A DNA stretch of 64,000 bases from Phreatobacter sp. (GTDB lineage: Bacteria > Pseudomonadota > Alphaproteobacteria > Rhizobiales > Phreatobacteraceae): contig NZ_JAUYFA010000052.1 of the NCBI RefSeq assembly GCF_030691135.1, forward strand, positions 1 to 64,000. The letters run 5' to 3'. Position 1 is the first letter of the stretch; every line of letters starts with the position of its first letter. A program made the translations under genes and the position numbers. This document shows positions 1 to 64,000 of this stretch, one piece after another. The notes below the pieces were generated by a model, which was given only the letters and a program-made list of their open reading frames with translations, made no database searches and was not told the origin of the DNA.

Positions 1-212
1 GGCGGCGCGTCGGAGGGGGCCGCCTGCCGCGGCGGCCGCTGCGGCCGGGGTGGGGGTGCCGTCTGTCCCGGCGGCGGCGGGCGCTGCTGGGTCGTCGGCG
101 GCGGGCCGAGCTGCAGCTGGGCGAGCGCCGGCCCGCCGGAAGGCGGGATCAGGGCCGGAGCGACGACGGCCAGACCGGCCAGCGCGGAGAGGATCGCAAT
201 CTTGTTCGCCAA
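1..212 (-). CDS. Secreted proline-rich protein, N-terminal fragment
   Basis: The open frame runs off the left edge, so only about 70 N-terminal residues are seen. From a TTG start at 212 it reads MANKIAILSALAGLAVVAP, then a small-residue stretch ending PALAQ, which looks like a cleavable Sec signal peptide with a signal peptidase I site. The rest is Pro/Gln-rich (QLGPPPTTQQRPPPPG). I chose TTG because it is the first start that places a signal peptide at the N-terminus; the ribosome site is weak, so the start is uncertain. Function is not recognisable from this piece. It lies downstream of the NDUFA12-like gene on the same strand, as periplasmic DUF2155-like proteins often do, but that match cannot be confirmed here. 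Confidence 0.45.
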   Translation of the reverse strand, partial: MANKIAILSALAGLAVVAPALIPPSGGPALAQLQLGPPPTTQQRPPPPGQTAPPPRPQRPPRQAAPSDAP

Positions 213-347
213 GGCCTGATCTGGTGTCCCTGTTGCCGGGCCGCTTTCGCTCGGGCCGGGTCTGGATGCCGGGCGGTCCGGCGTCCGGCGATCACTATGG
301 CCGCGAAAATGGCGGAACCATGCTGCCCCGGCGGTCGGCTTGCGATC

Positions 348-755
348 TTACGGGCCGGGGGTCCAGGCCTGGTAGTCGCCCGTCGCCTTCGGTCGGCGGC
401 CGGCACTGAGGGTGGAGCCCGGCGGGCGATAGGCGTCTGCCGTCCCGGTGGCGTTCGGCTGATGGGGCTGCTGCCAGGGACGCGGCTGATATGCGGTGGC
501 GGTCGGCGGCTCGGCGGTCCGATGGTGCATCCAGCCCCACCAGCCCGGTGGAATGGCGGAGGCCTCGGCCTGGCCCTGATAGACCACCCAGCGCCGCTCG
601 TGCCCGAGGGCCGGATCCTTGGCGAAGCTGGACCGGTAATACCTGTTGCCGAACTCGTCCTCGCCGACGAAAACCCCCACCCGCCAGATGGTGAGCTGGG
701 TTCCGAAGGTCTGGCTGTTCCACCAGGTGAAGAACTTGAGGAAGAAGGTCTTCAT
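348..755 (-). CDS. NADH:ubiquinone oxidoreductase NDUFA12-family accessory subunit
   Basis: This 135-residue protein belongs to the NDUFA12 (B17.2) family, the supernumerary complex I subunit shared by alphaproteobacteria and mitochondria. It binds the membrane-arm/peripheral-arm junction of respiratory complex I. The family core is at the N-terminus: MKTFFLKFFTWWNSQTFGTQ, then VGEDEFGNRYY (about residues 28-38) and ERRWVVYQG, followed by the W-W-W-M-HH stretch (PPGWWGWMHH). The tail is Pro/Gln-rich and probably disordered. An ATG 36 bp further upstream is in frame, but family alignment starts at MKTFF, so 755 is used. The next gene on the same strand is the secreted fragment at the window edge. 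Confidence 0.9.
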   Translation of the reverse strand: MKTFFLKFFTWWNSQTFGTQLTIWRVGVFVGEDEFGNRYYRSSFAKDPALGHERRWVVYQGQAEASAIPPGWWGWMHHRTAEPPTATAYQPRPWQQPHQPNATGTADAYRPPGSTLSAGRRPKATGDYQAWTPGP

Positions 756-840
756 CGCCTGCCCGCGCGCCTGTCGATCAGACCGGTTCATGCCACCCGC
801 CTTCCCGAATGTCCAGCAGTCACCGTGGGCGAAGCAGAAC

Positions 841-860
841 GGCCGCCCCGAGGGGCGGCC
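841..860 (-). terminator. GC-rich hairpin after the DUF2076 gene
   Basis: A perfect 8-bp stem, GGCCGCCC with loop CGAG and GGGCGGCC, lies 33 bp beyond the stop of the DUF2076 gene on the minus strand. There is no real T-run after it, so it may act as a weak or Rho-assisted terminator or only as a 3' stabilising hairpin. Confidence 0.5.
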
Positions 861-892
861 GCTGGGTATCCGGGTTCAGACGGTCGCGCGCG

Positions 893-1765
893 TCAGTAGT
901 CGTCGCCGCCGCCATCGTCGTAGCCGGCCGAGTCGTCATAGCCGCCGTGACCGCCGGAGCCGTCATCGCCGGTGAAGCTGTCCTGCGCCGCCGGCTTCTC
1001 GGCCGACTGCTGGGCATCCGACGCGGCAGGCGTCGAGGCCGGCGAAGCGGAGGCGGTGCTGGCGCCGCCGCCCATCATGCTGGAGATGGCGTTGGCCGCC
1101 AGAATGCCGCCGACCACGCCCACCGCCGCCGTGGCGGCTGTCGCGAGGAAGCCGCCACCGCCGCCCTGCTGGGCGGGAGCGGCCTGCTGCCCCCAGGGGC
1201 CGCCGGCAGGACCGCCCATCGGGCCGCCCATCGGACGTCCCTGCGGGCCGCCCATCGGCTGGCTCCACGGACCGCCCTGCTGGGGCGCGCCGAAGTTACC
1301 CTGCGGCGGAGCGCCGAAATTCCCCTGCGGCGGGGCGCCGTATCCCTGGGGCGGGCCGCCCTGGGGCTGGCCGAAACCGGGCGGCGGGGGTGCCATGCCG
1401 GTGTTCAGCGGGCGTCCCGGCATCGGCGGCGGGGCCGCCGGCTTGGAGCCGAAGATGCTCGACAGGAAGCCGCCGCTCTGCTGCTGCTCGGCCTGCCGCT
1501 GCACGTGCTGCAGGTGCTGATGCACCTGGTCGACCTGATTCTGCAGCGACTGCACCTGGCCCTGCAGCGTCTCGTTCTGCTTGGACAGGTCGTTCAGCGC
1601 CTGGTCGGAGACATACATCGTCTGCAGCAGGGCGTAGATCGCGCCCGGCTGCTGGACGAGGCGCTCCTTGATGAAGGCATCGACCGCAGGGTCGCGCTGC
1701 TGGCTCTCGGCCGATCTCAGGCGGTCGAACAGTCCGGCGATGATATCGCGTTCCTGTTGGTTCAT
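893..1765 (-). CDS. DUF2076 domain-containing protein
   Basis: A 290-residue protein of the DUF2076 family, whose biochemical role is unknown. The N-terminal ~75 residues (MNQQERDIIAGLFDRLR onward) are helical, followed by a Gln-rich coiled coil (LQGQVQSLQNQVDQVHQHLQ). The centre is a low-complexity Gly/Pro/Gln segment with a duplicated GNFGAPPQ unit and PMGGP repeats. A glycine-rich hydrophobic stretch near residues 215-240 (AVGVVGGILAANAI) could insert in the membrane. The C-terminus is acidic (YDDSAGYDDGGGDDY). The start at 1765 is favoured over an upstream ATG because GGAGG lies 10 bp before it. The architecture suggests an envelope-associated or scaffold protein, which is inference. Confidence 0.85.
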   Translation of the reverse strand: MNQQERDIIAGLFDRLRSAESQQRDPAVDAFIKERLVQQPGAIYALLQTMYVSDQALNDLSKQNETLQGQVQSLQNQVDQVHQHLQHVQRQAEQQQSGGFLSSIFGSKPAAPPPMPGRPLNTGMAPPPPGFGQPQGGPPQGYGAPPQGNFGAPPQGNFGAPQQGGPWSQPMGGPQGRPMGGPMGGPAGGPWGQQAAPAQQGGGGGFLATAATAAVGVVGGILAANAISSMMGGGASTASASPASTPAASDAQQSAEKPAAQDSFTGDDGSGGHGGYDDSAGYDDGGGDDY

Positions 1766-1963
1766 GGGGAAAGATCCTCCGGAAGAACGTTCGTGGCGGG
1801 TCGCCCCCGCGTGGTTCCTGTCTGGCATCATCTCATTGCGATCTGATGTCGCGATTCAGAGCCTGAGCCTTCAGGTACCGGGAAGATGGTATATGGCCGC
1901 ACCGTGCGCCAGAGGCTGGGAGGGGGCGTGGCGGCAAGTCGCAGGGGGGGCGGCCGATCCAAC

Positions 1964-1990
1964 GAAAAAGGCCGGGGCGAACCCCGGCCT
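1964..1990 (-). terminator. Rho-independent terminator of the TorF-type porin gene
   Basis: Reading the minus strand, the stem AGGCCGGGG, loop TTCG and CCCCGGCCT is followed directly by a T-run (CTTTTTCG). It starts 26 bp after the porin stop codon. This is a textbook intrinsic terminator. Confidence 0.85.
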
Positions 1991-2015
1991 CGTCCCCTCG
2001 CCCGGCGTGACGGGC

Positions 2016-2897
2016 TTATTTGTAGGGCAGCTTCGACCACTGGAGATCAACCGAAAGGCTGGCGACGACGCTGTGGCCGCACCAGTTGGACCGGCCCGAA
2101 CCGGTGAACACGCCGCGATAGTCGCCGGTGGTGGCGAAGCACTGCTGCGAGGTCAGGTTGGTGCCGTGGTAGCGCAGGTCCAGGGTCAGGAAGTCCTTGT
2201 AGGTCCACGACACGCCGGCGTTCCAGTAGACGTAATCCTGGATGTTGAAGTCGGCGCCGGGGCCGAACACCGTCGTCGTGCCGAGCCAGTAGTGGCCGAC
2301 CGCACCCGAGATCGCGAAGTCGTTCGGCAGCTTCACCTTGGCGTTGAGTTCGCCGTAGGTGCCGGCCGCCCCGGTGCCGAGCCAGTTGGGGGCGAAGTAG
2401 AGGGCCGCGCCGACATTGACCGTCGGGGTGATGTCGTAGCCGACCTTGCCGTAGACCTCGACGAAGTTGGTCCGCGCCGGCGCCCAGACGCCGTTGAGGG
2501 CCGGTGCCGCCAGGCCGGCGGTCACGAACTGCCGCTCGTTCGGATAGAGATAGTACATCACGCCGAGGTCGAAGGTCGCATCGCCGACGACCGGCCGGAT
2601 GCCGGCATAGAGGTCGACTTCGCCGACCGGCCGGTTCGGCAGCTTCGTCGTCCAGAAGGCGGCGCCGGCATAGAGCCAGCCGTAGCGGGCCTCGCCGTAG
2701 ACGTTGATCGCGGGGCCACGGGCCGACTGCGAGATGCCGCGGAAATTGTAATCCGAGAGAACCTTGCCGCCGAAGGCGAAGTCGAAGGCCCAGGGGGCCG
2801 GCGCGGCGATCGGCGCCGGTGTGGCGACGTCGGCGGCAAAAGCCTGGCTTCCCAGGGTCGCGGCAAGAAGGCCCGTCAGCATCGTTTTGCGGAACAT
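2016..2897 (-). CDS. TorF-family putative outer-membrane porin
   Basis: A 293-residue outer-membrane beta-barrel protein of the TorF/TIGR02001 family of putative porins common in Hyphomicrobiales. The signal peptide is clear: MFRKTMLTGLLAATLGSQAFA followed by ADVATPAP. The mature N-terminus has the family hallmark FGGKVLSDYNFRGISQS. Alternating aromatic strands follow (RYGWLYAGAAFW, VGYDITPTVNVGAALYFAP), ending in an amphipathic strand, SVDLQWSKLPYK. The ATG at 2897 is used rather than one 36 bp upstream because it begins the signal peptide. It is single-copy with its own terminator, so it is probably monocistronic. The transported solute is unknown. Confidence 0.85.
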   Translation of the reverse strand: MFRKTMLTGLLAATLGSQAFAADVATPAPIAAPAPWAFDFAFGGKVLSDYNFRGISQSARGPAINVYGEARYGWLYAGAAFWTTKLPNRPVGEVDLYAGIRPVVGDATFDLGVMYYLYPNERQFVTAGLAAPALNGVWAPARTNFVEVYGKVGYDITPTVNVGAALYFAPNWLGTGAAGTYGELNAKVKLPNDFAISGAVGHYWLGTTTVFGPGADFNIQDYVYWNAGVSWTYKDFLTLDLRYHGTNLTSQQCFATTGDYRGVFTGSGRSNWCGHSVVASLSVDLQWSKLPYK

Positions 2898-3046
2898 CTG
2901 CGTCTCCTGACTGCGGTCGGCGCAGGCCGCCAACCCAAATCACCACATGAACGACACAATGACGCCACATGCGGGCCGGGTGCGACAAGGCAAAAAACCG
3001 GGCAGACGCCGGCAAAATGCCCAAAGAGAATGCAAACGATTCCAAT

Positions 3047-3083
3047 GAAAACCCCCTGTGGCACGGCGGCCACAGGGGGTTTG
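3047..3083 (-). terminator. Terminator of the malate synthase gene
   Basis: An 11-bp stem (CCCCCTGTGGC paired with GCCACAGGGGG) around a 6-nt loop lies about 36 bp after the malate synthase stop. On the minus strand it is followed by TTTT; the other side has TTTG, so it could also stop plus-strand readthrough. Confidence 0.85.
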
Positions 3084-3117
3084 TTAACCAATTTGACCAT
3101 CGCCGCCGATTCGTCGC

Positions 3118-4704
3118 TCAGGCGAGCATGCGATAGGCCGGAAGAGTGAGGAACTCCTCGAAGTCCGGCGCCAGCGACAGCTTGGCGAAGAGAGCGATGG
3201 CCTCGGCGAATCGGCCCTTCTCGAAAGCCTCCGCTCCGACCTCGGCCTTCACCACCTCCATCTCCTCCTTCAGCGCCTTGTCGAAGAAGGCCGGCGTGCA
3301 GGCGATGCCGCCTTCCAGCGCCACGCCATAGGTCGTCCACTGCCAGATCTGCGCCCGCGAGATCTCGGCGGTCGCCGCATCCTCCATCAGGTTGTAGATC
3401 GGCACGGCGCCGCGGCCGCGCAGCCAGGCCTCGATGTACTGGACGCCGACGCGGATGTTCTCGCGGTACCCGGCCTCGTTCCGCGTGCCCTCGTGAACCG
3501 CCAGCAGGTCCTTCTGGCCGACCACGACGTCGTCGCGCTGGCGCGCCACCTGATTCGGCGTCGGCATCAGCCGGTCGAAGGCTTCCATCGCCACCGGCAC
3601 GAGGTCCGGGTGGGCGACCCAGGTGCCGTCATGGCCGATGGTCGCCTCGCGCTCCTTGTCGGCCTTCACCTTGGCGAAGGCGGCGGCATTGGCGTCCGGA
3701 TTGTTCTTGATCGGGATCTGCGCCGCCATGCCACCCATCGCGAAGGCGCCGCGCTTGTGGCAGGTCTTCACCAGGAGTTCGGCATAGGCCTTCAGGAAGG
3801 CCTTGCTCATCACCACCTGGCCACGGTCGGGCAGCACGTAGCTCTGGTTCCGCGCGAGCTTCTTGATGAAGGAGAAGATGTAGTCCCAGCGCCCGGCATT
3901 GAGGCCGGCCATGTGGTCCTTCAGTTCGAACAGGATCTCGTCCATCTCGAAGGCCGCCGGCAGCGTCTCGATCAGCACGGTCGCCTTGATCGTGCCCTTG
4001 GGGATGCCGAGCTTGTCCTGGGCATGGACGAAGACATCGTTCCACAGCCGCGCCTCGAGATGGCTCTCCATCTTCGGCAGATAGAAATAGGGGCCCGAGC
4101 CCTGGGCCAGCGCCGCCTTGGCGTTGTGGAAGAGGTAGAGACCGAAGTCGAACAGCGAACCCGACATCTCCTCGCCGTCGACATGCATGTGAACTTCCGG
4201 CAGGTGCCAGCCGCGCGGCCGCGGAATGATGACGGCGACCTTGTCCTTCATCGCATAGGACTTGCCGCTGTTCGGGTCGGTGAAGGCGAGCGTGCCGGCC
4301 CAGCGATCCCTGAGGTTGATCTGGCCCTCGATCTGGTTGGACCAGGTCGGCGAATTGGCGTCCTCGAAATCGGCCATGAAGCACTTGGCGCCGCAGTTCA
4401 GCGCGTTGATGACCATCTTGCGGTCGACCGGGCCGGTGATCTCGACACGGCGGTCCTGCAGATCGGCGGGGATCGGCGCGACGCTCCAGGCGCCGTCACG
4501 GATATGCTTGGTCTCCGGCAGGAAGTCGGGAAGGGCGCCGGCGTCGAACTGCTTCTGCCGTTCGGCGCGCAGTTTCAGCAGGCGCTTGCGCGTCTCGTTG
4601 AACGTGCGCTGGAGGTCGACCACGAAGGCCACGGCCTCCGGGCTGAGGATCTCGTCATAGCGCGGGCCCATGGCCCCCTTGATGGTGACGCCGGTCGTGG
4701 TCAT
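3118..4704 (-). CDS. aceB: Malate synthase A
   Basis: This 528-residue enzyme condenses glyoxylate with acetyl-CoA to give malate and CoA, in the glyoxylate shunt and in glycolate assimilation. The malate synthase signature KDHMAGLNAGRWDYIF is at residues 262-277. Other family blocks are CFMADFEDANSPTW (108-121), which carries metal/substrate acids, and PRPRGWHLPEVHM. Length matches the A-type (about 530 residues), not the ~720-residue G-type. It is transcribed alone, with a strong terminator after it and an inverted repeat in the promoter region. Its position next to glcDEF fits a shared role: glycolate oxidase makes the glyoxylate that this enzyme consumes. Confidence 0.96.
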   Translation of the reverse strand: MTTTGVTIKGAMGPRYDEILSPEAVAFVVDLQRTFNETRKRLLKLRAERQKQFDAGALPDFLPETKHIRDGAWSVAPIPADLQDRRVEITGPVDRKMVINALNCGAKCFMADFEDANSPTWSNQIEGQINLRDRWAGTLAFTDPNSGKSYAMKDKVAVIIPRPRGWHLPEVHMHVDGEEMSGSLFDFGLYLFHNAKAALAQGSGPYFYLPKMESHLEARLWNDVFVHAQDKLGIPKGTIKATVLIETLPAAFEMDEILFELKDHMAGLNAGRWDYIFSFIKKLARNQSYVLPDRGQVVMSKAFLKAYAELLVKTCHKRGAFAMGGMAAQIPIKNNPDANAAAFAKVKADKEREATIGHDGTWVAHPDLVPVAMEAFDRLMPTPNQVARQRDDVVVGQKDLLAVHEGTRNEAGYRENIRVGVQYIEAWLRGRGAVPIYNLMEDAATAEISRAQIWQWTTYGVALEGGIACTPAFFDKALKEEMEVVKAEVGAEAFEKGRFAEAIALFAKLSLAPDFEEFLTLPAYRMLA

Positions 4705-4761
4705 GGCCTGTTTCCTCCAGGAGCCGCATTCTGTGAGATCACTCTAGCGCAACGCCGTCTG

Positions 4762-4806
4762 TTCCGAAATGGACGAGGGTGATGAAGACTTATTCCATTT
4801 TCGGAT
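4762..4806. promoter_or_regulatory. Inverted repeat in the aceB/glycosyltransferase divergent region
   Basis: The arms TCCGAAATGGA (4763-4773) and TCCATTTTCGGA (4794-4805) are reverse complements apart from one extra base, and are separated by 20 bp. They sit 58-101 bp upstream of the malate synthase start in an unusually AT-rich patch. This is a plausible operator for the aceB promoter; the cognate regulator is not known. Confidence 0.45.
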
Positions 4807-4890
4807 AAAATCCCGCCGCCGGGGCATCGTCTGGATTTTGTCGACCGCAGGCGCTATGGCGACGGGCAGCAATTCCGTACCGCGGATGAT

Positions 4891-5868
4891 ATGGCCGAGA
4901 TCACGCGCGCAGAGACCTATTCCTTCACGCCCGCCGCTCTGCGGGTCGGTGAGCGGCGGCCGGGCATCTCCGGCTTCGTCCGGACGCGGAACGGGGCCGA
5001 TTTCGTGGCCGCAGCCATTCGCAGCCATGCCGCCTATGTCGACGAGATCGTCGTCGTCTACAACCAGTGCACCGACGGAACCGAGGCGATCCTCGCGGGA
5101 CTGCAGGACGAGCTCGGGCCGGAGAAGCTGAAGATCGTCCATTACCTGCCGCGGGTCTTTCCGCCCGGCTCCGACGAGCATATCGCCGAGCCCGCGGATT
5201 CGCCGCACAGCGTCGTCAATTACTCGAATTTCGCCCTCGCCTGCACCACCCGCCAGGTCGCCTTCAAGATCGACGACGATCACGTCGCCATGGACGCTGC
5301 CTTCGCGCGCATGGCGGCGGACGTCCATCGGGACGGGCTGGCGCCGGGACGCATGGCCTGCTTTTCCGGGATCAACCTGGCGCGGGACGACCAGGGGCGG
5401 GTCGGCGTCTTCGCCGCGACGCCGCTGGCGGGCAATGGCGACCACGGCTTCTTCCCCGTGACCCCGGACGCCTATTTCGTCCATGACCGCCGCTATGAGG
5501 ACTTCCGCAAGTACCACTTTCGCCGTGTCTTCGTCGGCTTCGCCTACTGGCACCTGAAATTTCTCAAAGCGGGCCTCGGCTTCGCCAATTACGAGATATC
5601 CGGCGGCGCCAACCGCCGCTTCGCGAAGAAGCAGCGCGACTTCCACCGCCGCCGCGAGGTCATCACCATCGCCGAGCTCGCCGCAACCATGCCGCGCTTG
5701 CGCGCCTCGCTGATGCGACTGGTGCCCTTCGACAAATGGGCACTGATCGGCGACCGCGCCCTCGCGCTGGCCGATGGCGCCGTGACCGAGGCCGATCTCG
5801 CCGAGGTTTTGGCACGCTACGGCCTCGGCCCGCTCCACCGCTCCGACCAGGCCTCCGCCACAGCGTGA
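4891..5868 (+). CDS. Glycosyltransferase family 2-like protein
   Basis: A 325-residue protein with a GT-A type nucleotide-sugar fold at the N-terminus. GISGFVRTRNGADFVAAAI (about 25-43) matches the first beta strand and helix of family 2 enzymes. Then follow DEIVVVYNQCTDGTEAIL (51-68), where the substrate-binding acids sit, and KIDDDHVAM (126-134), whose DDD is the metal-binding DxD motif. There is no transmembrane segment, so it is probably cytoplasmic. It is divergent from malate synthase and convergent with glcF, with no sugar or polysaccharide genes nearby, so donor and acceptor cannot be inferred. Confidence 0.75.
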   Translation: MAEITRAETYSFTPAALRVGERRPGISGFVRTRNGADFVAAAIRSHAAYVDEIVVVYNQCTDGTEAILAGLQDELGPEKLKIVHYLPRVFPPGSDEHIAEPADSPHSVVNYSNFALACTTRQVAFKIDDDHVAMDAAFARMAADVHRDGLAPGRMACFSGINLARDDQGRVGVFAATPLAGNGDHGFFPVTPDAYFVHDRRYEDFRKYHFRRVFVGFAYWHLKFLKAGLGFANYEISGGANRRFAKKQRDFHRRREVITIAELAATMPRLRASLMRLVPFDKWALIGDRALALADGAVTEADLAEVLARYGLGPLHRSDQASATA

Positions 5869-5887
5869 CCGCTGCCGCAACCGCCTT

Positions 5888-7315
5888 CTATTCCGCGGCG
5901 TCGAGGGCCCGGGTCGGGCGCGGCGCGTAACCGGCCGCCTCAAGCACATCAGGGACCGGCCCGCCCGTCGCCCAGTCGAGAAGCTCGACCGTATGGACGA
6001 TCGGAACGCCGCCGCCCCGCTCGGCATAGCCGTTGCCGATCTGGGTGATGCAGCCGATATTGCCGGCGGCGATCATGTCCGGCCGTGTCTTGTCGAGATT
6101 GGCGATCTTGCGGTCGCGCAGCCGCTCGGCGATCTCCGGCTGCATGATGTTGTAGACGCCGGCCGATCCGCAGCACAGGTGTCCCTCCGGCGGCTCCTTC
6201 ACGGTGAAGCCGGCGGCCTTGAGCAGGTTTTTCGGCGCATCCTTGATCTGCTGGCCGTGCTGCATCGAGCAGGCGGAATGGTAGGTCACGACGAGACCGT
6301 TCGGCGCCGCGGCGGGCAGGCCGAGGGCCGTCAGATATTCGGTGACGTCCTTCGCCATCGCCGACACACGCGCCGCCTTCTCCGCATAGGCGGGGTCGTC
6401 GCGGAACATGAAGCCGTAATCCTTGATCGTCGTGCCGCAGCCCGACGCGGTGATGACGATGGCGTCGAGGCCCTCGCCATCCATCTCGGCAATCCAGGCG
6501 TCGATGGTGCGTTTGGCCTGGTCGTGGCTCTGGTCCTCCCGGCCCATGTGATGGACCAGCGCGCCGCAGCAGCCCTCGCCCCTGGCGAAGACCACCTCGA
6601 CACCGAGGCGGGTCAGCAGACGCACCGTCGCCTCGTTGATCGAGGGCTGCAGCACCGGCTGGGCGCAGCCCTGCAGCAGCACGACGCGGCCGCGCTTCGA
6701 ACCCTCTGGCGCGTGCACGCCGCCGCGGTCGAGATGCGAGCGGGCGGGGAGCCGGTCCGGGGCGAGGCCGATCATCGCCCGCGTCCGCTTCAGGATGCCG
6801 ACGCGCTCGGAGATCGGTCCGACCGCCTTGCGCGACACGGCGACCGCGGCCCGGCCCTTCCAGCGCAGCACGGAGACGACCGACAGCGCCTTCTTGGCGA
6901 GGAAGCCGCCGGCCAGCGCCAGGCGGAAGCGGTTCGGATAGGGCAGGATGTTGGCGAGGACGGTCCGCATCAGCCGGTCCTGCCACGGGCGCTGGTAGGT
7001 CGCCTCGATATGGACCCGGGCGTGGTCGACCAGGTGCATGTAGTGGACGCCCGAGGGACAGGTCGTCATGCACGAGAGGCAGGACAGGCAGCGGTCGACA
7101 TGTTTGACCACCTCCGCCGTCGCCGGCTGGCCGGTCTCGAACATCTCCTTCATCAGGTAGATACGCCCGCGTGGGGAATCGAGTTCGTCGCCGAGCAACT
7201 GATAGGTCGGGCATGTCGCCGTGCAGAAGCCGCAATGGACGCAGGTCCGGAGGATCTTCTCCGAGGCCGCCATGGCCGGATCGGCGAGCTGCTGGGGCGT
7301 GAAGTTCGTCTGCAT
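5888..7315 (-). CDS. glcF: Glycolate oxidase iron-sulfur subunit GlcF
   Basis: A 475-residue Fe-S subunit of membrane-linked glycolate oxidase, passing electrons from the flavin subunits GlcD/GlcE towards quinone. Two [4Fe-4S] motifs are at the N-terminus: CVHCGFCTATCP and CLSCLSCMTTCP. Cys-rich CCG-type segments follow (EGCCGALVHHMG, HLCCGSAGVYN), the pattern of the GlpC/GlcF/HdrB family. The start MQTNFTPQQLADP at 7315 leaves 5 bp to the glcE stop, so the two genes are translated together. A much longer in-frame extension upstream runs through glcE and is not real. It is last in the order glcD-glcE-glcF. Confidence 0.95.
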   Translation of the reverse strand: MQTNFTPQQLADPAMAASEKILRTCVHCGFCTATCPTYQLLGDELDSPRGRIYLMKEMFETGQPATAEVVKHVDRCLSCLSCMTTCPSGVHYMHLVDHARVHIEATYQRPWQDRLMRTVLANILPYPNRFRLALAGGFLAKKALSVVSVLRWKGRAAVAVSRKAVGPISERVGILKRTRAMIGLAPDRLPARSHLDRGGVHAPEGSKRGRVVLLQGCAQPVLQPSINEATVRLLTRLGVEVVFARGEGCCGALVHHMGREDQSHDQAKRTIDAWIAEMDGEGLDAIVITASGCGTTIKDYGFMFRDDPAYAEKAARVSAMAKDVTEYLTALGLPAAAPNGLVVTYHSACSMQHGQQIKDAPKNLLKAAGFTVKEPPEGHLCCGSAGVYNIMQPEIAERLRDRKIANLDKTRPDMIAAGNIGCITQIGNGYAERGGGVPIVHTVELLDWATGGPVPDVLEAAGYAPRPTRALDAAE

Positions 7316-7320
7316 GGACC

Positions 7321-8499
7321 TCAAACCCCCGGATACATGCGGCCGGGATTGAGCACCCCTGCCGGATCGAAACTCGCCTTCAGCTTGCGCTGGATCGCCA
7401 TGAGAGGGCCGGCGGGCGGCGAAAAAACGTCCACCGCGCCGCGAACAGCGTCCGGCGCCCGTACCAGCGTGGCATGGCCGCCTGCGGCCTTGGTGGCGGC
7501 ATGGACGGCCTTCGCGCCCGCATCGCCCGCGGCCGGGACGCCTGCCCAGATAAGGCCACCGCCCCAGTCGAAGACGAGGCGGGGAGACAGGGGTGCCAGC
7601 CTCTCGGCCAGGGCCGGTGCGGCCGAGGGCGGCACCGAGAGGCGCCAGACGGCCTCGTCCGTCGCTGCGAACAGAGCCGCGTCGCGGATCTCGGCCCATA
7701 CGGCGGCCGAGACGCCGGCCGCCATGGTCTCGACCGTCCCGAAGGGCGCCAGCAGCCGCGACAGGGCTTCGGTGCGATAGGTGAGGGAGGCGGCGAAACC
7801 CTCGATCCGGATGAGGGTTCGCGCTGCCTCTCCAGCGGTAGCGGGCAGGTGCGCCGCCCCGGTCGGCTCGAAGGGGGAGCCGAGCGCCGCCGACAAGGCT
7901 TCCACGGCCCGTGGAATGGACAGACCGGCGACGACCAGCGTCCGCTCACCCTCGGCGACAGGCAGCACCTTGAAACAGACCTCGTGGAAGACGGCGAGCG
8001 TGCCGAAGGAGCCGGCCAGCGCCTTGACGAGATCAAGGCCGGTGACGTTCTTCATTACCCGACCACCGGACTTCACGTCCTCGGCCAGGCCGTTGACGAA
8101 TTTCAGTCCGATCATCGAATCGCGGGCGGCGCCGAGATTGATCCGTGCAGGCCCGGAGACATTGGCCGCAGCGACGCCGCCGACCGTCGGCTCGCCGGTC
8201 GTCCCGTATAGCGCGCGGTGGTCCATCGGCTCGAAGGGCAGGCGCTGCCCCCTGGCCGCCAGCGCCTCCGTCACTTCCCGCAGCGGCGTGCCGGCCTTTG
8301 CGGCGATGACGAGTTCGGCCGGCTCGTAGAGCGTGATGCCGGAGAGCTTCGCCGTGGAGACCGTTGCAGCCGCCTGGACCGGCCGGCCGAGGCCCGAGCG
8401 GGTTCCCCCGCCCGCGACTGCGAGCGGCGTTCCGGCGCGCCTCGCCTCGGCGACGACAGCCGCGAGGTCCGCGGGAGAGGAGGGGGTGTGGAGGGTCAT
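7321..8499 (-). CDS. glcE: Glycolate oxidase FAD-binding subunit GlcE
   Basis: A 392-residue flavoprotein subunit of glycolate oxidase with a PCMH-type FAD-binding domain. PLAVAGGGTRSGLGRPV (about 25-41) and TVGGVAAANVSGPARINLG are the FAD contacts typical of GlcE. MKNVTGLDLVKALAGSFGTL is a strongly conserved GlcE block. The C-terminus keeps NPGRMYPGV. It has a single FAD domain and a short cap, as expected, compared with the larger GlcD. A dispersed palindromic element separates it from glcD, while glcF starts 5 bp after it. Confidence 0.94.
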   Translation of the reverse strand: MTLHTPSSPADLAAVVAEARRAGTPLAVAGGGTRSGLGRPVQAAATVSTAKLSGITLYEPAELVIAAKAGTPLREVTEALAARGQRLPFEPMDHRALYGTTGEPTVGGVAAANVSGPARINLGAARDSMIGLKFVNGLAEDVKSGGRVMKNVTGLDLVKALAGSFGTLAVFHEVCFKVLPVAEGERTLVVAGLSIPRAVEALSAALGSPFEPTGAAHLPATAGEAARTLIRIEGFAASLTYRTEALSRLLAPFGTVETMAAGVSAAVWAEIRDAALFAATDEAVWRLSVPPSAAPALAERLAPLSPRLVFDWGGGLIWAGVPAAGDAGAKAVHAATKAAGGHATLVRAPDAVRGAVDVFSPPAGPLMAIQRKLKASFDPAGVLNPGRMYPGV

Positions 8500-8523
8500 G
8501 CCGTTGTTGATCCGTACCAGAAG

Positions 8524-8676
8524 GCCCCACCCGTACCCTCCCCTCGCTGGCGCGAGGAGAGGGGGACTTCGACGTCCCGCGTCATCATAAGGATTGTGCC
8601 CGGCGCAGCCGTCCCCGGCTGGAGGCGCGACGCCATAGTCCCCCTCTCCGCGCAGCGAGGAGGGTGCGGGTGGGGC
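8524..8676. repeat. Dispersed palindromic element, copy 1
   Basis: About 153 bp. The left arm begins GCCCCACCCGTACCCTCCC, and the right arm ends GGGTGCGGGTGGGGC, its near reverse complement. Inner stem segments GGGGGACTTCGACG and ACGCCATAGTCCCCC also pair, leaving a GC-rich apical loop. It begins 37 bp past the glcD stop, inside the glcDEF operon. Related copies are near 15.1, 30.2, 40.4, 45.0 and 58.5 kb. Confidence 0.9.
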
Positions 8677-8713
8677 ATTTCGCCGGATGCATCGACGGGC
8701 TCCAAATGGTCCA

Positions 8714-10165
8714 TCATGCCGCCTCGCGTGGGGCTTCGTCCCGCGGCGCGTCCAGCGGAAACACCTTGGCCGGGTTGAGGATCCATTTCGGGTCGAGGGC
8801 GGTCTTGATCCGCGTCTGCTGCAGGAGGTCGACCTCGGTGAACTGCTCCCGCATCAGGTCGCGCTTCTCGATGCCAACGCCGTGCTCGCCGGTCAGGCAG
8901 CCGCCGAGTTGCACGCAGAGCCTGAGAATGTCCTCGCCGGCATGTTCGGCCTTCACCTGCTCGGCCGGATCGTTGACGTTGAACATCACCAGCGGATGCA
9001 GGTTACCGTCGCCGGCATGGAAGACGTTGGCGACCCTGAGACCATAGCCCTTGACGATGCGGTCGATGCCCTCCAGCACGTCCGGCAGGCGGCCGGTCGG
9101 GATCGTTCCGTCCATGCAGATATAGTCGGCGACGCGGCCGGTGGCGCCAAAGGCGGACTTGCGGCCCTTCCAGATGGCCGCCGTCTCCATCGCCGATTTC
9201 GATTCCTTCACCGTTGCCACGTCGTGTCGCCTGGCGATGTCGACGATGCGCGCCAGCATGGCCTCCATCTCGGCCTCCGAGCCCTCGACCTCGATGATCA
9301 GCATGGCCTCGACGTCGAGGGGATAGCCGGCCTTGGCGAAGGCTTCGCAGATATGGATCGCCTCGCGGTCCATGTATTCGATGGCGACGGGGATGATGCC
9401 GGCGCCGATGATGTCCGACACGGTCTGCCCGGCCTGGGCGATCTCGCGGAAGCCGAACAGCACGGGACGCGCGCCCTCCGCCTGCTTGAGGATCCGCACC
9501 GTCACCTCGGTGACGACGCCGAGCTGGCCCTCGGAGCCGACCAGCAGCCCGATCAGGTCATAGCCGGGCGAGTCGAGGGCCCCGCCGCCGATCTCGACGA
9601 TCTCGCCCTCCACCGTGACCAGCTTCAGGCCGAGGATGTTGTTGGCGGTGACGCCGTATTTCAGGCAGTGCGCGCCGCCGGAATTCATCGCCACATTGCC
9701 GGCGATGGTGCAGGCGAGCTGGCTCGACGGGTCGGGTGCATAGAAGAAGCCGGCATGGGCGACCTCGCCGGAAATGGCGAGGTTGGTTATGCCCGCCTCC
9801 ACCCGCATGGTCCTGTCGGCGAAATTGACGTCGAGCACCCGGTTCATCTTGGCGACGCCGAGGACCACCGCATCCTCCTGCGGGATCGAGCCGCCGCACA
9901 GCGACGTGCCGGCACCGCGCGCCACCACCGGCACGCCCTCGGCGTGGCAGAAGGCCATGATCGCCGCGACCTGTTCCGTCGTCTCCGGCAGGACGACGAC
10001 CATGGGGAGCTTGCGGTAGGAGGTCAGCGCATCGGTCTCGAAGGCGCGACGCTCCTTCTCCTCGGTGATCACGCCCTCGCCGGGCGCGATGGCCCTGAGC
10101 GCGGCGACGACGCGGTCGCGCTTGGCCAGCACGTCGGCACGCGGCGCGGGAAAGGCGATGGCCAT
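8714..10165 (-). CDS. glcD: Glycolate oxidase FAD-linked subunit GlcD
   Basis: The 483-residue catalytic flavoprotein of glycolate oxidase, oxidising glycolate (or D-lactate-like 2-hydroxyacids) to glyoxylate. The FAD-binding type 4 domain shows VPVVARGAGTSLCGG (about 79-93) and QLACTIAGNVAMNSGG. The FAD-linked oxidase C-terminal domain has VFHAGDGNLHPL and GEHGVGIEKR, which carry active-site His residues. It is first in the minus-strand operon and divergent from a LysR gene 143 bp away. The following element at 8524-8676 may lower expression of glcE/glcF relative to glcD, which is inference. Confidence 0.95.
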   Translation of the reverse strand: MAIAFPAPRADVLAKRDRVVAALRAIAPGEGVITEEKERRAFETDALTSYRKLPMVVVLPETTEQVAAIMAFCHAEGVPVVARGAGTSLCGGSIPQEDAVVLGVAKMNRVLDVNFADRTMRVEAGITNLAISGEVAHAGFFYAPDPSSQLACTIAGNVAMNSGGAHCLKYGVTANNILGLKLVTVEGEIVEIGGGALDSPGYDLIGLLVGSEGQLGVVTEVTVRILKQAEGARPVLFGFREIAQAGQTVSDIIGAGIIPVAIEYMDREAIHICEAFAKAGYPLDVEAMLIIEVEGSEAEMEAMLARIVDIARRHDVATVKESKSAMETAAIWKGRKSAFGATGRVADYICMDGTIPTGRLPDVLEGIDRIVKGYGLRVANVFHAGDGNLHPLVMFNVNDPAEQVKAEHAGEDILRLCVQLGGCLTGEHGVGIEKRDLMREQFTEVDLLQQTRIKTALDPKWILNPAKVFPLDAPRDEAPREAA

Positions 10166-10308
10166 GGTGTCCTCCCTCTTCCGGTTTCGGGCCTTGAGAC
10201 CCTCCCGGCTGGATCGATTTCACATGACTATACGCTGGATCCCCTCTGGCGGAATGGTGCGGAACAGGTCAAGATTGTTTCCCTGCAGGAGAGAATAGGG
10301 GGGCTCTT

Positions 10309-11229
10309 TTGACGCCACTCGCCGATCTGGAGGTCTTCGCCCGCGTCGTCACCGCCGGCAGCATGTCTGCCGCCGGCCGCGAGATGGGCCTGTCGCCGGC
10401 CGTCATTTCCAAGCGCATCAAGCGGCTGGAGGAGCGGCTCGGCACGCGTCTGCTCCAGCGCACCACGCGGCAATTGTCCCTCACCGAAGCCGGGCAGGGC
10501 TATTACGAGCGCGTCGTCGCCATCCTCGCCTCGATCGACGAGGCCGAGACCTTCGTCACCCGCCGTTCGAATCTCGCCCGCGGCACGCTCCGCGTCTCGG
10601 CGCCCACCTCCTTCGGCCGGCTGCACATCGCACCACATCTTCGTGCCTTCCTCGGAGCCAATCCAGATCTCGTCGTCCATCTCGAGCTCTCCGACAGTTT
10701 CGTCGACATCGTCGCCGAGGGCTACGACGTCGCCATCCGCATCGGCGAACTCGACGATTCGTCCTTTGTCGCCAGGCGCCTCGCCCCCAATCACCGCCTG
10801 TTGGTGGCGACACCCGGTTATCTCGCGGCGCGCGGCCGGCCGACGAGCCTCGCCGAACTCGCCGATCACGCGCTGCTGGCCCACAATACCGATACATGGC
10901 GGCTGGAGGGTCCGGACGGGCTGCAGGTGGTGCGGCTGCACGGGCCGCTGCGCACCAATTCCTCCGAGGTCGTCCGCGAGGCGGTGCTGGCCGGCATCGG
11001 CATCGCCCTGCGCTCCACCTGGGATGTCGGACCGGAGCTGAAGGATGGTCGGCTGGAGGTCGTGCTGCCGCCGTGGCGCGCCTCGCGCCGGGTCGCGGTC
11101 CATGCTGTCTACCCGACGCGCCGGTTCCTGCCGCAGAAGGTCAGGGTCTTCGTCGACTGGCTGGCGGCGCTCTACGGCCCGGTGCCCTATTGGGACCAGG
11201 GGCTCGACCTCGCGCCTCGGGAAGGCTAG
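10309..11229 (+). CDS. LysR-family transcriptional regulator, likely of glcDEF
   Basis: A 306-residue LysR-type regulator. The winged helix-turn-helix is at residues 1-60 (LEVFARVVTAGSMSAAGREM, then SPAVISKRIKRLEERLG), followed by the LysR substrate-binding domain from about residue 90 (GTLRVSAPTSFGR). It starts with TTG at 10309, with GGGGGG-rich purines upstream; the next in-frame ATG would cut into the HTH. It is divergent from glcD, the usual arrangement for a LysR regulator and its target, so control by glycolate or a related 2-hydroxyacid is likely but unproven. Confidence 0.88.
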   Translation: MTPLADLEVFARVVTAGSMSAAGREMGLSPAVISKRIKRLEERLGTRLLQRTTRQLSLTEAGQGYYERVVAILASIDEAETFVTRRSNLARGTLRVSAPTSFGRLHIAPHLRAFLGANPDLVVHLELSDSFVDIVAEGYDVAIRIGELDDSSFVARRLAPNHRLLVATPGYLAARGRPTSLAELADHALLAHNTDTWRLEGPDGLQVVRLHGPLRTNSSEVVREAVLAGIGIALRSTWDVGPELKDGRLEVVLPPWRASRRVAVHAVYPTRRFLPQKVRVFVDWLAALYGPVPYWDQGLDLAPREG

Positions 11230-11313
11230 AGGCTTGGCGGTAAGGCCCAGGCGGGCGCGCTGTCCGGTCTGCAGCGTTTGATCTGACCGACGGCCATTCA
11301 CCCGGAACATCGC

Positions 11314-12450
11314 ATGACGCGCGCCCTGTCCGATCTCGATCTCCGCCTCGCGGGCCTGCTGACCGCGGCCGGCTTCGCGCGTGCCGAACCGCCGCTGCTG
11401 ATCGCTGCCGATCTGGTGCGCGACCTCGTCGGCGAGGCGCTCGCCCGCCGGCTCTTCCTCACCAGCGACGCGGAAGGCCAGGAGCTCTGCCTCCGGCCCG
11501 ATTACACGATCCCCGTCGTCCAGGCCCATCTCGAGGGACCGCGGGCCGGCGAAGCCGCCGCCTATTCCTATCTCGGGCCGGTCTTCCGGCATCGCCCCGG
11601 CATGACGGGCGAATTCAACCAGGCCGGCATCGAGCTTCTCGGCCGTTCCGACCATGAGGCGGCGGAGGCCGAGGTCGTGGCCCTCGCCCTGAAGGGCGCC
11701 CGCCTCTACACGGACGGTCCGCTCACCCTCGCCATCGGCGATGTCGGCATCTTCATGGCGCTGGTCGCCGCCCTCGGCCTGCCGCCCGCCTGGCGCCGGC
11801 GCCTCGCCAAGGACTTCCGGCGTTCCGGCATGCTGGAGGGCGACCTGAAGCGCCTTGCCGAGCCGGCCCGCAACGGTTCCACCCATACCGGCCTCCTGGC
11901 CGCGCTCGAAGGCTCCGATCCGAAGGCGGCCCGCGCCCTCGTCGCCGACCTCCTGTCCATCGCCGGTATCACCACAGTCGGCGGCCGCTCCGCCGCCGAC
12001 GTCGCCGAGCGCTTTCTCGAACAGGCGGCGCTGGGCACGGGCGGCCTCAGCCCGGACAAGGTCGCGGTCGTCGAGAAGCTGCTCGCCATCGATACCGATG
12101 CCCTCACCGCCGAGGCCGCGATCCGCGATCTCGCGACGGCCTCCGGCCTCGCCATGGGCCCGGCCATCGACCGGCTGGCCCGCCGCAACGCGCTGCTCGC
12201 TGCCGCCGGGGTCGACCTGTCGACCGCGCGCTTCTCCACCCGCTTCGGCCGCGACGTCGACTACTACACCGGCCTGGTCTTCGAGGTTCACGACGGCTCC
12301 GGACGCGAGGCCCGCCCGCTCGTCGGTGGCGGCCGCTACGACCGGCTCACCGACATGATGACCGCCAAGATGGGTCTCGACATCAAGGTGCCGGCGGTCG
12401 GCTGCGCCTTCTGGGTCGAGCGCCTCGCCGTGGCGGGAGGCCGCGCATGA
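11314..12450 (+). CDS. hisZ: ATP phosphoribosyltransferase regulatory subunit HisZ
   Basis: A 378-residue histidyl-tRNA synthetase paralogue that lacks tRNA charging and acts as the regulatory subunit of short-form HisG in the first step of histidine biosynthesis. Class II synthetase-like segments are visible: [15 protein letters not shown] (about 53-67), [20 protein letters not shown] (89-108) and [12 protein letters not shown] near the C-terminus. The anticodon-binding domain of true HisRS is missing. Its stop overlaps the hisG start by 4 bp (ATGA), giving coupled translation of the two partners in equal amounts. Confidence 0.93.
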
Positions 12451-13424
12451 CCGACACGCCGCTCGTCTTCGCCATTCCCTCCAAGGGCCGCATCCTCGAA
12501 TCGGCGCAGGGGTTCCTGGAACGTGCCGGGCTGAAGCCGGTGCAGGGCCGCGGCGCCCGCGACTATCGCGGCACGATCCCGGGCCTCGAACAGGTCGAGG
12601 TCGCTTTCCTCTCGGCCTCCGACATCGCCCGCGAACTGGCCGGCGGCACCGTGCATCTCGGTCTCACCGGCCTCGACCTCATGCACGAGGCGACGCCCGA
12701 GCCGGAAGACCGCCTCGTCTCGCTCACGCCCCTTGGCTTCTCGCGCGCGGACGTGGTCGTCGCCGTGCCGCAGGCCTGGATCGACGTCGCGACCATGGCC
12801 GATCTCGACGATGTCGCCAGCCAGTACCGCGCCCGCCACCGCTCGCGCATGCGCGTCGCCACCAAGTACCTGAATCTGACGCGCGCCTTCTTCGACCGCC
12901 ACGGCATCGCCGACTACCGCATCGTGGAATCGGCTGGGGCGACCGAGGGCGCCCCGGCGGCCGGCGCCGCCGAACTCGTCGTCGACATCACCACGACCGG
13001 CGCGACGCTCGCCGCCAATGCGCTGAAGGTGCTGGACGACGGCATCATCATGAAGTCGGAGGCCCATCTCGTGGCGTCGCGGACGGCGCCCTGGAGCGCA
13101 GGCGCGCTCGCCTCCGCGCGCGACATGCTCGACCGCATCGCCTCGCAGGCGCGCGCCCGCAAGGTCCGGGAAGTCCGCACCCGTTTCGCGGCGGCCGACA
13201 TGGCACTGGTGGACGAGGCGCGGGCGCGCTTCGGCGCCGAGGCGCCCTTCGGCGGCCCGACATCTTCCGGCATGCTGACGCTGCATTGCCCGCCGGCCGC
13301 GCTCTTCGCGCTCGCCCGCTTCCTGCGGGAGAAGGGCGCGGAGACCGTCTCCGTCACCGAGCTCGACTATGTCTTCTCGCGCGACAACCCGCTCTACGAG
13401 ACGCTGGTCGCCGCGCTGGCCTGA
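12447..13424 (+). CDS. hisG: ATP phosphoribosyltransferase HisG
   Basis: A 325-residue catalytic subunit that joins ATP and PRPP to form phosphoribosyl-ATP, the committed step of histidine synthesis. It begins [11 protein letters not shown], the conserved N-terminus. [19 protein letters not shown] (about 174-192) is the PRPP-binding loop of the family, in the usual E/D-(V/I)-T-x-T-G-x-T-L form. It depends on HisZ, encoded immediately upstream, as short-form enzymes do. The length exceeds the ~220 residues of minimal HisGS proteins because of a C-terminal extension seen in alphaproteobacteria. Confidence 0.93.
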
Positions 13425-13427
13425 GGC

Positions 13428-13823
13428 TCAGACCGCATTCGTCGAGGTGACGACGAAGGTCTTGAGGTCGCCGTCCTCGTCGCGGATGGAGACATATTCC
13501 CCGATCTGGAAGGCGTGGTCACCGAAGCGGAAGCCGGCCTCGTCGTCGTCCTCGGCCGTCGGGTCATAGTCGAAGGTCCAGGTCGCGCCCTTGGCGCCGC
13601 CCGCCTTGTGGATGAGCTGGCCGTGCTGGTCGGCCTCGCCCTGCCAGAAGCGGTGCACCTTGCAGAGCGCGCGGTGCTCCTTCCACGCTTCCGCGTCGAT
13701 GAAGCCCTCCGCCGTCAGCGGCGCGACGAATTCATAGCCGTGCAGCTTCGAGCCCTCGGGATAGCCCGGCGAGCGCGCCATGTTGAGGCGGATGCGGTGA
13801 AAGCCTCGGGGGAGTGTCGTCAT
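13428..13823 (-). CDS. Conserved hypothetical protein
   Basis: A 131-residue soluble, acidic protein I cannot assign to a family. It has no signal peptide or membrane segment. Features are a basic N-terminus (MTTLPRGFHRIRLNMARSPG), several aromatic residues around KVHRFWQGEADQHGQ, a very acidic loop (DPTAEDDDEAG), and a C-terminal FQIGEYVSIRDEDGDLKTF that suggests a small beta-barrel. The frame is intact with GC-biased third positions, so it is a real gene. It converges on hisG with 3 bp between the stop codons. Confidence 0.7.
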   Translation of the reverse strand: MTTLPRGFHRIRLNMARSPGYPEGSKLHGYEFVAPLTAEGFIDAEAWKEHRALCKVHRFWQGEADQHGQLIHKAGGAKGATWTFDYDPTAEDDDEAGFRFGDHAFQIGEYVSIRDEDGDLKTFVVTSTNAV

Positions 13824-13905
13824 GCGTCGATACCTCTGACTGTGAGTTATCCTTGATGCGCCCGGACCCGCCGCCCCGCCTTGATCGGGGTCAACTCGCC
13901 GGTGC

Positions 13906-14220
13906 TCAGGGCAGGCCTATGGCCCGCGCGGCCATGACTGCACCCATGCCGGCGGCCATCGCCGCGATGTCCTTGCGCACCGCCAGCATGGTCGCCGCCG
14001 CCACCGCGACGCCGATCCAGGCGGAGAGGCCGCCGCGCATCGCCAGCGGCACGACGGTGGCGACGATGATAGCGCCGGGCAGTGCCTCGAGCGCGGCGCG
14101 CAGGAACGGCGTCAGCGGCACCCGGCTCATGATCCAGTATCCGGCGAAACGCACCATGTAGGTGGCCGCCGCCATGGCGAGGATCGCCGCTACCGGGCCG
14201 GTCCAGTCAGCCGCGGTCAC
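13906..14220 (-). CDS. azlD: AzlD-family branched-chain amino-acid exporter small subunit
   Basis: A 104-residue membrane protein with three or four hydrophobic helices, of the AzlD family. AzlD works with AzlC to export branched-chain amino acids or their analogues. ATYMVRFAGYWIM (about 19-31), with its conserved aromatic residues, and ALPGAIIVATVVPLA (46-60) are family segments. Its start overlaps the end of azlC by 14 bp, so the two are translationally coupled as in other AzlCD pairs. Confidence 0.9.
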   Translation of the reverse strand: MTAADWTGPVAAILAMAAATYMVRFAGYWIMSRVPLTPFLRAALEALPGAIIVATVVPLAMRGGLSAWIGVAVAAATMLAVRKDIAAMAAGMGAVMAARAIGLP

Positions 14221-14935
14221 GGAACACTCCGGCGGCCAGCGAGCCGGCGATGGCGCCGGCGATGATGAACCAGAAGCCCTCGACGAGCTGTGCCGTGACC
14301 ACCGCGACGGCGCCCGCCACCGGCCAGGCCAGCCGGTCGCGCCTCATCCGGAAAAGGCCGACCGACATCACCGTGAAGGTCAGCGGCATGACCATGTCGA
14401 TGGCGAAGCGCTTCGGGTCAGTCAGAAGGTGGCCGAGGGCGTGGCCAGGAATGGTCGCCAGCGTCCAGACGATCCACATGAAGAGACCGGCGCCGACGAA
14501 GACGCCGGCATCCTGTCCGCCTCCCGCATGGTAGCGCGAGCCGATGACGAAATTGGCGTCCGTCAGGCCGGCGAGGCCGAGATGGATAGGCGCCGGCGGC
14601 CCACTCGACAGCCAGGGCTGCAGTGCCGCCCCCATCAGCAGGAACCGCAAATTCACCGCCGTCGTCACCACCACGAGCGCGACGATGGCGGAGAGCGAGA
14701 AGATTTCCGGCCAGAGCTGCAGCGCGAGGAGCTGGGAGGCGCCCGCATAGACCGAGAAGCTCATCAGCACCGCCTGCCCGAGCGTCAGTCCCTTCTCGGC
14801 GGAGGCGGCGCCGACCGCCGCGGCGAAGACCAGCACGCCCGGCAGCATCGGCATGCTCAGCCGAGCGCCTTCGACCATGCCGGCCAGGGTGCAGGGGACG
14901 GGACGGTCGGGAGAGGCTGGATCGGGCGGGTGCAT
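14207..14935 (-). CDS. azlC: AzlC-family amino-acid exporter large subunit
   Basis: A 242-residue integral membrane protein (about seven helices) of the AzlC family, the large subunit of the AzlCD exporter. The motif PMLPGVLVFAAAVGAASAEKG and the conserved SFSVYAGASQLLALQLW (about 61-77) identify it. The start at 14935 has GAAGG 5 bp upstream; longer in-frame extensions run back into the palindromic element and are artefacts. Substrate specificity cannot be read from the sequence. Confidence 0.92.
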   Translation of the reverse strand: MHPPDPASPDRPVPCTLAGMVEGARLSMPMLPGVLVFAAAVGAASAEKGLTLGQAVLMSFSVYAGASQLLALQLWPEIFSLSAIVALVVVTTAVNLRFLLMGAALQPWLSSGPPAPIHLGLAGLTDANFVIGSRYHAGGGQDAGVFVGAGLFMWIVWTLATIPGHALGHLLTDPKRFAIDMVMPLTFTVMSVGLFRMRRDRLAWPVAGAVAVVTAQLVEGFWFIIAGAIAGSLAAGVFRDRG

Positions 14936-15086
14936 TGTGCCTTCGGGTTCTCGGGCCTTTGTCCTGTTCCGCGGCCGGGTGGTCCAGTCCGTCCGGCGCA
15001 GGGCGGGGCTTCCCGCATCGCAGGGGTGGAACGGGAGCCACTGCGCCATCGGGCCCGGTTTCGGCAAGATCGCGACGTTCAGGTTT

Positions 15087-15232
15087 GCCCCACCCTTACC
15101 CTCCCCGCTGCGCGGAGAGGGGCACAACGACGTCCCGCAGTCTCGTCCCGGTCGTGCCTGGCGCAAAGCCCGGTTGAGAGGCGCGAGGCAGTAGTCCCCC
15201 TCTCCGCGCAGCGGGGAGGGTAAGGGTGGGGC
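15087..15232. repeat. Dispersed palindromic element, copy 2
   Basis: About 146 bp. It begins GCCCCACCCTTACCCTCCCC and ends GGGTAAGGGTGGGGC, the exact outer complement. The inner stem is GAGAGGGGCACAACGACG with GCAGTAGTCCCCCTCTCC. It lies 36 bp past the stop of the GNAT gene (minus strand) and upstream of azlC. Confidence 0.9.
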
Positions 15233-15268
15233 CTTTCTTGACAGCCGCATCCGCACGACGCGGGGCGC

Positions 15269-15742
15269 TCAATTCAGGCGCTTGCGGAAGCAGAATTCCC
15301 AGCTGGCGCTGGCATCTGCGAGGTAGCGCTCCACCGGTTCCGGCACGAAGCCCAGCTTCTCGTAGAAGCGGTGGCCGCGCAGAAAGCGTGTGTCGCTCCA
15401 CAGAATGATCGTGTCGGCGCCGCGCTGCCGGAGAAGCGCCTCGCCTTCCCCATAGAGCGCCTGCGCGAGGCCCGAGCCGCGCCGGTCCGCGCTCGCATAG
15501 ACCTTGAACAACTCGCCCCGTCCGGCGTGCCCCGTCATCACCGCGGCGAGCGAGCCGACGATGCGGCCCGCGCTCTCGGCGACGACCAGGCGGCCGCCCT
15601 GTCGCTCATAATGGCTGGCGGGGGCCTTCAGTTCTGAGAACTCCTCGTCGATGAAGAGACAGCCCGGATACTCGGCGAAGGTGGCGGCGATCAGCGCGGC
15701 GAGGGCCGGGCCGTCGGCATCGGTGGCGGGGCGGAGAATCAT
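15269..15742 (-). CDS. GNAT family N-acetyltransferase
   Basis: A 157-residue GNAT protein. It begins [19 protein letters not shown], the first beta strand and helix of the fold. [20 protein letters not shown] (about 99-118) contains the R/Q-x-x-G-x-G/A-like acetyl-CoA pyrophosphate loop, and [13 protein letters not shown] is motif B. The start overlaps the 3' end of aat by 4 bp (ATGA), so it is made with aat. The acceptor substrate is unknown; the pairing with an N-end-rule transferase may be only operonic convenience. Confidence 0.87.
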
Positions 15743-16410
15743 GTGCTCGAGGGTCTGACGAGGTCCAGGGCGGTGAGGGGATCGAGCGCTGTCGCGGTGA
15801 ACCGCGCCTGCAGCGGCACGGCGGCCGCCAGCAGGCGCTGATAGCGGTTGCGCGGCACCTCGACGGCGCCGAGCGTCGCCAGATGCGGCGTCACGAACTG
15901 GGTGTCGAGCAGGCGGAACCCGTCGGCGGTGAGGCGCGCCACCAGATGGACTAGCGCCACCTTCGATGCGTCGGTCTCGCGGTGAAACATGCTCTCGCCG
16001 AAGAAGGCGCCGCCGAGGCTGACGCCATAGAGGCCGCCGACCAGCCGGTCCTCGCGCCAGACTTCCACCGTGTGGCAATGGCCCATCTGGTAGAGCGCGC
16101 CGTAGAGGCGGCGGATGCGGGCATTGATCCAGGTCTGGTCGCGCCCATCGGCAGGCGCGGCGCAGGCCGCGATGACCGCCTCGAAATCATGGTCGAGGCG
16201 GATCTCGAACCGGCCCGACTTGACCGTGCGCGCCAGCCGCGAGGAGACGGTGAGCCCGTCCAGCGGAATGATGCCGCGCCGCTCCGGTTCCACCCAGTAG
16301 AGGCCGGGATCGTCGGCGCTTTCCGCCATCGGGAAGATGCCGCAGGCATAGGCCTTGAGCAGCACCTCCGGCGTGATGGTCTGGTCGAGGTCGTCGCCGT
16401 GACGGGTCAT
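15739..16410 (-). CDS. aat: Leucyl/phenylalanyl-tRNA-protein transferase
   Basis: A 223-residue enzyme that moves Leu or Phe from aminoacyl-tRNA onto proteins with N-terminal Arg or Lys, marking them for ClpS/ClpAP degradation. Family blocks are [10 protein letters not shown] (about 21-30), [15 protein letters not shown] (37-51), GHCHTVEVW and [20 protein letters not shown] (125-144). The length is normal for the family. It is co-transcribed with the downstream GNAT gene through a 4-bp overlap; the TctC/GNAT pair lies 71 bp upstream on the same strand. Confidence 0.95.
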
Positions 16411-16481
16411 GGTGCGAGACTAGCGCCGGGGCGCGGTTGCGGCCAGTCGGTCGGCAAAGCCATGGGCGGGATCCCGGCGCG

Positions 16482-16895
16482 CTAACCCAGCGCCTTCTCG
16501 AAGCGGATTTCTCCATCGGCCGTTCGGCCGGTCTCGCGCCAGCCCTGATGCCGGTAGAAGCGCTCGGCACGGGTGCCCGGATCCGTCGACAGCCAGGCGC
16601 GTCCGTGACCGGTCGTCGCCAGGTGGAGGCATGCCGCATCGAGCAGGGCGCGGGCGATGCCGCGGCCCTCGCTGGCCTGATCCATGAACAGCGCGAAGAT
16701 CGAGCCGTCGCGCGGGTCGGCCGAGGAGAATCCGTGGATGCCGGTCGCGTCCTCGAAGACCCAGAAGGCGTCGCAGTCGATTAGGTACTGGACGGCGTCG
16801 ACGATCTTGTCCGGCCGGGAGAGGATGTTCTCCCGGACGGCCATGCGGATCTCGGAAATGCGCGCCAGATCGGCGCGGGTTGCGACCCTGATCAC
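16482..16895 (-). CDS. GNAT family N-acetyltransferase
   Basis: A 137-residue GNAT protein. The start is GTG at 16895 (reading MIRVATRADLARISEIRMAV), chosen because it overlaps the stop of the upstream TctC gene as GTGA and begins exactly at the first GNAT strand. ALFMDQASEGRGIARALLD carries the acetyl-CoA loop (E-G-R-G-I-A), and ERFYRHQGWRETGR is the C-terminal motif. The substrate is unknown. Coupling of an acetyltransferase to a periplasmic binding protein gene is uncommon. Confidence 0.85.
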   Translation of the reverse strand: MIRVATRADLARISEIRMAVRENILSRPDKIVDAVQYLIDCDAFWVFEDATGIHGFSSADPRDGSIFALFMDQASEGRGIARALLDAACLHLATTGHGRAWLSTDPGTRAERFYRHQGWRETGRTADGEIRFEKALG

Positions 16896-17884
16896 TGCTT
16901 CTCGATGCCGGCGACGCGCGCCGCCTCTTCCCACTTCTGCGCCTCGGCGGTGACGCGGGCGGCGAGCTCTTCGGGCGACGAGGGCGCGATCACCATGCCG
17001 AGCCGGTCGGTGAGGCTGGCCCTGACCTCGGTGCTGGCGGCGGCGTTGCGCACGGCCTCGTTCAGCTTGGTGACGACTTCGCGGGGGACGCCCGCCGGGG
17101 TGAAGAGCCCGAACCAGGCGATGAGCTCATAGCCCTTGGTGCCGGCCGCCTCGTCCACCGTCGGCAGGTCCGGCATCTGCGGCGTGCGCTGCTGCGAGGT
17201 GACCGCCAGCGCGCGGACTGTGCCGCCGCGGACCTGCGGCAGCATCACGCCGAGATCGGCTGTGAACAGGGTCACGCGGCCGGCGATCAGGTCCTGCATC
17301 GCGTTCGGACCGCTGCGATAGAAGACATGGGTCATCTTGATGCCGGTCATGGTCAGCAGCATCTCGGTCGAAACGCGCTGCGACGCCGAGGCCGAGGCAA
17401 AGGTCAGGTCGGTACGGGTCTTGGCGAGGTCGATCAGTTCGCGCAGCGTCGTCGCCGGCACCGAATTGGCCACCGCCACGATCAGCGGCACCGAGCACAG
17501 GAAGGACACCGGCTGGAAGTCCTTGTGCATGTCGAAGGGCACGTTGTTGAACAGGGCCGGTGCCGCGGCATTGGTCGAATTGGTGCCGACGAGGATCGTG
17601 TATCCGTCGTTCGCCGCCTTGGCGACGGCATCGGCGCCGATCAGGCCGTTGGCGCCGGGGCGGTTCTCGATGACGATGCTCTGGCCGAGCGTCTTGGACA
17701 TCTGGTCGGCGAAGGTGCGGGCGACGATGTCCGTGGCGCTGCCGGCGGCGAAGGGCACGATCGCGCGGATCGGACGGGTCGGATAGTTCTGCGCCTCGGC
17801 GGCCTGAGGAGCCAGCGAGAGGCCCGCAAGGACCAGGGTGGCGGCGGCGGCAAGGCGGGCCATCGACGGCATGGCGCGGAACAT
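16892..17884 (-). CDS. Tripartite tricarboxylate transporter substrate-binding protein (TctC/Bug family)
   Basis: A periplasmic binding protein of about 330 residues from the TctC/Bug family, which captures carboxylates or related compounds. A signal peptide (ending QAAEAQ) precedes NYPTRPIRAIVPFAAGSATD, the classical Bug N-terminus that supplies the carboxylate pincer. I prefer the second ATG (17884) because the AGGGAG site lies 6 bp before it, against 1 bp before the first ATG. There are no TctA/TctB permease genes in the window, so it is an orphan receptor, as is usual for this expanded family. Confidence 0.9.
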   Translation of the reverse strand: MFRAMPSMARLAAAATLVLAGLSLAPQAAEAQNYPTRPIRAIVPFAAGSATDIVARTFADQMSKTLGQSIVIENRPGANGLIGADAVAKAANDGYTILVGTNSTNAAAPALFNNVPFDMHKDFQPVSFLCSVPLIVAVANSVPATTLRELIDLAKTRTDLTFASASASQRVSTEMLLTMTGIKMTHVFYRSGPNAMQDLIAGRVTLFTADLGVMLPQVRGGTVRALAVTSQQRTPQMPDLPTVDEAAGTKGYELIAWFGLFTPAGVPREVVTKLNEAVRNAAASTEVRASLTDRLGMVIAPSSPEELAARVTAEAQKWEEAARVAGIEKQ

Positions 17885-18074
17885 GGGCATCTCCCTTTGA
17901 ACATGTCCGGACGTCGGTCGCGCCCGTTCAGAATGCGGCTATGTCTATCGGCTTTACGGGGGAAGGCAAGGGATCGCAGGATCCTCCAAGTCAGCACGAT
18001 GCCGGTCATGGCGGCGAACACCTGCGACGTCGCGGCGACTCGTCCGGCCGGGCCGCCGCGGGTTAGAAGAACGG

Positions 18075-18746
18075 ATGGTCGTCATGCCACTGCCGATGCT
18101 TTCCCTGCGTTTTCTCGCGGCCTGTGCCATCGCCGCCACCTGGCTCGGCGCACCGGCCGCAGCGCGGGAACTGGTCCCGCTGGACGCGTCCTCGCCGGCC
18201 GCGCGGCCGCTGGTGGACCGGCTGCGTCAGGGCGGTCTCGTGCTGTACTTCCGCCACGCCGATACCGCCGGAATGCCCTGCGACAGCTCCTATCGGATCG
18301 GTGACCGCGCCGGACAGCGCAACATCTCGGCCCGGGGGCGCGAGCAGTCCCGCCGCATCGGCGCAGCCCTGCGCGCCCTCGGCATTCCCGTTGCCTTTCC
18401 GGTCCTCGCGGGTCCCGTCTTCCGCGCCAGGGACACGGCGGAAGAGGCCTTCGGCGCCGGGCAGGTGGCCGTCATCGACGGACTGACGGCCGACGATTTC
18501 GCCGGGTCGCGCCTTGGCTGGGTGCTCTCCGAACATCGCCGGCTGATGGCCGACCCGGTGCCGGCCGGCGCGAACCGCATCCTCGTCGGTCACCGCACGC
18601 CGGCGATGATGCTCTTCGGGGAGGCGGCCGGCGGCCAGGCCTTTCCGGAGGGATCCGCCATCGTCATGGAGCCGGCGCCGGCTCCGCGCCTCCTCGGTGT
18701 CCTCATGCCTGCACCGATTCCCGGCGCCGGCTTCCACAATTGCTGA
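18075..18746 (+). CDS. Secreted histidine-phosphatase superfamily protein
   Basis: A 223-residue exported protein: the N-terminal hydrophobic stretch FLAACAIAATWLG, then APAAA, looks like a signal peptide. It has the branch-2-like histidine phosphatase core: YFRHADTAG at about 58-66 aligns with the catalytic RHG motif, with Ala-Asp replacing Gly, and VGHRTPAMM holds the second His. SARGREQSRRIGAALR is the usual helix after the motif. The role is unknown; such proteins are often annotated only as phosphoglycerate-mutase-like. It precedes arsR by 73 bp, but arsR appears to have its own operator. Confidence 0.75.
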   Translation: MVVMPLPMLSLRFLAACAIAATWLGAPAAARELVPLDASSPAARPLVDRLRQGGLVLYFRHADTAGMPCDSSYRIGDRAGQRNISARGREQSRRIGAALRALGIPVAFPVLAGPVFRARDTAEEAFGAGQVAVIDGLTADDFAGSRLGWVLSEHRRLMADPVPAGANRILVGHRTPAMMLFGEAAGGQAFPEGSAIVMEPAPAPRLLGVLMPAPIPGAGFHNC

Positions 18747-18758
18747 CCCACACTCCCG

Positions 18759-18780
18759 TATTTCGAGAAATTTCAAAATA
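18759..18780. promoter_or_regulatory. Candidate ArsR operator upstream of arsR
   Basis: An AT-rich imperfect dyad (TATTTCGAGAA followed by ATTTCAAAATA; 8 of 11 positions pair) ends 39 bp before the arsR start. Its first 8 bases, TATTTCGA, recur in the site at 19173, upstream of the flavoprotein gene. The two sites make an ArsR autoregulation and target pair likely. Confidence 0.55.
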
Positions 18781-18819
18781 GATGTTGACGCTGACCGGAA
18801 GCGGCGGCAGTCTGCGGCC

Positions 18820-19140
18820 ATGGACATTCTGACCCAGGCGAACCGGCTGGAAGCCCTCGGCAACCCGACCCGCCTTGCCATCTATCGGGCGCTGGTGCGG
18901 GCCGGTCACGCCGGCACTCCCGTCGGCAAGCTGCAGGACGCCATCGGCATCCCGGCCTCGACCCTCTCGCACCATCTCGCCAAGCTCTGCGCCTGCGGTC
19001 TCGCCGGCCAGACGCGCGAGGGAACGGTGCTGCGCTGCCGGGCGCACTACGACGTGATGGAACAACTCGTCGCCTTCCTCGCCGCCGAATGCTGCGCGGA
19101 TGCCATGACGGCGCCGTGCGAGACAACCACATGCGGATGA
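18820..19140 (+). CDS. arsR: ArsR-family metalloregulator
   Basis: A 106-residue winged-helix repressor of the ArsR/SmtB family. The recognition helix is in IPASTLSHHLAKLCACGL (about 44-61). Cysteines lie at 57, 59 and 73, with a C-terminal group at 91, 92, 100 and 105 (ECCADAMTAPCETTTCG). A vicinal Cys pair plus a nearby Cys at the C-terminus is known for arsenite or trivalent organoarsenical sensing in AfArsR-type proteins. It probably represses itself and the flavoprotein-MFS-copD genes through the two dyads beside it. Confidence 0.9.
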   Translation: MDILTQANRLEALGNPTRLAIYRALVRAGHAGTPVGKLQDAIGIPASTLSHHLAKLCACGLAGQTREGTVLRCRAHYDVMEQLVAFLAAECCADAMTAPCETTTCG

Positions 19141-19172
19141 AGCGGGATGCGGACCGGGGACATCCGGCATTT

Positions 19173-19194
19173 TATTTCGAAAATTCCGGAATGA
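19173..19194. promoter_or_regulatory. Candidate ArsR operator upstream of the flavoprotein gene
   Basis: An AT-rich site beginning TATTTCGAAAATTCCGGAAT lies in the 69-bp gap between arsR and the flavoprotein gene. It contains the small palindromes TTTCGAAA and TTCCGGAA and shares TATTTCGA plus a following AAATT with the site at 18759. Confidence 0.5.
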
Positions 19195-19209
19195 TAAAAG
19201 GAGCAGGTG

Positions 19210-20559
19210 ATGAGAAACATGACGATGCATGACGGCCTCCCGGTCGTGGTGATCGGTGCCGGCCCGGTCGGCCTCGCTGCGGCGGCCGAACTGGCGGAGC
19301 GCAACATCCCCTTCCGGATCATCGAGAAGGCACCGGCCGCCGCCGGCGCGGTGTCCGCCTGGGCCCATGTGCGACTGTTCTCGCCATGGCGGTTCAACGT
19401 CAGCGATGCCGCGGCCCGGCTGCTCGCCGAAACGGGCTGGCGCCGCCCGCCGGAGGATGTCCACCCCACGGGTGGCGAACTCATCCGCGACTATCTCGCC
19501 CCGCTGGCAGCCCATCCGGCCATCGTGCCGCACCTGCAGACGGATGCCGAGGTCGTCGCCGTGGCGCGGGCCGGTACCGACCGGGTGCGCGATGCCGGCC
19601 GCGAGGCGCGTCCTTTTCTCGTCCGCCTCCGTTCAGCGGCCGGCGAGACGGAGATGCTCGCCCGTGCCGTGATCGACACCTCCGGCACCTGGTCGCATCC
19701 CAACCGCGCGCTCTCGGGCGGGCTCGGAGCGCTCGGCGAGACCGAACCGGCCGTCGCCGCCCACATCGCCTATGCGATGCCGGACGTGCTGGGGCAGGCG
19801 CGCGCGCGATATGCCGGCCGCCGTGTCGCCGTCCTGGGGTCGGGCCATTCTGCCATCGGAACCCTCCTCGATCTCGGGCGGATCGCCGCCGAAGCCCCGG
19901 GCACGTCGATCGTCTGGCTCTTGCGGGCCGACAGCGTCGAGAGCGCCTATCGCAGCGGTGCCGATGACCAACTGGCCGAGCGCGGCGCCCTCGCCACCAC
20001 CATGGGCGGCCTCGTCGCCTCCGGGCGCATCGCGGTGCGCACCGGCATCCGCGTCGCGCGCCTCGCGGCGGCGGAGGGGGCGCTGGCCATCGTCACCGAT
20101 GGCGGCGATCGCCTCGAGGTCGACGAACTCGTCGTCGCCACCGGCTTCCGCCCCGATCACGGCCTCGCCGCGGAACTGCGCCTCGCCCTCGATCCGGCGC
20201 TGGAATGTCCGGTGGCGCTCGCCCCGCTGATCGATCCGAACCAGCACTCCTGCGGCACGGTGCGCCCGCATGGCCATGCCGCTCTCGCCCATCCGGATGC
20301 CGGGTACTTCATCGCCGGCATGAAGAGCTACGGCCGCGCGCCGACCTTCCTGATGGCGACGGGGCATGAACAGGTCCGTTCGATCGTCGCGCATCTCGCC
20401 GGTGACGACAGGGCGGCCGCCGACGTCCGGCTGGTGCTGCCGGAGACGGGCGTCTGTTCCACCGACCGCATCGGCGGCGCGACGACAGAGCCGGGCAAGG
20501 CGCAATCCTGCTGTGGGGGTGGAACCGCCGCGGCGCGCGTGCTGGAAACGCAGGACTGA
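19210..20559 (+). CDS. FAD/NAD(P)-dependent oxidoreductase of the arsR locus (ArsO-like)
   Basis: A 449-residue flavoprotein. VVVIGAGPVGLAAAAELAER (about 12-31) is an FAD dinucleotide-binding motif, and RRVAVLGSGHSAIG (about 203-216) is a second, NAD(P)-binding one. ELVVATGFRPD is the ATG-type motif of two-dinucleotide-binding oxidoreductases. The C-terminal tail holds Cys residues (GVCSTD, QSCCGGG) that could bind a soft metalloid. The start at 19210 is used because AAGGAG lies 6 bp upstream. Related flavoproteins occur in ars operons (ArsO-like). The substrate, possibly an organoarsenical, is inferred only from context. Confidence 0.75.
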   Translation: MRNMTMHDGLPVVVIGAGPVGLAAAAELAERNIPFRIIEKAPAAAGAVSAWAHVRLFSPWRFNVSDAAARLLAETGWRRPPEDVHPTGGELIRDYLAPLAAHPAIVPHLQTDAEVVAVARAGTDRVRDAGREARPFLVRLRSAAGETEMLARAVIDTSGTWSHPNRALSGGLGALGETEPAVAAHIAYAMPDVLGQARARYAGRRVAVLGSGHSAIGTLLDLGRIAAEAPGTSIVWLLRADSVESAYRSGADDQLAERGALATTMGGLVASGRIAVRTGIRVARLAAAEGALAIVTDGGDRLEVDELVVATGFRPDHGLAAELRLALDPALECPVALAPLIDPNQHSCGTVRPHGHAALAHPDAGYFIAGMKSYGRAPTFLMATGHEQVRSIVAHLAGDDRAAADVRLVLPETGVCSTDRIGGATTEPGKAQSCCGGGTAAARVLETQD

Positions 20560-20618
20560 GGCGCGGCGGCCCCGGATTGACCGGGGCCGCTTTCCGCTTT
20601 CAGCATCCCGGCATCATC

Positions 20619-21815
20619 ATGCGCGCATCGTTCCCCTTCATCATCTCCGCCCTCGGCCTCACGCAGATCATCTCCTGGGGCACGATCTTCTACGGCATCT
20701 CCGTGCTGGCCAAGCCCATGGTGGCCGAGCTCGGCTGGAGCTTCACCTTCATCTTTGCCGGCTTCTCGCTGTCGCTGCTCGTCGGCGGCATCGTGTCGAA
20801 ACCGGTGGCGCAGCTGATCGAGCGGCGCGGCGGACGATATACCCTGACGCTGGGCTCCATCGTCGGCGGCATCGGCCTGCTGATGCTCTCGCAGGTCAAT
20901 GATCCGGTGGTCTATATTGCTGCATGGATCGTGCTCGGCTTCGCCTCGCGCCTGACGCTCTATGACGCCGCCTTCGCCATGCTGGTCGAGATCTACGGCA
21001 TGCGGGCGCGCCGGCCGATCTCCGTCCTGACCCTGTTCGGCGGCCTCGCCTCGAGCATCTTCTGGCCGATCTGCCACTATGCCAACGAGGCCATCGGCTG
21101 GCGCGGCGCCTGGATGGTCTGTGCCCTGGCCGTGCTCGTCATCTGCACGCCGCTGCACCTGCTGCTGCCGCGCTTCGGCACCCCGATCGGTGGCAGCGAG
21201 GGCAACGGGGCCGGCGAGTCCGATCCGGAGCCGCTGGTTCCGGCGGCACAGCGCTCCTTCGCGATCCTGATGCTCACCATCGCCATGGCGGCCAATTCCT
21301 TCATCACCACCGCCCTGTCCGTCCATCTCATCCCCGCCGTGGTGGCGATGGGCATGGGGGCGGCCATGGCGGTGTGGATCTCGTCGCTGCGCGGTGTCTT
21401 CCAGACGCTCGGGCGTCTCGCGGAGATCATCTGGGGCCGCAATCTCGATCCCTTCCTCTTCGCCAACATCTCCACCGGCGTGATGGTGCTGGCCTTCCTG
21501 CCGCTGGCGATCGGCGGGGTCGGCGTGCCCTATTTCTTCGCCTTCAACGTGCTCTTCGGCATTTCTGTCGGTCTCGCCACCATCGTGAAAGGGGCTGTCC
21601 CCCTCGTCCTCTTCGGCAAGAGCGGCTATGCCGGCGTCCTCGCCTCCATCGCGACGCCGGGCCTGATCGTCACCGCGGCGGCGCCGACCGCCTATGCCGC
21701 CGTGCTCGATACATCGGGTCCCGTGGCGGGTTTCTGGCTGCTCTTCGTCATCGCCATCCTCTCCTTCTCGGCGACGGCGGCCCTTGCATGGAGGTTCCGC
21801 CGCAGCCCAATCTGA
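20619..21815 (+). CDS. Major facilitator superfamily transporter
   Basis: A 398-residue, 12-helix MFS protein. It begins MRASFPFIISALGLTQIISW, and helix 2-3 carries the MFS loop region (KPVAQLIERRGGRYTL). A hydrophilic central loop (about 185-215) separates the two six-helix halves. It follows the arsR-linked flavoprotein by 59 bp. MFS pumps such as ArsK (trivalent arsenicals and antimonite) and ArsJ are known in ars operons. No GAPDH gene is present, which argues against ArsJ. An upstream TTG in frame at 20577 is an alternative start, since no strong ribosome site precedes either. Confidence 0.82.
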   Translation: MRASFPFIISALGLTQIISWGTIFYGISVLAKPMVAELGWSFTFIFAGFSLSLLVGGIVSKPVAQLIERRGGRYTLTLGSIVGGIGLLMLSQVNDPVVYIAAWIVLGFASRLTLYDAAFAMLVEIYGMRARRPISVLTLFGGLASSIFWPICHYANEAIGWRGAWMVCALAVLVICTPLHLLLPRFGTPIGGSEGNGAGESDPEPLVPAAQRSFAILMLTIAMAANSFITTALSVHLIPAVVAMGMGAAMAVWISSLRGVFQTLGRLAEIIWGRNLDPFLFANISTGVMVLAFLPLAIGGVGVPYFFAFNVLFGISVGLATIVKGAVPLVLFGKSGYAGVLASIATPGLIVTAAAPTAYAAVLDTSGPVAGFWLLFVIAILSFSATAALAWRFRRSPI

Positions 21816-21831
21816 CCCCGGGGAAGCGGCG

Positions 21832-22734
21832 ATGATTCTCGAGTTCTGGCAGGGGGCGGGCGATCCGGTACGCGGTGTGGCGGTGCTCGTGCGGGCCATC
21901 GCCACGGCGAGCGCTCTGGGTGCGGCCGGCGCGGCGCTGTTCCTCGTCTTTCTCAGCGAGAGGCTCACCTTCGAGGAGGCCCGCGCCGCCCGGCGCTGGC
22001 TCGTTCTCTTCGTCGCTGTCGCCCTCGTTTCGAGCGCGGCTCTCTGGCCCTTCCGCGCGGCTGCGCTGACCGGCGTCGGTGCGGGCATGGGCCGCTGGCA
22101 ACTCTACCCCGAGATCGCCCGCTCGCCCTTCGGCGATGCCGCCTTCACCCTGCTGGCCGGTCTCGCCCTGCTGCTCTTCGCCCGCGTGCGGACCGCATGG
22201 GGAGCCGGGCTGGCGACGGCCGGCGCCCTGCTGGTCTGCCTCGCGCCGGCGCTCGCAGGTCATGCGGGGGCTCATGGCCGTCGTCAGGAACTGATCGCCC
22301 TCAGCCTCGTTCACGGCGCCGCAGCGGCCTTCTGGTTCGGCAGCCTGTTTCCGTTGCGCAGCGTTGCCCGGCGGCGCGACCCGCGCACGGCGTCCGAGAC
22401 CATTCTCGCCTGGTCCCGCTTCGCCATGGTCTTCGCGGGTCTCGCTGTCGCGACCGGGGTTGCCCTGGCGCTCGTCCTCGCCGGCTCGCCCGCCGCCCTG
22501 GTAAGGACCGGCTATGGCTGGGCGGTGCTCGCCAAGACCGCCCTCGTCGGCGCCATGGTGCTCGGCGCTCTCGCCTGCCGATTCAAGCATGTCCGCCTGA
22601 TGCAGCGCGGCGACGTTCTGGCGGGTGAGGCCTTCCGCACCTCCTGCGGACGGCAGATCCTCTTCGCGCTTCTGATCTTCTACGCGACGGCCGAGCTCAC
22701 GGCAGCCGACCTGCCCGTCGCCGCCGGCCGTTGA
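21832..22734 (+). CDS. copD: CopD-family copper resistance/transport membrane protein
   Basis: A 300-residue membrane protein with about eight helices, of the CopD family, whose members take part in copper uptake or handling in the inner membrane. LAGHAGAHGRRQELIALSLVHGAAAAFWFGSL (split around 140-170) holds the conserved His residues, and RTGYGWAVLAKTALVG is the family motif near the C-terminus. It starts 16 bp after the MFS stop behind GGGGAAG, so it is the last gene of the arsR-linked operon. Its usual partner CopC is absent. Confidence 0.85.
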   Translation: MILEFWQGAGDPVRGVAVLVRAIATASALGAAGAALFLVFLSERLTFEEARAARRWLVLFVAVALVSSAALWPFRAAALTGVGAGMGRWQLYPEIARSPFGDAAFTLLAGLALLLFARVRTAWGAGLATAGALLVCLAPALAGHAGAHGRRQELIALSLVHGAAAAFWFGSLFPLRSVARRRDPRTASETILAWSRFAMVFAGLAVATGVALALVLAGSPAALVRTGYGWAVLAKTALVGAMVLGALACRFKHVRLMQRGDVLAGEAFRTSCGRQILFALLIFYATAELTAADLPVAAGR

Positions 22735-22738
22735 CGGC

Positions 22739-23506
22739 TCAGGCGCCCACCAGCATTTCGAGGCCCCGGTCGGTCAGCGCTTTTGCCAGCGCCTTTGTCG
22801 GGCGCTGGTCGACGATGATCCCGGTGGCGGCATCCGCGCCCTCGATACGCACCGGAGTCTCGCGCTCGATGGAGCAGGAATCGACGAGGAAATAGGCGCG
22901 CTTGGCTGCGGCGATCATCAGCTTGCGCTGTTCGGCCCAGACGCGGCTGAAATCCGTCGGCTGACCGTCGGCGGCCATGCCTCCCACCGCGATGAAGGCG
23001 ATGTCGACGCGGTAGTTGCGGAGCATGGCCATGGTGTCGATGCCGACGGCGCCGTCGCTCGCCGCATCGACTTCACCGCCGAGCATCACCACCCGAATAC
23101 CGGGCACCTGGGAGAGCAGGGCCGCATTGGCGATGCCGTTGGTGATGACGGTCAGGCGGGACTTGCCGGCGAGGGCGGAGGCCACTGCCAGCGCGGTGGC
23201 GCCGGAATCAAGCAGCACGACGCTGCCGTTCTCGACCAGCGCCGCGGCGGCGCGGGCAATGGCCGAACGGCCGGAGGGATTCTCGGCGATCCGCGGCATC
23301 TGGGTCCGGTTGTCGCTACCGCGCTGCGAGGCGCCGCCATGCACGATGGTGACCTCGCCGCGATCGGCAAACAGCTTCAGGTCGCGACGGATCGTCTCTC
23401 GCGAGACGTCGAGCGTGGCGGCGAGTCCGGAAACCGTGACCGTGCCGGCTTCCGCAAGCATCATGCGGATGCGATCATGCCGGGTGATGGCAAGGGGTCT
23501 GGACAT
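22739..23506 (-). CDS. DeoR-family transcriptional regulator
   Basis: A regulator of about 255 residues with an N-terminal DeoR helix-turn-helix: RHDRIRMMLAEAGTVTVSGLA, then DVSRETIRRDLKLFADRG, the diagnostic signature. The C-terminal DeoRC sensor domain (related to phosphosugar isomerases) includes LLDSGATALAVASAL and VITNGIANAALL, which bind a sugar phosphate. The start at 23506 is chosen for the family N-terminus; an ATG at 23539 is possible. It converges on copD with 4 bp between stops and is divergent from rppH-pgi. A sugar-phosphate ligand would fit control near pgi, but this is inference. Confidence 0.88.
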   Translation of the reverse strand: MSRPLAITRHDRIRMMLAEAGTVTVSGLAATLDVSRETIRRDLKLFADRGEVTIVHGGASQRGSDNRTQMPRIAENPSGRSAIARAAAALVENGSVVLLDSGATALAVASALAGKSRLTVITNGIANAALLSQVPGIRVVMLGGEVDAASDGAVGIDTMAMLRNYRVDIAFIAVGGMAADGQPTDFSRVWAEQRKLMIAAAKRAYFLVDSCSIERETPVRIEGADAATGIIVDQRPTKALAKALTDRGLEMLVGA

Positions 23507-23588
23507 CGCGTTGAGGTTCCCTCCTCGAGTGTGTGTCATGATACCAATGACCATGTCCGGGAGGGGCAATTCATGCGTGTTTATACGT

Positions 23589-24134
23589 ATGCGCGGTGCT
23601 GACGCAGCCTACAGGTCCAATGTCGGGATTGCTCTGTTCAATGCGCAGGGCCTGGTTCTGATCGCCCGCCGCATCGGCGACGATGGTCCCGAGGTCATCT
23701 ATCCCGGCTTCGAGTGGCAGATGCCGCAAGGGGGAACCGACCCCGGTGAGGACCTGGAAACGGCAGCACGGCGTGAACTCTACGAGGAAACGGGTGTGAC
23801 CTCGGCCCGGCTGCTTGGCCAGCTCCACCAGCCCGTCGCCTATGACTGGCCGCCCTATCACGGCCCGCCGCACCGGCTCGGCCGCTGGCGCGGTCAGAGC
23901 CAGGTCTGGTTCGCCTTCCGCTTCGCCGGCGCCGACAGCGAGATCGACCTCACCTCGCCGCAGACGGGAGAGGCGGCGGAGTTCGATGCCTGGCGCTGGG
24001 AGCGGCTGGCGGTCCTTCCCGCGCTGGTCGTGCCCTACAAGCGGCAGGTCTATGCGGCGGTGGTGGACGGTTTCGCCGGTTTCGCCGGGCCTTCCGCTGC
24101 AAACCACGATCGGATCGTGCCCGCTTCCGGTTGA
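23589..24134 (+). CDS. rppH: RNA pyrophosphohydrolase (Nudix)
   Basis: A 181-residue Nudix hydrolase of the RppH/NudH type, which removes pyrophosphate from mRNA 5' ends and starts RNase E decay. It opens with YRSNVGIALFN, and the full Nudix box is GGTDPGEDLETAARRELYEETG (G-x5-E-x7-R-E-x2-E-E at about residues 45-67). The downstream WLP-like region PPYHGPPHRLGRWRGQSQVWF is typical. An in-frame GTG at 23577 could also start. A 9-codon frame, ATG at 23573 reading MRVYTYARC, overlaps the beginning and has the better-placed ribosome site (GGGAGGGG). Confidence 0.9.
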   Translation: MRGADAAYRSNVGIALFNAQGLVLIARRIGDDGPEVIYPGFEWQMPQGGTDPGEDLETAARRELYEETGVTSARLLGQLHQPVAYDWPPYHGPPHRLGRWRGQSQVWFAFRFAGADSEIDLTSPQTGEAAEFDAWRWERLAVLPALVVPYKRQVYAAVVDGFAGFAGPSAANHDRIVPASG

Positions 24135-24170
24135 TCATGATGTGGTCACGATGGCCGACGATGGTCGCTC

Positions 24171-24213
24171 CGCCTGCCGTATTTCGCCTGCCATACTTCG
24201 CCTGCCGCCTGCC
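24171..24213 (+). repeat. Short tandem repeat before pgi
   Basis: The unit CGCCTGCC plus a 6-base spacer (GTATTT, then ATACTT) is repeated, followed by two more CGCCTGCC/GCCTGCC units. This gives about 2.5 copies of a 14-bp repeat just upstream of the pgi start. It may reflect slippage; no function is evident. Confidence 0.6.
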
Positions 24214-24228
24214 GATGGACCTTCCTTG

Positions 24229-25869
24229 ATGACCGATGCCGTCACCCGCGCCTTCGAGGCGCTCGAAGCCAACCGTCGCGCTTTGATGGTGATGTCGCTG
24301 CCGGAAATGTTCGACGAAGATCCCAGGCGGTTTGAGCGTTTCTCCCTGAAGCTCGGCCCGCTGCTGATGGACTGGTCGAAGACGCGCGTCTCGGCGACGA
24401 CGATGCGGCTTCTTGTCGACCTCGCTGCGGCTGCCGGTGTCGAGGGCAAGCGCGACGCGATGTTCGCCGGCGAGCGCATCAACGTCACCGAGGATCGTGC
24501 CGCCTTGCACGTTGCGCTCCGCAACCTCTCCGGTGCGCCCATGCTCACCGACGGGCGCGACGTCATGCCCGAGGTCGCGGCCGAGCGTGAGCGGTGCTTC
24601 GCTTTCGCCGAGGCCGTGCGCACCGGCGCGCTGCGCGGTGCCACCGGCAAGCGCTTCACCGCCATCGTCAACATCGGCATCGGCGGCTCCGACCTCGGGC
24701 CGGCCATGGCGGCCCATGCGCTGGCTCCCTATGTCCGGCGCGGCCTCGCCATCCGTTTCGTCTCCAACGTCGACGGCGCCCATATGGCGGACACGCTGAA
24801 GGGCCTCGATCCCGCGCGCACGCTTTTCGTCGTCGTCTCCAAGACCTTCACGACGGTGGAGACCATGACCAATGCGCAGACGGCGCGAATCTGGGTGGCG
24901 CAGGCCCTCGGCGACGGCGCTGTCGGCCATCATTTCGCGGCCGTCTCGACCAATCTGTCCGCCGTCAACGCCTTCGGCATCGCCGAGGCCAGCATGTTCC
25001 GCTTCTGGGACTGGGTGGGCGGGCGCTATTCGGTGTGGTCGGCGGTCGGACTCGCGCTGATGATCGCCATCGGGCCGCGCCAGTTCACGGCCTTCCTCGC
25101 CGGGGCGGAGCGCGTCGACCAGCATTTCCGCACCGCCCCCCTGAAGCGCAACATGCCCGTCGTCATGGGTCTCCTCGGCCTCTGGCACCGCAACGTCTGG
25201 GGCTATTCCAGCCATGCGGTGCTTCCCTACGACCAGCGGCTCGCCCGCCTGCCGGCCCATCTCCAGCAAGTCGACATGGAGAGCCTCGGCAAGGGCGTGA
25301 CGCTCGCCGGCAAAGCGGTGACGCGGCCGACCGGACCCATCCTCTGGGGCGAACCGGGCACCAACGGCCAGCACGCCTTCTTCCAGCTCCTGCACCAGGG
25401 CACCGAAGTCGTGCCCTGCGACTTCCTCGTCGCCGCCTCGCCGCACGAGCGCGGCCGCAAGCATCACGACCTGCTGATCGCCAATTGCCTCGCCCAGAGC
25501 CAGGCGATGATGCGGGGCCGCAGTTTCCAGGAGGCACGCGACCAGTTGATCGACCGCGGCATGGGCAAGGCCGAGGCCGAACGCCTTGCCCCCCACAGGG
25601 TCTTTCCCGGCGATCGGCCCTCGACCACCTTCCTCTACCGCAAGCTCGATCCGGCGACGCTCGGCATGATTGTCGCGCTCTACGAGCACAAGGTCTTCGT
25701 CATGGCCGCCGTCCTTGGCATCAACGCCTTCGACCAGTGGGGCGTCGAACTCGGCAAGGAACTCGCGACCCGGCTCGAGCCGCTCGTCGCCGGCCGCAGC
25801 ACCGATATGTCCGGGCTCGATTCCTCCACCGCGGGGCTTCTGGCGCAGTTGAAGAAGCTCAGGGTCTGA
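24229..25869 (+). CDS. pgi: Glucose-6-phosphate isomerase
   Basis: A 546-residue isomerase interconverting glucose-6-phosphate and fructose-6-phosphate. Both family signatures are present: [14 protein letters not shown] (about 264-277) and [10 protein letters not shown] near residue 504, which contains the catalytic Lys. [18 protein letters not shown] and [15 protein letters not shown] bind the phosphate. The start [17 protein letters not shown] is the first methionine that fits family length. An in-frame extension far upstream overlaps rppH and is not used. It lies 94 bp after rppH on the same strand. Confidence 0.95.
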
Positions 25870-26000
25870 GACGGCGGAGCTGATGGCCTGACGAGGGAAG
25901 ACCTCTCGGCCCTCGGCGTCATGGCCAGGACGAGCCCGGTCATGACGCTTTGGGGTCGGCGTCGTGTCCGCGACGCCCTCAAAAACCGCCGATCTGGCCC

Positions 26001-27647
26001 CTATGCCGCCGGCCCCACGGTCACCGGCGTGTAGTCCTGGAACCAGTTGCGCGCCTGGACGAAGCCCTTCACCCGGGCGGAGAGGCCACGCGGGTTGAGG
26101 TCATGCACGACGAACAGCGCCGCGGCGTCGTCGACCAGCAGCGCGTGCAGCTTGCCCATCGCCTCGTTCTGCGCTGCCGGATCGAAGGCCTCGCGCATCA
26201 CCTTGATCTGCGCATCGATGGCCGGGTTGTTGTACCAGCCCCAGTTGACGCCACGTGGCGCGGTGAGGGTCGAATCGTAGATCACCCAGCCGGTCGTCGG
26301 GTCGATGGAGGGGATTGCGATGTTGAGCGCGTGGAAGCCCTTCTGCTGGTCGGTGCGCGTGCCGCCGCGCAGCATGTTGATGATGGTGGTGAAGTCCACC
26401 ACCTCGAACTTCACGTCGATCCAGATCTCCTTGAGGTTCTCCTGGATCATTTCGTTCATCGGCAGCGGCACCATCTGCCCGCCGCCGCCGGACGCGATGA
26501 CCGCGACGACCTCCAGCCGTTTGGCGGGTCCGTAGCCGGCTTCCGTCATCAGCCGCTTCGCCGCCGCGACATCATGGCGGATGTCGAAGCTCGGCTTGCC
26601 GAACCAGGGATCGCCGGGCAGGACCTTGCCCTTGGCCGGCAGCGCCGTGCCGGAGAGCAGTTGCACCATGCTGTCGCGATCGATGGCGAGGTTCGCCGCC
26701 CGTCGCACCCGAACGTCGGCGAAGGGTGTGCCGGGATTGACGTTGAGCCGCCAGGCCCAGATGTGGGGGTAGGAGTTCTGGACCACCTGGAAGCCCGCCG
26801 ACTTCAGGGAGGGAATGGCGTCAGGCGGCAGCGTTTCCGCGATGTCGATCGTGCCGGAGCGAAGGGATGCGATACGGGCATTGGCGTCGGGGATCGGCAG
26901 CAGCACGGTGCGCTGCGTCTTCGGCACGCGGGACTTGTCCCAATAGGCGGCGTTGGCTTCCAGCTCGACCCGCTCGCGCGGCGTGACGGAGACGACCTTG
27001 TAGGGACCGGTGCCGGCCGGGCGCTGGGTGAACCTCTGCCAGTCGCCGCCGAGTTCGGCGAGCCGCGCCGGGCTGACGAACCACAGATAGGCGAGCTGAT
27101 AGGGCAGCATGCCGTCGACGACGTTGGTGGTCACGGCGATCGTCCTGGCGTCGATCTTCGTGTAGCCGGCAATCGACGACAGGCGCGAGCGCACGAGCCC
27201 GACGCGCGGCTGGTGGAACTGCGGGGCGTCCGCCTTGAAGATGGAATCGAAGTTCCAGATGACGGCATCGGCATCGAAGGCCGTCCCGTCGTGGAAGGTG
27301 ACGCCCTCGCGCAGGGTGATGATCCAGCGCTGCCGGTTGGCAGGGTCGATCTCCCATTTGGTCGCGAGACCGGGCGTCAGGCCCGACGGCTGATCGGCCT
27401 TGGTCATGTCCCAGTTGACCAGCGCGTCGAAGACCATATAGGCGCCGAAGCGCAGGCCCTCGAAGCCGCCCTCCGGCCCGCCCCACATGCGCGGTACGTC
27501 GGAGAGCGAGATGCCGATGCGCAGCGGTGCGCTGGTCGCCTGGGCGCCGGCAGCGCCCGGCAGGGTCGCCGCGCCGGCCGCCAGGGCCGCACCCTTCAGG
27601 ATGGTCCGGCGGGAAAAGGCACTGCTCGTGAGGGTCTTGCGCGCCAT
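26001..27647 (-). CDS. ABC transporter substrate-binding protein, family 5 (peptide/opine type)
   Basis: A 548-residue extracytoplasmic solute receptor. A twin-arginine signal, SRRTILKGAALAAGAA, ends at AGAQA, so the protein is probably exported folded by Tat. The SBP_bac_5 fold is shown by PGLATKWEIDP, ITLREGVTFHDGTAFDADAVIWNFD (split) and the cluster-5 motif DVRVRRAANLAIDRDSMVQ. Family members bind oligopeptides, opines or nickel. No DppBCDF-type permease or ATPase genes are adjacent, so it is an orphan in this window. It stands alone between pgi (convergent) and the carbamoylase operon. Confidence 0.88.
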   Translation of the reverse strand: MARKTLTSSAFSRRTILKGAALAAGAATLPGAAGAQATSAPLRIGISLSDVPRMWGGPEGGFEGLRFGAYMVFDALVNWDMTKADQPSGLTPGLATKWEIDPANRQRWIITLREGVTFHDGTAFDADAVIWNFDSIFKADAPQFHQPRVGLVRSRLSSIAGYTKIDARTIAVTTNVVDGMLPYQLAYLWFVSPARLAELGGDWQRFTQRPAGTGPYKVVSVTPRERVELEANAAYWDKSRVPKTQRTVLLPIPDANARIASLRSGTIDIAETLPPDAIPSLKSAGFQVVQNSYPHIWAWRLNVNPGTPFADVRVRRAANLAIDRDSMVQLLSGTALPAKGKVLPGDPWFGKPSFDIRHDVAAAKRLMTEAGYGPAKRLEVVAVIASGGGGQMVPLPMNEMIQENLKEIWIDVKFEVVDFTTIINMLRGGTRTDQQKGFHALNIAIPSIDPTTGWVIYDSTLTAPRGVNWGWYNNPAIDAQIKVMREAFDPAAQNEAMGKLHALLVDDAAALFVVHDLNPRGLSARVKGFVQARNWFQDYTPVTVGPAA

Positions 27648-27830
27648 GACGGCCTCCAGGTTCGGTCACCTGAAGGACAGTGCATACAATTCATGTGCCA
27701 GCCGGACAGCCGGCGTAAATCCCTGAAATAACGCCACAATTGCGGCGGCAGGCGAAGCGGCCACTGGATTCGGATGCGGCAGCCTGCCTCCGTGCAAGGC
27801 AGGCGCCGTCCGTGGCGCGGCCGCGGGCGA

Positions 27831-28766
27831 TCAGCGCCCCAGCGGTTCGCCGACGCCGACGCGCTCGGTGATCAGGCCGTAATGCTCGATGCGGCGATGG
27901 CGCTTGAAGTCGAAGATCGTCTCCTTGCCGAAGACGGTGTCGTCGAGATCGCAGGGCACCACGAGCACGCCGTCGTCCTCGTGCGGCAGTTCGCCGACGA
28001 TCTTGCCGTTGGGATCGACGATCAGCGTACCGCCCATCAGGTGGTTGCCGTCCTCCGTGCCCGCCTTGGCGACGGCGACGACCCAGGTGGCGTTCTGGTA
28101 GGCGCCGGCCTGGCAGGACAGGCGGTGGTGGAACAGCCGGTCTTCCATGCCCTCGCCGGCGCGCTGCGAATTGACCGACGGCGTGTTGAAGCCGAGCACC
28201 ACCATCTCGACGCCCTGCAGGCCCATCACCCGGTAGGTCTCGGGCCAGCGCCGGTCGTTGCAGATCGCCATGCCCATCAGCCCACCCTCGAAGCGCCAGA
28301 CCGGGAAGCCGGTGTCACCCGGCTCGAAATAGCGCTTCTCGAGATGCTGGTGCGTGCGCTCGGGATCGAACTCCACATGGCCGGGCAGGTGGGTCTTGCG
28401 GTATTTGCCGATGATGGTGCCGGCCTTGTCGACCAGGATCGAGGTGTTGAAATGGTGCCCGTCGGGCGTCAGCTCGGCATAGCCGAAGCTCATCGCCATG
28501 CCGAAAGCCCTGGCCTTGTCGAAGAGCGGCTGCGTCGCCGCATTGGGCATGGAGGCCTCGAACCAGTCGTCCATCTTCGCGCGGTCCTCCTCGTACCAGC
28601 GCGGGAAGAAGGTGGTCAGCGCCAGTTCGGGATAGACGATGAAGGTGGCGCCCTTGGCCTTGGCCTCCTCCATCAGCGCGATCATGCGGGCCACCACGCT
28701 GGCGCGGCTCTCGGCCTTCTGGATGGGGCCGAGCTGCGCTGCGGCGACGGTGACGATACGGGCCAT
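27831..28766 (-). CDS. N-carbamoyl-D-amino-acid hydrolase-like (nitrilase superfamily)
   Basis: A 311-residue nitrilase-superfamily amidase closest to N-carbamoyl-D-amino-acid hydrolase, which turns N-carbamoyl-D-amino acids into D-amino acids, CO2 and ammonia. The catalytic triad is visible: Glu47 in YPELALT, Lys124 in YRKTHLPGH and Cys169 in AICNDRRWPE, each in the DCase-type context. The length matches the ~304-residue family. It is cytoplasmic. It is the last gene of the operon encoding a polar amino-acid ABC transporter, 23 bp after a permease gene. This suggests the imported compound is an N-carbamoyl amino acid or similar ureido acid. Confidence 0.85.
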   Translation of the reverse strand: MARIVTVAAAQLGPIQKAESRASVVARMIALMEEAKAKGATFIVYPELALTTFFPRWYEEDRAKMDDWFEASMPNAATQPLFDKARAFGMAMSFGYAELTPDGHHFNTSILVDKAGTIIGKYRKTHLPGHVEFDPERTHQHLEKRYFEPGDTGFPVWRFEGGLMGMAICNDRRWPETYRVMGLQGVEMVVLGFNTPSVNSQRAGEGMEDRLFHHRLSCQAGAYQNATWVVAVAKAGTEDGNHLMGGTLIVDPNGKIVGELPHEDDGVLVVPCDLDDTVFGKETIFDFKRHRRIEHYGLITERVGVGEPLGR

Positions 28767-28789
28767 GAAGGGTCTCCTGGAAAGGGCCT

Positions 28790-29455
28790 CTAGTGTCCGA
28801 GCCGGTGTTCGAGCCGGCTGACGAGCCGCACGATGGGCCAGAGGACGATGAGATAGAGGAAGGCGGCAAGGACGATGGGCGAGGTGTTGTAGGTCACGCT
28901 TCGGGCCATGTCGGCGGCATAGAGGAGCTCGGTGAAGGACACGACCGAGGCGATGGACGTCAGCTTGATCACCTCCACCGTGTTGGAGACGAGGTCCGGC
29001 AGCACGTTGCGCGTCGCCTGCGGCAGCACGACGGACCGGTAGGTCTGCACCCAGGTGAGCCCGGTGGAGCGCGCCGCCTCCCATTGTCCCTTGCCGACGG
29101 ATTCGATGCCGGCACGGAAGATCTCGCCGTAGAAGGACGAGGCGTTGAGGAAGAAGGCGACGCAGACCGCCATGAAGGGCGACATGCGGATGCCGGCGAA
29201 GGGCAGGCCGGAATAGATGATGATCAGCAGCACGAGTGGCGGCACGGCGCGGAAGAAGTCGACATAGGCCCGCGTGGCGAGGCGCAGCGCCCGCGAGCGC
29301 GACATCGCCCCCGTCGCCACCATCAGCCCCCCGGCGAGGCCGAGCGGAATGACGGCGAGGCACAGCAGCAGCGTCATCTGCGCGCCGCCGAAAATGATCG
29401 GCCAGGCCTGCCGCATGATGTCGAAGTTGAGGAACTGGAAGAGGAAGATCTCCAT
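28790..29455 (-). CDS. Polar amino-acid ABC transporter permease
   Basis: A 221-residue HisM/GlnP-type permease with about five helices. The start MEIFLFQFLNFD overlaps the preceding stop by one base (TGATG). The cytoplasmic EAA loop EAARSTGLTWVQTYRSVVLPQA (about 134-155) contacts the ATPase, and DFFRAVPPLVLLIIIY is the family N-terminal motif. It forms a heteromeric pore with the permease encoded upstream. Substrate class: polar amino acids or derivatives. Confidence 0.9.
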   Translation of the reverse strand: MEIFLFQFLNFDIMRQAWPIIFGGAQMTLLLCLAVIPLGLAGGLMVATGAMSRSRALRLATRAYVDFFRAVPPLVLLIIIYSGLPFAGIRMSPFMAVCVAFFLNASSFYGEIFRAGIESVGKGQWEAARSTGLTWVQTYRSVVLPQATRNVLPDLVSNTVEVIKLTSIASVVSFTELLYAADMARSVTYNTSPIVLAAFLYLIVLWPIVRLVSRLEHRLGH

Positions 29456-30138
29456 CACGCCCTCTTCCAGGCGAAGCGCCGTTCGATCCACGAGCCGAGG
29501 ACGACGACAGGCACGAAGATGAGGATATAAGCCACGGCGGCCATCATCAGCGGCGTCGCATTGCCTGACAGCGACATGGCCGACGTGCCCTCGTTCATGA
29601 TCTCGCCGACGCCGATCACCGTGCCCAGCGCGGTGTTCTTGGTCACCGCGATGGTGCGGTTGGTCAGCGGCGGTACGCAGATGCGGATCGCCTGCGGCAG
29701 GATTACCGACGTCATGGTCTGCCAGTGGCTGAGCCCGGTGGAGCGCGCAGCCTCCCACTGGCCCTTGCGCACCGAGACGATGCCCGACCAGAAGATCTCC
29801 TCGGCGAAGGCCGCCAGCACCAGCGACAGCACCAGCCAGAGCACAGCGAAGCCGGAAATGTTGATGCCGAGACTGGGCAGGCCGAAATAGACGATGAGGA
29901 TGGCGACCAGCGGCGGCAGGGCGCGGAACACGTCGACGAAGACGATGATCGGCGCATTGGCGAGGCGCGAGCGGTAGCTGCGGATCACCGCGAGGACGAG
30001 GCCGAGGGCAAGGCCGGTGATCACCACCGCCACGGCGATCTGCAGCGTCACGGCGACGCCCGAGAGGATGTCGGGCCAGTAGCGGGCGATCAGTTCCGGC
30101 TTCAGGAAGGCTTCCTGGAAGCGCTCCAGACCGGTCAT
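29455..30138 (-). CDS. Polar amino-acid ABC transporter permease
   Basis: A 227-residue HisQ/GlnP-type permease, partner of the following one. DVFRALPPLVAILIVYFGLP (about 69-88) is the periplasm-proximal motif, and QWEAARSTGLSHWQTMTSV is the EAA loop. NRTIAVTKNTALGTVIGV is typical of amino-acid permease C-termini. The gene lies after the ATPase gene, but a 162-bp palindromic element separates them (238-bp gap), which is unusual within such an operon. Confidence 0.9.
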   Translation of the reverse strand: MTGLERFQEAFLKPELIARYWPDILSGVAVTLQIAVAVVITGLALGLVLAVIRSYRSRLANAPIIVFVDVFRALPPLVAILIVYFGLPSLGINISGFAVLWLVLSLVLAAFAEEIFWSGIVSVRKGQWEAARSTGLSHWQTMTSVILPQAIRICVPPLTNRTIAVTKNTALGTVIGVGEIMNEGTSAMSLSGNATPLMMAAVAYILIFVPVVVLGSWIERRFAWKRA

Positions 30139-30178
30139 GTGCGGCAGCCCCGGTCGGGTCCGGCCTTCGCGTGGACAT

Positions 30179-30340
30179 GCCCCACCCGAACCCTCCCCGT
30201 CTCGCTCCGCTCGGCGGGGAGGGGGACTTTGACGCTTAGCCCTTCATGCTCCGGTCGAGCCTGGCTCGGCCGTCGGCGATACGGCGGGACGCCGAAGTCC
30301 CCCTCTCCTCGCGACAGCGAGGGGAGGGTGCGGGTGGGGC
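30179..30340. repeat. Dispersed palindromic element, copy 3
   Basis: About 162 bp. It begins GCCCCACCCGAACCCTCCCC and ends GGGTGCGGGTGGGGC. The inner stem is GGGGGACTTTGACG with ACGCCGAAGTCCCCC. It starts 36 bp after the ATPase stop and ends 40 bp before the first permease gene, inside the ABC operon. Confidence 0.9.
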
Positions 30341-30376
30341 CATTCCCGTCAGTCCGCGCCAGGCGATCCGAAACCT

Positions 30377-31110
<734 letters not shown>

Positions 31111-31111
<1 letters not shown>

Positions 31112-31944
31112 CAGCAGCGCGGCTCGCGGGCGGTCGCGTCATAGCCCGGAAGGCCGGGAACGCCCGAGCCGGGGAAGATGGTGGCAGCGGCCGAATCCGG
31201 ACGCGGCGCGATGCCGAACCACTTCTCGAAGATCTTCGCCATGGTGCCGTCCTTCTTGATGCACTCGATGGCGTTCTCGACCATGTCACGGGTGGCGGTG
31301 TCGCCGTTGCGCGCCGGCACCGCCCAGACCAAACCGGTCTTGTGCAGGTAGTCGATCTTGATCTGCGGATTGTTTCGCACGGCGAAGGCGGCGACCGTCT
31401 CGGCGGTGATGTTGGCGACTGCGCGGCCGGCGATGACCGCCTGCACGGCGTCGGTCTGAGTGCCGAAGGCTTCCACCTTCCAGCCGACGCTCGCCTCCAT
31501 CGACTTCGCCCAGCTCTCGTAGGCTGAGCCGCGATTCACGGAGACGACCTTGTCGCGCAGCGAAGCGAGGTTGGTGACAGGCGCATCGCCGCGGCGGGTG
31601 ATGAGCCGGAAGTCGGTATCGAGATAGCCTTCCGTGAACAGCATGCTCGTGGCGCGCTCGGGCGTCGCCGTCACCGGTGCCATGACGAAGTCGTAGGTTC
31701 CGGCATTCAGCGCCGGGATGATGCCGGAGAACTGAGTCGAGGTGATCTCGATGGGCCGGCCGAGGCGCTTGCCGATCTCGTTGGCGAGGTCGACGTTGAA
31801 GCCCTGGATGCCGCCGCCGGCGAGGTTCGGGAAGGCATGCGGGGCGAAGGTGCCGTCGACCGCGGTCTTGATGGGCGCCTGGGCCAGGGCCGGTCCGGTC
31901 ATGAGCGCCGCGAGGCCTGCGGCGGCGAGAATATGGCGGAGCAT
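31111..31944 (-). CDS. Polar amino-acid ABC transporter substrate-binding protein (family 3)
   Basis: A 277-residue periplasmic receptor of SBP family 3. The signal peptide MLRHILAAAGLAALMTGPALAQA is followed by IKTAVDGTFAPHAFPNLAGG and IQGFNVDLANEIGKRLG, the classical family-3 motif (G-F-D/N-V-D-L-A). Ligand-binding acids and Arg appear in MAPVTATPERA. The start at 31944 is used, with AGAGGG 8 bp upstream. It is first in the operon SBP-ATPase-permease-permease-carbamoylase, and divergent from a LysR gene with a palindrome between. Confidence 0.9.
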
Positions 31945-32049
31945 GATGGAAACCCTCTGTTGCGAAACCGTTGTGACGGCGGTGGATCCCAACGTAACCA
32001 CGCAAAAAAGGCCACCTCAATATCATTTACGATGAATAATGAGGCCTGG

Positions 32050-32070
32050 AATATAATCGTTGATTATATT
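32050..32070. promoter_or_regulatory. Perfect palindrome, candidate LysR operator
   Basis: The arms AATATAATC and GATTATATT are exact reverse complements around GTT, in an AT-rich 155-bp divergent region. The site ends 29 bp before the LysR gene and lies 106 bp upstream of the binding-protein gene. It contains a T-N11-A arrangement as LysR boxes do. A looser related site (TATCAT..ATGAATA) is at about 32020-32037. Confidence 0.6.
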
Positions 32071-32099
32071 GCCCGCTCCATGGGCACGAGGGCCCGACC

Positions 32100-33008
32100 A
32101 TGCTCAATCTGCGGCAACTGGAAATCTTCCGGGAGGTCATCCGCTGCCAGACCACCGTCGGCGCGGCTGAGGCGCTGGCCATTTCGCAGCCGGCCGTCTC
32201 CAACGCCATCAGGCAAATCGAGGCCCAGCTCGGACTGCCGCTCTTCGACCGGATCGGCAATCGCCTGGTTCCGACCGCCGAGGCGCAGGAGGTGATGCGC
32301 GGCTCGGAGCCGATCTTCTCGCTCTACCGCGCCTTCTCCCAGAAGCTGAAGGACCTGCGCGACACGCGGACGGGGAGCCTGCGGGTCCTCTCGACGCCGG
32401 CTCTGGCCAACGCCCTGGTGCCGCGCGCGCTGAAGGCCTTTCTCGCGAACCGGCCGGACATGCACGTCTTCTTCGACGTCAGGCGGACGCCCGGCGTGGT
32501 GGAGGCTGTCGAGACGGGCTTCGTCGATCTCGGCTTCTCGCTCTCGCCGCAGCCGCGCCCGGGCATCGAGGCCACCGCCATCTGCACGGGACAGATGGTC
32601 TGCGTCTGCCCGCCCGACCATCCGCTCGCCGACCGTTCGGAGATTTCGGCAGCCGATCTCGCGGCCCACCGCCTCATCGGGTTCGAGCCTGGCACGCCGC
32701 TCGGCTTTGCCCTCAACCAGGGTTTCTGGACCCCGGCGCTGCAGGAGCGGGTGATGATCGAGACGCGCTACAGCGGCACGGCCTGCCTTCTGGCCGAGAG
32801 CGGGGTGGGCGTCGCCGTGGTCGATTCCTTCGCCGTGGTCGGCGGTCGCTACGACCTCGTGTTCCGGCCGCTCAGCCCGCGGGTGCCGATCCACGCCTTC
32901 GCCCTGACGGCACGGGGGCAGCCGCCGAAGCGCGTGGTGCGCGCCTTCCTTAAGGAGGTGCAGGCGAGCGCGGTGCGCTTCGCCGACCCCTTCGTGGCGC
33001 TGCCGTGA
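32100..33008 (+). CDS. LysR-family transcriptional regulator
   Basis: A 302-residue LysR-type regulator. The HTH is in LNLRQLEIFREVIRCQTTVG with AISQPAVSNAIRQIEAQLGL (about 28-47), and the effector domain starts at GSLRVLSTPALANALVP. It is divergent from the amino-acid ABC/carbamoylase operon and upstream of the DapA-like/M20 genes, so it could control both sides. The inducer is presumably the transported compound or a breakdown product (inference). Confidence 0.9.
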   Translation: MLNLRQLEIFREVIRCQTTVGAAEALAISQPAVSNAIRQIEAQLGLPLFDRIGNRLVPTAEAQEVMRGSEPIFSLYRAFSQKLKDLRDTRTGSLRVLSTPALANALVPRALKAFLANRPDMHVFFDVRRTPGVVEAVETGFVDLGFSLSPQPRPGIEATAICTGQMVCVCPPDHPLADRSEISAADLAAHRLIGFEPGTPLGFALNQGFWTPALQERVMIETRYSGTACLLAESGVGVAVVDSFAVVGGRYDLVFRPLSPRVPIHAFALTARGQPPKRVVRAFLKEVQASAVRFADPFVALP

Positions 33009-33109
33009 GCGAGCCGGCATGGAAGCCTTGCGACGGCCGGCTTTGACCGGCACCCTCGTTCCATGGCATCGGCAGCGTCGAAACGCGCCCCCTCGAGAGG
33101 ATAAAAGCC

Positions 33110-34057
33110 ATGAAGGCGAACGGAACGGAACTGACGACCGCCAGCGGCGTCTATGTGATCGCGGCGACGCCCTTCCATGAGGACGGCCGCATCGACGAGA
33201 AGTCGACGGATTCCATGGTCGATTTCTACCGTGCCTGCGGCGCCGACGGCCTCACCATCCTCGGTGTGATGGGCGAGGCGCCCAAGCTCGCCGCCGAGGA
33301 ATCGGTCGCCATCTCGAAGCAGATCATCCAGCGCGCCGGCCCTTCCATGCCGGTCATCGTCGGCGTCTCGGCGCCGGGCTTCGCCGCCATGCGCTCGCTC
33401 GCCCGCACGGTGATGGATGCCGGCGCTGCCGGCGTCATGATCGCCCCGCCCAACACGCTGCGCACCGACGACCAGATCATCGGCTATTACAAGCAGGCGG
33501 TGGATGCGATCGGCGACGACGTGCCCTTCTGCATCCAGGATTTCCCCATCACCTTCTCGGTGGTGATGAGCCCGAAGGTCATCCGCTCCATCATCCAGGA
33601 ACTGCCCTCCTGCGTGATGCTGAAGCACGAGGACTGGCCGGGCCTGGAGAAGATCTCGACCCTGCGCGGCTACGAGGCTGACGGCTCCATGCGCCATGTC
33701 TCCATCCTCTGCGGCAATGGCGGCCTCTTCCTCGACTTCGAATGCGAGCGCGGCGCCGACGGTGCCATGACCGGCTATGCCTTCCCGGACATGCTGGTGG
33801 ACGTGGTGAAGCTGCAGAAGGCCGGCAAGCGCGACGCCGCCCATGATCTCTTCGACGCCCATCTGCCGCTGATCCGCTACGAGCAGCAGCCGGGGGCGGG
33901 CCTCGCCGTGCGCAAGTACCTCATGAAGAAGCGCGGCGTCATCGCTTCCGACGCCCAGCGCAAGCCCAGTGCGCCGCTGTCGGCCAAGGCCCGCGCCGAG
34001 GTCGACTACCTTTTCGACCGGCTGGCCAAGCACGACGCCCGCGCCAAGGCGGCGTGA
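33110..34057 (+). CDS. DapA-family class I aldolase/lyase (not dihydrodipicolinate synthase)
   Basis: A 315-residue protein of the DHDPS/N-acetylneuraminate lyase family. LGVMGEAPKLAAEE (about 51-64) matches the GxxGE substrate-carboxylate motif, and the Schiff-base Lys is in CVMLKHEDWPG (about 167-177). Where DHDPS has the catalytic Tyr of its YNxP motif, this protein reads IQDFP, so the classical Tyr is missing at that position. That and the catabolic context argue against lysine biosynthesis and for a keto-acid lyase or dehydratase. GAGG lies 11 bp before the start. Confidence 0.82.
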   Translation: MKANGTELTTASGVYVIAATPFHEDGRIDEKSTDSMVDFYRACGADGLTILGVMGEAPKLAAEESVAISKQIIQRAGPSMPVIVGVSAPGFAAMRSLARTVMDAGAAGVMIAPPNTLRTDDQIIGYYKQAVDAIGDDVPFCIQDFPITFSVVMSPKVIRSIIQELPSCVMLKHEDWPGLEKISTLRGYEADGSMRHVSILCGNGGLFLDFECERGADGAMTGYAFPDMLVDVVKLQKAGKRDAAHDLFDAHLPLIRYEQQPGAGLAVRKYLMKKRGVIASDAQRKPSAPLSAKARAEVDYLFDRLAKHDARAKAA

Positions 34058-34187
34058 GCCGGCGCGGAGACCGCCGGCGCTCGTCCCGGCGGTCCGCGGG
34101 CGGTGGGGGCAACCATGCAAAGGCGCGCTGGACTTCGCTCCGGCGCGGCAGTGATATGCGCGCTGGCTGATCGACCCCGAGGGCATC

Positions 34188-35606
34188 ATGGACAACAGAA
34201 GCGACCTGTGGCGTCAGGTTGATGCGGCATCGGGCCGTCTCATCGCGCTTTCCGACCGCGTCTGGGGGATGCCGGAGGTCTGCTACACCGAGGCGCGCTC
34301 CTGTGCCGAGCATACCGCCCAGCTGAAGGCCGAGGGTTTCCGCGTCACCGAGAATGCCGCCGGCATCCCGACCGCCGTCATCGGCGAGGCGGGCGAGGGT
34401 GGACCGGTCATCTGCTTCCTCGGCGAATATGACGCCCTGCCGGGCCTCAGCCAGGAGGCGGGCGTCGCCGAGCATCGTCCGGTCGAGACCGGCGGCCACG
34501 GCCATGGCTGCGGCCACAATCTCCTCGGTTCGGCGGCGCTGCTGGCGGCCACCGCCATGAAGAACTGGCTCGCCGAGAACGGCATTCCCGGACGGGTCCG
34601 CTACTACGGCTGCCCGGCGGAAGAGGGCGGTGCGGCGAAGGCCTTCATGGTGCGCGCTGGCGCCTTCGCGGACGCCGACGTCGCCATCACCTGGCACCCC
34701 GGCAGTTGGTGGGAGGTCGCGCCGCCGCTGTCGCTGGCCAATACCCGCGCCGACTTCATCTTCACCGGCAAGGCGGCCCATGCGGCGGCGTCGCCCCATC
34801 TCGGCCGCTCGGCGCTCGATGCGGTTGAACTGATGAATGTTGGCGTCAATTACATGCGCGAACATATGCCCTCGGACGCGCGGGTGCATTACGCGCTCCT
34901 CGACACCGGCGGGATCGCGCCGAACGTCGTGCAGGCGCACGCGCGCGTGCGCTACTCGATCCGCGCCCGGGATCTTCCCGGAATGCTCGAACTGGTCGGG
35001 CGGGTGAAGAAGATCGCCGAGGGCGCAGCGCTGATGACCGAGACGAAGATGGAGGTGAAGATCATCTCCGCTGTCTCCAACATTCTCGGCAACACGCCGC
35101 TGGAAGAGGCGCTGCAGGGCGTGATGGAAGATCTCGGCCCGCCGCATTTCGACGAGACCGACCAGGATTTCGCCCGGCAGATCCAGGCGACCCTGACGCC
35201 GCAGGATATCGCCAGCGTCTATCGCGCCATCGGACTCGAGCCGGAAGACAAGCCGCTGGCCGACTTCACCGTGCCGCTCGACGCCAGGCGCAATCCCTTC
35301 ATCGGCTCCACCGATGTCGGCGACGTCAGCTGGGTGGTGCCGACCGTGCAGGCCCATGCGCCCACCGTCGCCGTCGGCACGCCGTTCCACACCTGGCAGG
35401 TGGTGGCCCAGGGCAAGACGCCCGCCGCCCACAAGGCCATGGTCCAGGTGGCGAAAGCCATGGCCGCGACCGGGGTGGCGGTCCTCAGCGATCCAGCGCT
35501 CATGGCTGCCGCCAAGGCGGACCTTGCCCGCCGCACCAAAGCCACGCCCTATATCTGCCCGATCCCCGACGATATCGGGCCGCCGCTCACCATGTCCGCC
35601 GGCTGA
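34188..35606 (+). CDS. M20 family metallo-amidohydrolase (AbgB-like)
   Basis: A 472-residue zinc amidohydrolase of family M20, closest in layout to p-aminobenzoyl-glutamate hydrolase subunit B/indole-acetyl-amino-acid hydrolases. GHGHGCGHNLLGSAALLAA (about 103-121) carries metal ligands, CPAEEGGAAKAFM (144-156) the catalytic Glu and next ligand, and the lid domain begins at ADFIFTGKAAHAAASPH. It releases an amino acid from an N-acyl or amide substrate. It follows the DapA-like gene by 130 bp and precedes a GST gene by 25 bp, so it belongs to a catabolic run. Confidence 0.87.
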   Translation: MDNRSDLWRQVDAASGRLIALSDRVWGMPEVCYTEARSCAEHTAQLKAEGFRVTENAAGIPTAVIGEAGEGGPVICFLGEYDALPGLSQEAGVAEHRPVETGGHGHGCGHNLLGSAALLAATAMKNWLAENGIPGRVRYYGCPAEEGGAAKAFMVRAGAFADADVAITWHPGSWWEVAPPLSLANTRADFIFTGKAAHAAASPHLGRSALDAVELMNVGVNYMREHMPSDARVHYALLDTGGIAPNVVQAHARVRYSIRARDLPGMLELVGRVKKIAEGAALMTETKMEVKIISAVSNILGNTPLEEALQGVMEDLGPPHFDETDQDFARQIQATLTPQDIASVYRAIGLEPEDKPLADFTVPLDARRNPFIGSTDVGDVSWVVPTVQAHAPTVAVGTPFHTWQVVAQGKTPAAHKAMVQVAKAMAATGVAVLSDPALMAAAKADLARRTKATPYICPIPDDIGPPLTMSAG

Positions 35607-35631
35607 CGGCCGGTTCACGAAAGGTCCCCCG

Positions 35632-36318
35632 ATGATCCGCTTCTACTTCAACGGCTCGCCCAACCCGACCAAGGTCGCGCTCCTTCTCGAGGAGACCGGT
35701 CTCGCCTATGAGCCTGTCGCGGTCGACACCCGCACCGGCGCCCAGTTCGCGCCCGGCTATCTCGCCATCAGTCCCAACGGCAAGGTGCCGGCCATCGTCG
35801 ACGGCGATGCTGTGGTCTTCGATTCCAACGCCATCCTGCTCTATCTCGCCGAGAAGAGCGGCCAGTTCATTCCCCCGGCCTCCGACGCCAAGGCGCGTGG
35901 CGAGCTCCTGTCCTGGCTGATGTTCGTCGCCACCGGTATCGGCCCCTATTTCGGCCAGGCGGTGCATTTCCGGCATTTCGCCCCCGAGCCGGTGCCCTAT
36001 GCCCATGACCGCTACCAGTACGAGGCCGACCGCCACCTGAAGGTGGTCGAGGCCCATCTCGCCGGCCGCGACTGGATGGTGGGCGGCGCCTATTCCATCG
36101 TCGACATGGCACTCTGGGGCTGGATCCGCATGCTGCCCTTCGTCCTCGGCGACGACGCCTGGTCGCGCTATCCGAACGTCAAGAAGCTGCACGATGCCGT
36201 GGCGGCCCGCCCCGCCGCCGCCCGCGCCGTCGCCCTGAAGGACCGCTTCACCTTCAAGGCGCAGATGGACGACGAGGCCCGTGCCATCATGTTCGGCCAC
36301 CTGAAGAAGGCCGGCTGA
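35632..36318 (+). CDS. Glutathione S-transferase family protein
   Basis: A 228-residue GST. The thioredoxin-like N-domain has FNGSPNPTKVALLLEETGL (about 5-23), with Ser/Asn near the usual catalytic position, GKVPAIVDGDAVVFDSNAIL (50-69) with the conserved cis-Pro and the Ser that binds the glutathione gamma-Glu. The helical C-domain includes YSIVDMALWGWIRM, the N-capping box. It resembles the Ure2p/YfcG-like group. It sits 25 bp after the M20 gene, suggesting detoxification or thiol chemistry in the same pathway. Confidence 0.88.
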   Translation: MIRFYFNGSPNPTKVALLLEETGLAYEPVAVDTRTGAQFAPGYLAISPNGKVPAIVDGDAVVFDSNAILLYLAEKSGQFIPPASDAKARGELLSWLMFVATGIGPYFGQAVHFRHFAPEPVPYAHDRYQYEADRHLKVVEAHLAGRDWMVGGAYSIVDMALWGWIRMLPFVLGDDAWSRYPNVKKLHDAVAARPAAARAVALKDRFTFKAQMDDEARAIMFGHLKKAG

Positions 36319-36427
36319 TCGGAGCCTCGCCCGGCCATGCCGCATCCCGCTCCTGCCGTTCGGCCTATTGCGACGGTCGGGGGCGGGGTGAATGCTGGCC
36401 GCAGAGGTTCATCTTCGGGAATTCCGC

Positions 36428-37390
36428 ATGGCCAGTGAGCCGATCCCCGCACCCCTGGTCGCCTTCGCCGGCGCCAGGCCACCGGCGCCGCCATGGTTCA
36501 CCGGGGCCCTCGCCGCGGAGCCCGAGCGTTCCACGCACCAGGGCGCCGGCGTGACGATCGAGTGCCTCGCCTGGGGCGAGCGCGGCAAGCCCGGGCTGCT
36601 GCTGCTGCACGGCGGCTCGGCCCATGCCGACTGGTGGAGCCATCTCGCGCCCTTCTTCGCGCGGACCCACCGCGTCGTCGCCCCGTCCTGGTCGGGCATG
36701 GGCGGAAGCGACTGGCGCCCGGCCTATTCCATGGACGACCTGATGGGCGAGATGCTCGCCACCATCGATGCGACCGGTCTCGATGCCGGGCCGGTCAAGC
36801 CGGTCGTCGTCTCCCATTCCTTCGGCAGTTTCCCCGCCATGGCCTTCGCCGCGACGCACGGCCATCGCATCGGCGGCCTCATCACCATCGACTCGCCCTT
36901 CCTGTCGAAGGAGTTGCGGGCGAAGCGCGATTTCGGCCGGCCCTCGTCGCGCGAGCCGCGCGACACGCTCGTCTACGACAGTTTCGAACAGGCGCTCGCC
37001 CGCTTCCGCCTGATGCCGGCCCAGACCGTGGAGAACCTCTACATCGTCGACAACATCGCCCGTCATTCGCTGCGCGAGGTGACCAGGAAGGACGGCAACG
37101 GCGGCTGGACCTGGCGCTTTGACCCCTTCATGTGGTCGCGGATGACCAGGCGCGAGCCGGCCGAGGACCTCGCCGCGGCGACCTGCCGGCTCGCCGTTAC
37201 CTGGGGCTCGGATTCGGTGCTGTTTCCCGACGAGGTGAAGGCCTACGTTCGCCGGCAGGCGCCATCGGGGACCTTCTTTGTCGAAATCCCCGAGGCCCAG
37301 CATCACGTGCTGATCGACCAGCCCCTCGCCCTCGTCACGGTGATGCGGACGGTCCTGTCGGCCTGGGATGCTGAGGACAAGGCCCGGTAA
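36428..37390 (+). CDS. Alpha/beta hydrolase
   Basis: A hydrolase of about 320 residues. LLLHGGSAHADWWSHLAPFF (about 69-88) is the oxyanion-hole HGG motif. VVSHSFGSFPAMAFAA contains the nucleophile elbow S-H-S-F-G (G-x-S-x-G variant with Ser first), and the catalytic His is in AQHHVLIDQPLA near the C-terminus. The start is uncertain: an ATG 36 bp upstream is in frame. Substrate unknown; the context suggests an ester or C-C bond in the same catabolic run. Confidence 0.83.
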   Translation: MASEPIPAPLVAFAGARPPAPPWFTGALAAEPERSTHQGAGVTIECLAWGERGKPGLLLLHGGSAHADWWSHLAPFFARTHRVVAPSWSGMGGSDWRPAYSMDDLMGEMLATIDATGLDAGPVKPVVVSHSFGSFPAMAFAATHGHRIGGLITIDSPFLSKELRAKRDFGRPSSREPRDTLVYDSFEQALARFRLMPAQTVENLYIVDNIARHSLREVTRKDGNGGWTWRFDPFMWSRMTRREPAEDLAAATCRLAVTWGSDSVLFPDEVKAYVRRQAPSGTFFVEIPEAQHHVLIDQPLALVTVMRTVLSAWDAEDKAR

Positions 37391-37418
37391 ACGGGCGGCA
37401 AGGTCTCGGGAGGACCGC

Positions 37419-38210
37419 ATGGGCAGGCTCAAGGGCAAGCGCACCATCGTCACCGGTGCGGCGAGCGGCATCGGCCGGGCAAGCGCCCGCCTCTTCGCCA
37501 GGGAGGGCGCCTCGGTGCTCCTCGTCGACCGCTCAGCGGAGGCGGTCGAAGCAGTGGCGGCGGAGATTCGCGCCACCGGCGCCACGGCCGTTGCCATGGC
37601 TGCCGATGCGGGCTCGGAGACGGATGTGAAGGCCTATGTCGCCCGCGCCGTCGCCGCATTCGGCGGCATCGATGCGATCTATGCCAATGCCGGCATTTCC
37701 GGTGGCCTGACGCCCTTCTTCGATCTCACCGTGGACAGTTGGCAGGAGATCCTGCGCGTCAACCTGATCGGCCCCTTCCTCGCCATCCGCGAAGTTGCCC
37801 CGCTGATGATCGCGCAGGGGGCGGGGGCCATCGTCTGCACCGCCTCCGTGGCCGGCCTCAAGGCCAATGCCGGCGGGGCACCTTACTCGGCCTCCAAGGC
37901 CGGCGTCATCAGCCTGGTGCAGACCGCCGCCAATGCCTTCTATGGCACCGGCGTCCGCGTCAACGCCGTCTGCCCCGGCCTGATCGAGACCGGCATGACG
38001 GTGCCGATCTTCGATCATGCCCGCAAGCGCGGCAGCGAGGGCAAGCTCGGCCAGCTCAACCCCCTGAACCGCCCCGGCCAGCCCGAGGAGATCGCCGCCA
38101 TGGCCTGTTTCCTAGCCAGCGACGAGGCGAGCTACGTCAATGGCCAGGCCTTCCCCGTCGATGGCGGCCTGTCCTCGACCCTGCCCTTTGCCGGTCAGCG
38201 CCCGCGCTGA
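37419..38210 (+). CDS. SDR family NAD(P)-dependent oxidoreductase
   Basis: A 263-residue classical short-chain dehydrogenase. The cofactor motif TGAASGIG is at residues 12-19, NAGISGG at about 91-97, catalytic Ser in CTASVAGLK and the Y-x-x-x-K pair in PYSASKAG. The C-terminus ends with GQAFPVDGGLSSTLP. A good ribosome site (GGGAGGACC) precedes the ATG. It lies 28 bp after the hydrolase and 40 bp before the FadJ-like gene, probably one operon oxidising a hydroxy intermediate. Confidence 0.92.
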   Translation: MGRLKGKRTIVTGAASGIGRASARLFAREGASVLLVDRSAEAVEAVAAEIRATGATAVAMAADAGSETDVKAYVARAVAAFGGIDAIYANAGISGGLTPFFDLTVDSWQEILRVNLIGPFLAIREVAPLMIAQGAGAIVCTASVAGLKANAGGAPYSASKAGVISLVQTAANAFYGTGVRVNAVCPGLIETGMTVPIFDHARKRGSEGKLGQLNPLNRPGQPEEIAAMACFLASDEASYVNGQAFPVDGGLSSTLPFAGQRPR

Positions 38211-38250
38211 CGCCCCGACCATCCAGCCATTGCACCCAAGGAGTTTGCCC

Positions 38251-40320
38251 GTGACCGCCATCAACGACGTCGTCGATCTCGCAACCGAAGGGGCCGTGGC
38301 CGTCGTCACCGTCGCCTCGCCGCCGGTCAACGCGCTCTCCGCCAATGTCCGCACCGGCATCGCCGAGGCGGTGCAGAAGGCCGGCACCGACCCCGCCGTG
38401 AAGGCCGTCGTCATCCATTGCGCCGGACGCACCTTCATCGCCGGTGCCGACATCACCGAGTTCGGCAAGCCGCCGAAGGGCGTGCCGCTCAGCGAGGTCA
38501 ATGCGATCATCGAGGGCTGTCCGAAGCCGGTCGTGGCGGCCATCCACGGGACGTCGCTCGGCGGCGGCCTTGAACTGGCGCTGTCCTGCCATTACCGCGT
38601 CGCCGTGCCCTCGGCGAAGCTCGGCCTTCCCGAGGTGAAGCTCGGGCTCGTGCCCGGGGCGGGCGGCACGCAGCGCCTGCCGCGCCTGATTGGCGTCGAG
38701 CGCGCGCTCGAGGTCATCGCCTTCGGCGAGCCGATGAAGGCGGCGGAGGCGGCGAGCCACGGCCTTGTCGATGCCGTCGCCGGCGAAGCGACCCTGCGGG
38801 CGGATGCGCTCGCCTTCGCCGAGAAGCTCGTCGCCGAGGCGGCGCCGCTCGCCAAAGTGCGTGACCGCGCCGAGAAACTCGTCGCCGATCCCGCGGTCTT
38901 CGCCGCCTTCCGCAAGGCCAATGCCCGCCGCTTCCGCGGTTTCGAGGCGCCGGAGGCCTGTATCCAGTGCGTCGAGGCGGCGGTATCCATGCCCTTCGAC
39001 CAGGGCCTGAAATTCGAGCGCGACACCATCATGCGCCTGATGGTCGGCACCCAGTCCCTCGCCCAGCGCTATGTCTTCTTTGCCGAGCGCCAGGCCGCCA
39101 AGATCCCCGACGTTCCCGAGACCACGCCCACCCGCAAGATCGCCAGGGTCGGCATCATCGGTGCCGGCACGATGGGCGGCGGCATCGCCATGAACTTCGT
39201 CAATGTCGGCATCCCCGTCACCATCGTCGAGACCAGGCAGGAGGCCCTCGACCGCGGCCTCTCGGTCATCCGCAAGAACTACGAGAATACCGCCAAGCGC
39301 GGCCGCCTCACCATGGTTGATGTCGAGACCCGCATGGGGCTCTTCTCGCCGACGCTCGATCTCGCTGCCCTCGCCGATTGCGACCTCATCATCGAGGCGG
39401 TCTTCGAGAACATGGACATCAAGAAGGAGGTCTTCGGCAAACTCGACGCCATCGGCAAGCCCGGCGCCATCCTCGCCACCAACACCTCCTATCTCGACGT
39501 CGACCAGATCGCGGCGATGACGCAGCGCCCCGAGGACGTCATCGGCATGCACTTCTTCTCGCCGGCCAACATCATGCGCCTGCTGGAGGTGGTGCGCGGC
39601 GAGAAGACGGCCAAGGATGTGATCGCCACCGCCATGGGCCTCGCCAAGACCATCGGCAAGGTCGGCGTCCTTGTCGGTGTCTGCCACGGCTTCGTCGGCA
39701 ACCGGATGCTGGCCCAGCGCCAGCGCGAGGCGAACAAGCTGATCCTCGAAGGCGCCATGCCCTGGGACGTCGACCGGGTGCTCTACGATTTCGGCCTGCC
39801 CATGGGACCCTTCGCCATGAGCGACCTCGCCGGCCTCGACATCGGCTGGTCGCGCGAGACCTCCAAGGGCGAGACGCCGCGCGAGATCCTCTGCGAGATG
39901 GACCGCCGCGGCCAGAAGACCGGCGCCGGCTTCTACGACTATGACGAGAACCGGGTCGCCCGCCCCTCGCCCGTGACCGAGAAGATCATTCTCGACCTCG
40001 CCGCCAAGAAGGGCGTCAACCGCCGCGAGATTTCCGACGAGGAGATCCTGCAGCGCTGCATCTTTCCGATGATCAACGAGGGCGCGAAGATCCTTGAGGA
40101 GGGCAAGGCGATCCGCGCCTCCGACATCGATATCGTCTGGATCAACGGCTACGGCTGGCCGGTCTATCGCGGCGGTCCGATGTTCTACGGCGACACGGTG
40201 GGGCTGCCCGAGGTGCTGAAGGTGATGAAGGTGTTCGAGGGCCTTCACGGCGCCGACTTCAAGCCGTCGGCGCTGCTGGAGAAGCTGGCGGCCGAGGGCA
40301 AGGGCTTTCGCGACCTGTGA
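38251..40320 (+). CDS. Bifunctional enoyl-CoA hydratase/3-hydroxyacyl-CoA dehydrogenase
   Basis: A 689-residue FadJ/FadB-like beta-oxidation enzyme. The N-terminal crotonase domain has [14 protein letters not shown] (about 57-70), [18 protein letters not shown] and [19 protein letters not shown] with catalytic Glu. The dehydrogenase domain begins [17 protein letters not shown] (about 304-320) and has [16 protein letters not shown] with the catalytic His. A duplicated C-terminal helical domain follows. The GTG start at 38251 has AAGGAG 8 bp upstream. No thiolase is adjacent. It would process the acyl-CoA formed in the catabolic run. Confidence 0.93.
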
Positions 40321-40339
40321 GGGCGGGTTGCGCCTCGTT

Positions 40340-40556
40340 CGGCCGCAGTCGAGCCGAGAGGCGTGCCCGGCACCATAGGCTGAGGAGCAGGCGGGACGCC
40401 GTAGTCGCCCTCTCCGCGTAGCGGGGAGGGTAAGGGTGGGGCCTTGTCCCCTGTGCCGGATGGGCTCCCTCTTCCAGAATGCCTGTGTCAGCCGCCCATG
40501 AAGGCCCCACCCTTACCCTCCCATCGCTGGCGCCAGGAGAGGGGGATTTCGACGTC
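40340..40556. repeat. Dispersed palindromic element, copy 4, inside-out arrangement
   Basis: Here the two halves are in reversed order. The apical and right-arm part (ACGCCGTAGTCGCCCTCTCC, ending GGGTAAGGGTGGGGC at 40442) comes first; after 61 bp a left arm follows (GCCCCACCCTTACCCTCCC from 40504, then GGGGGATTTCGACG). The arms still pair with each other, but the outer ends now form the loop side. It lies between two convergent genes. Confidence 0.85.
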
Positions 40557-40604
40557 GCGCGCGGCAGGGAAAGGCGAGCCGCGCGCAACCGTCTGCAACT
40601 GCCC

Positions 40605-41606
40605 CTACCAGCCCGCCTTCTCCAGGATCTCGCCGATGAGCTCCTGGCTCTTCAGCGCCTCCTCGCCGGAGACCACGGGGTCCCGGCCCTCCTTGATCGC
40701 ATCGAGGAAGTCGGTGATCAGCAGCCGGTGCCAGTCGTGGGGAAAGTCCATGACATTGGCGCCGCCGCCGGTCGGCCCCTCCTGCCGCAGCACCTCCTCG
40801 CGCCCGTCCAGCCAGGCGACCCTGAGATTGCCGCCGGCGAGCCAGGCCGTGCCCAGGCTTCCCATGATCTCGATCCGCTCCTCGCCGCCGGGATAGGCGG
40901 CGGTGGTGGCCTGGATGACGCCGGGCGCGCCATTGGCGAGCAGGACGAGGGCGGCGGCGAAATCCTCGGTCTCCATGCGGTGCACGGGGGTGGTCGCGGC
41001 GGTCGCCGCGGTCACCGTCATGTCCCCGACCAGCGAGCGGAACAGGTCGAGCGTATGAATGGCCTGCGTCAGCAGCACACCGCCGCCATCGCGCGCCAGG
41101 GTGCAGCGACCGGGCTGGTCGTAATAGGCCTGCGGCCGCCACCAGGGCACGGTGCAGGACGCTGCACCGATCGTGCCGAGTCCGTCCTCCGCCATGATCG
41201 CCTTCAGCCGCAGCGTCGCCGGGCGGAACCGGTGCTGCAGCGTCACGCCGAGCGTGAGGCCGGAGCCACGCATGGCCGCGACGATCGCCGCGGCACGTTC
41301 GAGCGTGATGTCCAGCGGCTTTTCGAGAAGGACGTGCTTGCGCCCCTGCGCCGCCTGCTTGACCAGCTCGAAATGGGAATTGGGCGGCGTCAGGATCCAC
41401 ACCGCGTCGATGTCGCGGCTGGCGAGGACGCCTTCGACATCGGTGGTCATCGGAAAGCTGAAACGCTGCGCGAAGTTCCGCAGCCGGTCCTCGCTGCGCG
41501 AGGCCGCGACGACGACCTCCACGCGATTGTCCAGATCCATCAGGCTTTTCGCATGCGGCTCAACCGCATTGCCGAGCCCGATGATCCCGATACGGATCCG
41601 TGCCAT
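40605..41606 (-). CDS. Gfo/Idh/MocA family oxidoreductase
   Basis: A 333-residue NAD(P)-dependent oxidoreductase. The Rossmann motif RIGIIGLGNAVEPHAKSL (about 4-21) starts the N-domain, and VLLEKPLDITLERA (91-104) holds the conserved E-K-P catalytic Lys. The C-domain has RDGGGVLLTQAIHTLDLF (about 176-193), with the G-G-G-x-x-x-x-x-x-H-x-x-D motif. Such enzymes oxidise sugars, inositol or other polyols. It is monocistronic and divergent from the DUF3830 gene 150 bp away. An in-frame extension beyond 41606 runs into the DUF3830 gene and is not used. Confidence 0.9.
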   Translation of the reverse strand: MARIRIGIIGLGNAVEPHAKSLMDLDNRVEVVVAASRSEDRLRNFAQRFSFPMTTDVEGVLASRDIDAVWILTPPNSHFELVKQAAQGRKHVLLEKPLDITLERAAAIVAAMRGSGLTLGVTLQHRFRPATLRLKAIMAEDGLGTIGAASCTVPWWRPQAYYDQPGRCTLARDGGGVLLTQAIHTLDLFRSLVGDMTVTAATAATTPVHRMETEDFAAALVLLANGAPGVIQATTAAYPGGEERIEIMGSLGTAWLAGGNLRVAWLDGREEVLRQEGPTGGGANVMDFPHDWHRLLITDFLDAIKEGRDPVVSGEEALKSQELIGEILEKAGW

Positions 41607-41756
41607 GCCCTGCCCCCGATGCTTCTCCCGTGCCGCATCTTGCGTGCGGCTACCGCTCATTCTGTGGCACTTCGGCAGTCCTGCACAACCCTCCGCATTG
41701 CCCCTTGCCTCCGCGGCGGCTGCCATGCACTTTCGCCGCCTCGTTCGGAGCGTCCC

Positions 41757-42170
41757 ATGAAGAAGATCAAGATCACCGCCGGCCCCTACACGTTCGTCGC
41801 CAAGCTCGAGACCGAGGCCGCGCCGAAGACCTGCGCCGCCTTCGAGAAGGCCCTGCCCTTCGTCTCGGAGATCATTCACGTGCGCTGGAGCGGGGAGGGC
41901 GTCTGGATGCCCCTCGGCGACCTGAATTTCGGCGTCGACTACGAGAACGCCACCAGCTATCCGGCGCCCGGCCAGCTCATCCTCTATCCCGGCGGCGTCT
42001 CGGAGACGGAAATCCTCCTTTCCTACGGCCCGGTCTGCTTCGCCTCCAAGGCGGGCCAGCTCGCCGGCAACCACTTCCTGACCATCGTCGAGGGCCTGGA
42101 GAACGTCCACCCGCTGGGACGCCTCGTCCTCCTGAAGGGTGCCCACCCGATCCGCTTCGACGCGCTGTGA
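41757..42170 (+). CDS. DUF3830 family protein (cyclophilin-like fold)
   Basis: A 137-residue protein of the DUF3830 family, small cyclophilin-like beta-barrels without a proven enzymatic role. The start MKKIKITAGPYTFVAKLETE gives the first strands. FVSEIIHVRWSGEGVWMPLG (about 35-54) and the conserved ATSYPAPGQLILYPGG (62-77) are family blocks. It overlaps the racemase gene by 4 bp (GTGA), which implies a joint function, perhaps binding or chaperoning a substrate (inference). Confidence 0.85.
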   Translation: MKKIKITAGPYTFVAKLETEAAPKTCAAFEKALPFVSEIIHVRWSGEGVWMPLGDLNFGVDYENATSYPAPGQLILYPGGVSETEILLSYGPVCFASKAGQLAGNHFLTIVEGLENVHPLGRLVLLKGAHPIRFDAL

Positions 42171-42895
42171 CGGCACCGCGCATCGCGCCCGGCGGCAAGG
42201 CGATCTATGGCGCGCCTCTCGGCATACTTATGCTGGAGGCACGCTTTCCGCGCATTCCCGGCGACATGGGCAACGGCACGACCTGGCCGTTCCCGGTGCT
42301 GTTCCGGGTGGTGCGCGGGGCCGATCCCGAGCGTGTCGTGCTGCAGGGCGCGCGCGGCCTGCTGCCGGATTTCATCGCCGCGGCCCGCGACCTCGTCGAC
42401 CTCGGCGCCGAGGCGATCACCACCAATTGCGGGTTCCTGTCGCTGTTCCAGCGGGAGCTCGCCGAGGCCGTGAACGTGCCCGTCGCCACCTCCTCCCTCA
42501 TGCAGGTGCCCTGGGTGCAGGCGACCCTGCCGCCGGGCCAGCGCGTCGGCGTGATCACGGTCAGCCGGGCCTCGCTCACCGCCGCCCATCTCGATGCCGC
42601 CGGCGTGCCGCGCGACGTGCCGATGGCGGGCACCGAGACCGGCCGCGAATTCTTCCGCGTGCTGATCAAGGCCGAGAAGACCGACATGGACATCGCCCTG
42701 GCCGAGGCTGACATCGTCGCCGCCGGTCGCGATCTCGTCGCCCGCCATCCGGAGGTCGGTGCCATCGTGCTGGAATGCACCAACATGCCGCCCTATGCCG
42801 CCGCACTGGCCGAGGCCGTCGGACGGCCGGTCTACGACATCTATTCGATGATCACCTGGTTCCACGCCGGCCTGAGGCCGCGCCGCTTCGGCTGA
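42167..42895 (+). CDS. Aspartate/glutamate racemase family protein
   Basis: A 242-residue member of the Asp/Glu/hydantoin racemase superfamily, cofactor-independent enzymes with two catalytic cysteines. Cys88 in AITTNCGFLSLF and Cys204 in IVLECTNMPPYA are in the expected mirrored positions of the two pseudo-symmetric domains. The GTG start at 42167 overlaps the DUF3830 stop. Substrates of the family include Asp, Glu, hydantoins and maleate (isomerase); the choice cannot be made here, though a carbamoylase at 27.8 kb makes hydantoin-type chemistry attractive. Confidence 0.85.
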   Translation: MTAPRIAPGGKAIYGAPLGILMLEARFPRIPGDMGNGTTWPFPVLFRVVRGADPERVVLQGARGLLPDFIAAARDLVDLGAEAITTNCGFLSLFQRELAEAVNVPVATSSLMQVPWVQATLPPGQRVGVITVSRASLTAAHLDAAGVPRDVPMAGTETGREFFRVLIKAEKTDMDIALAEADIVAAGRDLVARHPEVGAIVLECTNMPPYAAALAEAVGRPVYDIYSMITWFHAGLRPRRFG

Positions 42896-42949
42896 CCATC
42901 CCCCATCCGGCCCGAAACGCTCTTCGCCCTTGACCGGTGCTCGTCGATG

Positions 42950-42975
42950 TTATTTGTTTGTCAGCAAGCAAATAA
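42950..42975. promoter_or_regulatory. Candidate TetR operator
   Basis: The arms TTATTTGTTTG and CAAGCAAATAA pair at 10 of 11 positions around TCAG, 20 bp before the TetR gene start. The AT-rich dyad stands out in GC-rich surroundings and has the size of a TetR-family operator. Confidence 0.65.
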
Positions 42976-42995
42976 TATGACGACGGGATGAGGCG

Positions 42996-43667
42996 ATGGG
43001 CGCGGCGGGTGTGCAGAAGCGAACGGTGACGGAGGCTGGCGCCGATGTCGCCATCCGTCGGCGCCGCACCCAGGCCGAGAGGCGGGCCGAAGCTGAATCC
43101 CGCGTCCTCGCCGCGACCGCCGAGCTGGTCGCCGAGAAGGGCATCGACGGCGTCACCCTCGCCGAGGCCGGCGAGCGCGCCGGCTACAGCCGCGGCCTTG
43201 CCGGCCATTACTTTCGCTCGAAAGACGAATTGCTCGCCGCCATGGCCGAGGCGATCCACGACGAGTTCAGGCAGCAGCGCCGGGAGCGTCTGCGCGGCAC
43301 ATCCGGGCTCGCCCGCCTGATGGCGACGCTCGACGCCTCCTTCGAGCGCCCGGCGGTCGGCATGGTGAAGATGCGGGCCTATATCGCCGTGCTCATGGGC
43401 GCCGCCCACAAGCCTGCCCTCGCCGAAGCCGTCGCCACCTTCAACCGGGACTCGGCCACCGAATTCGGTCGACTGATTGCCAGCGCCATCGAGGCGGGAG
43501 AGATCCGCCCCGACATCGACGCGCGCACCCAGGCGCTCATCCTCTCCGCCGCCCTGCGCGGCATCATGGCCCAATGGGTGCTCGACCCCGCCGGCGTCGA
43601 TCTCGTGCAGATCCGCGAAGAGTTCATCACGCTCGTCGCGCGCAGTCTCGCCCATCCCCCAACCTGA
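42996..43667 (+). CDS. TetR/AcrR-family transcriptional regulator
   Basis: A 223-residue regulator. The TetR HTH covers about residues 33-80: [20 protein letters not shown], then [27 protein letters not shown]. The C-terminal ligand domain is all-helical. A strong dyad lies just upstream, so it is probably self-repressing. It precedes the acyl-CoA dehydrogenase by 29 bp on the same strand; an acyl-CoA or related ligand is likely by analogy with FadR-like TetR proteins. Confidence 0.9.
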
Positions 43668-43696
43668 CCGCAAACGATCCACAAAGGAGGAAGTCC

Positions 43697-44932
<1,236 letters not shown>

Positions 44933-44971
44933 GGGCAGTCGGCCTGTCCGACCGCCGCCGCTCGTCTTGAT

Positions 44972-45131
44972 GCCCCACCCGCACCCTCCCCTCGCTGGCG
45001 CGAGGAGAGGGGACTTCCACGCTGCGGCCGCTCCGATGGGTCGGGCCTGGCCCGACGGTCGCGGGTGCATCGCGACGCCGTAGTCCCCCTCTCCCTGGAG
45101 CGGAGCGAACAGGGGAGGGAAAGGGTGGGGC
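44972..45131. repeat. Dispersed palindromic element, copy 5
   Basis: About 160 bp. It begins GCCCCACCCGCACCCTCCCC and ends GGGAAAGGGTGGGGC. The inner stem is GAGAGGGGACTTCCACG with ACGCCGTAGTCCCCCTCTCC. It starts 39 bp after the acyl-CoA dehydrogenase stop and ends 35 bp before the SDR start, in the intergenic gap of a same-strand gene pair. Confidence 0.9.
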
Positions 45132-45166
45132 CATTCACCCGCAGACAAAAAAGGGAAGGACACGCC

Positions 45167-45931
45167 ATGAATCTCTTCGACATGAGCGGCAAGGTCGCCG
45201 TCATCACCGGCTCCTCGCGCGGCATCGGCCGGGCCATCGCCGAGCGCATGGCCGAACACGGCGCCAGGGTCGTCATCTCATCCCGCAAGGCCGGCCCCTG
45301 CGAGGAGGTAGCGAGCGCCATTAACGCGAAGCACGGCGCCGGCACCGCCATCGTCGTGCCCGCCAACATCTCCTCCAAGGAGGACCTGCAGCGTCTCGTC
45401 GACGAGACGCGCGCCCAGCTCGGCCGCATCGACGTGCTCGTCTGCAACGCCGCCTCCAACCCCTATTACGGGCCGATGGCCGGCATCACCGACGACGCCT
45501 TCGGCAAGATCCTCACCAACAACATCGTCGCCAACAACTGGCTGATCTCCATGGTCGTGCCCGAGATGATCGACCGGCGCGAAGGCTCCATCATCATCGT
45601 TTCCTCCATCGGCGGGTTGCGCGGCTCGGAGGTCATCGGCGCCTACTGCATCTCCAAGGCCGCCGACATGCAGCTCGCCCGCAACCTCGCCCACGAGCAT
45701 GGCCGCCACAATATCCGCGTCAACTGCATCGCCCCTGGCCTGATCAAGACCGACTTCGCCAAGGCGCTGTGGGAGGACAAGGAGGCGCGCGAGGCCCGCG
45801 AGCGCGAGACGCCGCTGCGCCGCATCGGCGACCCCGACGAGATCGCCGGCGCCGCAGTCTATCTCGGCTCGAAGGCCTCGACCTATATGACGGGACAGTG
45901 CCTGGTGGTGGACGGTGGCGTGACGATCTGA
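45167..45931 (+). CDS. SDR family oxidoreductase
   Basis: A 254-residue classical SDR. ITGSSRGIGRAIAERMAEHG (about 14-33) holds the cofactor motif, VCNAASNPYYGPM carries the NAG-like segment with Ala in place of Gly, VSSIGGLRGS the catalytic Ser, and AYCISKAADMQL the Y-x-x-x-K pair. The C-terminus GQCLVVDGGVTI is standard. GGGAAGGA lies upstream of the ATG. It probably acts with the acyl-CoA dehydrogenase, though a palindromic element lies between them. Confidence 0.92.
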   Translation: MNLFDMSGKVAVITGSSRGIGRAIAERMAEHGARVVISSRKAGPCEEVASAINAKHGAGTAIVVPANISSKEDLQRLVDETRAQLGRIDVLVCNAASNPYYGPMAGITDDAFGKILTNNIVANNWLISMVVPEMIDRREGSIIIVSSIGGLRGSEVIGAYCISKAADMQLARNLAHEHGRHNIRVNCIAPGLIKTDFAKALWEDKEAREARERETPLRRIGDPDEIAGAAVYLGSKASTYMTGQCLVVDGGVTI

Positions 45932-45936
45932 GCGGG

Positions 45937-45995
45937 AGTAGGCAATCGGCAGGAGGCAGTCGTCCGATTGCCGACTGCCCACTTCCGACTGCCTC
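45937..45995. repeat. Short inverted repeats between convergent SDR genes
   Basis: GGCAATCG (45941) pairs with CGATTGCC (45965), and GGCAGTCG (45955) pairs with CGACTGCC (45972). The interleaved arms allow alternative hairpins, and a further GACTGCC follows. They fill the 62 bp between two convergent genes and may serve as a bidirectional terminator. Confidence 0.5.
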
Positions 45996-46752
45996 AATAC
46001 AGCCCGCGGCCGCCGTTGATCTGCACCGTCTCGCCGGTGATGAAGGCCGCCATGTCGGAGGCAAGGAACAGCACGAGATTGGCGACGTCCTCCGCCGTTC
46101 CCTCGCGCCTGAGCGGCGTGCCCTCCACGGCAGACTTCCGCCCCTCAGGCGTGTTGAACTGCACGTGGAAGCGCGTGTCGATGAGCCCTGGCGCCACGCC
46201 GTTGACCCGGATGCCGAGCGGCCCGAGTTCCTTCGCCAGCGCGCGGGTATAGGTGACGATGGCCCCTTTCGACGAGGCATAGTGCAGGGCACCCGGCCCG
46301 CCGCCGTCCATCGCCGCCAGCGACGACATGGTGACGATGGCGCCGGATTTCTTCTCCGTCATGATCTTCACCGCCGCCTGGCAGGTGAGATAGGTCGACA
46401 TGACGTTGAGGTCGAAGGTGCGCTGCCACAGGTCGAGCGAGGACGCGGCCGTGCCGACCCGCTGCAGGATGCCGCCGGCATTGGTGAAGACGATGTCGAG
46501 CGTGCCGAAGGCGCGCAGCACCGCGGCGAAGGCGGCATCCGTTTCATTCTGCTGCGTCAGGTCGGCCTTGATCGCCAGCGCCTGGCCGCCGGCCTCGGCG
46601 ATCTCCTTCTCCAGCGCCTTGGCCTCGTCGCCGCTGGAAATATAGGTGAAGGCGACCTTGGCGCCGGCTCTGGCGAAGCCGCGCGTCGCGGCCGCGCCGA
46701 TGCCCGATGCGCCGCCGGTGACCAGCGCGACCTTGCCCGTGAAATCCATCAT
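45994..46752 (-). CDS. SDR family oxidoreductase of the TRAP operon
   Basis: A 252-residue classical SDR. LVTGGASGIGAAATRGFARAG (split, about 10-30) is the cofactor site, TNAGGILQRVG the NAG motif, VTMSSLAAMDGGG the catalytic Ser and LHYASSKGAIVTYTRALAKE the Y-x-x-x-K pair. It ends GETVQINGGRGLY. GAGGGAG precedes the start. It lies 40 bp after dctM on the same strand, so it probably oxidises the compound imported by the TRAP transporter. Confidence 0.92.
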   Translation of the reverse strand: MMDFTGKVALVTGGASGIGAAATRGFARAGAKVAFTYISSGDEAKALEKEIAEAGGQALAIKADLTQQNETDAAFAAVLRAFGTLDIVFTNAGGILQRVGTAASSLDLWQRTFDLNVMSTYLTCQAAVKIMTEKKSGAIVTMSSLAAMDGGGPGALHYASSKGAIVTYTRALAKELGPLGIRVNGVAPGLIDTRFHVQFNTPEGRKSAVEGTPLRREGTAEDVANLVLFLASDMAAFITGETVQINGGRGLY

Positions 46753-46792
46753 GCACTCCCTCGAATGGCGATGAACGGCCGCGCTGGCCGCG

Positions 46793-48112
46793 TCAGTTCA
46801 GGAATTCTGGCGAGACGAGGCTCGGCAGGAACAGCGTCACCTTGGGCCAGACGATGATCAGCGCCAGCACCATGAACAGCGGGATCAGCATGATCGCCGT
46901 ATCCTTGATCGCATCGCGCATGCGCATCCCCGCGACGGCGCAGGCGATCATCAGACAGAGCCCGTAAGGCGGTGTGACGAGGCCGAAGGCCAGCGAGACG
47001 ATGCCGATCATGGCGAAATGGACCGGGTCCATCTCCACCGCCTTCGCCAGCGGCTGCAGGATCGGCCCGCAGATGATGATGGCGGGGATGGCGTCGAGGA
47101 AACAGCCGACGATGAGAAACACCGCGGCGATGAAGAAGCCGGTGGCGATGAAGCCCATCTGCCAGGCCGAGACGCCGGTCAGGATGGCCTCGGGGATCTT
47201 GTAATAGGCCAGCAGCCAGCCGAAGCAGCTCGCCGTGCCGACGCAGAACAGGATCACGCCGGTAAGCCGGCCGGTATCGAGAAGCGCGCCATAGAGCCCC
47301 TTGAGGTCCATCTCGCGGTAGACGACGAAGGACAGGACGCCGGCATAGAGCACCGCGATGGCGGCCGATTCAGTGGCGGTGAACCAGCCGAAGATCTTGC
47401 CGCCGATGATGATGCCCGGGGTGAGCAGCGCCAGGAAGGAATGGGCGCAGGCGCAGAGCAGGGCCCGCCAGGTCTCGCGCGGATAGGTCGGATAGCCGCG
47501 CTTGACGGCATAGACGTGGACGGTCGCCATCTGTGCGCCGGCGATGAGGATGCCAGGGATGATACCCGCGAGGAACAGGGCGCCGATCGAGGTCGTGAGG
47601 ATGCCGCCCCAGACGATCATCAGGATGGAGGGCGGGATGATGACGGCGAGCACCGCCGAGACCGCGGTGATGGCGACCGAGAAGGAGTCATCGTAGCCCT
47701 CGCGGCGCTGGGCTTCGATGAAGATCTTCGATTGGCTGGCGGCGTCTGCCGTGGACGAACCGGAAATCCCGGCGAAGAACAATGACAGCACCACATTGAT
47801 CTGGGCGAGCCCGCCCGGCCAGTGGCCGACCATGGTGCGCGACAGCTTCAGCAGGCGGTCGGTGATGCCGCCGATATTCATCAGGTTGGCAGTGAGCAGG
47901 AAGAACGGCACCGCCAGCAGGATGAAGGAATTGAAGGCGTTGAAGCTCTCCGACATGAGCGTCACGGTGTCGAGCCGCGGTTCGATCATCAGGATCGGCA
48001 GGCAGGCGAGGCCGAGGGCGAAGGCCACCGGCACGCGCAGCGCCAGGAGGGCGAAAAAGGCTCCGAACAGGACGAAGGCCGCCTGGCCGGATGTGAGCAC
48101 TGCGCCGGTCAT
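46793..48112 (-). CDS. dctM: TRAP transporter large permease, DctM type
   Basis: A 439-residue, roughly 12-helix membrane protein, the large subunit of a TRAP transporter driven by a sodium gradient. FNSFILLAVPFFLLTANLMN (about 62-81), LFFAGISGSSTADAAS with the conserved G-S-S-x-A-D signature and PPSILMIVWGG are DctM hallmarks. The start at 48112 overlaps the dctQ stop by 4 bp (ATGA), and in-frame sequence upstream of it is out of register with dctQ. It pairs with DctQ and receives substrate from the binding protein. Confidence 0.94.
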   Translation of the reverse strand: MTGAVLTSGQAAFVLFGAFFALLALRVPVAFALGLACLPILMIEPRLDTVTLMSESFNAFNSFILLAVPFFLLTANLMNIGGITDRLLKLSRTMVGHWPGGLAQINVVLSLFFAGISGSSTADAASQSKIFIEAQRREGYDDSFSVAITAVSAVLAVIIPPSILMIVWGGILTTSIGALFLAGIIPGILIAGAQMATVHVYAVKRGYPTYPRETWRALLCACAHSFLALLTPGIIIGGKIFGWFTATESAAIAVLYAGVLSFVVYREMDLKGLYGALLDTGRLTGVILFCVGTASCFGWLLAYYKIPEAILTGVSAWQMGFIATGFFIAAVFLIVGCFLDAIPAIIICGPILQPLAKAVEMDPVHFAMIGIVSLAFGLVTPPYGLCLMIACAVAGMRMRDAIKDTAIMLIPLFMVLALIIVWPKVTLFLPSLVSPEFLN

Positions 48113-48684
48113 AGGTTGAGCGTCCCTGCTTCGATGTCGCTGATGGCCGGCTTCACCGGCGGCGCCTTGCGGCCGAGTGCGATCAGCACGTCGTCCCACA
48201 TCTGCTCACCGAGGAAGACGATCCATGTGACGCCCATCAGCGGCCAGGGCAGGTGGATGAGCCAGAGCGGGAGGTCGGCAAGTTCCGAGGTCCGGAACCA
48301 GGCGAACTGGACGAACTTGGTGCCGGCGAAGACGAAGACGCAGGCGAGCACGAGCGTGCCGATGCGCCCGACCAGCCGCGCCACCGCCTCGCCGCGGGGC
48401 GGCAGTTCCGGCATGACGTCGACCTCGAAATGGGTCGATTCCCGGACGCCGATCATGGCGCCGATCGAGATGGTCCAGATGAACAGGAAGCGTGCCATCT
48501 CCTCGGTCCAGATATAGCTCGGGATCAGCGCGGTATGGCGCGAGAAGATCTGCAGGCTCACCGGGATGATCAGGATGGCGACGGAGGCCACGACGAGATG
48601 GGACAGGAGGCTCGCATAGGCCGCCGTGAACCGCCGCCAGAGGCTCGGTGCCTCCCCGACGGCAGGACTGTCGGACGGGGTCAT
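48109..48684 (-). CDS. dctQ: TRAP transporter small permease, DctQ type
   Basis: A 191-residue, four-helix membrane protein. WTEEMARFLFIWTISIGAMIG (split, about 69-89) is the DctQ signature with E-x-x-R-x-x-F-x-W. The start MTPSDSPAVGEAPS at 48684 is chosen over an extension running back into the intergenic region. It follows the binding-protein gene by 91 bp and overlaps dctM. Confidence 0.9.
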   Translation of the reverse strand: MTPSDSPAVGEAPSLWRRFTAAYASLLSHLVVASVAILIIPVSLQIFSRHTALIPSYIWTEEMARFLFIWTISIGAMIGVRESTHFEVDVMPELPPRGEAVARLVGRIGTLVLACVFVFAGTKFVQFAWFRTSELADLPLWLIHLPWPLMGVTWIVFLGEQMWDDVLIALGRKAPPVKPAISDIEAGTLNL

Positions 48685-48775
48685 GTTTCGCTTTCGAAGG
48701 ACGATGGAACGGCGCTTGGGCGCCCGAACGGGCCGGCTCGCCGCGCCATGGCAGCGGGCCGGCCCGACGATTTTA

Positions 48776-49810
48776 TCAAACGCCGCTGACTTGGCCGAAG
48801 ATGGCTTCGGCGCCGATTTCCCTGGCATAGGCGGCCATGACCGGGTCGGTCAGCTTCTTCATCGCGTCGCGTTCCTCGAACACGATGCGCTTCAGGCGGC
48901 CGGCCTTCTCCAGCGTTTCCAGCTTGGCGCTGTCCTCGCTGGATTCCACCTGGCGGCCGAATTCGCCGGCCTCGGCACCGGCGGTGACGATCGCGTCCTG
49001 CAGGTCCTTCGGCAGCGAGGTCAGCATCTTCATGGAGAAGCAGATCGGGCGGATCGACACCGCGTGCTGGGTCAGCACGAGGTTCGGCGCCACCTCGAAG
49101 AACTTCATCGCTTCGACGCCGGCCGCCTCGTTTTCGCCGGCCTGGATCACGCCGTTCTGGATGGCGTTGTAGACCTCGTTATAGGCGATGACGGTCGGCG
49201 ACATGCCGGCCGCGGCGAAGGTACGGGACCAGATCGGCGCACCCTGGACGCGGATCTTCAGGCCGCGCATCTCGGCGAGGTTCTTGAACGGCTTGTTGGC
49301 GAAGATGTTGCGGGTACCGCCACCGGCATGGCCGATGAGACGCACGCCCGCCCGCCGTTCCACTTCGTCCTCGATGGGCTTCAGCACTTTCGCCTTGATC
49401 ACGTTGCCCATATGAGCCACGTCGCGGAAGACGAAGGGCGCATCGATGAAGGGCGCCGCGCGTGCGAAGGTCGACATGTGGGCGGGCGAGACGATGGCAT
49501 AGTCCACCGCGCGGCCCTGGGCCATATATTCGAAATACTGCTTCTCGAGACCGAGCGAGGAGTTCTTGTGCAGGTTGAAATTGACCGGCTTGCCATAGAG
49601 CGCCTTGACCCGCTCCTCGAACCGCACCAGCGCCTTGGTGAAGGCGTGGTCGTCGTTGAACTGGACGGCGCCGTTCAGCGTGATCGGAGCCTGGGCGCGC
49701 AGCACGGTCGGGCTGGCCACGAGGGCGGCGGCGGAGACGGCGCCGAGACCGAGGATGACCTGCCTGCGTTCCACGCCGATGCGCGTGTCGATGTCCTTGC
49801 GAATGCTCAT
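48776..49810 (-). CDS. dctP: TRAP transporter substrate-binding protein, DctP type
   Basis: A 344-residue periplasmic receptor. An N-terminal Arg-Arg signal (VERRQVILGLGAVSAAALVA, ending VLRAQA) suggests Tat or Sec export. GRAVDYAIVSPAHMSTFAR and GLKIRVQGAPIWSRTFAAAGMSP (split, about 185-205) are DctP features; the Arg in KIRVQ binds the substrate carboxylate. YNEVYNAIQNGVIQAGENE is the common family motif. GGAGG precedes the start by 8 bp. It is first in dctP-dctQ-dctM-SDR. The substrate is a carboxylate or similar anion, not further defined. Confidence 0.92.
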   Translation of the reverse strand: MSIRKDIDTRIGVERRQVILGLGAVSAAALVASPTVLRAQAPITLNGAVQFNDDHAFTKALVRFEERVKALYGKPVNFNLHKNSSLGLEKQYFEYMAQGRAVDYAIVSPAHMSTFARAAPFIDAPFVFRDVAHMGNVIKAKVLKPIEDEVERRAGVRLIGHAGGGTRNIFANKPFKNLAEMRGLKIRVQGAPIWSRTFAAAGMSPTVIAYNEVYNAIQNGVIQAGENEAAGVEAMKFFEVAPNLVLTQHAVSIRPICFSMKMLTSLPKDLQDAIVTAGAEAGEFGRQVESSEDSAKLETLEKAGRLKRIVFEERDAMKKLTDPVMAAYAREIGAEAIFGQVSGV

Positions 49811-50275
49811 TGCGTTTCCTCCGGGGTTTTCATGCACTCTTGCAGTGCGCCCATGTTGTCCTGGGTCAGGCCAAGAGTATGTCAGAACCATCCGGGGCCG
49901 GACAATTGCAAAAGCCCATGTTGCGGCGCGAATTTAAATGGATTTATATCGCATCGCATCATGTGATTATTGTGCAGCGCACAACAAGTCCGCCGCGCAT
50001 GAGACTGGAGACTTCTGCCCTCGCTGGCATGATGCGGTGGTTGGTCCTCCCCGATGGCTCGGGGCAATCTGCCGCAGTGCCGGGGGCCTCGAAGATAACC
50101 CTTCCGTAGCGGATTTTCCCTAAGGATGGGACGAAACCGCTGTGCGAATAGCCCGGAAATTCGGTTTATCGGCGATGTTGGCGGCGTGCGAATGGCTATA
50201 GCGGTTCACCATGACGATTAAGGACGCGTCCATATTGTCCGGCCGGCCAGCCCGTTCGCTGCTAGTGTCGTAGCA
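49811..50275. other. Divergent intergenic region between dctP and the ACP cluster
   Basis: This 465-bp gap holds no credible gene. It is locally AT-rich around 49930-49975 and must contain the dctP promoter (leftward) and the promoter of the GNAT/ACP operon (rightward). A 15-bp dyad, TTGTGC-AGC-GCACAA, at 49970-49984 is the clearest site; it lies 160 bp from dctP and about 290 bp from the rightward gene. Confidence 0.6.
49970..49984. promoter_or_regulatory. Perfect dyad upstream of dctP
   Basis: TTGTGC and GCACAA are exact complements around AGC. The size and spacing fit a dimeric repressor such as a GntR- or IclR-family protein. No such regulator gene is adjacent. Confidence 0.4.
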
Positions 50276-51115
50276 ATGCTGGAGGCGATCGGACGCGACA
50301 CAATGGGGGAGGCGCTGGCGCTCTTGGCGCGCGGTTTTCCTGTGCGCGCGGCGCCCTTTTGGGTGGCCGGGCTCGATCGGCTGTCCGCCTTTCACGACGC
50401 CCAGGGCCTCGGCCCCGTCGGCCAGATCATGCGGGTCAAAGGTGAAGCCGTCGGCGTGATACTGACGATGCGCAGCCGCCGCGAGCCGGCCGATGGATCT
50501 CCACCGCAGGCCGTCGTCAATCTGTCGAGCTGGTATGTTGACGAGCGCTTTCGCCTGATGGCGCCGCGCATGTTGCAGAAGGTGCTCGCCGAGACGGTCG
50601 ACACCTTCACAGACCTGACCCCGAGCCCTCCCGTCACCGACATGATCGGTCGCTTCGGCTTCGTCCGTTGCCATGACGGCGGCGCCGTCTTTGCCCTTCC
50701 CGTCCAGGCTCTCCAGATGGGTCCGGGACAGATCGTGCCGGTCGATACCGTCGCGCTCGACGCTGCTGTCGGCCGCATCGTCGAGGATCACCGGCGCCTC
50801 GGTTGCCTCGCCTGCGCCCTGGTCGAGCCGGATGGCAGCCGCCCACTCGTCTTCAGTACCGGCCGACGCAAGGGCCTGCCCGCCGCACGGCTCGTCTATG
50901 CCGACGACGTTGCGTCAGTTCGCCGCAACATGGGGCCGATCGCGCGTTTCCTGCTGTCGCGCGGCATGATTTGCCTCGAAATGCCCACCGATCGGGCTGA
51001 TACCCCTCCCGGTTCGTGGTTCTCGACCCGGTCCCGTCCGACATTCGTCCGCGGCGCCAGCCCTGCGGTGGCGATCGATCACGCCTATTCGGAATTTGTT
51101 TTCCTTCGCATCTGA
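50276..51115 (+). CDS. GNAT-like protein at the head of the ACP/ligase/decarboxylase unit
   Basis: A 279-residue cytoplasmic protein of uncertain family. The first half looks GNAT-like: GQIMRVKGEAVGVILTMRSR (about 49-68) resembles the central strands, VNLSSWYVDERFRLMAPRML (82-101) the strand and helix around the acyl-CoA site, and VTDMIGRFGFVRCHDG the C-terminal motif. The clear R/Q-x-x-G-x-G loop is absent. The second half (about 150-279) is unassigned. It starts 31 bp before the ACP gene, so an acyl- or aminoacyl-transfer role with the carrier protein is plausible. No strong ribosome site is seen; ATG at 50303 is an alternative start. Confidence 0.6.
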   Translation: MLEAIGRDTMGEALALLARGFPVRAAPFWVAGLDRLSAFHDAQGLGPVGQIMRVKGEAVGVILTMRSRREPADGSPPQAVVNLSSWYVDERFRLMAPRMLQKVLAETVDTFTDLTPSPPVTDMIGRFGFVRCHDGGAVFALPVQALQMGPGQIVPVDTVALDAAVGRIVEDHRRLGCLACALVEPDGSRPLVFSTGRRKGLPAARLVYADDVASVRRNMGPIARFLLSRGMICLEMPTDRADTPPGSWFSTRSRPTFVRGASPAVAIDHAYSEFVFLRI

Positions 51116-51146
51116 CAATGCCGCCGGACCTGTGGGGGAGAGAACC

Positions 51147-51404
51147 GTGACCACCGAGACGATCGATGTTGCCGAGGAGATCAGTGCCTTCCTCAGGGGG
51201 CGGTTCCCGGCGCTCGCCAACCAGCCGCTGTCGGCCGAGACGCAGCTCCTCGCCAGCGGGGCCATCGATTCCCTCGGCATCCTCGAACTCGTCACCTTCC
51301 TCGACGAGCGCTTCGGCATCCAGCTGATGGACGACGATTTCGATCCGGCCAATTTCGAGACGCTAGGCCAGCTTGTCGCCTTCGCGGAGCGCCAGCGCGC
51401 GTGA
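51147..51404 (+). CDS. Acyl carrier protein
   Basis: An 85-residue carrier protein. The phosphopantetheine attachment Ser42 is in the motif GAIDSLGILELVTFLDE (about 38-54), the D-S-L form. Surrounding acidic helices and the ending FDPANFETLGQLVAFAERQ are typical. It starts with GTG at 51147 behind GGGGGAGAG and ends in a GTGA overlap with the ligase gene, so the ligase is its likely loading enzyme. It is not the fatty-acid-synthesis AcpP, which would lie by fabD/fabG/fabF. Confidence 0.9.
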   Translation: MTTETIDVAEEISAFLRGRFPALANQPLSAETQLLASGAIDSLGILELVTFLDERFGIQLMDDDFDPANFETLGQLVAFAERQRA

Positions 51405-52933
51405 CGCCTCCGCCCTATCTCCTCCATCATCTCCTCGAACAGGCTGCCGCGTCCGGGGCGGAGCGCATCGCCGTGGTCGATGGCGACCGGCAGGCCACCT
51501 ATGCCGACCTCCTCGCCGCCGCCCGCCGTTGCGCCCGTCTCTGCCGCGGCCACGGCCTGGCGCACGGCGACCGCGTCGCGATCTTTCTGCCGAAGAGCCT
51601 CGAGGAATGCTGGGCGATCTTCGGCATCGCCATGGCCGGCGGCGTCTTCGTCCCCGTCAACGCCCTCCTGAAGCCCGCCCAGGTCCGTCACATCGTCGCC
51701 GATTGCGGCGCCAGGATCGTGTTGACCCGCAGCGACCAGGTCGCCGCCCTCGCCGAGGCCTGCGCCGGCCTCGATGACATCCGGATCATCGCGGTCGATG
51801 CCCTGGTCGATGACGGCGGCGTCGCTGCGGCGCTTCCCTCTGCCGGCATCGGCGAGGATCTCGCCGCCATCCTCTACACGTCGGGCTCCACCGGGCGGCC
51901 CAAGGGCGTGATGCTGAGCCACCGCAATCTCCTCGCCGGCACGCGCATCGTGCGCACCTATCTCGGCATCACCGAGGACGAGCGCATCCTCTCGGTGCTT
52001 CCCTTCAGCTTCGACTATGGCCTCAACCAGTTGCTGACCGCAGTCGAACAGCGCGCCCGGATCGTGCTGCTGACCTTCCAGTTCGGTGCCGACATCGTGA
52101 AAGCCATCGTCGAGCACGGCATCACCGGGCTCGCCGGCGTTCCCACCATCTGGGCCATCCTCACCCGGGCGACGCCGATGCTGGCGAAAACCCCGCTGCC
52201 GACCCTGCGCTACATCACCAATTCCGGCGGCGCCGTGCCCTCCGAAACCGTGGCGCGGCTGCGCGAGAAGCTGCCCGGCACGCGGATCTTCCTCATGTAT
52301 GGCCTCACCGAGGCTTTCCGCTCCACCTTTCTGCCGCCCGAAGAGGTGGAGCGCCGCCCGACCTCCATCGGCAAGGCCATCCCCGAATGCGAGATGCTGG
52401 TGGTGACCGCCGACGGCCGCCGGGCCGCGCCCGGGGAGCCGGGAATCCTCGTCCACCGTGGTCCGACCGTGTCGCTCGGCTACTGGAACCGGCCCGATGC
52501 GACGGCCGAGGTCCTACGGCCCCATCCGTTCCGGCCGGCCGTCGAGGGGGGCGAGACCGTCTGCTGGTCTGGTGACCTGGTGACGGAGGACGCGGAGGGC
52601 TTCCTCTATTTCGTCGCCCGCAACGACGCGATGATCAAATCCTCCGGCCATCGCATCAGCCCGACCGAGGTCGAGGAATGCCTGATGGCCATGGGCCATT
52701 TCCAGCAGGTCGCGGTGATCGGCCTGCCCGACCCCTTCGCCGGGCAGAAGGTCCATGCCGTGGCGGTGGCCCTCGGCCCGGTCGATGGCGCTTCGGTTCT
52801 GCAGGCCGCCGCCGCCGAACTGCCGCCCTATATGGTGCCGCGCGAGCTCGAGCTGGTCGAGCGCCTGCCCGTCACCCCCAACGGCAAGGTCGATTATGTC
52901 GGTCTCGTGCGCGAGCGTAGCCATGGCGCCTGA
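51401..52933 (+). CDS. AMP-forming acyl/aminoacyl-ACP ligase, exosortase A-associated type
   Basis: A 510-residue ANL-superfamily adenylating enzyme. The phosphate loop is ILYTSGSTGRPKG (about 165-177), the substrate/ATP motif MYGLTEAFRSTFLPPEE (about 299-315), GDLVTEDAEGFLYFVAR holds the ribose-binding Asp, NDAMIKSSGHRISPTEVEE is the hinge, and the catalytic Lys is in VTPNGKVDY. It resembles the ligases found with exosortase A (TIGR03098). The GTG start overlaps the ACP gene by 4 bp, and the decarboxylase gene overlaps its end by 11 bp. It probably activates a carboxylic or amino acid and loads it on the ACP. Confidence 0.88.
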   Translation: MTPPPYLLHHLLEQAAASGAERIAVVDGDRQATYADLLAAARRCARLCRGHGLAHGDRVAIFLPKSLEECWAIFGIAMAGGVFVPVNALLKPAQVRHIVADCGARIVLTRSDQVAALAEACAGLDDIRIIAVDALVDDGGVAAALPSAGIGEDLAAILYTSGSTGRPKGVMLSHRNLLAGTRIVRTYLGITEDERILSVLPFSFDYGLNQLLTAVEQRARIVLLTFQFGADIVKAIVEHGITGLAGVPTIWAILTRATPMLAKTPLPTLRYITNSGGAVPSETVARLREKLPGTRIFLMYGLTEAFRSTFLPPEEVERRPTSIGKAIPECEMLVVTADGRRAAPGEPGILVHRGPTVSLGYWNRPDATAEVLRPHPFRPAVEGGETVCWSGDLVTEDAEGFLYFVARNDAMIKSSGHRISPTEVEECLMAMGHFQQVAVIGLPDPFAGQKVHAVAVALGPVDGASVLQAAAAELPPYMVPRELELVERLPVTPNGKVDYVGLVRERSHGA

Positions 52934-54209
52934 CGCGACCCTCGCCGACAGGCTCGTTGCCGACCAGTTCGGCGTCGACGGCGCCGATCTCCTGATCGGC
53001 GGCATCCCGGCCCGCGCCCTCGCCGAGCGTTTCGGCACGCCGCTCTTCGCCTATGACGCCGGCCTCATCCGCCGCTCCTACCGCGCCCTCGCGGCAGCCC
53101 TCGCAGGCTTCGCCACCATCCATTACTCGATCAAGGCCAACCCCAACCCGGCCGTCGTGCGGGTGCTCCATGCGGAGGGTGCGGGGATCGAGATCGCCTC
53201 GCTCGGCGAGTTCCACGCCGCGATGGAAGCGGGCGTCGATCCCGCGCAGATCCTCTTCGCCGGCCCGGGCAAGCGCCGCTCCGAACTCGCGGCGGTGATA
53301 TCAGCCGGCATCGGCGAGATTCACCTCGAAAGCCACGAGGAGATGGTCCATGTCGCGGCCATCGGCGCGTCCCTCGGCCGCCGGGTCTGCGTCGCCATCC
53401 GCGTCAATCCCATCGCCGAGGCCCAGGGTGGCGCCATGCGCATGGGCGGCAAGGCCGCGCCCTTCGGCTTCGACGAGGAGGATCTCGACGCGGTCGTCGA
53501 TGCCGTGGCGGCCCATCCCCATCTCGACCTCACCGGCATCCATCTCTTCGCGGGAACGCAGATCCTCGATGCCGCCGTTCTGATCGGCCAGTGGCGCCAC
53601 GGCCTCGCCGTCGCCGGCCGCGCCGCCGCGCGTCTCGGCCGCCCGCTGCGCACCATCGATCTCGGCGGCGGGCTCGGCATCCCCTATTTCGCCGGCGACG
53701 GCACCCTCGACCTCGCCGCGGTCCGGGCCGGCCTGCCGGAACTGATCGCCCTGCGCGACGCCGATCCGCTCATCCGTGACGCCCATGTGCTGGTCGAGCC
53801 CGGCCGCTATCTCGTCGGCGCGTGCGGCGTCTATCTGTCAGCCGTTCTCGCCGCCAAGGTCTCGCGCGGCCAGCGCTTCCTCGTGGTCGACGGCGGCATG
53901 CACCACCATCTCGCCGCCTCCGGCAATCTCGGACAGGTCATCAAGCGCGACTACCCGGTCGCCGCCGCCTCGCGCATGGGTGAGCCGGTGGTCGGTCCGG
54001 CCAGCGTCGTCGGGCCGCTCTGCACGCCGCTCGACACCCTGGCCCGCAAGGTCGAGATGCCGGCCATGGCCGAGGGCGATCTCGTCGCCGTGCTGCAGTC
54101 GGGCGCCTATGGGCCGACCGCCAGTCCGGTCGGCTTTCTCAGCCATCCCGCGCCCGCCGAGGTCCTGGTGGACGCCGGCGCGGCGCAGCTGATTTCACGG
54201 GTTCAGTAG
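52923..54209 (+). CDS. Fold-type III PLP-dependent decarboxylase, exosortase A-associated type
   Basis: A 428-residue decarboxylase of the DapDC/ornithine-decarboxylase family (alanine-racemase fold). PLP Lys71 is in HYSIKANPNP, the phosphate loop is DLGGGLGIPYF (about 246-256), VEPGRYLVGACGVY follows, and the active-site Cys from the second subunit is in GPLCTPLDTL. QSGAYGPTASPVGFLSHP at the C-terminus is close to the exosortase A-associated decarboxylases (TIGR03099). GIHLFAGTQ replaces the more usual GIHCHIGSQ. It probably decarboxylates a diamino acid or an ACP-bound or free amino acid; the product is unknown. Confidence 0.88.
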   Translation: MAPDATLADRLVADQFGVDGADLLIGGIPARALAERFGTPLFAYDAGLIRRSYRALAAALAGFATIHYSIKANPNPAVVRVLHAEGAGIEIASLGEFHAAMEAGVDPAQILFAGPGKRRSELAAVISAGIGEIHLESHEEMVHVAAIGASLGRRVCVAIRVNPIAEAQGGAMRMGGKAAPFGFDEEDLDAVVDAVAAHPHLDLTGIHLFAGTQILDAAVLIGQWRHGLAVAGRAAARLGRPLRTIDLGGGLGIPYFAGDGTLDLAAVRAGLPELIALRDADPLIRDAHVLVEPGRYLVGACGVYLSAVLAAKVSRGQRFLVVDGGMHHHLAASGNLGQVIKRDYPVAAASRMGEPVVGPASVVGPLCTPLDTLARKVEMPAMAEGDLVAVLQSGAYGPTASPVGFLSHPAPAEVLVDAGAAQLISRVQ

Positions 54210-54892
54210 ACCGAGGCCTTGCCGAGCGCGGCGCCCTTGGCGGCGAGCGTCGCATCGACCCAGCTGCGGTCGAGCGTGCCGGCGGCGATGGCCTTCATCG
54301 TCGCATCCTCGGCGGCGAGCTGCTTGCGGGCGAGGGCGGCGACGGCCGCCACCTCCGCCCGCGGCACGGCGAGCACCCCGTCGGCATCGCCGACGATGAG
54401 ATCGCCGGGCGCGACATGCTGGCCGCCGATCACCGCACCCGTGTTGATCTCGCCGGGGCCGTCCTTGTAGGGGCCGCGATGGGTCACGCCGGCGGCGAAG
54501 ACGGGCAGGCTCATCGCCGCGATGGCGTCGGAATCGCGGATCGCGCCGTCGATGACGATGCCTGCCACGCCGTTTTTCATCGCGATCGTCGCCATGATCT
54601 CGCCGATGATGGCATTGGTCAGCGCGCCGCCGGCCTCCACCACCACGACGTCACCGGGGCCGGCCATGTCGATGGCCTTGTGGACGAGGAGGTTGTCGCC
54701 GGGCCGGGTCCTGACCGTCAGCGCGAAGCCGAGCAGCGGCGTGCCGTCATGCATCGGCCGCAGCGACGGGCCAGCGGCGAAGAGCCGGCCCATATTGTCG
54801 CTGAGCAGCGCCGTCGGGATGCCGGCGAGCAGCGCCGTCAGCGCGGGATCGTTGGCATGGGGCTTGGGCAGGACCTGGAAACCGAGGGACAT
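54203..54892 (-). CDS. RraA-like / 4-hydroxy-4-methyl-2-oxoglutarate aldolase family protein
   Basis: A 229-residue member of the RraA/HMG-CHA aldolase family. GEIMATIAMKNGVAGIVIDG (about 96-115), IRDSDAIAAMSLPVFAAGVTHRGP (split) and PGDLIVGDADGVLAVPR (about 161-177) are the class II pyruvate aldolase segments, with metal- and pyruvate-binding Arg and Asp. It may be a pyruvate-type aldolase or oxaloacetate decarboxylase; RNase E inhibition is less likely outside gammaproteobacteria. The last 7 bp overlap the convergent decarboxylase gene. Confidence 0.88.
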   Translation of the reverse strand: MSLGFQVLPKPHANDPALTALLAGIPTALLSDNMGRLFAAGPSLRPMHDGTPLLGFALTVRTRPGDNLLVHKAIDMAGPGDVVVVEAGGALTNAIIGEIMATIAMKNGVAGIVIDGAIRDSDAIAAMSLPVFAAGVTHRGPYKDGPGEINTGAVIGGQHVAPGDLIVGDADGVLAVPRAEVAAVAALARKQLAAEDATMKAIAAGTLDRSWVDATLAAKGAALGKASVY

Positions 54893-54905
54893 GGCAGGAG
54901 ACCGA

Positions 54906-55481
54906 TCAGCCGTTGAAGGATTCGATGGCGGCAATGTCGAGCAGGTCAAGCAGGGCGCGCTTCTCGGCTTCGGTCCCGGACCCCTCGAGAATGATCAGCG
55001 TCCGCCCGAGCAGCACCTGGATGTTGCCGTCGCGGGAATGGACGGCGGTCTTGCCCTTGAAGCGGAAGACGCGGCCCATGGCGCCGAGCATCTGGGCGTT
55101 GGAGAACAGCGGCGCCAGCTGTGCGATCATCGGCGAATTGGCCAGCACCTGCACGGTGACGTGGCGCTCGCCGATGGAATAGCGGCGCTTGGCGATCAGC
55201 CCGCCGCCGAACATGGCAGCGGCGCTGGCATCCGTCTCCGCCTCGTCGGCGGTCCAGCCGCGCGGCGGGGCGGGCAGGAAGCGCGACAGGCCGGTAGCGC
55301 TGCGCTGCGCCAGAAGCTGGGAGGCGACGTCGAGGGCGGCTTTTGCGGCGACGAGGTCATTGGCCTGATAGGCCTTGCGGGCCTCCTCGATCGCATCGCG
55401 GATATCGTCGGCGAGGGCGGGCGAGGCGAGGGAGAGCGTCGCGGCGATGGCGGCGGCGCGCAGGAGGCGGGTCAGCGTCAT
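54906..55481 (-). CDS. Exported hypothetical protein
   Basis: A 191-residue secreted protein of unknown family. The signal peptide MTLTRLLRAAAIAATLSLASPALA is followed by DDIRDAIEEARKAYQANDLVAAKAALDVA, an amphipathic helical pair resembling one TPR-like unit. The rest is mixed alpha/beta with KRRYSIGERHVTVQVLANSP and a Gly-rich IILEGSGTEAEK. The start at 55481 is used because it begins the signal peptide. It lies 13 bp upstream of the RraA-like gene and so is probably co-transcribed with it. Confidence 0.7.
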   Translation of the reverse strand: MTLTRLLRAAAIAATLSLASPALADDIRDAIEEARKAYQANDLVAAKAALDVASQLLAQRSATGLSRFLPAPPRGWTADEAETDASAAAMFGGGLIAKRRYSIGERHVTVQVLANSPMIAQLAPLFSNAQMLGAMGRVFRFKGKTAVHSRDGNIQVLLGRTLIILEGSGTEAEKRALLDLLDIAAIESFNG

Positions 55482-55623
55482 GGCAGGTTGATCCTCATCG
55501 GCGTTGTCCGGCGCCTTGCCGGAATCGTCAGTCGTCCCCGCCATCGCCTATAGCGGTTCGCCGGCCGATTGACACGCCCCCCTAAAGCGCAGCGGCTCCG
55601 CCGTCCGCTCGGGGTCGCTGCTC

Positions 55624-56838
55624 CTACTCGCTCGCAAGGATCATGTTGCGCACGATGGGATAGACCTGACCTTCCCATTTCCGGCCGCTGAAGACGCCGT
55701 AATGGCCGACGCCCGCCTGCATGTGGTGGCGCTTGCGGAAGGGCTTCAGCTTCGAGGCGAGGTCGTGCGCGGCCACCGTCTGTCCGAGAGAGCAGATGTC
55801 GTCACGTTCGCCCTCGACGGTCAGGAGGGCGGTCCGGCGGATGGCGGAGGGGTCGACGAGAAGTCCCTTGTAGGTCAGTTCGCCCTTCGCGAGCAGCGCC
55901 CGCTGGAAGACCTTGTCGATGGTCTCGAGGTAAAACTCCGCGGTCAGGTCCAGCACGGCGAAATACTCGTCGTAGAAGGTCTGGATCGCCTCGGCCTTGG
56001 CGGTATCGCCGCGGGAGAGATGGCCGTGCAGGTCGAGATGGGCCTTGATGTGCCGCTCCTTGTTCATCATCAGAAAGGCGATGAGCTGGAGAAAGCCCGG
56101 ATAGACGCGCCGGCCGGCCCCGGCGCAGGGCAGGGGCACGGTCGAGATCAGGTTCCTCTCGAACCATTCGTAGGGGTGGCTGAAGGCGAGTTCGTTGACC
56201 TTGGTCGGGTTGATCCGCACGTCGACGGGTCCCGCCATCAGCGTCATGCTGCTCGGCTGGTCCGGATCGCCGGCCTGAGCCATCACCGCGGCGGCGGCGA
56301 GCGCCTGCACGCAGGGCTGGCAGACCGCGACGATGTGCGATCCCGGCCCCATGACATGCAGGAAATCGATGATGTGCTCGACATATTCGTCGAAGCCGAA
56401 CCGGCCCGCCGTCCATGGGACGTCGCGGGCACTGTGCCAGTCCGTAATGAAGACGTCATGGTCCTGCAGCAGGGTCTTCGCGGTGTTGCGCAGCAGCGTC
56501 GCGAAGTGGCCTGACAGCGGTGCCACAAGCAGCACCCTCGGCTGGGTCGCCGTGATGTCCTTGCGGAAGTTCAATAGCGTCCCGAAGGGCGTGACGTGGA
56601 CGGGAACCTCCGTCACCGCCACCTCGCGGTTGCCTACCATGACGCTGGCGATGCCGAAATCCGGGCGCTTATGGGTGACGCCGGCGCGGCCGACCATCTC
56701 CCAGGTCGCCATGAATTCGCGGCCGAGCCGGCTGTCCGCTGCGGAAAGGGCGGGACCGAAAAGGGCACCGGCCATCCGGGCGGCGTCGCGTACGGGCTCG
56801 AACATCCGGCTCTGGAATTCGAACGCGTGGTACAGCAT
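55624..56838 (-). CDS. phaZ: Intracellular polyhydroxyalkanoate depolymerase
   Basis: A 404-residue PhaZ-type depolymerase that mobilises stored polyhydroxybutyrate granules in the cytoplasm. It starts MLYHAFEFQSRMFEPVRDAA, the typical N-terminus. The nucleophile box AVCQPCVQALAAAA has Cys176 in place of Ser, as in Ralstonia PhaZ1-type enzymes. Catalytic Asp is in EGERDDI and His in GVGHYGVFSGRKWE near the C-terminus. It has no signal peptide. It is monocistronic and divergent from the GST gene. PHA storage fits the acetyl-CoA-based metabolism elsewhere in the window. Confidence 0.93.
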   Translation of the reverse strand: MLYHAFEFQSRMFEPVRDAARMAGALFGPALSAADSRLGREFMATWEMVGRAGVTHKRPDFGIASVMVGNREVAVTEVPVHVTPFGTLLNFRKDITATQPRVLLVAPLSGHFATLLRNTAKTLLQDHDVFITDWHSARDVPWTAGRFGFDEYVEHIIDFLHVMGPGSHIVAVCQPCVQALAAAAVMAQAGDPDQPSSMTLMAGPVDVRINPTKVNELAFSHPYEWFERNLISTVPLPCAGAGRRVYPGFLQLIAFLMMNKERHIKAHLDLHGHLSRGDTAKAEAIQTFYDEYFAVLDLTAEFYLETIDKVFQRALLAKGELTYKGLLVDPSAIRRTALLTVEGERDDICSLGQTVAAHDLASKLKPFRKRHHMQAGVGHYGVFSGRKWEGQVYPIVRNMILASE

Positions 56839-56973
56839 GGGGCGTCCAGGGTGGGTCAGGATGCCACCTTGGCATCGATCCAAAAAAAGCTAGTGCACTT
56901 TCTGTTGCACTGCGAGAGTATTCTTTGCGTCGGGCTCTGTGCATCACAGCCGCCGTCGCCGGGGGAGGTTCGG

Positions 56974-57630
56974 ATGGCCAAGGCCAAGCTCACGATTTCG
57001 AGCAAGAACTATTCGTCCTGGTCGCTGCGCGGCTGGCTCCTGTGCAAGATGTCCGGCATCGCGTTCGACGAGGTGCCGATCTCGCTCGATGATCCGGGGC
57101 AGCGGGCCGAGCTCCTGCTGCTCTCACCGTCTTTCCTCGTTCCGGCGCTGACTGACGAGGGTGCCAAGATCTGGGGCACCTGGTCGATCGCCGAATATCT
57201 GCACGAGAGCTTCCCGAAGGCGGGGCTGCTGCCCGCGGACCGCTTGGCGCGGGCCCATTGCCGCTCCATTTCGGCCGAGATGCATTCGGGTTTCCAGAAC
57301 CTGCGCTCGGCGCTGCCGATGAACCTCAAGGCCCGTCATGCCGGCTTCAAGGTCTGGGCCGGCGCCCAGCCCGACATCGACCGCATCCTCGCCATCTGGG
57401 ACGAATGCCTCGCCACCTATGGCGGCCCCTGGCTCTTCGGCGCGACGCCGACGGTGGCCGACGCCATGTATGCGCCGGTCTGCATGCGCTTCTACACCTA
57501 CGACGTCCCTATTGACGCCACAGCAGCCGCCTATTGCCGGACCATCATGGACTGGGCGCCGCTGAAGGAATGGATCGTATCCGCCAAGGCCGAGCCCGAG
57601 GAGATCGAGGAACTGGATGTCGAGTTCTAG
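56974..57630 (+). CDS. Glutathione S-transferase family protein
   Basis: A 218-residue GST. The N-domain has LTISSKNYSSWSLRGWLLCKMSG (split), where the Y-S-S-W-S-L-R motif places the catalytic Ser as in zeta/maleylacetoacetate-like and YfcF-type GSTs. SFLVPALTDEGAKIWGTWSIAEYL (about 50-73) gives the cis-Pro and glutathione-binding residues. The C-domain has FGATPTVADAMYAPVC. GGGGGAGG precedes the start. Its 3' end overlaps the DUF3750 gene by 14 bp. Confidence 0.9.
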   Translation: MAKAKLTISSKNYSSWSLRGWLLCKMSGIAFDEVPISLDDPGQRAELLLLSPSFLVPALTDEGAKIWGTWSIAEYLHESFPKAGLLPADRLARAHCRSISAEMHSGFQNLRSALPMNLKARHAGFKVWAGAQPDIDRILAIWDECLATYGGPWLFGATPTVADAMYAPVCMRFYTYDVPIDATAAAYCRTIMDWAPLKEWIVSAKAEPEEIEELDVEF

Positions 57631-58381
57631 GACCGGCCGGGGCCGGCGTCTTGCACTGGCCTTTCTGCTGTTGTTCCTGTTGCCGATCGGATGGTCCGCC
57701 GGCCATCATGCGGCGGGCTATCGAGGCCCCGACTGGTCGGCAACGGGCCGGGCCAGCGCCGGGCTCCTGGCGCCCGCCGGGGCGACGCCGGAGGCGGTGA
57801 TCCGGGTCTATGCCGCCCGCACAGTGCGCTGGAGCGGCATCTTCGCCACCCATACCTGGATCGTCGTCAAGGAGGCGGGCGCCGCGCGCTACGACCGGTT
57901 CGACTACACCGCCTGGGGCGAACCCATCCGCATCAACGGTTTCGTCGCCGACGGCCGCTGGTTCGGGCGTGAGCCGGAACTGGTCTTCGCCGCCGACGGC
58001 GCGACGGCTTCTGCCGCCATCCCGAAGATCCGCGCCGCCATTGCCGGCTATGTCCATGCCAATCGTGGCGACTACCGCGCCTGGCCGGGGCCCAATTCCA
58101 ACACCTTCGTCGCCGCGGTTCTCGCCGCCGCCGATCTGGAGGCGAGCCTGCCGCCGACCGCCATCGGCAAGGATTTCCCCCATGATGGCCGTTGGCTCGC
58201 CCCCGCCACCGCAGGCCTCGGCTTCCGCGCGACGCTCGGTGGTTATGTCGGCCTCACCCTCGGCTGGTACGAGGGTCTCGAGATCAGCCTCTTCGGCGCG
58301 GTTCTCGGCCTCGACATCCGCCGCCCGGCGATCAAGCTGCCCGCCATCGGGCGGATCGGCATGGGCGAGAGTTTCGTGTGA
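57617..58381 (+). CDS. DUF3750 domain-containing membrane-anchored protein
   Basis: A 254-residue protein of the DUF3750 family. One N-terminal hydrophobic helix (RRLALAFLLLFLLPIGWSAG) anchors or exports it. The conserved domain includes IFATHTWIVVKEAGAARYDR (about 75-94), with a His-Thr-Trp motif, and PGPNSNTFVAAVLAA (about 156-170), features that suggest an NlpC/P60-like papain fold (N-S-N-T-F often aligns with such families). The biochemical role is unknown. It overlaps the GST gene, so the two are translated together. Confidence 0.85.
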   Translation: MSSSRTGRGRRLALAFLLLFLLPIGWSAGHHAAGYRGPDWSATGRASAGLLAPAGATPEAVIRVYAARTVRWSGIFATHTWIVVKEAGAARYDRFDYTAWGEPIRINGFVADGRWFGREPELVFAADGATASAAIPKIRAAIAGYVHANRGDYRAWPGPNSNTFVAAVLAAADLEASLPPTAIGKDFPHDGRWLAPATAGLGFRATLGGYVGLTLGWYEGLEISLFGAVLGLDIRRPAIKLPAIGRIGMGESFV

Positions 58382-58405
58382 GCGCCTTCGCTTCTTCTGG
58401 CTAAT

Positions 58406-58560
58406 GCCCCACCCGCACCCTCCCCGCTGCCGCAGGGAGGGGGACTTTGACGTTCAGGCCCCTCTGCCCGGTTGAGCCAGGCACGACGGATGCGAAGAGA
58501 GCGCGACGTCGTAGTAGTGCCCCTCTCCTCGCGTCAGCGAGGGGAGGGTGCGGGTGGGGC
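58406..58560. repeat. Dispersed palindromic element, copy 6
   Basis: About 155 bp. It begins GCCCCACCCGCACCCTCCCC and ends GGGTGCGGGTGGGGC. The inner stem is GGGGGACTTTGACG with the right arm TCGTAGTAGTGCCCCTCTCC, which has a 3-bp TAG duplication. It fits symmetrically between two convergent genes, 24 bp from one stop and 23 bp from the other. Confidence 0.9.
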
Positions 58561-58583
58561 CTTGGTCCGCCACGCCTCGACAG

Positions 58584-59057
58584 CTACCCGTATCCCGCCC
58601 GCTTCAGCCGGTTCACCGTCAGGTCCATGGCGGACAGGAAGGCCGAGCGGTCGCGGGCGGAGAAGGCCTGCGGCCCGCGGGTCTGGCCACCGGCCGAGCG
58701 GATGTCATCCATGAGGTTGCGGGTGGCGAGCGCGAGGCCGATCGAGCCGGCGTCGAAGATGCGCCCGGTCGGCGCGAGGGTAACCGCGCCGGCCTTCACC
58801 GTCCGTGCCGCCAGTGGAATATCGGCGGTGACGACGATGGCGCCGGCACCCGCGCGCTCGGCGATCCAGTCGTCGGCGACGTCAGGGCCCTCGCTGACCA
58901 CCACGCGCTCGATCCACGGCTCGCGCGGCACGGCGATCGGGCTGTTGGCCACCACCTTGACGGCGAGGCCGTAGCGCTGCGCGACGCGATAGACCTCGTC
59001 CTTCACCGGACAGGCGTCGGCATCGACATAGACGACGATCGGACCACCGGCCGTCAT
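58584..59057 (-). CDS. YaiI/YqxD (DUF188) family protein
   Basis: A 157-residue protein of the widely conserved YaiI/YqxD family, a PIN-like/NYN nuclease-like fold of unproven activity. The N-terminal [19 protein letters not shown] (about 10-28) has the family acidic motif [28 protein letters not shown] and [23 protein letters not shown] are the other blocks. The start at 59057 lies 4 bp after the helicase stop, so it is made with the helicase gene; both may act on RNA (inference). Confidence 0.92.
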
Positions 59058-59061
59058 GGAG

Positions 59062-60828
59062 TCACGGGCGCTCGCGGTTCTTGCGATGCTTGAAGCCGCC
59101 ACGCTCGGCCTTGCCCTTGGCGGGGCCCGGCGGCGGGCGCTTCTTGGCGAAAGGCTTGGCGTCGCGCGTCTCGCGTCCCTCGTCAGGCCGCTGGCGGAAG
59201 CGCGGCGGCGGCGCGCCGCCATCGCCCTCCTGGATCGGCGTGATGAACACGTCGTCCGAATTGGCCTTGCGGGCATTGACGATGAAGGTCTCGGCGAGGG
59301 CAGCCGAGACCTGGAACTCCGTCGTCGTGTCCTGGATGCGGATCGCACCGATGTCGTCGCGCGTGACCTTGCCGCGGCGGCAGATCATGGGCAGCAGCCA
59401 TTTCGGATCGGCACGGTTCTGCCGGCCGACATCGGCCCGGAACCAGGCCATGTCGCCGGTGACCTTCAGGTCGCGCTCGGCCCGGCCGCGCGGGCCGGCG
59501 GTGGCGCTGCGGGCAAAGCCCGGATCGGAGACCTCCTCGGGCTCGGGCAGGCGCGAACGCAGCACCCGTGCCAGCGCGATGGCGATGTCCTCGGCCGACT
59601 TGCGCTCCATCAGCACGGCGGCGACCTGCCGGTCTTCCTCGCTCGGCTCTTCGGTCAGCAGCGGGTCGGCGAAGATGCGCTCGCGGTCGAGGGCGCGGAT
59701 GTCGTCGGCGGTCGGCGGGCCGGCCCATTCGGCGCGGATGCCGGCCTCGGCGAGCAGGCTTTCGGCACGCCGCCGCCGCGTCGTCGGCACCAGCAGGACG
59801 CTGACGCCCTTGTTGCCGGCGCGGCCGGTACGGCCGGAGCGATGCTGCATCACTTCGGCGTCGTGCGGCAGTTCGGCATGGATGACGAGGGCGAGGTTCG
59901 GCAGGTCGATGCCACGCGCCGCGACATCGGTCGCGACGCAGATGCGGGCCCGCCCGTCGCGCAGCGACTGAAGGGCGAGGTTGCGCTCGTGCTGGCCGAG
60001 CTCGCCCGACAGGAACACGGCGGAGAAGCCGCGCTCCACCAGCGTCGCCTGCAGGTGGCGCACGGCGTTGCGCGTATTGGCGAAGACGATCGCCGTCTTC
60101 GGCTCCAGCTGGCGCAGCACGTTGACGACGGCGTGCTCGACCTCGTTCGGGAAGACGCGGATCACCCGGTAGTCGATGTCCTGGTGGCCGCGTTCGCCGG
60201 CCCCGGACTCGATGCGCAAGGCGTTGCGCTGGTAGCGCTTGGCGAGGGTGGCGATGGCCGCCGGGATGGTGGCAGAGAACAGCAGCGTGCGGCGATCCTC
60301 GGGGGTCGCCTTGAGGATGAACTCGAGGTCCTCGCGGAAGCCGAGATCGAGCATCTCGTCCGCCTCGTCCAGCACCACGGCCTTGGCCTTGAAGGGTTCG
60401 AGCGCGCCGCGTTCGATATGGTCGCGCAGGCGGCCGGGCGTGCCGACGACGATATGGGCGCCGTCCTCGAGCAGGCGCCGCTCACGGCGCGCGTCCATGC
60501 CGCCGACGCAGGCGATGATGCGCGCCCCGGTATCGGCATAGAGCCAGGTCAGCTCGCGCTGCACCTGCAGCGCCAGTTCACGCGTCGGCGCGACCACCAG
60601 CGCCAGCGGCGCGGCGGTGCGGTGCAGCCGCTCGGCGTCCCCCATCAGGGTGTCGACGAGGGCGAGACCGTAGGCGACCGTCTTGCCGGACCCCGTCTGG
60701 GCCGAGACGAGAAGGTCGCGGCCCGCGGCCGCAGGCGCCAGAACGGCACTCTGGACCGGGGTGAGGTCGACATAGTCCCTGGCGGCGAGGGCCGCGGCCA
60801 GTTGCGATGGGATGAGGGCTTCGGTCAC
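59062..60828 (-). CDS. DEAD-box RNA helicase, DeaD/DbpA-like
   Basis: A 588-residue ATP-dependent RNA helicase. Motifs appear in order: LTPVQSAVL (Q region), AQTGSGKT (I), PTRELALQ (Ia), [10 protein letters not shown] (II), FSATIP (III), [10 protein letters not shown] (V) and [10 protein letters not shown] (VI). A DbpA-type RNA-binding domain is at about residues 465-540 ([20 protein letters not shown], then [17 protein letters not shown]). The tail is basic and Pro/Gly-rich ([12 protein letters not shown]). It probably acts in ribosome assembly or mRNA decay, like DeaD/CsdA. YaiI follows immediately. Confidence 0.93.
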
Positions 60829-61147
60829 GTTGCGGAATGTCCTGAATGGGTCCGAGCCGGCTGAAGGAAGGGCCGGTCAGGGATCGGCGGACATGGCGGC
60901 TTCGGATGTTGGACGTCTCCCTAGGCTCATCCGCGACAAAAATCCATGTTTTTCGCACATGCGGTAAATGAGGTCGGCAGCCGTGCCGGGTGCCGCCATC
61001 GTCGTTCCCGGAAATGCGACTTTCTCGCAGCCGTGATATCCGGCGCCGCATCGCGACCCGCGCCTCACCGCAACGTGAGGGCAGGGCATGTAACCTGTTG
61101 CGGTGAGCCCGCGTATGGCATGACATCGAGCTGTCAGGGGATGCTGC
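60829..61147. other. Divergent intergenic region, helicase/msrQ
   Basis: This 319-bp gap has no credible gene. It must carry the leftward helicase promoter and leader and the rightward msrQ promoter. The only clear structure is the TCACCGCAAC/GTTGCGGTGA inverted repeat near its right end. Confidence 0.5.
61065..61106. repeat. Inverted repeat upstream of msrQ
   Basis: TCACCGCAAC (61065-61074) and GTTGCGGTGA (61097-61106) are perfect complements separated by 22 bp. The pair ends 41 bp before the msrQ start, so it is either an operator or a hairpin in the msrQ leader. Confidence 0.6.
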
Positions 61148-62005
61148 ATGCTGCCGTGGAACGACCGGGCGGGGAAACTCTCCGTTCTCAAGCTGATCGT
61201 CTTCCTGGGTGTTATCGCCCCCGGAGCGTGGATCGCGTGGCAGGCGGCGACCGGCACACTCGGCTCGAAGCCGATCACCTCGGCCATCCACCAGTCCGGC
61301 GACTGGGCCGTGCGGCTGCTCCTCTTCTCGCTGCTGATCACGCCGCTGCGCTTCCTCGCCGACTGGCCGAAGCTGATCGTCGTGCGCCGTATGGTCGGCG
61401 TCGCCGCCGCCGCCTATGCGCTCGTCCACCTCGTCTTCTACGTCGTCGAACAGGCCTACGACCTGCAGAAGGTGGCGAGCGAGATCGTGCTGCGCTTCTA
61501 TCTCACCATCGGCTTCGTCGGCGTCGTGGGGCTGCTCGTGCTCGCCGCGACCTCGACCGACGCCATGATCCGCCGGCTCGGCAGCACAGCCTGGAATCGG
61601 CTGCATCTCCTGACCTATCCGCTCGCCTTCATCGCCATCTGGCATTTCTTCCTGCAGACGAAGATCGACGTGTCGCAGCCGGTCCTGATGCTCGGCTTCT
61701 TCGGATGGCTGATGGGCTTCCGGCTGATGCGCGGCTGGGGGATCGCGCCGCGGCCGTTGCAACTCGCCGGTCTCGCCCTCATATCCGGGATCGCCACGGC
61801 CCTGCTGGAGACGCTGTGGTACGCGACCATGACCGGCGTCATGGCCTCGCGCATCTTCCTCGCCAACTTCGATGTCGCGTTCGGGCTGAGGCCGGCCCTG
61901 TGGGTGACGCTGGCGGGACTGGCGCTGGCGCTGGTCAGCCTCGTCCGGCTCCGGTCCCGGCGCGAGGCGCCCGGCCCGCGGCGGGCCGCTGCCGGTGCGG
62001 GATGA
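61148..62005 (+). CDS. msrQ: MsrQ-like haem-binding membrane subunit
   Basis: A 285-residue membrane protein of the ferric-reductase-like family, closest to MsrQ (YedZ), which passes quinol electrons to the periplasmic methionine sulfoxide reductase MsrP. Six helices are visible. Haem-ligand His residues are in [12 protein letters not shown] (about 97-108) and [20 protein letters not shown] (about 150-169), and [13 protein letters not shown] is a conserved segment. MsrP is not adjacent; instead msrB follows. Confidence 0.87.
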
Positions 62006-62075
62006 CGGGAGGGATGAGGCGATGGGACTGTTCCAGCAATTGACCGCCCTGTTCGGAATGAAGGGAGACCACACG

Positions 62076-62483
62076 ATGAATGTTGCCACCAGGACCTTCC
62101 CTGTCACCAAGACAGACGAGGAATGGCGCCGCATCCTGACGGCCGAGCAGTATCAGGTGCTGCGCGGCCACGGCACGGAACGGCCGGGAAGCTGCGCGCT
62201 CAATCACGAGAAGCGCGCCGGCACCTTCTCCTGCGCCGGCTGCGGCCAGGATCTCTTCATCGCCGGCAAGAAGTTCGAGAGCGGCACGGGCTGGCCGAGC
62301 TTCGACCAGCCGCTGCCGGGCGCGGTGGAGGAGACGGTCGACCGCTCCTGGGGCATGGTGCGCACCGAGGTGCATTGCGCCAATTGCGGCGGCCATCTCG
62401 GCCATGTCTTCCCCGACGGGCCGCCGCCGACGGGCCTGCGCTACTGCATCAACGGCGTCGCGCTGAACTTCGAACCGGCCTGA
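62076..62483 (+). CDS. msrB: Peptide-methionine (R)-S-oxide reductase MsrB
   Basis: A 135-residue cytoplasmic enzyme reducing methionine-R-sulfoxide in proteins. Zn ligands are Cys53/Cys56 (CAGCG) and Cys101/Cys104 ([13 protein letters not shown]). GTGWPSF (70-76) lines the active site, and the catalytic Cys124 is in [12 protein letters not shown] use ATG 62076 with AAGGGAG 8 bp upstream; ATG 62022 (18 residues longer, GAGGCG before it) is a good alternative. It follows msrQ closely, giving a methionine-sulfoxide repair pair. Confidence 0.93.
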
Positions 62484-62574
62484 CGGAAACCGGTCCTTAA
62501 GCTGGAACACGCAGGGTGCGGCTGGTCCCATCGGGGCCCGTCGTCCCCTGCCGCCGTCGAGCCGAGCCCGTCCC

Positions 62575-63123
62575 ATGTCAGAGCCTTCCGCGCCGCCGCC
62601 TTTCGACCGCGAGACGGCGCTGATCGACGTTGCGCGCGTCATCGTCGCCAGCGCGCTCACCATCGGCTCGGTGCTGCTGACCGCCTTCGGCTTCGTCGAG
62701 CGCGTCGTCGGCATAGACAAGATCGCCTCCGACCGCGGCTTCGCCCTGCTGGCGCTCATGCCCGGGGCGGCGGCCCTGGCCTTCCTCGCCAGCGGCCGGG
62801 CGCTCGGCGCGCTCTATGACGTGAGTGTGCCGCCGCGCACCGTCCCGACCTGGCAGCGCGCCCTGCTGCGATTTACCGACATATCCGGCGCCTATGGCTT
62901 CTTCGCCGTGGTTATTTCCGGCCTGGTCGGCATGGCCACCTTCCTGTCCATCGCCCTGGTGCTGGACCTCAGGTTCGTCATACTGTCGAGCCTGAGCGGC
63001 GTTCTCGCCTTCTGCGTGGCGCTGTCGGGCATGCTGATGCGCTACTCGCCGCGCCGCCGGCTGATCGACCTGGCGCTGTTCATGTCGATTCTCGCGGCCA
63101 TGGTGCTCGACCAGTTCTACTGA
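62575..63123 (+). CDS. Four-helix membrane protein of unknown function
   Basis: A 182-residue inner-membrane protein with no family I can name. Predicted helices are at about 20-40 (VARVIVASALTIGSVLLTAF), 59-76 (GFALLALMPGAAALAFLA), 110-132 (AYGFFAVVISGLVGMATFLS) and 135-155, with another near the C-terminus (LIDLALFMSILAAMVLDQFY). Two basic stretches (RYSPRRRL) set topology. Its stop codon abuts the stop of the convergent ABC gene with no gap. Confidence 0.65.
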   Translation: MSEPSAPPPFDRETALIDVARVIVASALTIGSVLLTAFGFVERVVGIDKIASDRGFALLALMPGAAALAFLASGRALGALYDVSVPPRTVPTWQRALLRFTDISGAYGFFAVVISGLVGMATFLSIALVLDLRFVILSSLSGVLAFCVALSGMLMRYSPRRRLIDLALFMSILAAMVLDQFY

Positions 63124-64000
63124 TCACAGCACCATGCCCGCGGCATCGATGAGGTGCATGTGGTTGAGATTGGCGGCGAGCCGCATGGGCTGACCGTCGG
63201 CTGCCCCCGCATTGGGGCTGACGCGCCCGCACAGCGCCTCTCCCGCGAGGGTGAAATAGACCAGCGTCTCGTTCCCCATCGGCTCGATGACGTCGAGCGT
63301 GATGGCGAAGGGCGCGACACCGGGCTCCATCGTGGCGGAGGTCTCGGTGATGTGCTCGGGGCGAAGACCGAGCACGAGCCCCGCCTGACCGGCGAAGCCC
63401 TTATAGCGCTCCACCCTCGCGGGCGGCACGGGCAGCACGATGGAATCGCTGACGACGAGGTCGAGACCGCCAGCCGTCGCCCGCAGCTGCGCCGGAATGA
63501 AGTTCATCGCCGGAGAGCCGATGAAGCCGGCGACGAAGCGGGTCCGCGGGTGGTGGTAGAGTTCGTTCGGCGGCCCGATCTGCTCGATCAGGCCGTGGTT
63601 CATCACCACCACGCGGTCGGCCAGGGTCATTGCCTCGACCTGGTCGTGGGTCACATAGACCGTGGTGGTGCGCACCTTCAGGTGGACCTTCTTGATCTCG
63701 GTGCGCATCTGCACGCGCAGCTTGGCGTCGAGGTTCGACAGCGGTTCGTCGAAGAGGAAAACCTTGGGATTGCGCACGATGGCGCGGCCCATGGCGACGC
63801 GCTGGCGCTGACCACCTGAGAGCGCCTTGGGTTTGCGCTCCAGCAGTTCCCGGATGTCGAGGATCCGCGCCGCCTCGTCCACCCGGCTCTTGATCTCCGC
63901 CTTCGGATAGCGCTTCAGCCGGAGGCCGAAGCTCATGTTCTCCGCCACCGTCATGTGCGGATAGAGCGCGTAGTTCTGGAACACCATGGCGATGTCCCGG
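63124..64000 (-). CDS. Sugar ABC transporter ATP-binding protein, UgpC/MsmK type (5' end outside window)
   Basis: The C-terminal ~290 residues of a CUT1-type ATPase; the frame runs off the right edge, so Walker A is not seen. From the edge it reads [18 protein letters not shown] (Q-loop), then [17 protein letters not shown] (signature), [16 protein letters not shown] (Walker B and D-loop) and [15 protein letters not shown] (switch His). The C-terminal TOBE/regulatory domain has [12 protein letters not shown]. Such ATPases serve sugar, polyol or glycerol-3-phosphate importers; the partner permeases are presumably outside the window. Confidence 0.92.

Follow-up and report, generated by a model that had tools for sequence, protein, structure and literature searches.

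The first 64,000 nucleotides of a Phreatobacter sp. contig (NZ_JAUYFA010000052.1; this whole stretch is referred to as the window) carry a four-gene unit at positions 50276-54209, and the question raised by this locus is what such a unit would make and whether an exosortase has any part in it. The reading favoured here, with somewhat better than even confidence, is a self-contained pathway of carrier-protein loading, decarboxylation and GNAT transfer. An AMP ligase would load an acidic (dicarboxylic) amino acid onto an acyl carrier protein (ACP) by its side-chain carboxyl, and a BtrK-like decarboxylase would then strip the alpha-carboxyl to give beta-alanyl-ACP, or GABA-ACP if the substrate were glutamate. 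In a last step, proposed with less assurance, a tandem GNAT would take the omega-aminoacyl group off the ACP and pass it to an amine of a second molecule.

Layout and conservation of the cassette

The sequence-only reading had described four genes on one strand with the last three overlapping, and all of the open reading frames and both overlaps were confirmed. Gene 1 (50276..51115, forward strand) encodes a tandem GNAT-fold protein of 279 aa proposed to be a carrier-protein aminoacyltransferase and ends 31 bp before the start of the gene for a stand-alone ACP (51147..51404, forward strand, 85 aa). The ligase (51401..52933, forward strand, 510 aa), an ANL superfamily enzyme proposed to attach an acidic amino acid to the ACP through the side-chain carboxyl, has its start in a GTGA overlap shared with the ACP stop. 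The ATG at 52923 of the PLP decarboxylase (52923..54209, forward strand, 428 aa), an alanine-racemase-fold enzyme proposed to remove the alpha-carboxyl of the ACP-bound amino acid, gives an 11-bp overlap with the ligase, and overlaps occur only among these last three genes. The domain assignments also held, with Pfam matches to PP-binding, AMP-binding and Orn/DAP/Arg decarboxylase and a tandem GNAT predicted from the fold of gene 1.

The ACP start was picked from the sequence as the GTG at 51147, which is preceded by the stretch GGGGGAGAG, while the mechanical open reading frame begins earlier at 51096; the phosphopantetheine serine, Ser42 in D-S-L, is numbered from the GTG. The PP-binding match (26.6 bits, cut-off 20.8) and the D-S-L motif indicate a stand-alone ACP with its attachment serine present. 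The best NCBIfam match was AmcB, the cispentacin ACP, at 46.2 bits and below the cut-off of 80.

The order gene 1-ACP-ligase-decarboxylase was found in 11 of 12 Phreatobacter genomes examined, and in the twelfth (G004) the contig ends within the ligase. The same order is present in Agrobacterium and in a cyanobacterium and recurs across other families and phyla, which together with its retention in Phreatobacter argues against a chance arrangement. Neighbour assignments came partly from a home-made gene caller that missed genes in several loci (e.g. L155 and L156), and adjacency counts were therefore taken from six-frame HMM searches. The six flanking proteins scanned by family (46793-49891 and 54203-56883) comprised TRAP-transporter parts, an RraA-like protein, a PHB depolymerase and one protein without a match; neither glycan genes nor a PKS or NRPS were among them.

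Enzyme families and the exosortase label

The ligase and decarboxylase had been described as exosortase-A-type enzymes and their nearest NCBIfam models are indeed TIGR03098 and TIGR03099, but both fell below the cut-offs and grouped apart from the exosortase-linked proteins. The ligase scored 590.5 bits as a protein and 587.2 in a six-frame search (cut-off 592.35), where a Symploca relative (L042) reached 636.5, and the decarboxylase scored 437.6 (cut-off 478.45) against 608.8 for an exosortase-side protein (L071). In the window the ACP and GNAT genes precede those of the two enzymes on the same strand; in loci L056-L100 most ACPs are on the opposite strand.

Quick trees placed both window enzymes outside the exosortase-linked groups. 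The ligase, in a tree that took in seven of the genome's other AMP ligases and from which the placements in the part listed were read, was apart from those seven; four of the seven, together with L089 and L094, sat on long branches adjoining its side. The decarboxylase was apart from the genome's own LysA, and BtrK fell on a long branch with the exosortase side, a placement that is unsure. Membership of both enzymes in ordinary DapDC and fatty acyl-CoA ligase clades, an outcome named beforehand as contrary to a free-standing pathway, was thus not what these trees gave.

An exosortase A elsewhere in the genome would likewise have counted against such a pathway, and the genome-wide search proposed with it was run. 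No match to the exosortase family (PF09721) was found in the whole genome, which is 99.93% complete, and none to PEP-CTERM (TIGR02595) at E<=1, the latter being a 24-position model with matches in 7 of 14 control genomes, above its cut-off in two. Exosortase was also absent from all 12 Phreatobacter genomes. As a control, it lay 8-25 kb away in nine of ten sampled alphaproteobacteria above the TIGR03099 cut-off. A planctomycete with an exosortase in its genome (L059) fell outside the 43-row exosortase-side group.

Literature searches returned nothing on TIGR03098, TIGR03099 or 'exosortase A system-associated', although the wording 'exosortase system-associated' does occur, and exosortase A, an acyl-CoA ligase and a pyridoxal-dependent decarboxylase were not found treated together. 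The exosortase-A-type label is misleading for this locus, and VinN/VinO, BolO/BolN and BtrK are the better models for both enzymes. Two enzyme families that databases list under exosortase are thereby separated from that label.

A probable carrier-bound omega-amino acid

The substrate-pocket region of the ligase matched 3wv4/3wvn best (E 7.8e-21), and only these two and 5jjp were found at E<=1e-10. We take 3wv4/3wvn, listed in the PDB table only as 'non-ribosomal peptide synthetase', to be VinN, and 5jjp is presumably the beta-amino-acid enzyme CmiS6; the VinN numbering of Asp230, Ser299 and Arg331 fits 3wv4/3wvn at one constant offset. Aligned to these, the ligase has equivalents of all three residues, whose roles are those given in passages of PMC7756342. 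Among window-side rows (WIN, L012-L055 and L067, with four genomes appearing twice) the A4 aspartate was D in 42 of the 42 with a letter there, Arg331 was R in 45/45, and Ser299 was S in 34 of 43 and T in the other nine. VinN Lys330 was replaced by Phe in 45/45 rows, and the substrate may therefore not be exactly that of VinN. In a full-length search LgrA scored highest, as a sum of two A domains. On the scores, pocket residues and quick tree an ordinary fatty acyl-CoA ligase was rejected.

The best solved relative of the decarboxylase was BtrK, the Glu-[BtrI ACP] decarboxylase (276 bits), and the best DapDC scored 180.5. The motifs MHHH, [KR]MGG and CTPxD are common to BtrK and the cassette's enzyme. 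CTPxD was present in 46/46 window-side rows, C-T-P in all but one of the 44 rows of L056-L100, and the genome's own LysA has C-E-S-x-D, with Glu at the Thr position. A LysA (DapDC) identity was rejected on this signature, the tree, a lysA score of 272.7 bits (cut-off 297.9) and a separate LysA elsewhere in the genome that scored 473.5 bits, above that cut-off. By these sequence comparisons the decarboxylase is BtrK-like and not LysA.

The VinN-like pocket and BtrK-like signature suggest that the ligase, ACP and decarboxylase most likely work in the manner of VinN-VinL-VinO and BolO-BolC-BolN. The vicenistatin enzymes VinN-VinL-VinO and FlvN-type starter triads share with the cassette a stand-alone ACP and an adenylation enzyme with Asp230/Ser299/Arg331, and VinO, likened here by its description and not by sequence, is a PLP decarboxylase acting after thioester formation, an order of events described in passages of PMC11284099. 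The cassette differs in its Phe for Lys330 and its tandem GNAT, and its four genes include no polyketide synthase or equivalents of VinM, VinK and VinJ. In excerpts on the bolagladins of Burkholderia gladioli, also a proteobacterium, a proposed aspartate ligase, a free ACP and a BtrK-like decarboxylase are proposed to convert aspartate to beta-alanyl-ACP, and a bolN deletion was not rescued by beta-alanine. The product of BolO-BolC-BolN enters an NRPS pathway that has a citrate-primed fatty acid, and those excerpts describe no GNAT. In the butirosin pathway (BtrI-BtrJ-BtrK) an ACP-bound acidic amino acid is also decarboxylated; BtrJ is not known to be an ANL ligase, and that pathway has further tailoring enzymes and an aminoglycoside acceptor, unlike the cassette.

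An ACP-tethered amine or amino-acyl group had been proposed as the product. An amino-acyl group on the ACP, in a pathway that has no exosortase, is supported. A free amine formed by decarboxylating a free amino acid is improbable because the substrates of VinO and BtrK, and the proposed substrate of BolN, are ACP thioesters, and the cassette by analogy probably makes a carrier-bound omega-amino acid. This is probably the core chemistry of both enzyme families, with different acceptors in different bacteria.

Gene 1 and proposed transfer from the carrier

The new element of the cassette is gene 1, a tandem GNAT without a named family, which had no Pfam or NCBIfam match at E<=0.001, GNAT models included. 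Its AlphaFold2 model (mean pLDDT 92.1, pTM 0.88) aligned in VIA-align to 3ddd (Z 14.6, rmsd 4.1, 242 residues) and 5kf1 (Z 14.2 over 251 residues), and it is on this model predicted to adopt a tandem GNAT fold. Described earlier only as GNAT-like, gene 1 is the distinctive part of the cassette and likely its transferase. Among the 35 loci L021-L055, 16 have a homologue adjoining the ligase and decarboxylase, and 13 of these keep the window's gene order. None was found in 11 Methylobacterium-type loci (L030, L033-L038, L040, L041, L054, L067) or in the 44 loci that remain of L056-L100 once L067 is set aside. The ligase and decarboxylase therefore function elsewhere without gene 1.

The usual acyl-CoA pyrophosphate loop motif of GNATs is [RQ]xxGxG/A. 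In gene 1 Arg93 is kept and the two Gly positions are A/S and R/L/S/Q in 17/17 rows of alignment A1, none of which has the canonical GxG loop; in the wider alignment A2 two of 17 rows have Gly in the loop (L118 and L125), with a complete GxG in L125.

Relatives of gene 1 also occur beside other carrier-protein ligases, as a ligase-PP-binding-GNAT fusion (L122), as a row of separate ligase, PP-binding and GNAT genes (L210) and adjoining an ACP-like protein, a ligase and an SDR (L116, L119). HMM searches near the relatives in L120, L121, L123, L125 and L127-L129 turned up neither an ACP nor a ligase. In Rhizobiaceae the plasmid-borne cassette is inside or adjoining polysaccharide loci (L208, L213, L214), and further glycan context was seen on S. 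meliloti pSymB (L209) and in Aureimonas (L215). The neighbours in Rhizobiaceae, and those of some non-alphaproteobacterial loci, point to a surface-glycan amino sugar as acceptor there, and the GNAT would probably transfer to a glycan or another amine.

Alternative explanations and other loading routes

Amines are normal GNAT acylation targets, and gene 1 might instead use acyl-CoA to cap the ACP-bound omega-amino acid at its free amino group, while an unlinked enzyme releases the product. The fusion and adjacency show only that gene 1 relatives act jointly with a carrier protein, and in passages of PMC11284099 VinM adds L-Ala to an ACP-bound beta-amino acid, presumably as protection. The lack of the CoA-pyrophosphate GxG in all A1 rows is a better fit to a protein-bound thioester donor, two wider relatives with Gly notwithstanding, and the four-gene unit holds no release enzyme; capping is accordingly considered unlikely.

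It is still less probable that the cassette is a relict of an exosortase-A glycan locus, decaying or kept in a minor role after a later loss of exosortase. The exosortase-A association of the nearest NCBIfam models would agree with such a history, as would exosortases in 30 of the 43 exosortase-side genomes and, among the non-alphaproteobacteria on the window's side, in 8 of 10 genomes, but the reading frames are intact and in the same order in Phreatobacter, the pocket and signature residues are conserved and the dedicated GNAT is missing from the L056-L100 loci. Exosortase was found in 0/32 alphaproteobacterial genomes on the window's side, and its absence there therefore looks old and stable. 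An accidental grouping of an ACP with a fatty acyl-CoA ligase and a decarboxylase of diaminopimelate or ornithine would be in keeping with the very large superfamilies of both enzymes and with 29 places in the genome that match TIGR03098 at E<=0.001. The second-best of these ligases, however, scored only 281 bits against 587, and the lysA scores and the gene order common to Phreatobacter, Agrobacterium and a cyanobacterium make such an accident very improbable indeed.

Under the favoured reading of GNAT transfer, gene 1 is a concrete candidate for the transferase that would unload stand-alone aminoacyl carrier proteins, among them some served by aaRS-like amino acid:carrier-protein ligases in Rhizobiales. 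By their family name the NF005479 ligases also load an amino acid on a stand-alone carrier protein, but their fold is unrelated to that of the window's ligase and they have no decarboxylase. We suggest tentatively, and with more doubt than confidence, that gene 1 is the founding member of a so far unnamed tandem-GNAT family of carrier-protein aminoacyltransferases, which would be the common exit from three unrelated loading routes (ANL ligase with BtrK-like decarboxylase, ANL ligase with SDR, and class II aaRS-like ligase) and in surface-glycan loci would add beta-alanyl-like, positively charged amines to sugars.

NF005479 matches occurred in 67 genomes and 51 places were read, made up of 30 short stretches, 20 regions and L117. 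The class II aaRS-like ligase was directly followed by a gene 1 relative in 5/5 genomes of one genus-level group, four from the 20 regions and one from a separate search, and in three of the 16 remaining regions (L194, L197, L200) a relative lay about 2.5-3.2 kb away. A general link of gene 1 with amino acid:carrier-protein ligases was rejected, as no relative was seen in the 30 best-matching NF005479 loci of Rhizobiales, each read about 1.5 kb either side. DUF1839 lay downstream of the ligase in all four of these 30 loci that were scanned.

The four genes and the proposed chemistry of the triad

Open reading frames and Pfam domains confirmed four plus-strand genes where the sequence-only reading had placed them. 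These were gene 1 (50276-51115), which had no Pfam match, an acyl carrier protein (ACP; 51147-51404) of 85 aa from the best-read GTG start at 51147 with a PP-binding domain and a D-S-L motif carrying Ser42, an AMP ligase (51401-52933; GTGA overlap, AMP-binding domain) and a PLP decarboxylase (52923-54209; 11-bp overlap, Orn/DAP/Arg decarboxylase domain). This order was kept in 11 of the 12 Phreatobacter genomes examined, while in the twelfth a contig end falls within the ligase. Machinery of the ACP, ligase and decarboxylase type is already known; what is new is the attached tandem GNAT-fold protein and the conserved four-gene unit. A TRAP transporter (DctM, DctQ, DctP; 46793-49891) is divergent from gene 1. 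Downstream, the other strand encodes an RraA-like protein and a PHB depolymerase.

The closest solved relative of the decarboxylase was BtrK (276 bits vs 180.5 for the best diaminopimelate decarboxylase), an L-glutamyl-[BtrI ACP] decarboxylase whose reaction is stated in PMC7857480, and the two shared MHHH, [KR]MGG and CTPxD stretches in the alignment. All 46 window-side rows (the window, loci L012-L055 and L067, with four genomes doubled as L013/L023, L015/L024, L016/L026 and L017/L025) read C-T-P at the positions where LysA of the window's own genome reads C-E-S. Diaminopimelate is recognised in LysA at its distal amino group by the Glu of this C-E-S. A role as LysA was rejected given this difference, the better match to BtrK and the separate LysA gene on contig C72 (473.5 bits). 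In a quick tree of decarboxylases the window fell within a group of 36 rows (SH-aLRT 99), apart from a second group of 43 exosortase-side rows (support 99). BtrK was placed with the latter, a position that is unsure because its branch is long.

Full-length comparison of the ligase with solved structures gave LgrA the top score, summed over its two A domains, followed by 3wvn, which we take to be VinN. VinN was the first match for the pocket region alone (157 residues), and its Asp230, Ser299, Lys330 and Arg331 all aligned at a constant offset of 16 with D, S, F and R in the window ligase. Among window-side rows, the Asp230 position was D in all 42 having a letter, the Arg331 position was R in 45 of 45, and the Ser299 position was S (34/43) or T (9/43), whereas Lys330 of VinN was replaced by Phe in 45 of 45. 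A quick tree of ligases separated 41 window-side rows and L059 from seven other ligases of the window's genome (support 94).

The VinN-VinL-VinO system is described in PMC11284099, according to which loading must come before decarboxylation, and PMC7756342 reports that deletion of bolN abolished the product and that beta-alanine did not rescue it. The simplest reading of the triad is that the ligase would load an acidic amino acid via its side chain and that decarboxylation would follow loading. The substrate need not be 3-methylaspartate because of the Phe at VinN position 330; Asp or Glu is a guess.

Relation to exosortase systems

The sequence-only reading had noted the lack of an exosortase or PEP-CTERM protein in the window, and this held across the host genome (4,218,227 bases, 99.93% complete), a Phreatobacter judging from its closest relatives, with no match to PF09721 (exosortase) and none to TIGR02595 (PEP-CTERM) at E<=1. 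A set of 42 genomes, many of them metagenome assemblies of unstated completeness, was searched for exosortases. No match was found in the 32 window-side alphaproteobacteria, including 12 Phreatobacter, while of the ten non-alphaproteobacteria (a cyanobacterium, Nitrospirales, planctomycetes, Chloroflexota and a Myxococcales member) eight had one, which was weak in the Myxococcales member (28 bits vs the cut-off of 25.7). For loci L056-L100, with L067 counted on the window's side, an exosortase was found in 31 of 44 genomes, or 30 of 43 once L059, which lies outside the 43-row exosortase-side tree group, was dropped. Ligase and decarboxylase without an exosortase are therefore not rare even on the exosortase side.

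Among 385 evenly sampled genomes of alphaproteobacteria, 15 had a TIGR03099 (exosortase-associated decarboxylase) match at E<=1e-95, ten above the curated cut-off and five below. An exosortase was located 8-25 kb away on the same contig in nine of the ten above, the exception being G317. For the five below, no exosortase was found in the window's genome, G294 or G243, a weak match was about 1 Mb away in G342, and in G018 the exosortase was on a different contig. The curated cut-off thus splits exosortase-linked enzymes from the others rather well in this sample. The window enzymes fall just outside the exosortase-linked set by this measure, the ligase slightly below the TIGR03098 cut-off (590.5 vs 592.35 bits) and the decarboxylase below that of TIGR03099 (437.6 vs 478.45 bits). 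The exosortase label first given to the ligase and decarboxylase is not needed, and the free-standing ACP pathway proposed with it appears well supported by homology and conserved residues.

Gene 1 and its possible acceptor

An AlphaFold2 model of gene 1, made with 17 relatives, predicted a tandem GNAT fold (pLDDT 92.1). The loop after beta 4 in GNATs normally reads RxxGxG. Its Gly positions read A/S and R/L/S/Q in 17 of 17 rows of the narrower gene 1 alignment, and the wider alignment included one relative with a single Gly (L118) and one with the full GxG (L125). Because these positions are altered, we cautiously suggest that the donor may be a carrier-protein thioester rather than CoA.

Six-frame HMM searches identified gene 1 in 16 of the 35 loci L021-L055 and in none of 11 Methylobacterium-type loci; L055 gave a weak, partial match. 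The order gene 1-ACP-ligase-decarboxylase was found in 13 of the 16, while gene 1 followed the decarboxylase in L043, L048 and L050, the last on a contig that begins within the ligase. A different GNAT-containing family (domain shown for the L047 member) was immediately upstream of the ACP in L047, L051 and L052, and its weak relatives with a GNAT domain were downstream in L049 and L053. Gene 1 relatives at E<=1e-5 occurred in 14 of the 385 sampled genomes. Nine Methylobacterium-type loci (L035:1207-8134, L030, L033, L034, L037, L038, L040, L041 and L054) had the unit without gene 1 near a gene of an 839-aa family, a circularly permuted ATP-grasp/alpha-E protein by Pfam in L035, and transglutaminase-like genes (Pfam in L054).

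The cassette was located among or beside glycosyltransferase, flippase, polysaccharide deacetylase, GumC or VpsF genes on Shinella plasmids (L208, L214) and a Rhizobium plasmid (L213, with its ligase region broken across several frames). On S. meliloti pSymB (L209) and in Aureimonas (L215), a gene 1 relative, ligase and decarboxylase were within glycosyltransferase/O-antigen-ligase loci, and the features listed for the examined stretch included no exosortase. Polysaccharide-deacetylase relatives were also present in Symploca (L042) and Nitrospira (L047) loci, and glycosyltransferases in L042 and L044. None of the flanking genes scanned by family in the window (six), L045 (three), L039 (two) and L043 (two) was a glycan gene. 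For some hosts these neighbours thus favour a glycan amine as the acceptor; for the present host it is only a guess.

Candidate carrier-loading partners of gene 1 relatives

One 1100-aa protein (L122:548-3853) combined AMP-binding, PP-binding and gene 1 parts, and a Pseudochrobactrum plasmid (L210) carried AMP-binding, PP-binding and gene 1 genes. L116 had a row of ACP-like protein, ligase, SDR and gene 1; L119 had the same first three genes with gene 1 divergent, the ACP-like matches being weak in both (17.0 and 15.5 bits), and L118 had a similar layout judged from gene size alone. In five genomes of one genus-level group (L117, L188-L191), gene 1 followed an aaRS-like gene above the 357-bit cut-off of NF005479, a class II aaRS-like amino acid:[carrier protein] ligase. 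This link is not general, as the best 30 NF005479 loci in the order had no gene 1 within about 1.5 kb. Around the gene 1 relatives of L120, L121, L123, L125 and L127-L129, from the 385-genome sample, the HMMs detected neither an ACP nor a ligase. Because the pattern recurs with three loading chemistries, gene 1 is proposed to act on the carrier-bound group.

An NF005479 ligase was present in all 12 Phreatobacter genomes examined, and that of the window's genome (G000:C79:108274-109182; 490 bits) is away from the window. With this ligase besides the cassette, the genome apparently has two systems, independent of each other, for loading amino acids onto carrier proteins. A DUF1839 gene followed the amino acid:carrier-protein ligase in four Rhizobiales loci (L162:2415-3419, L163, L173 and L176) and is therefore a candidate partner of that system. 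In L121 (3662-5679) a gene 1 relative was about 2.3 kb from a PALP and ornithine-cyclodeaminase-like pair, which we take to resemble SbnA/SbnB, makers of 2,3-diaminopropionate. In L197 and L200, the cluster near the amino acid:carrier-protein ligase also included a gene 1 relative, an ANL ligase and one more gene (244-256 aa), as if two carrier-loaded units had been combined.
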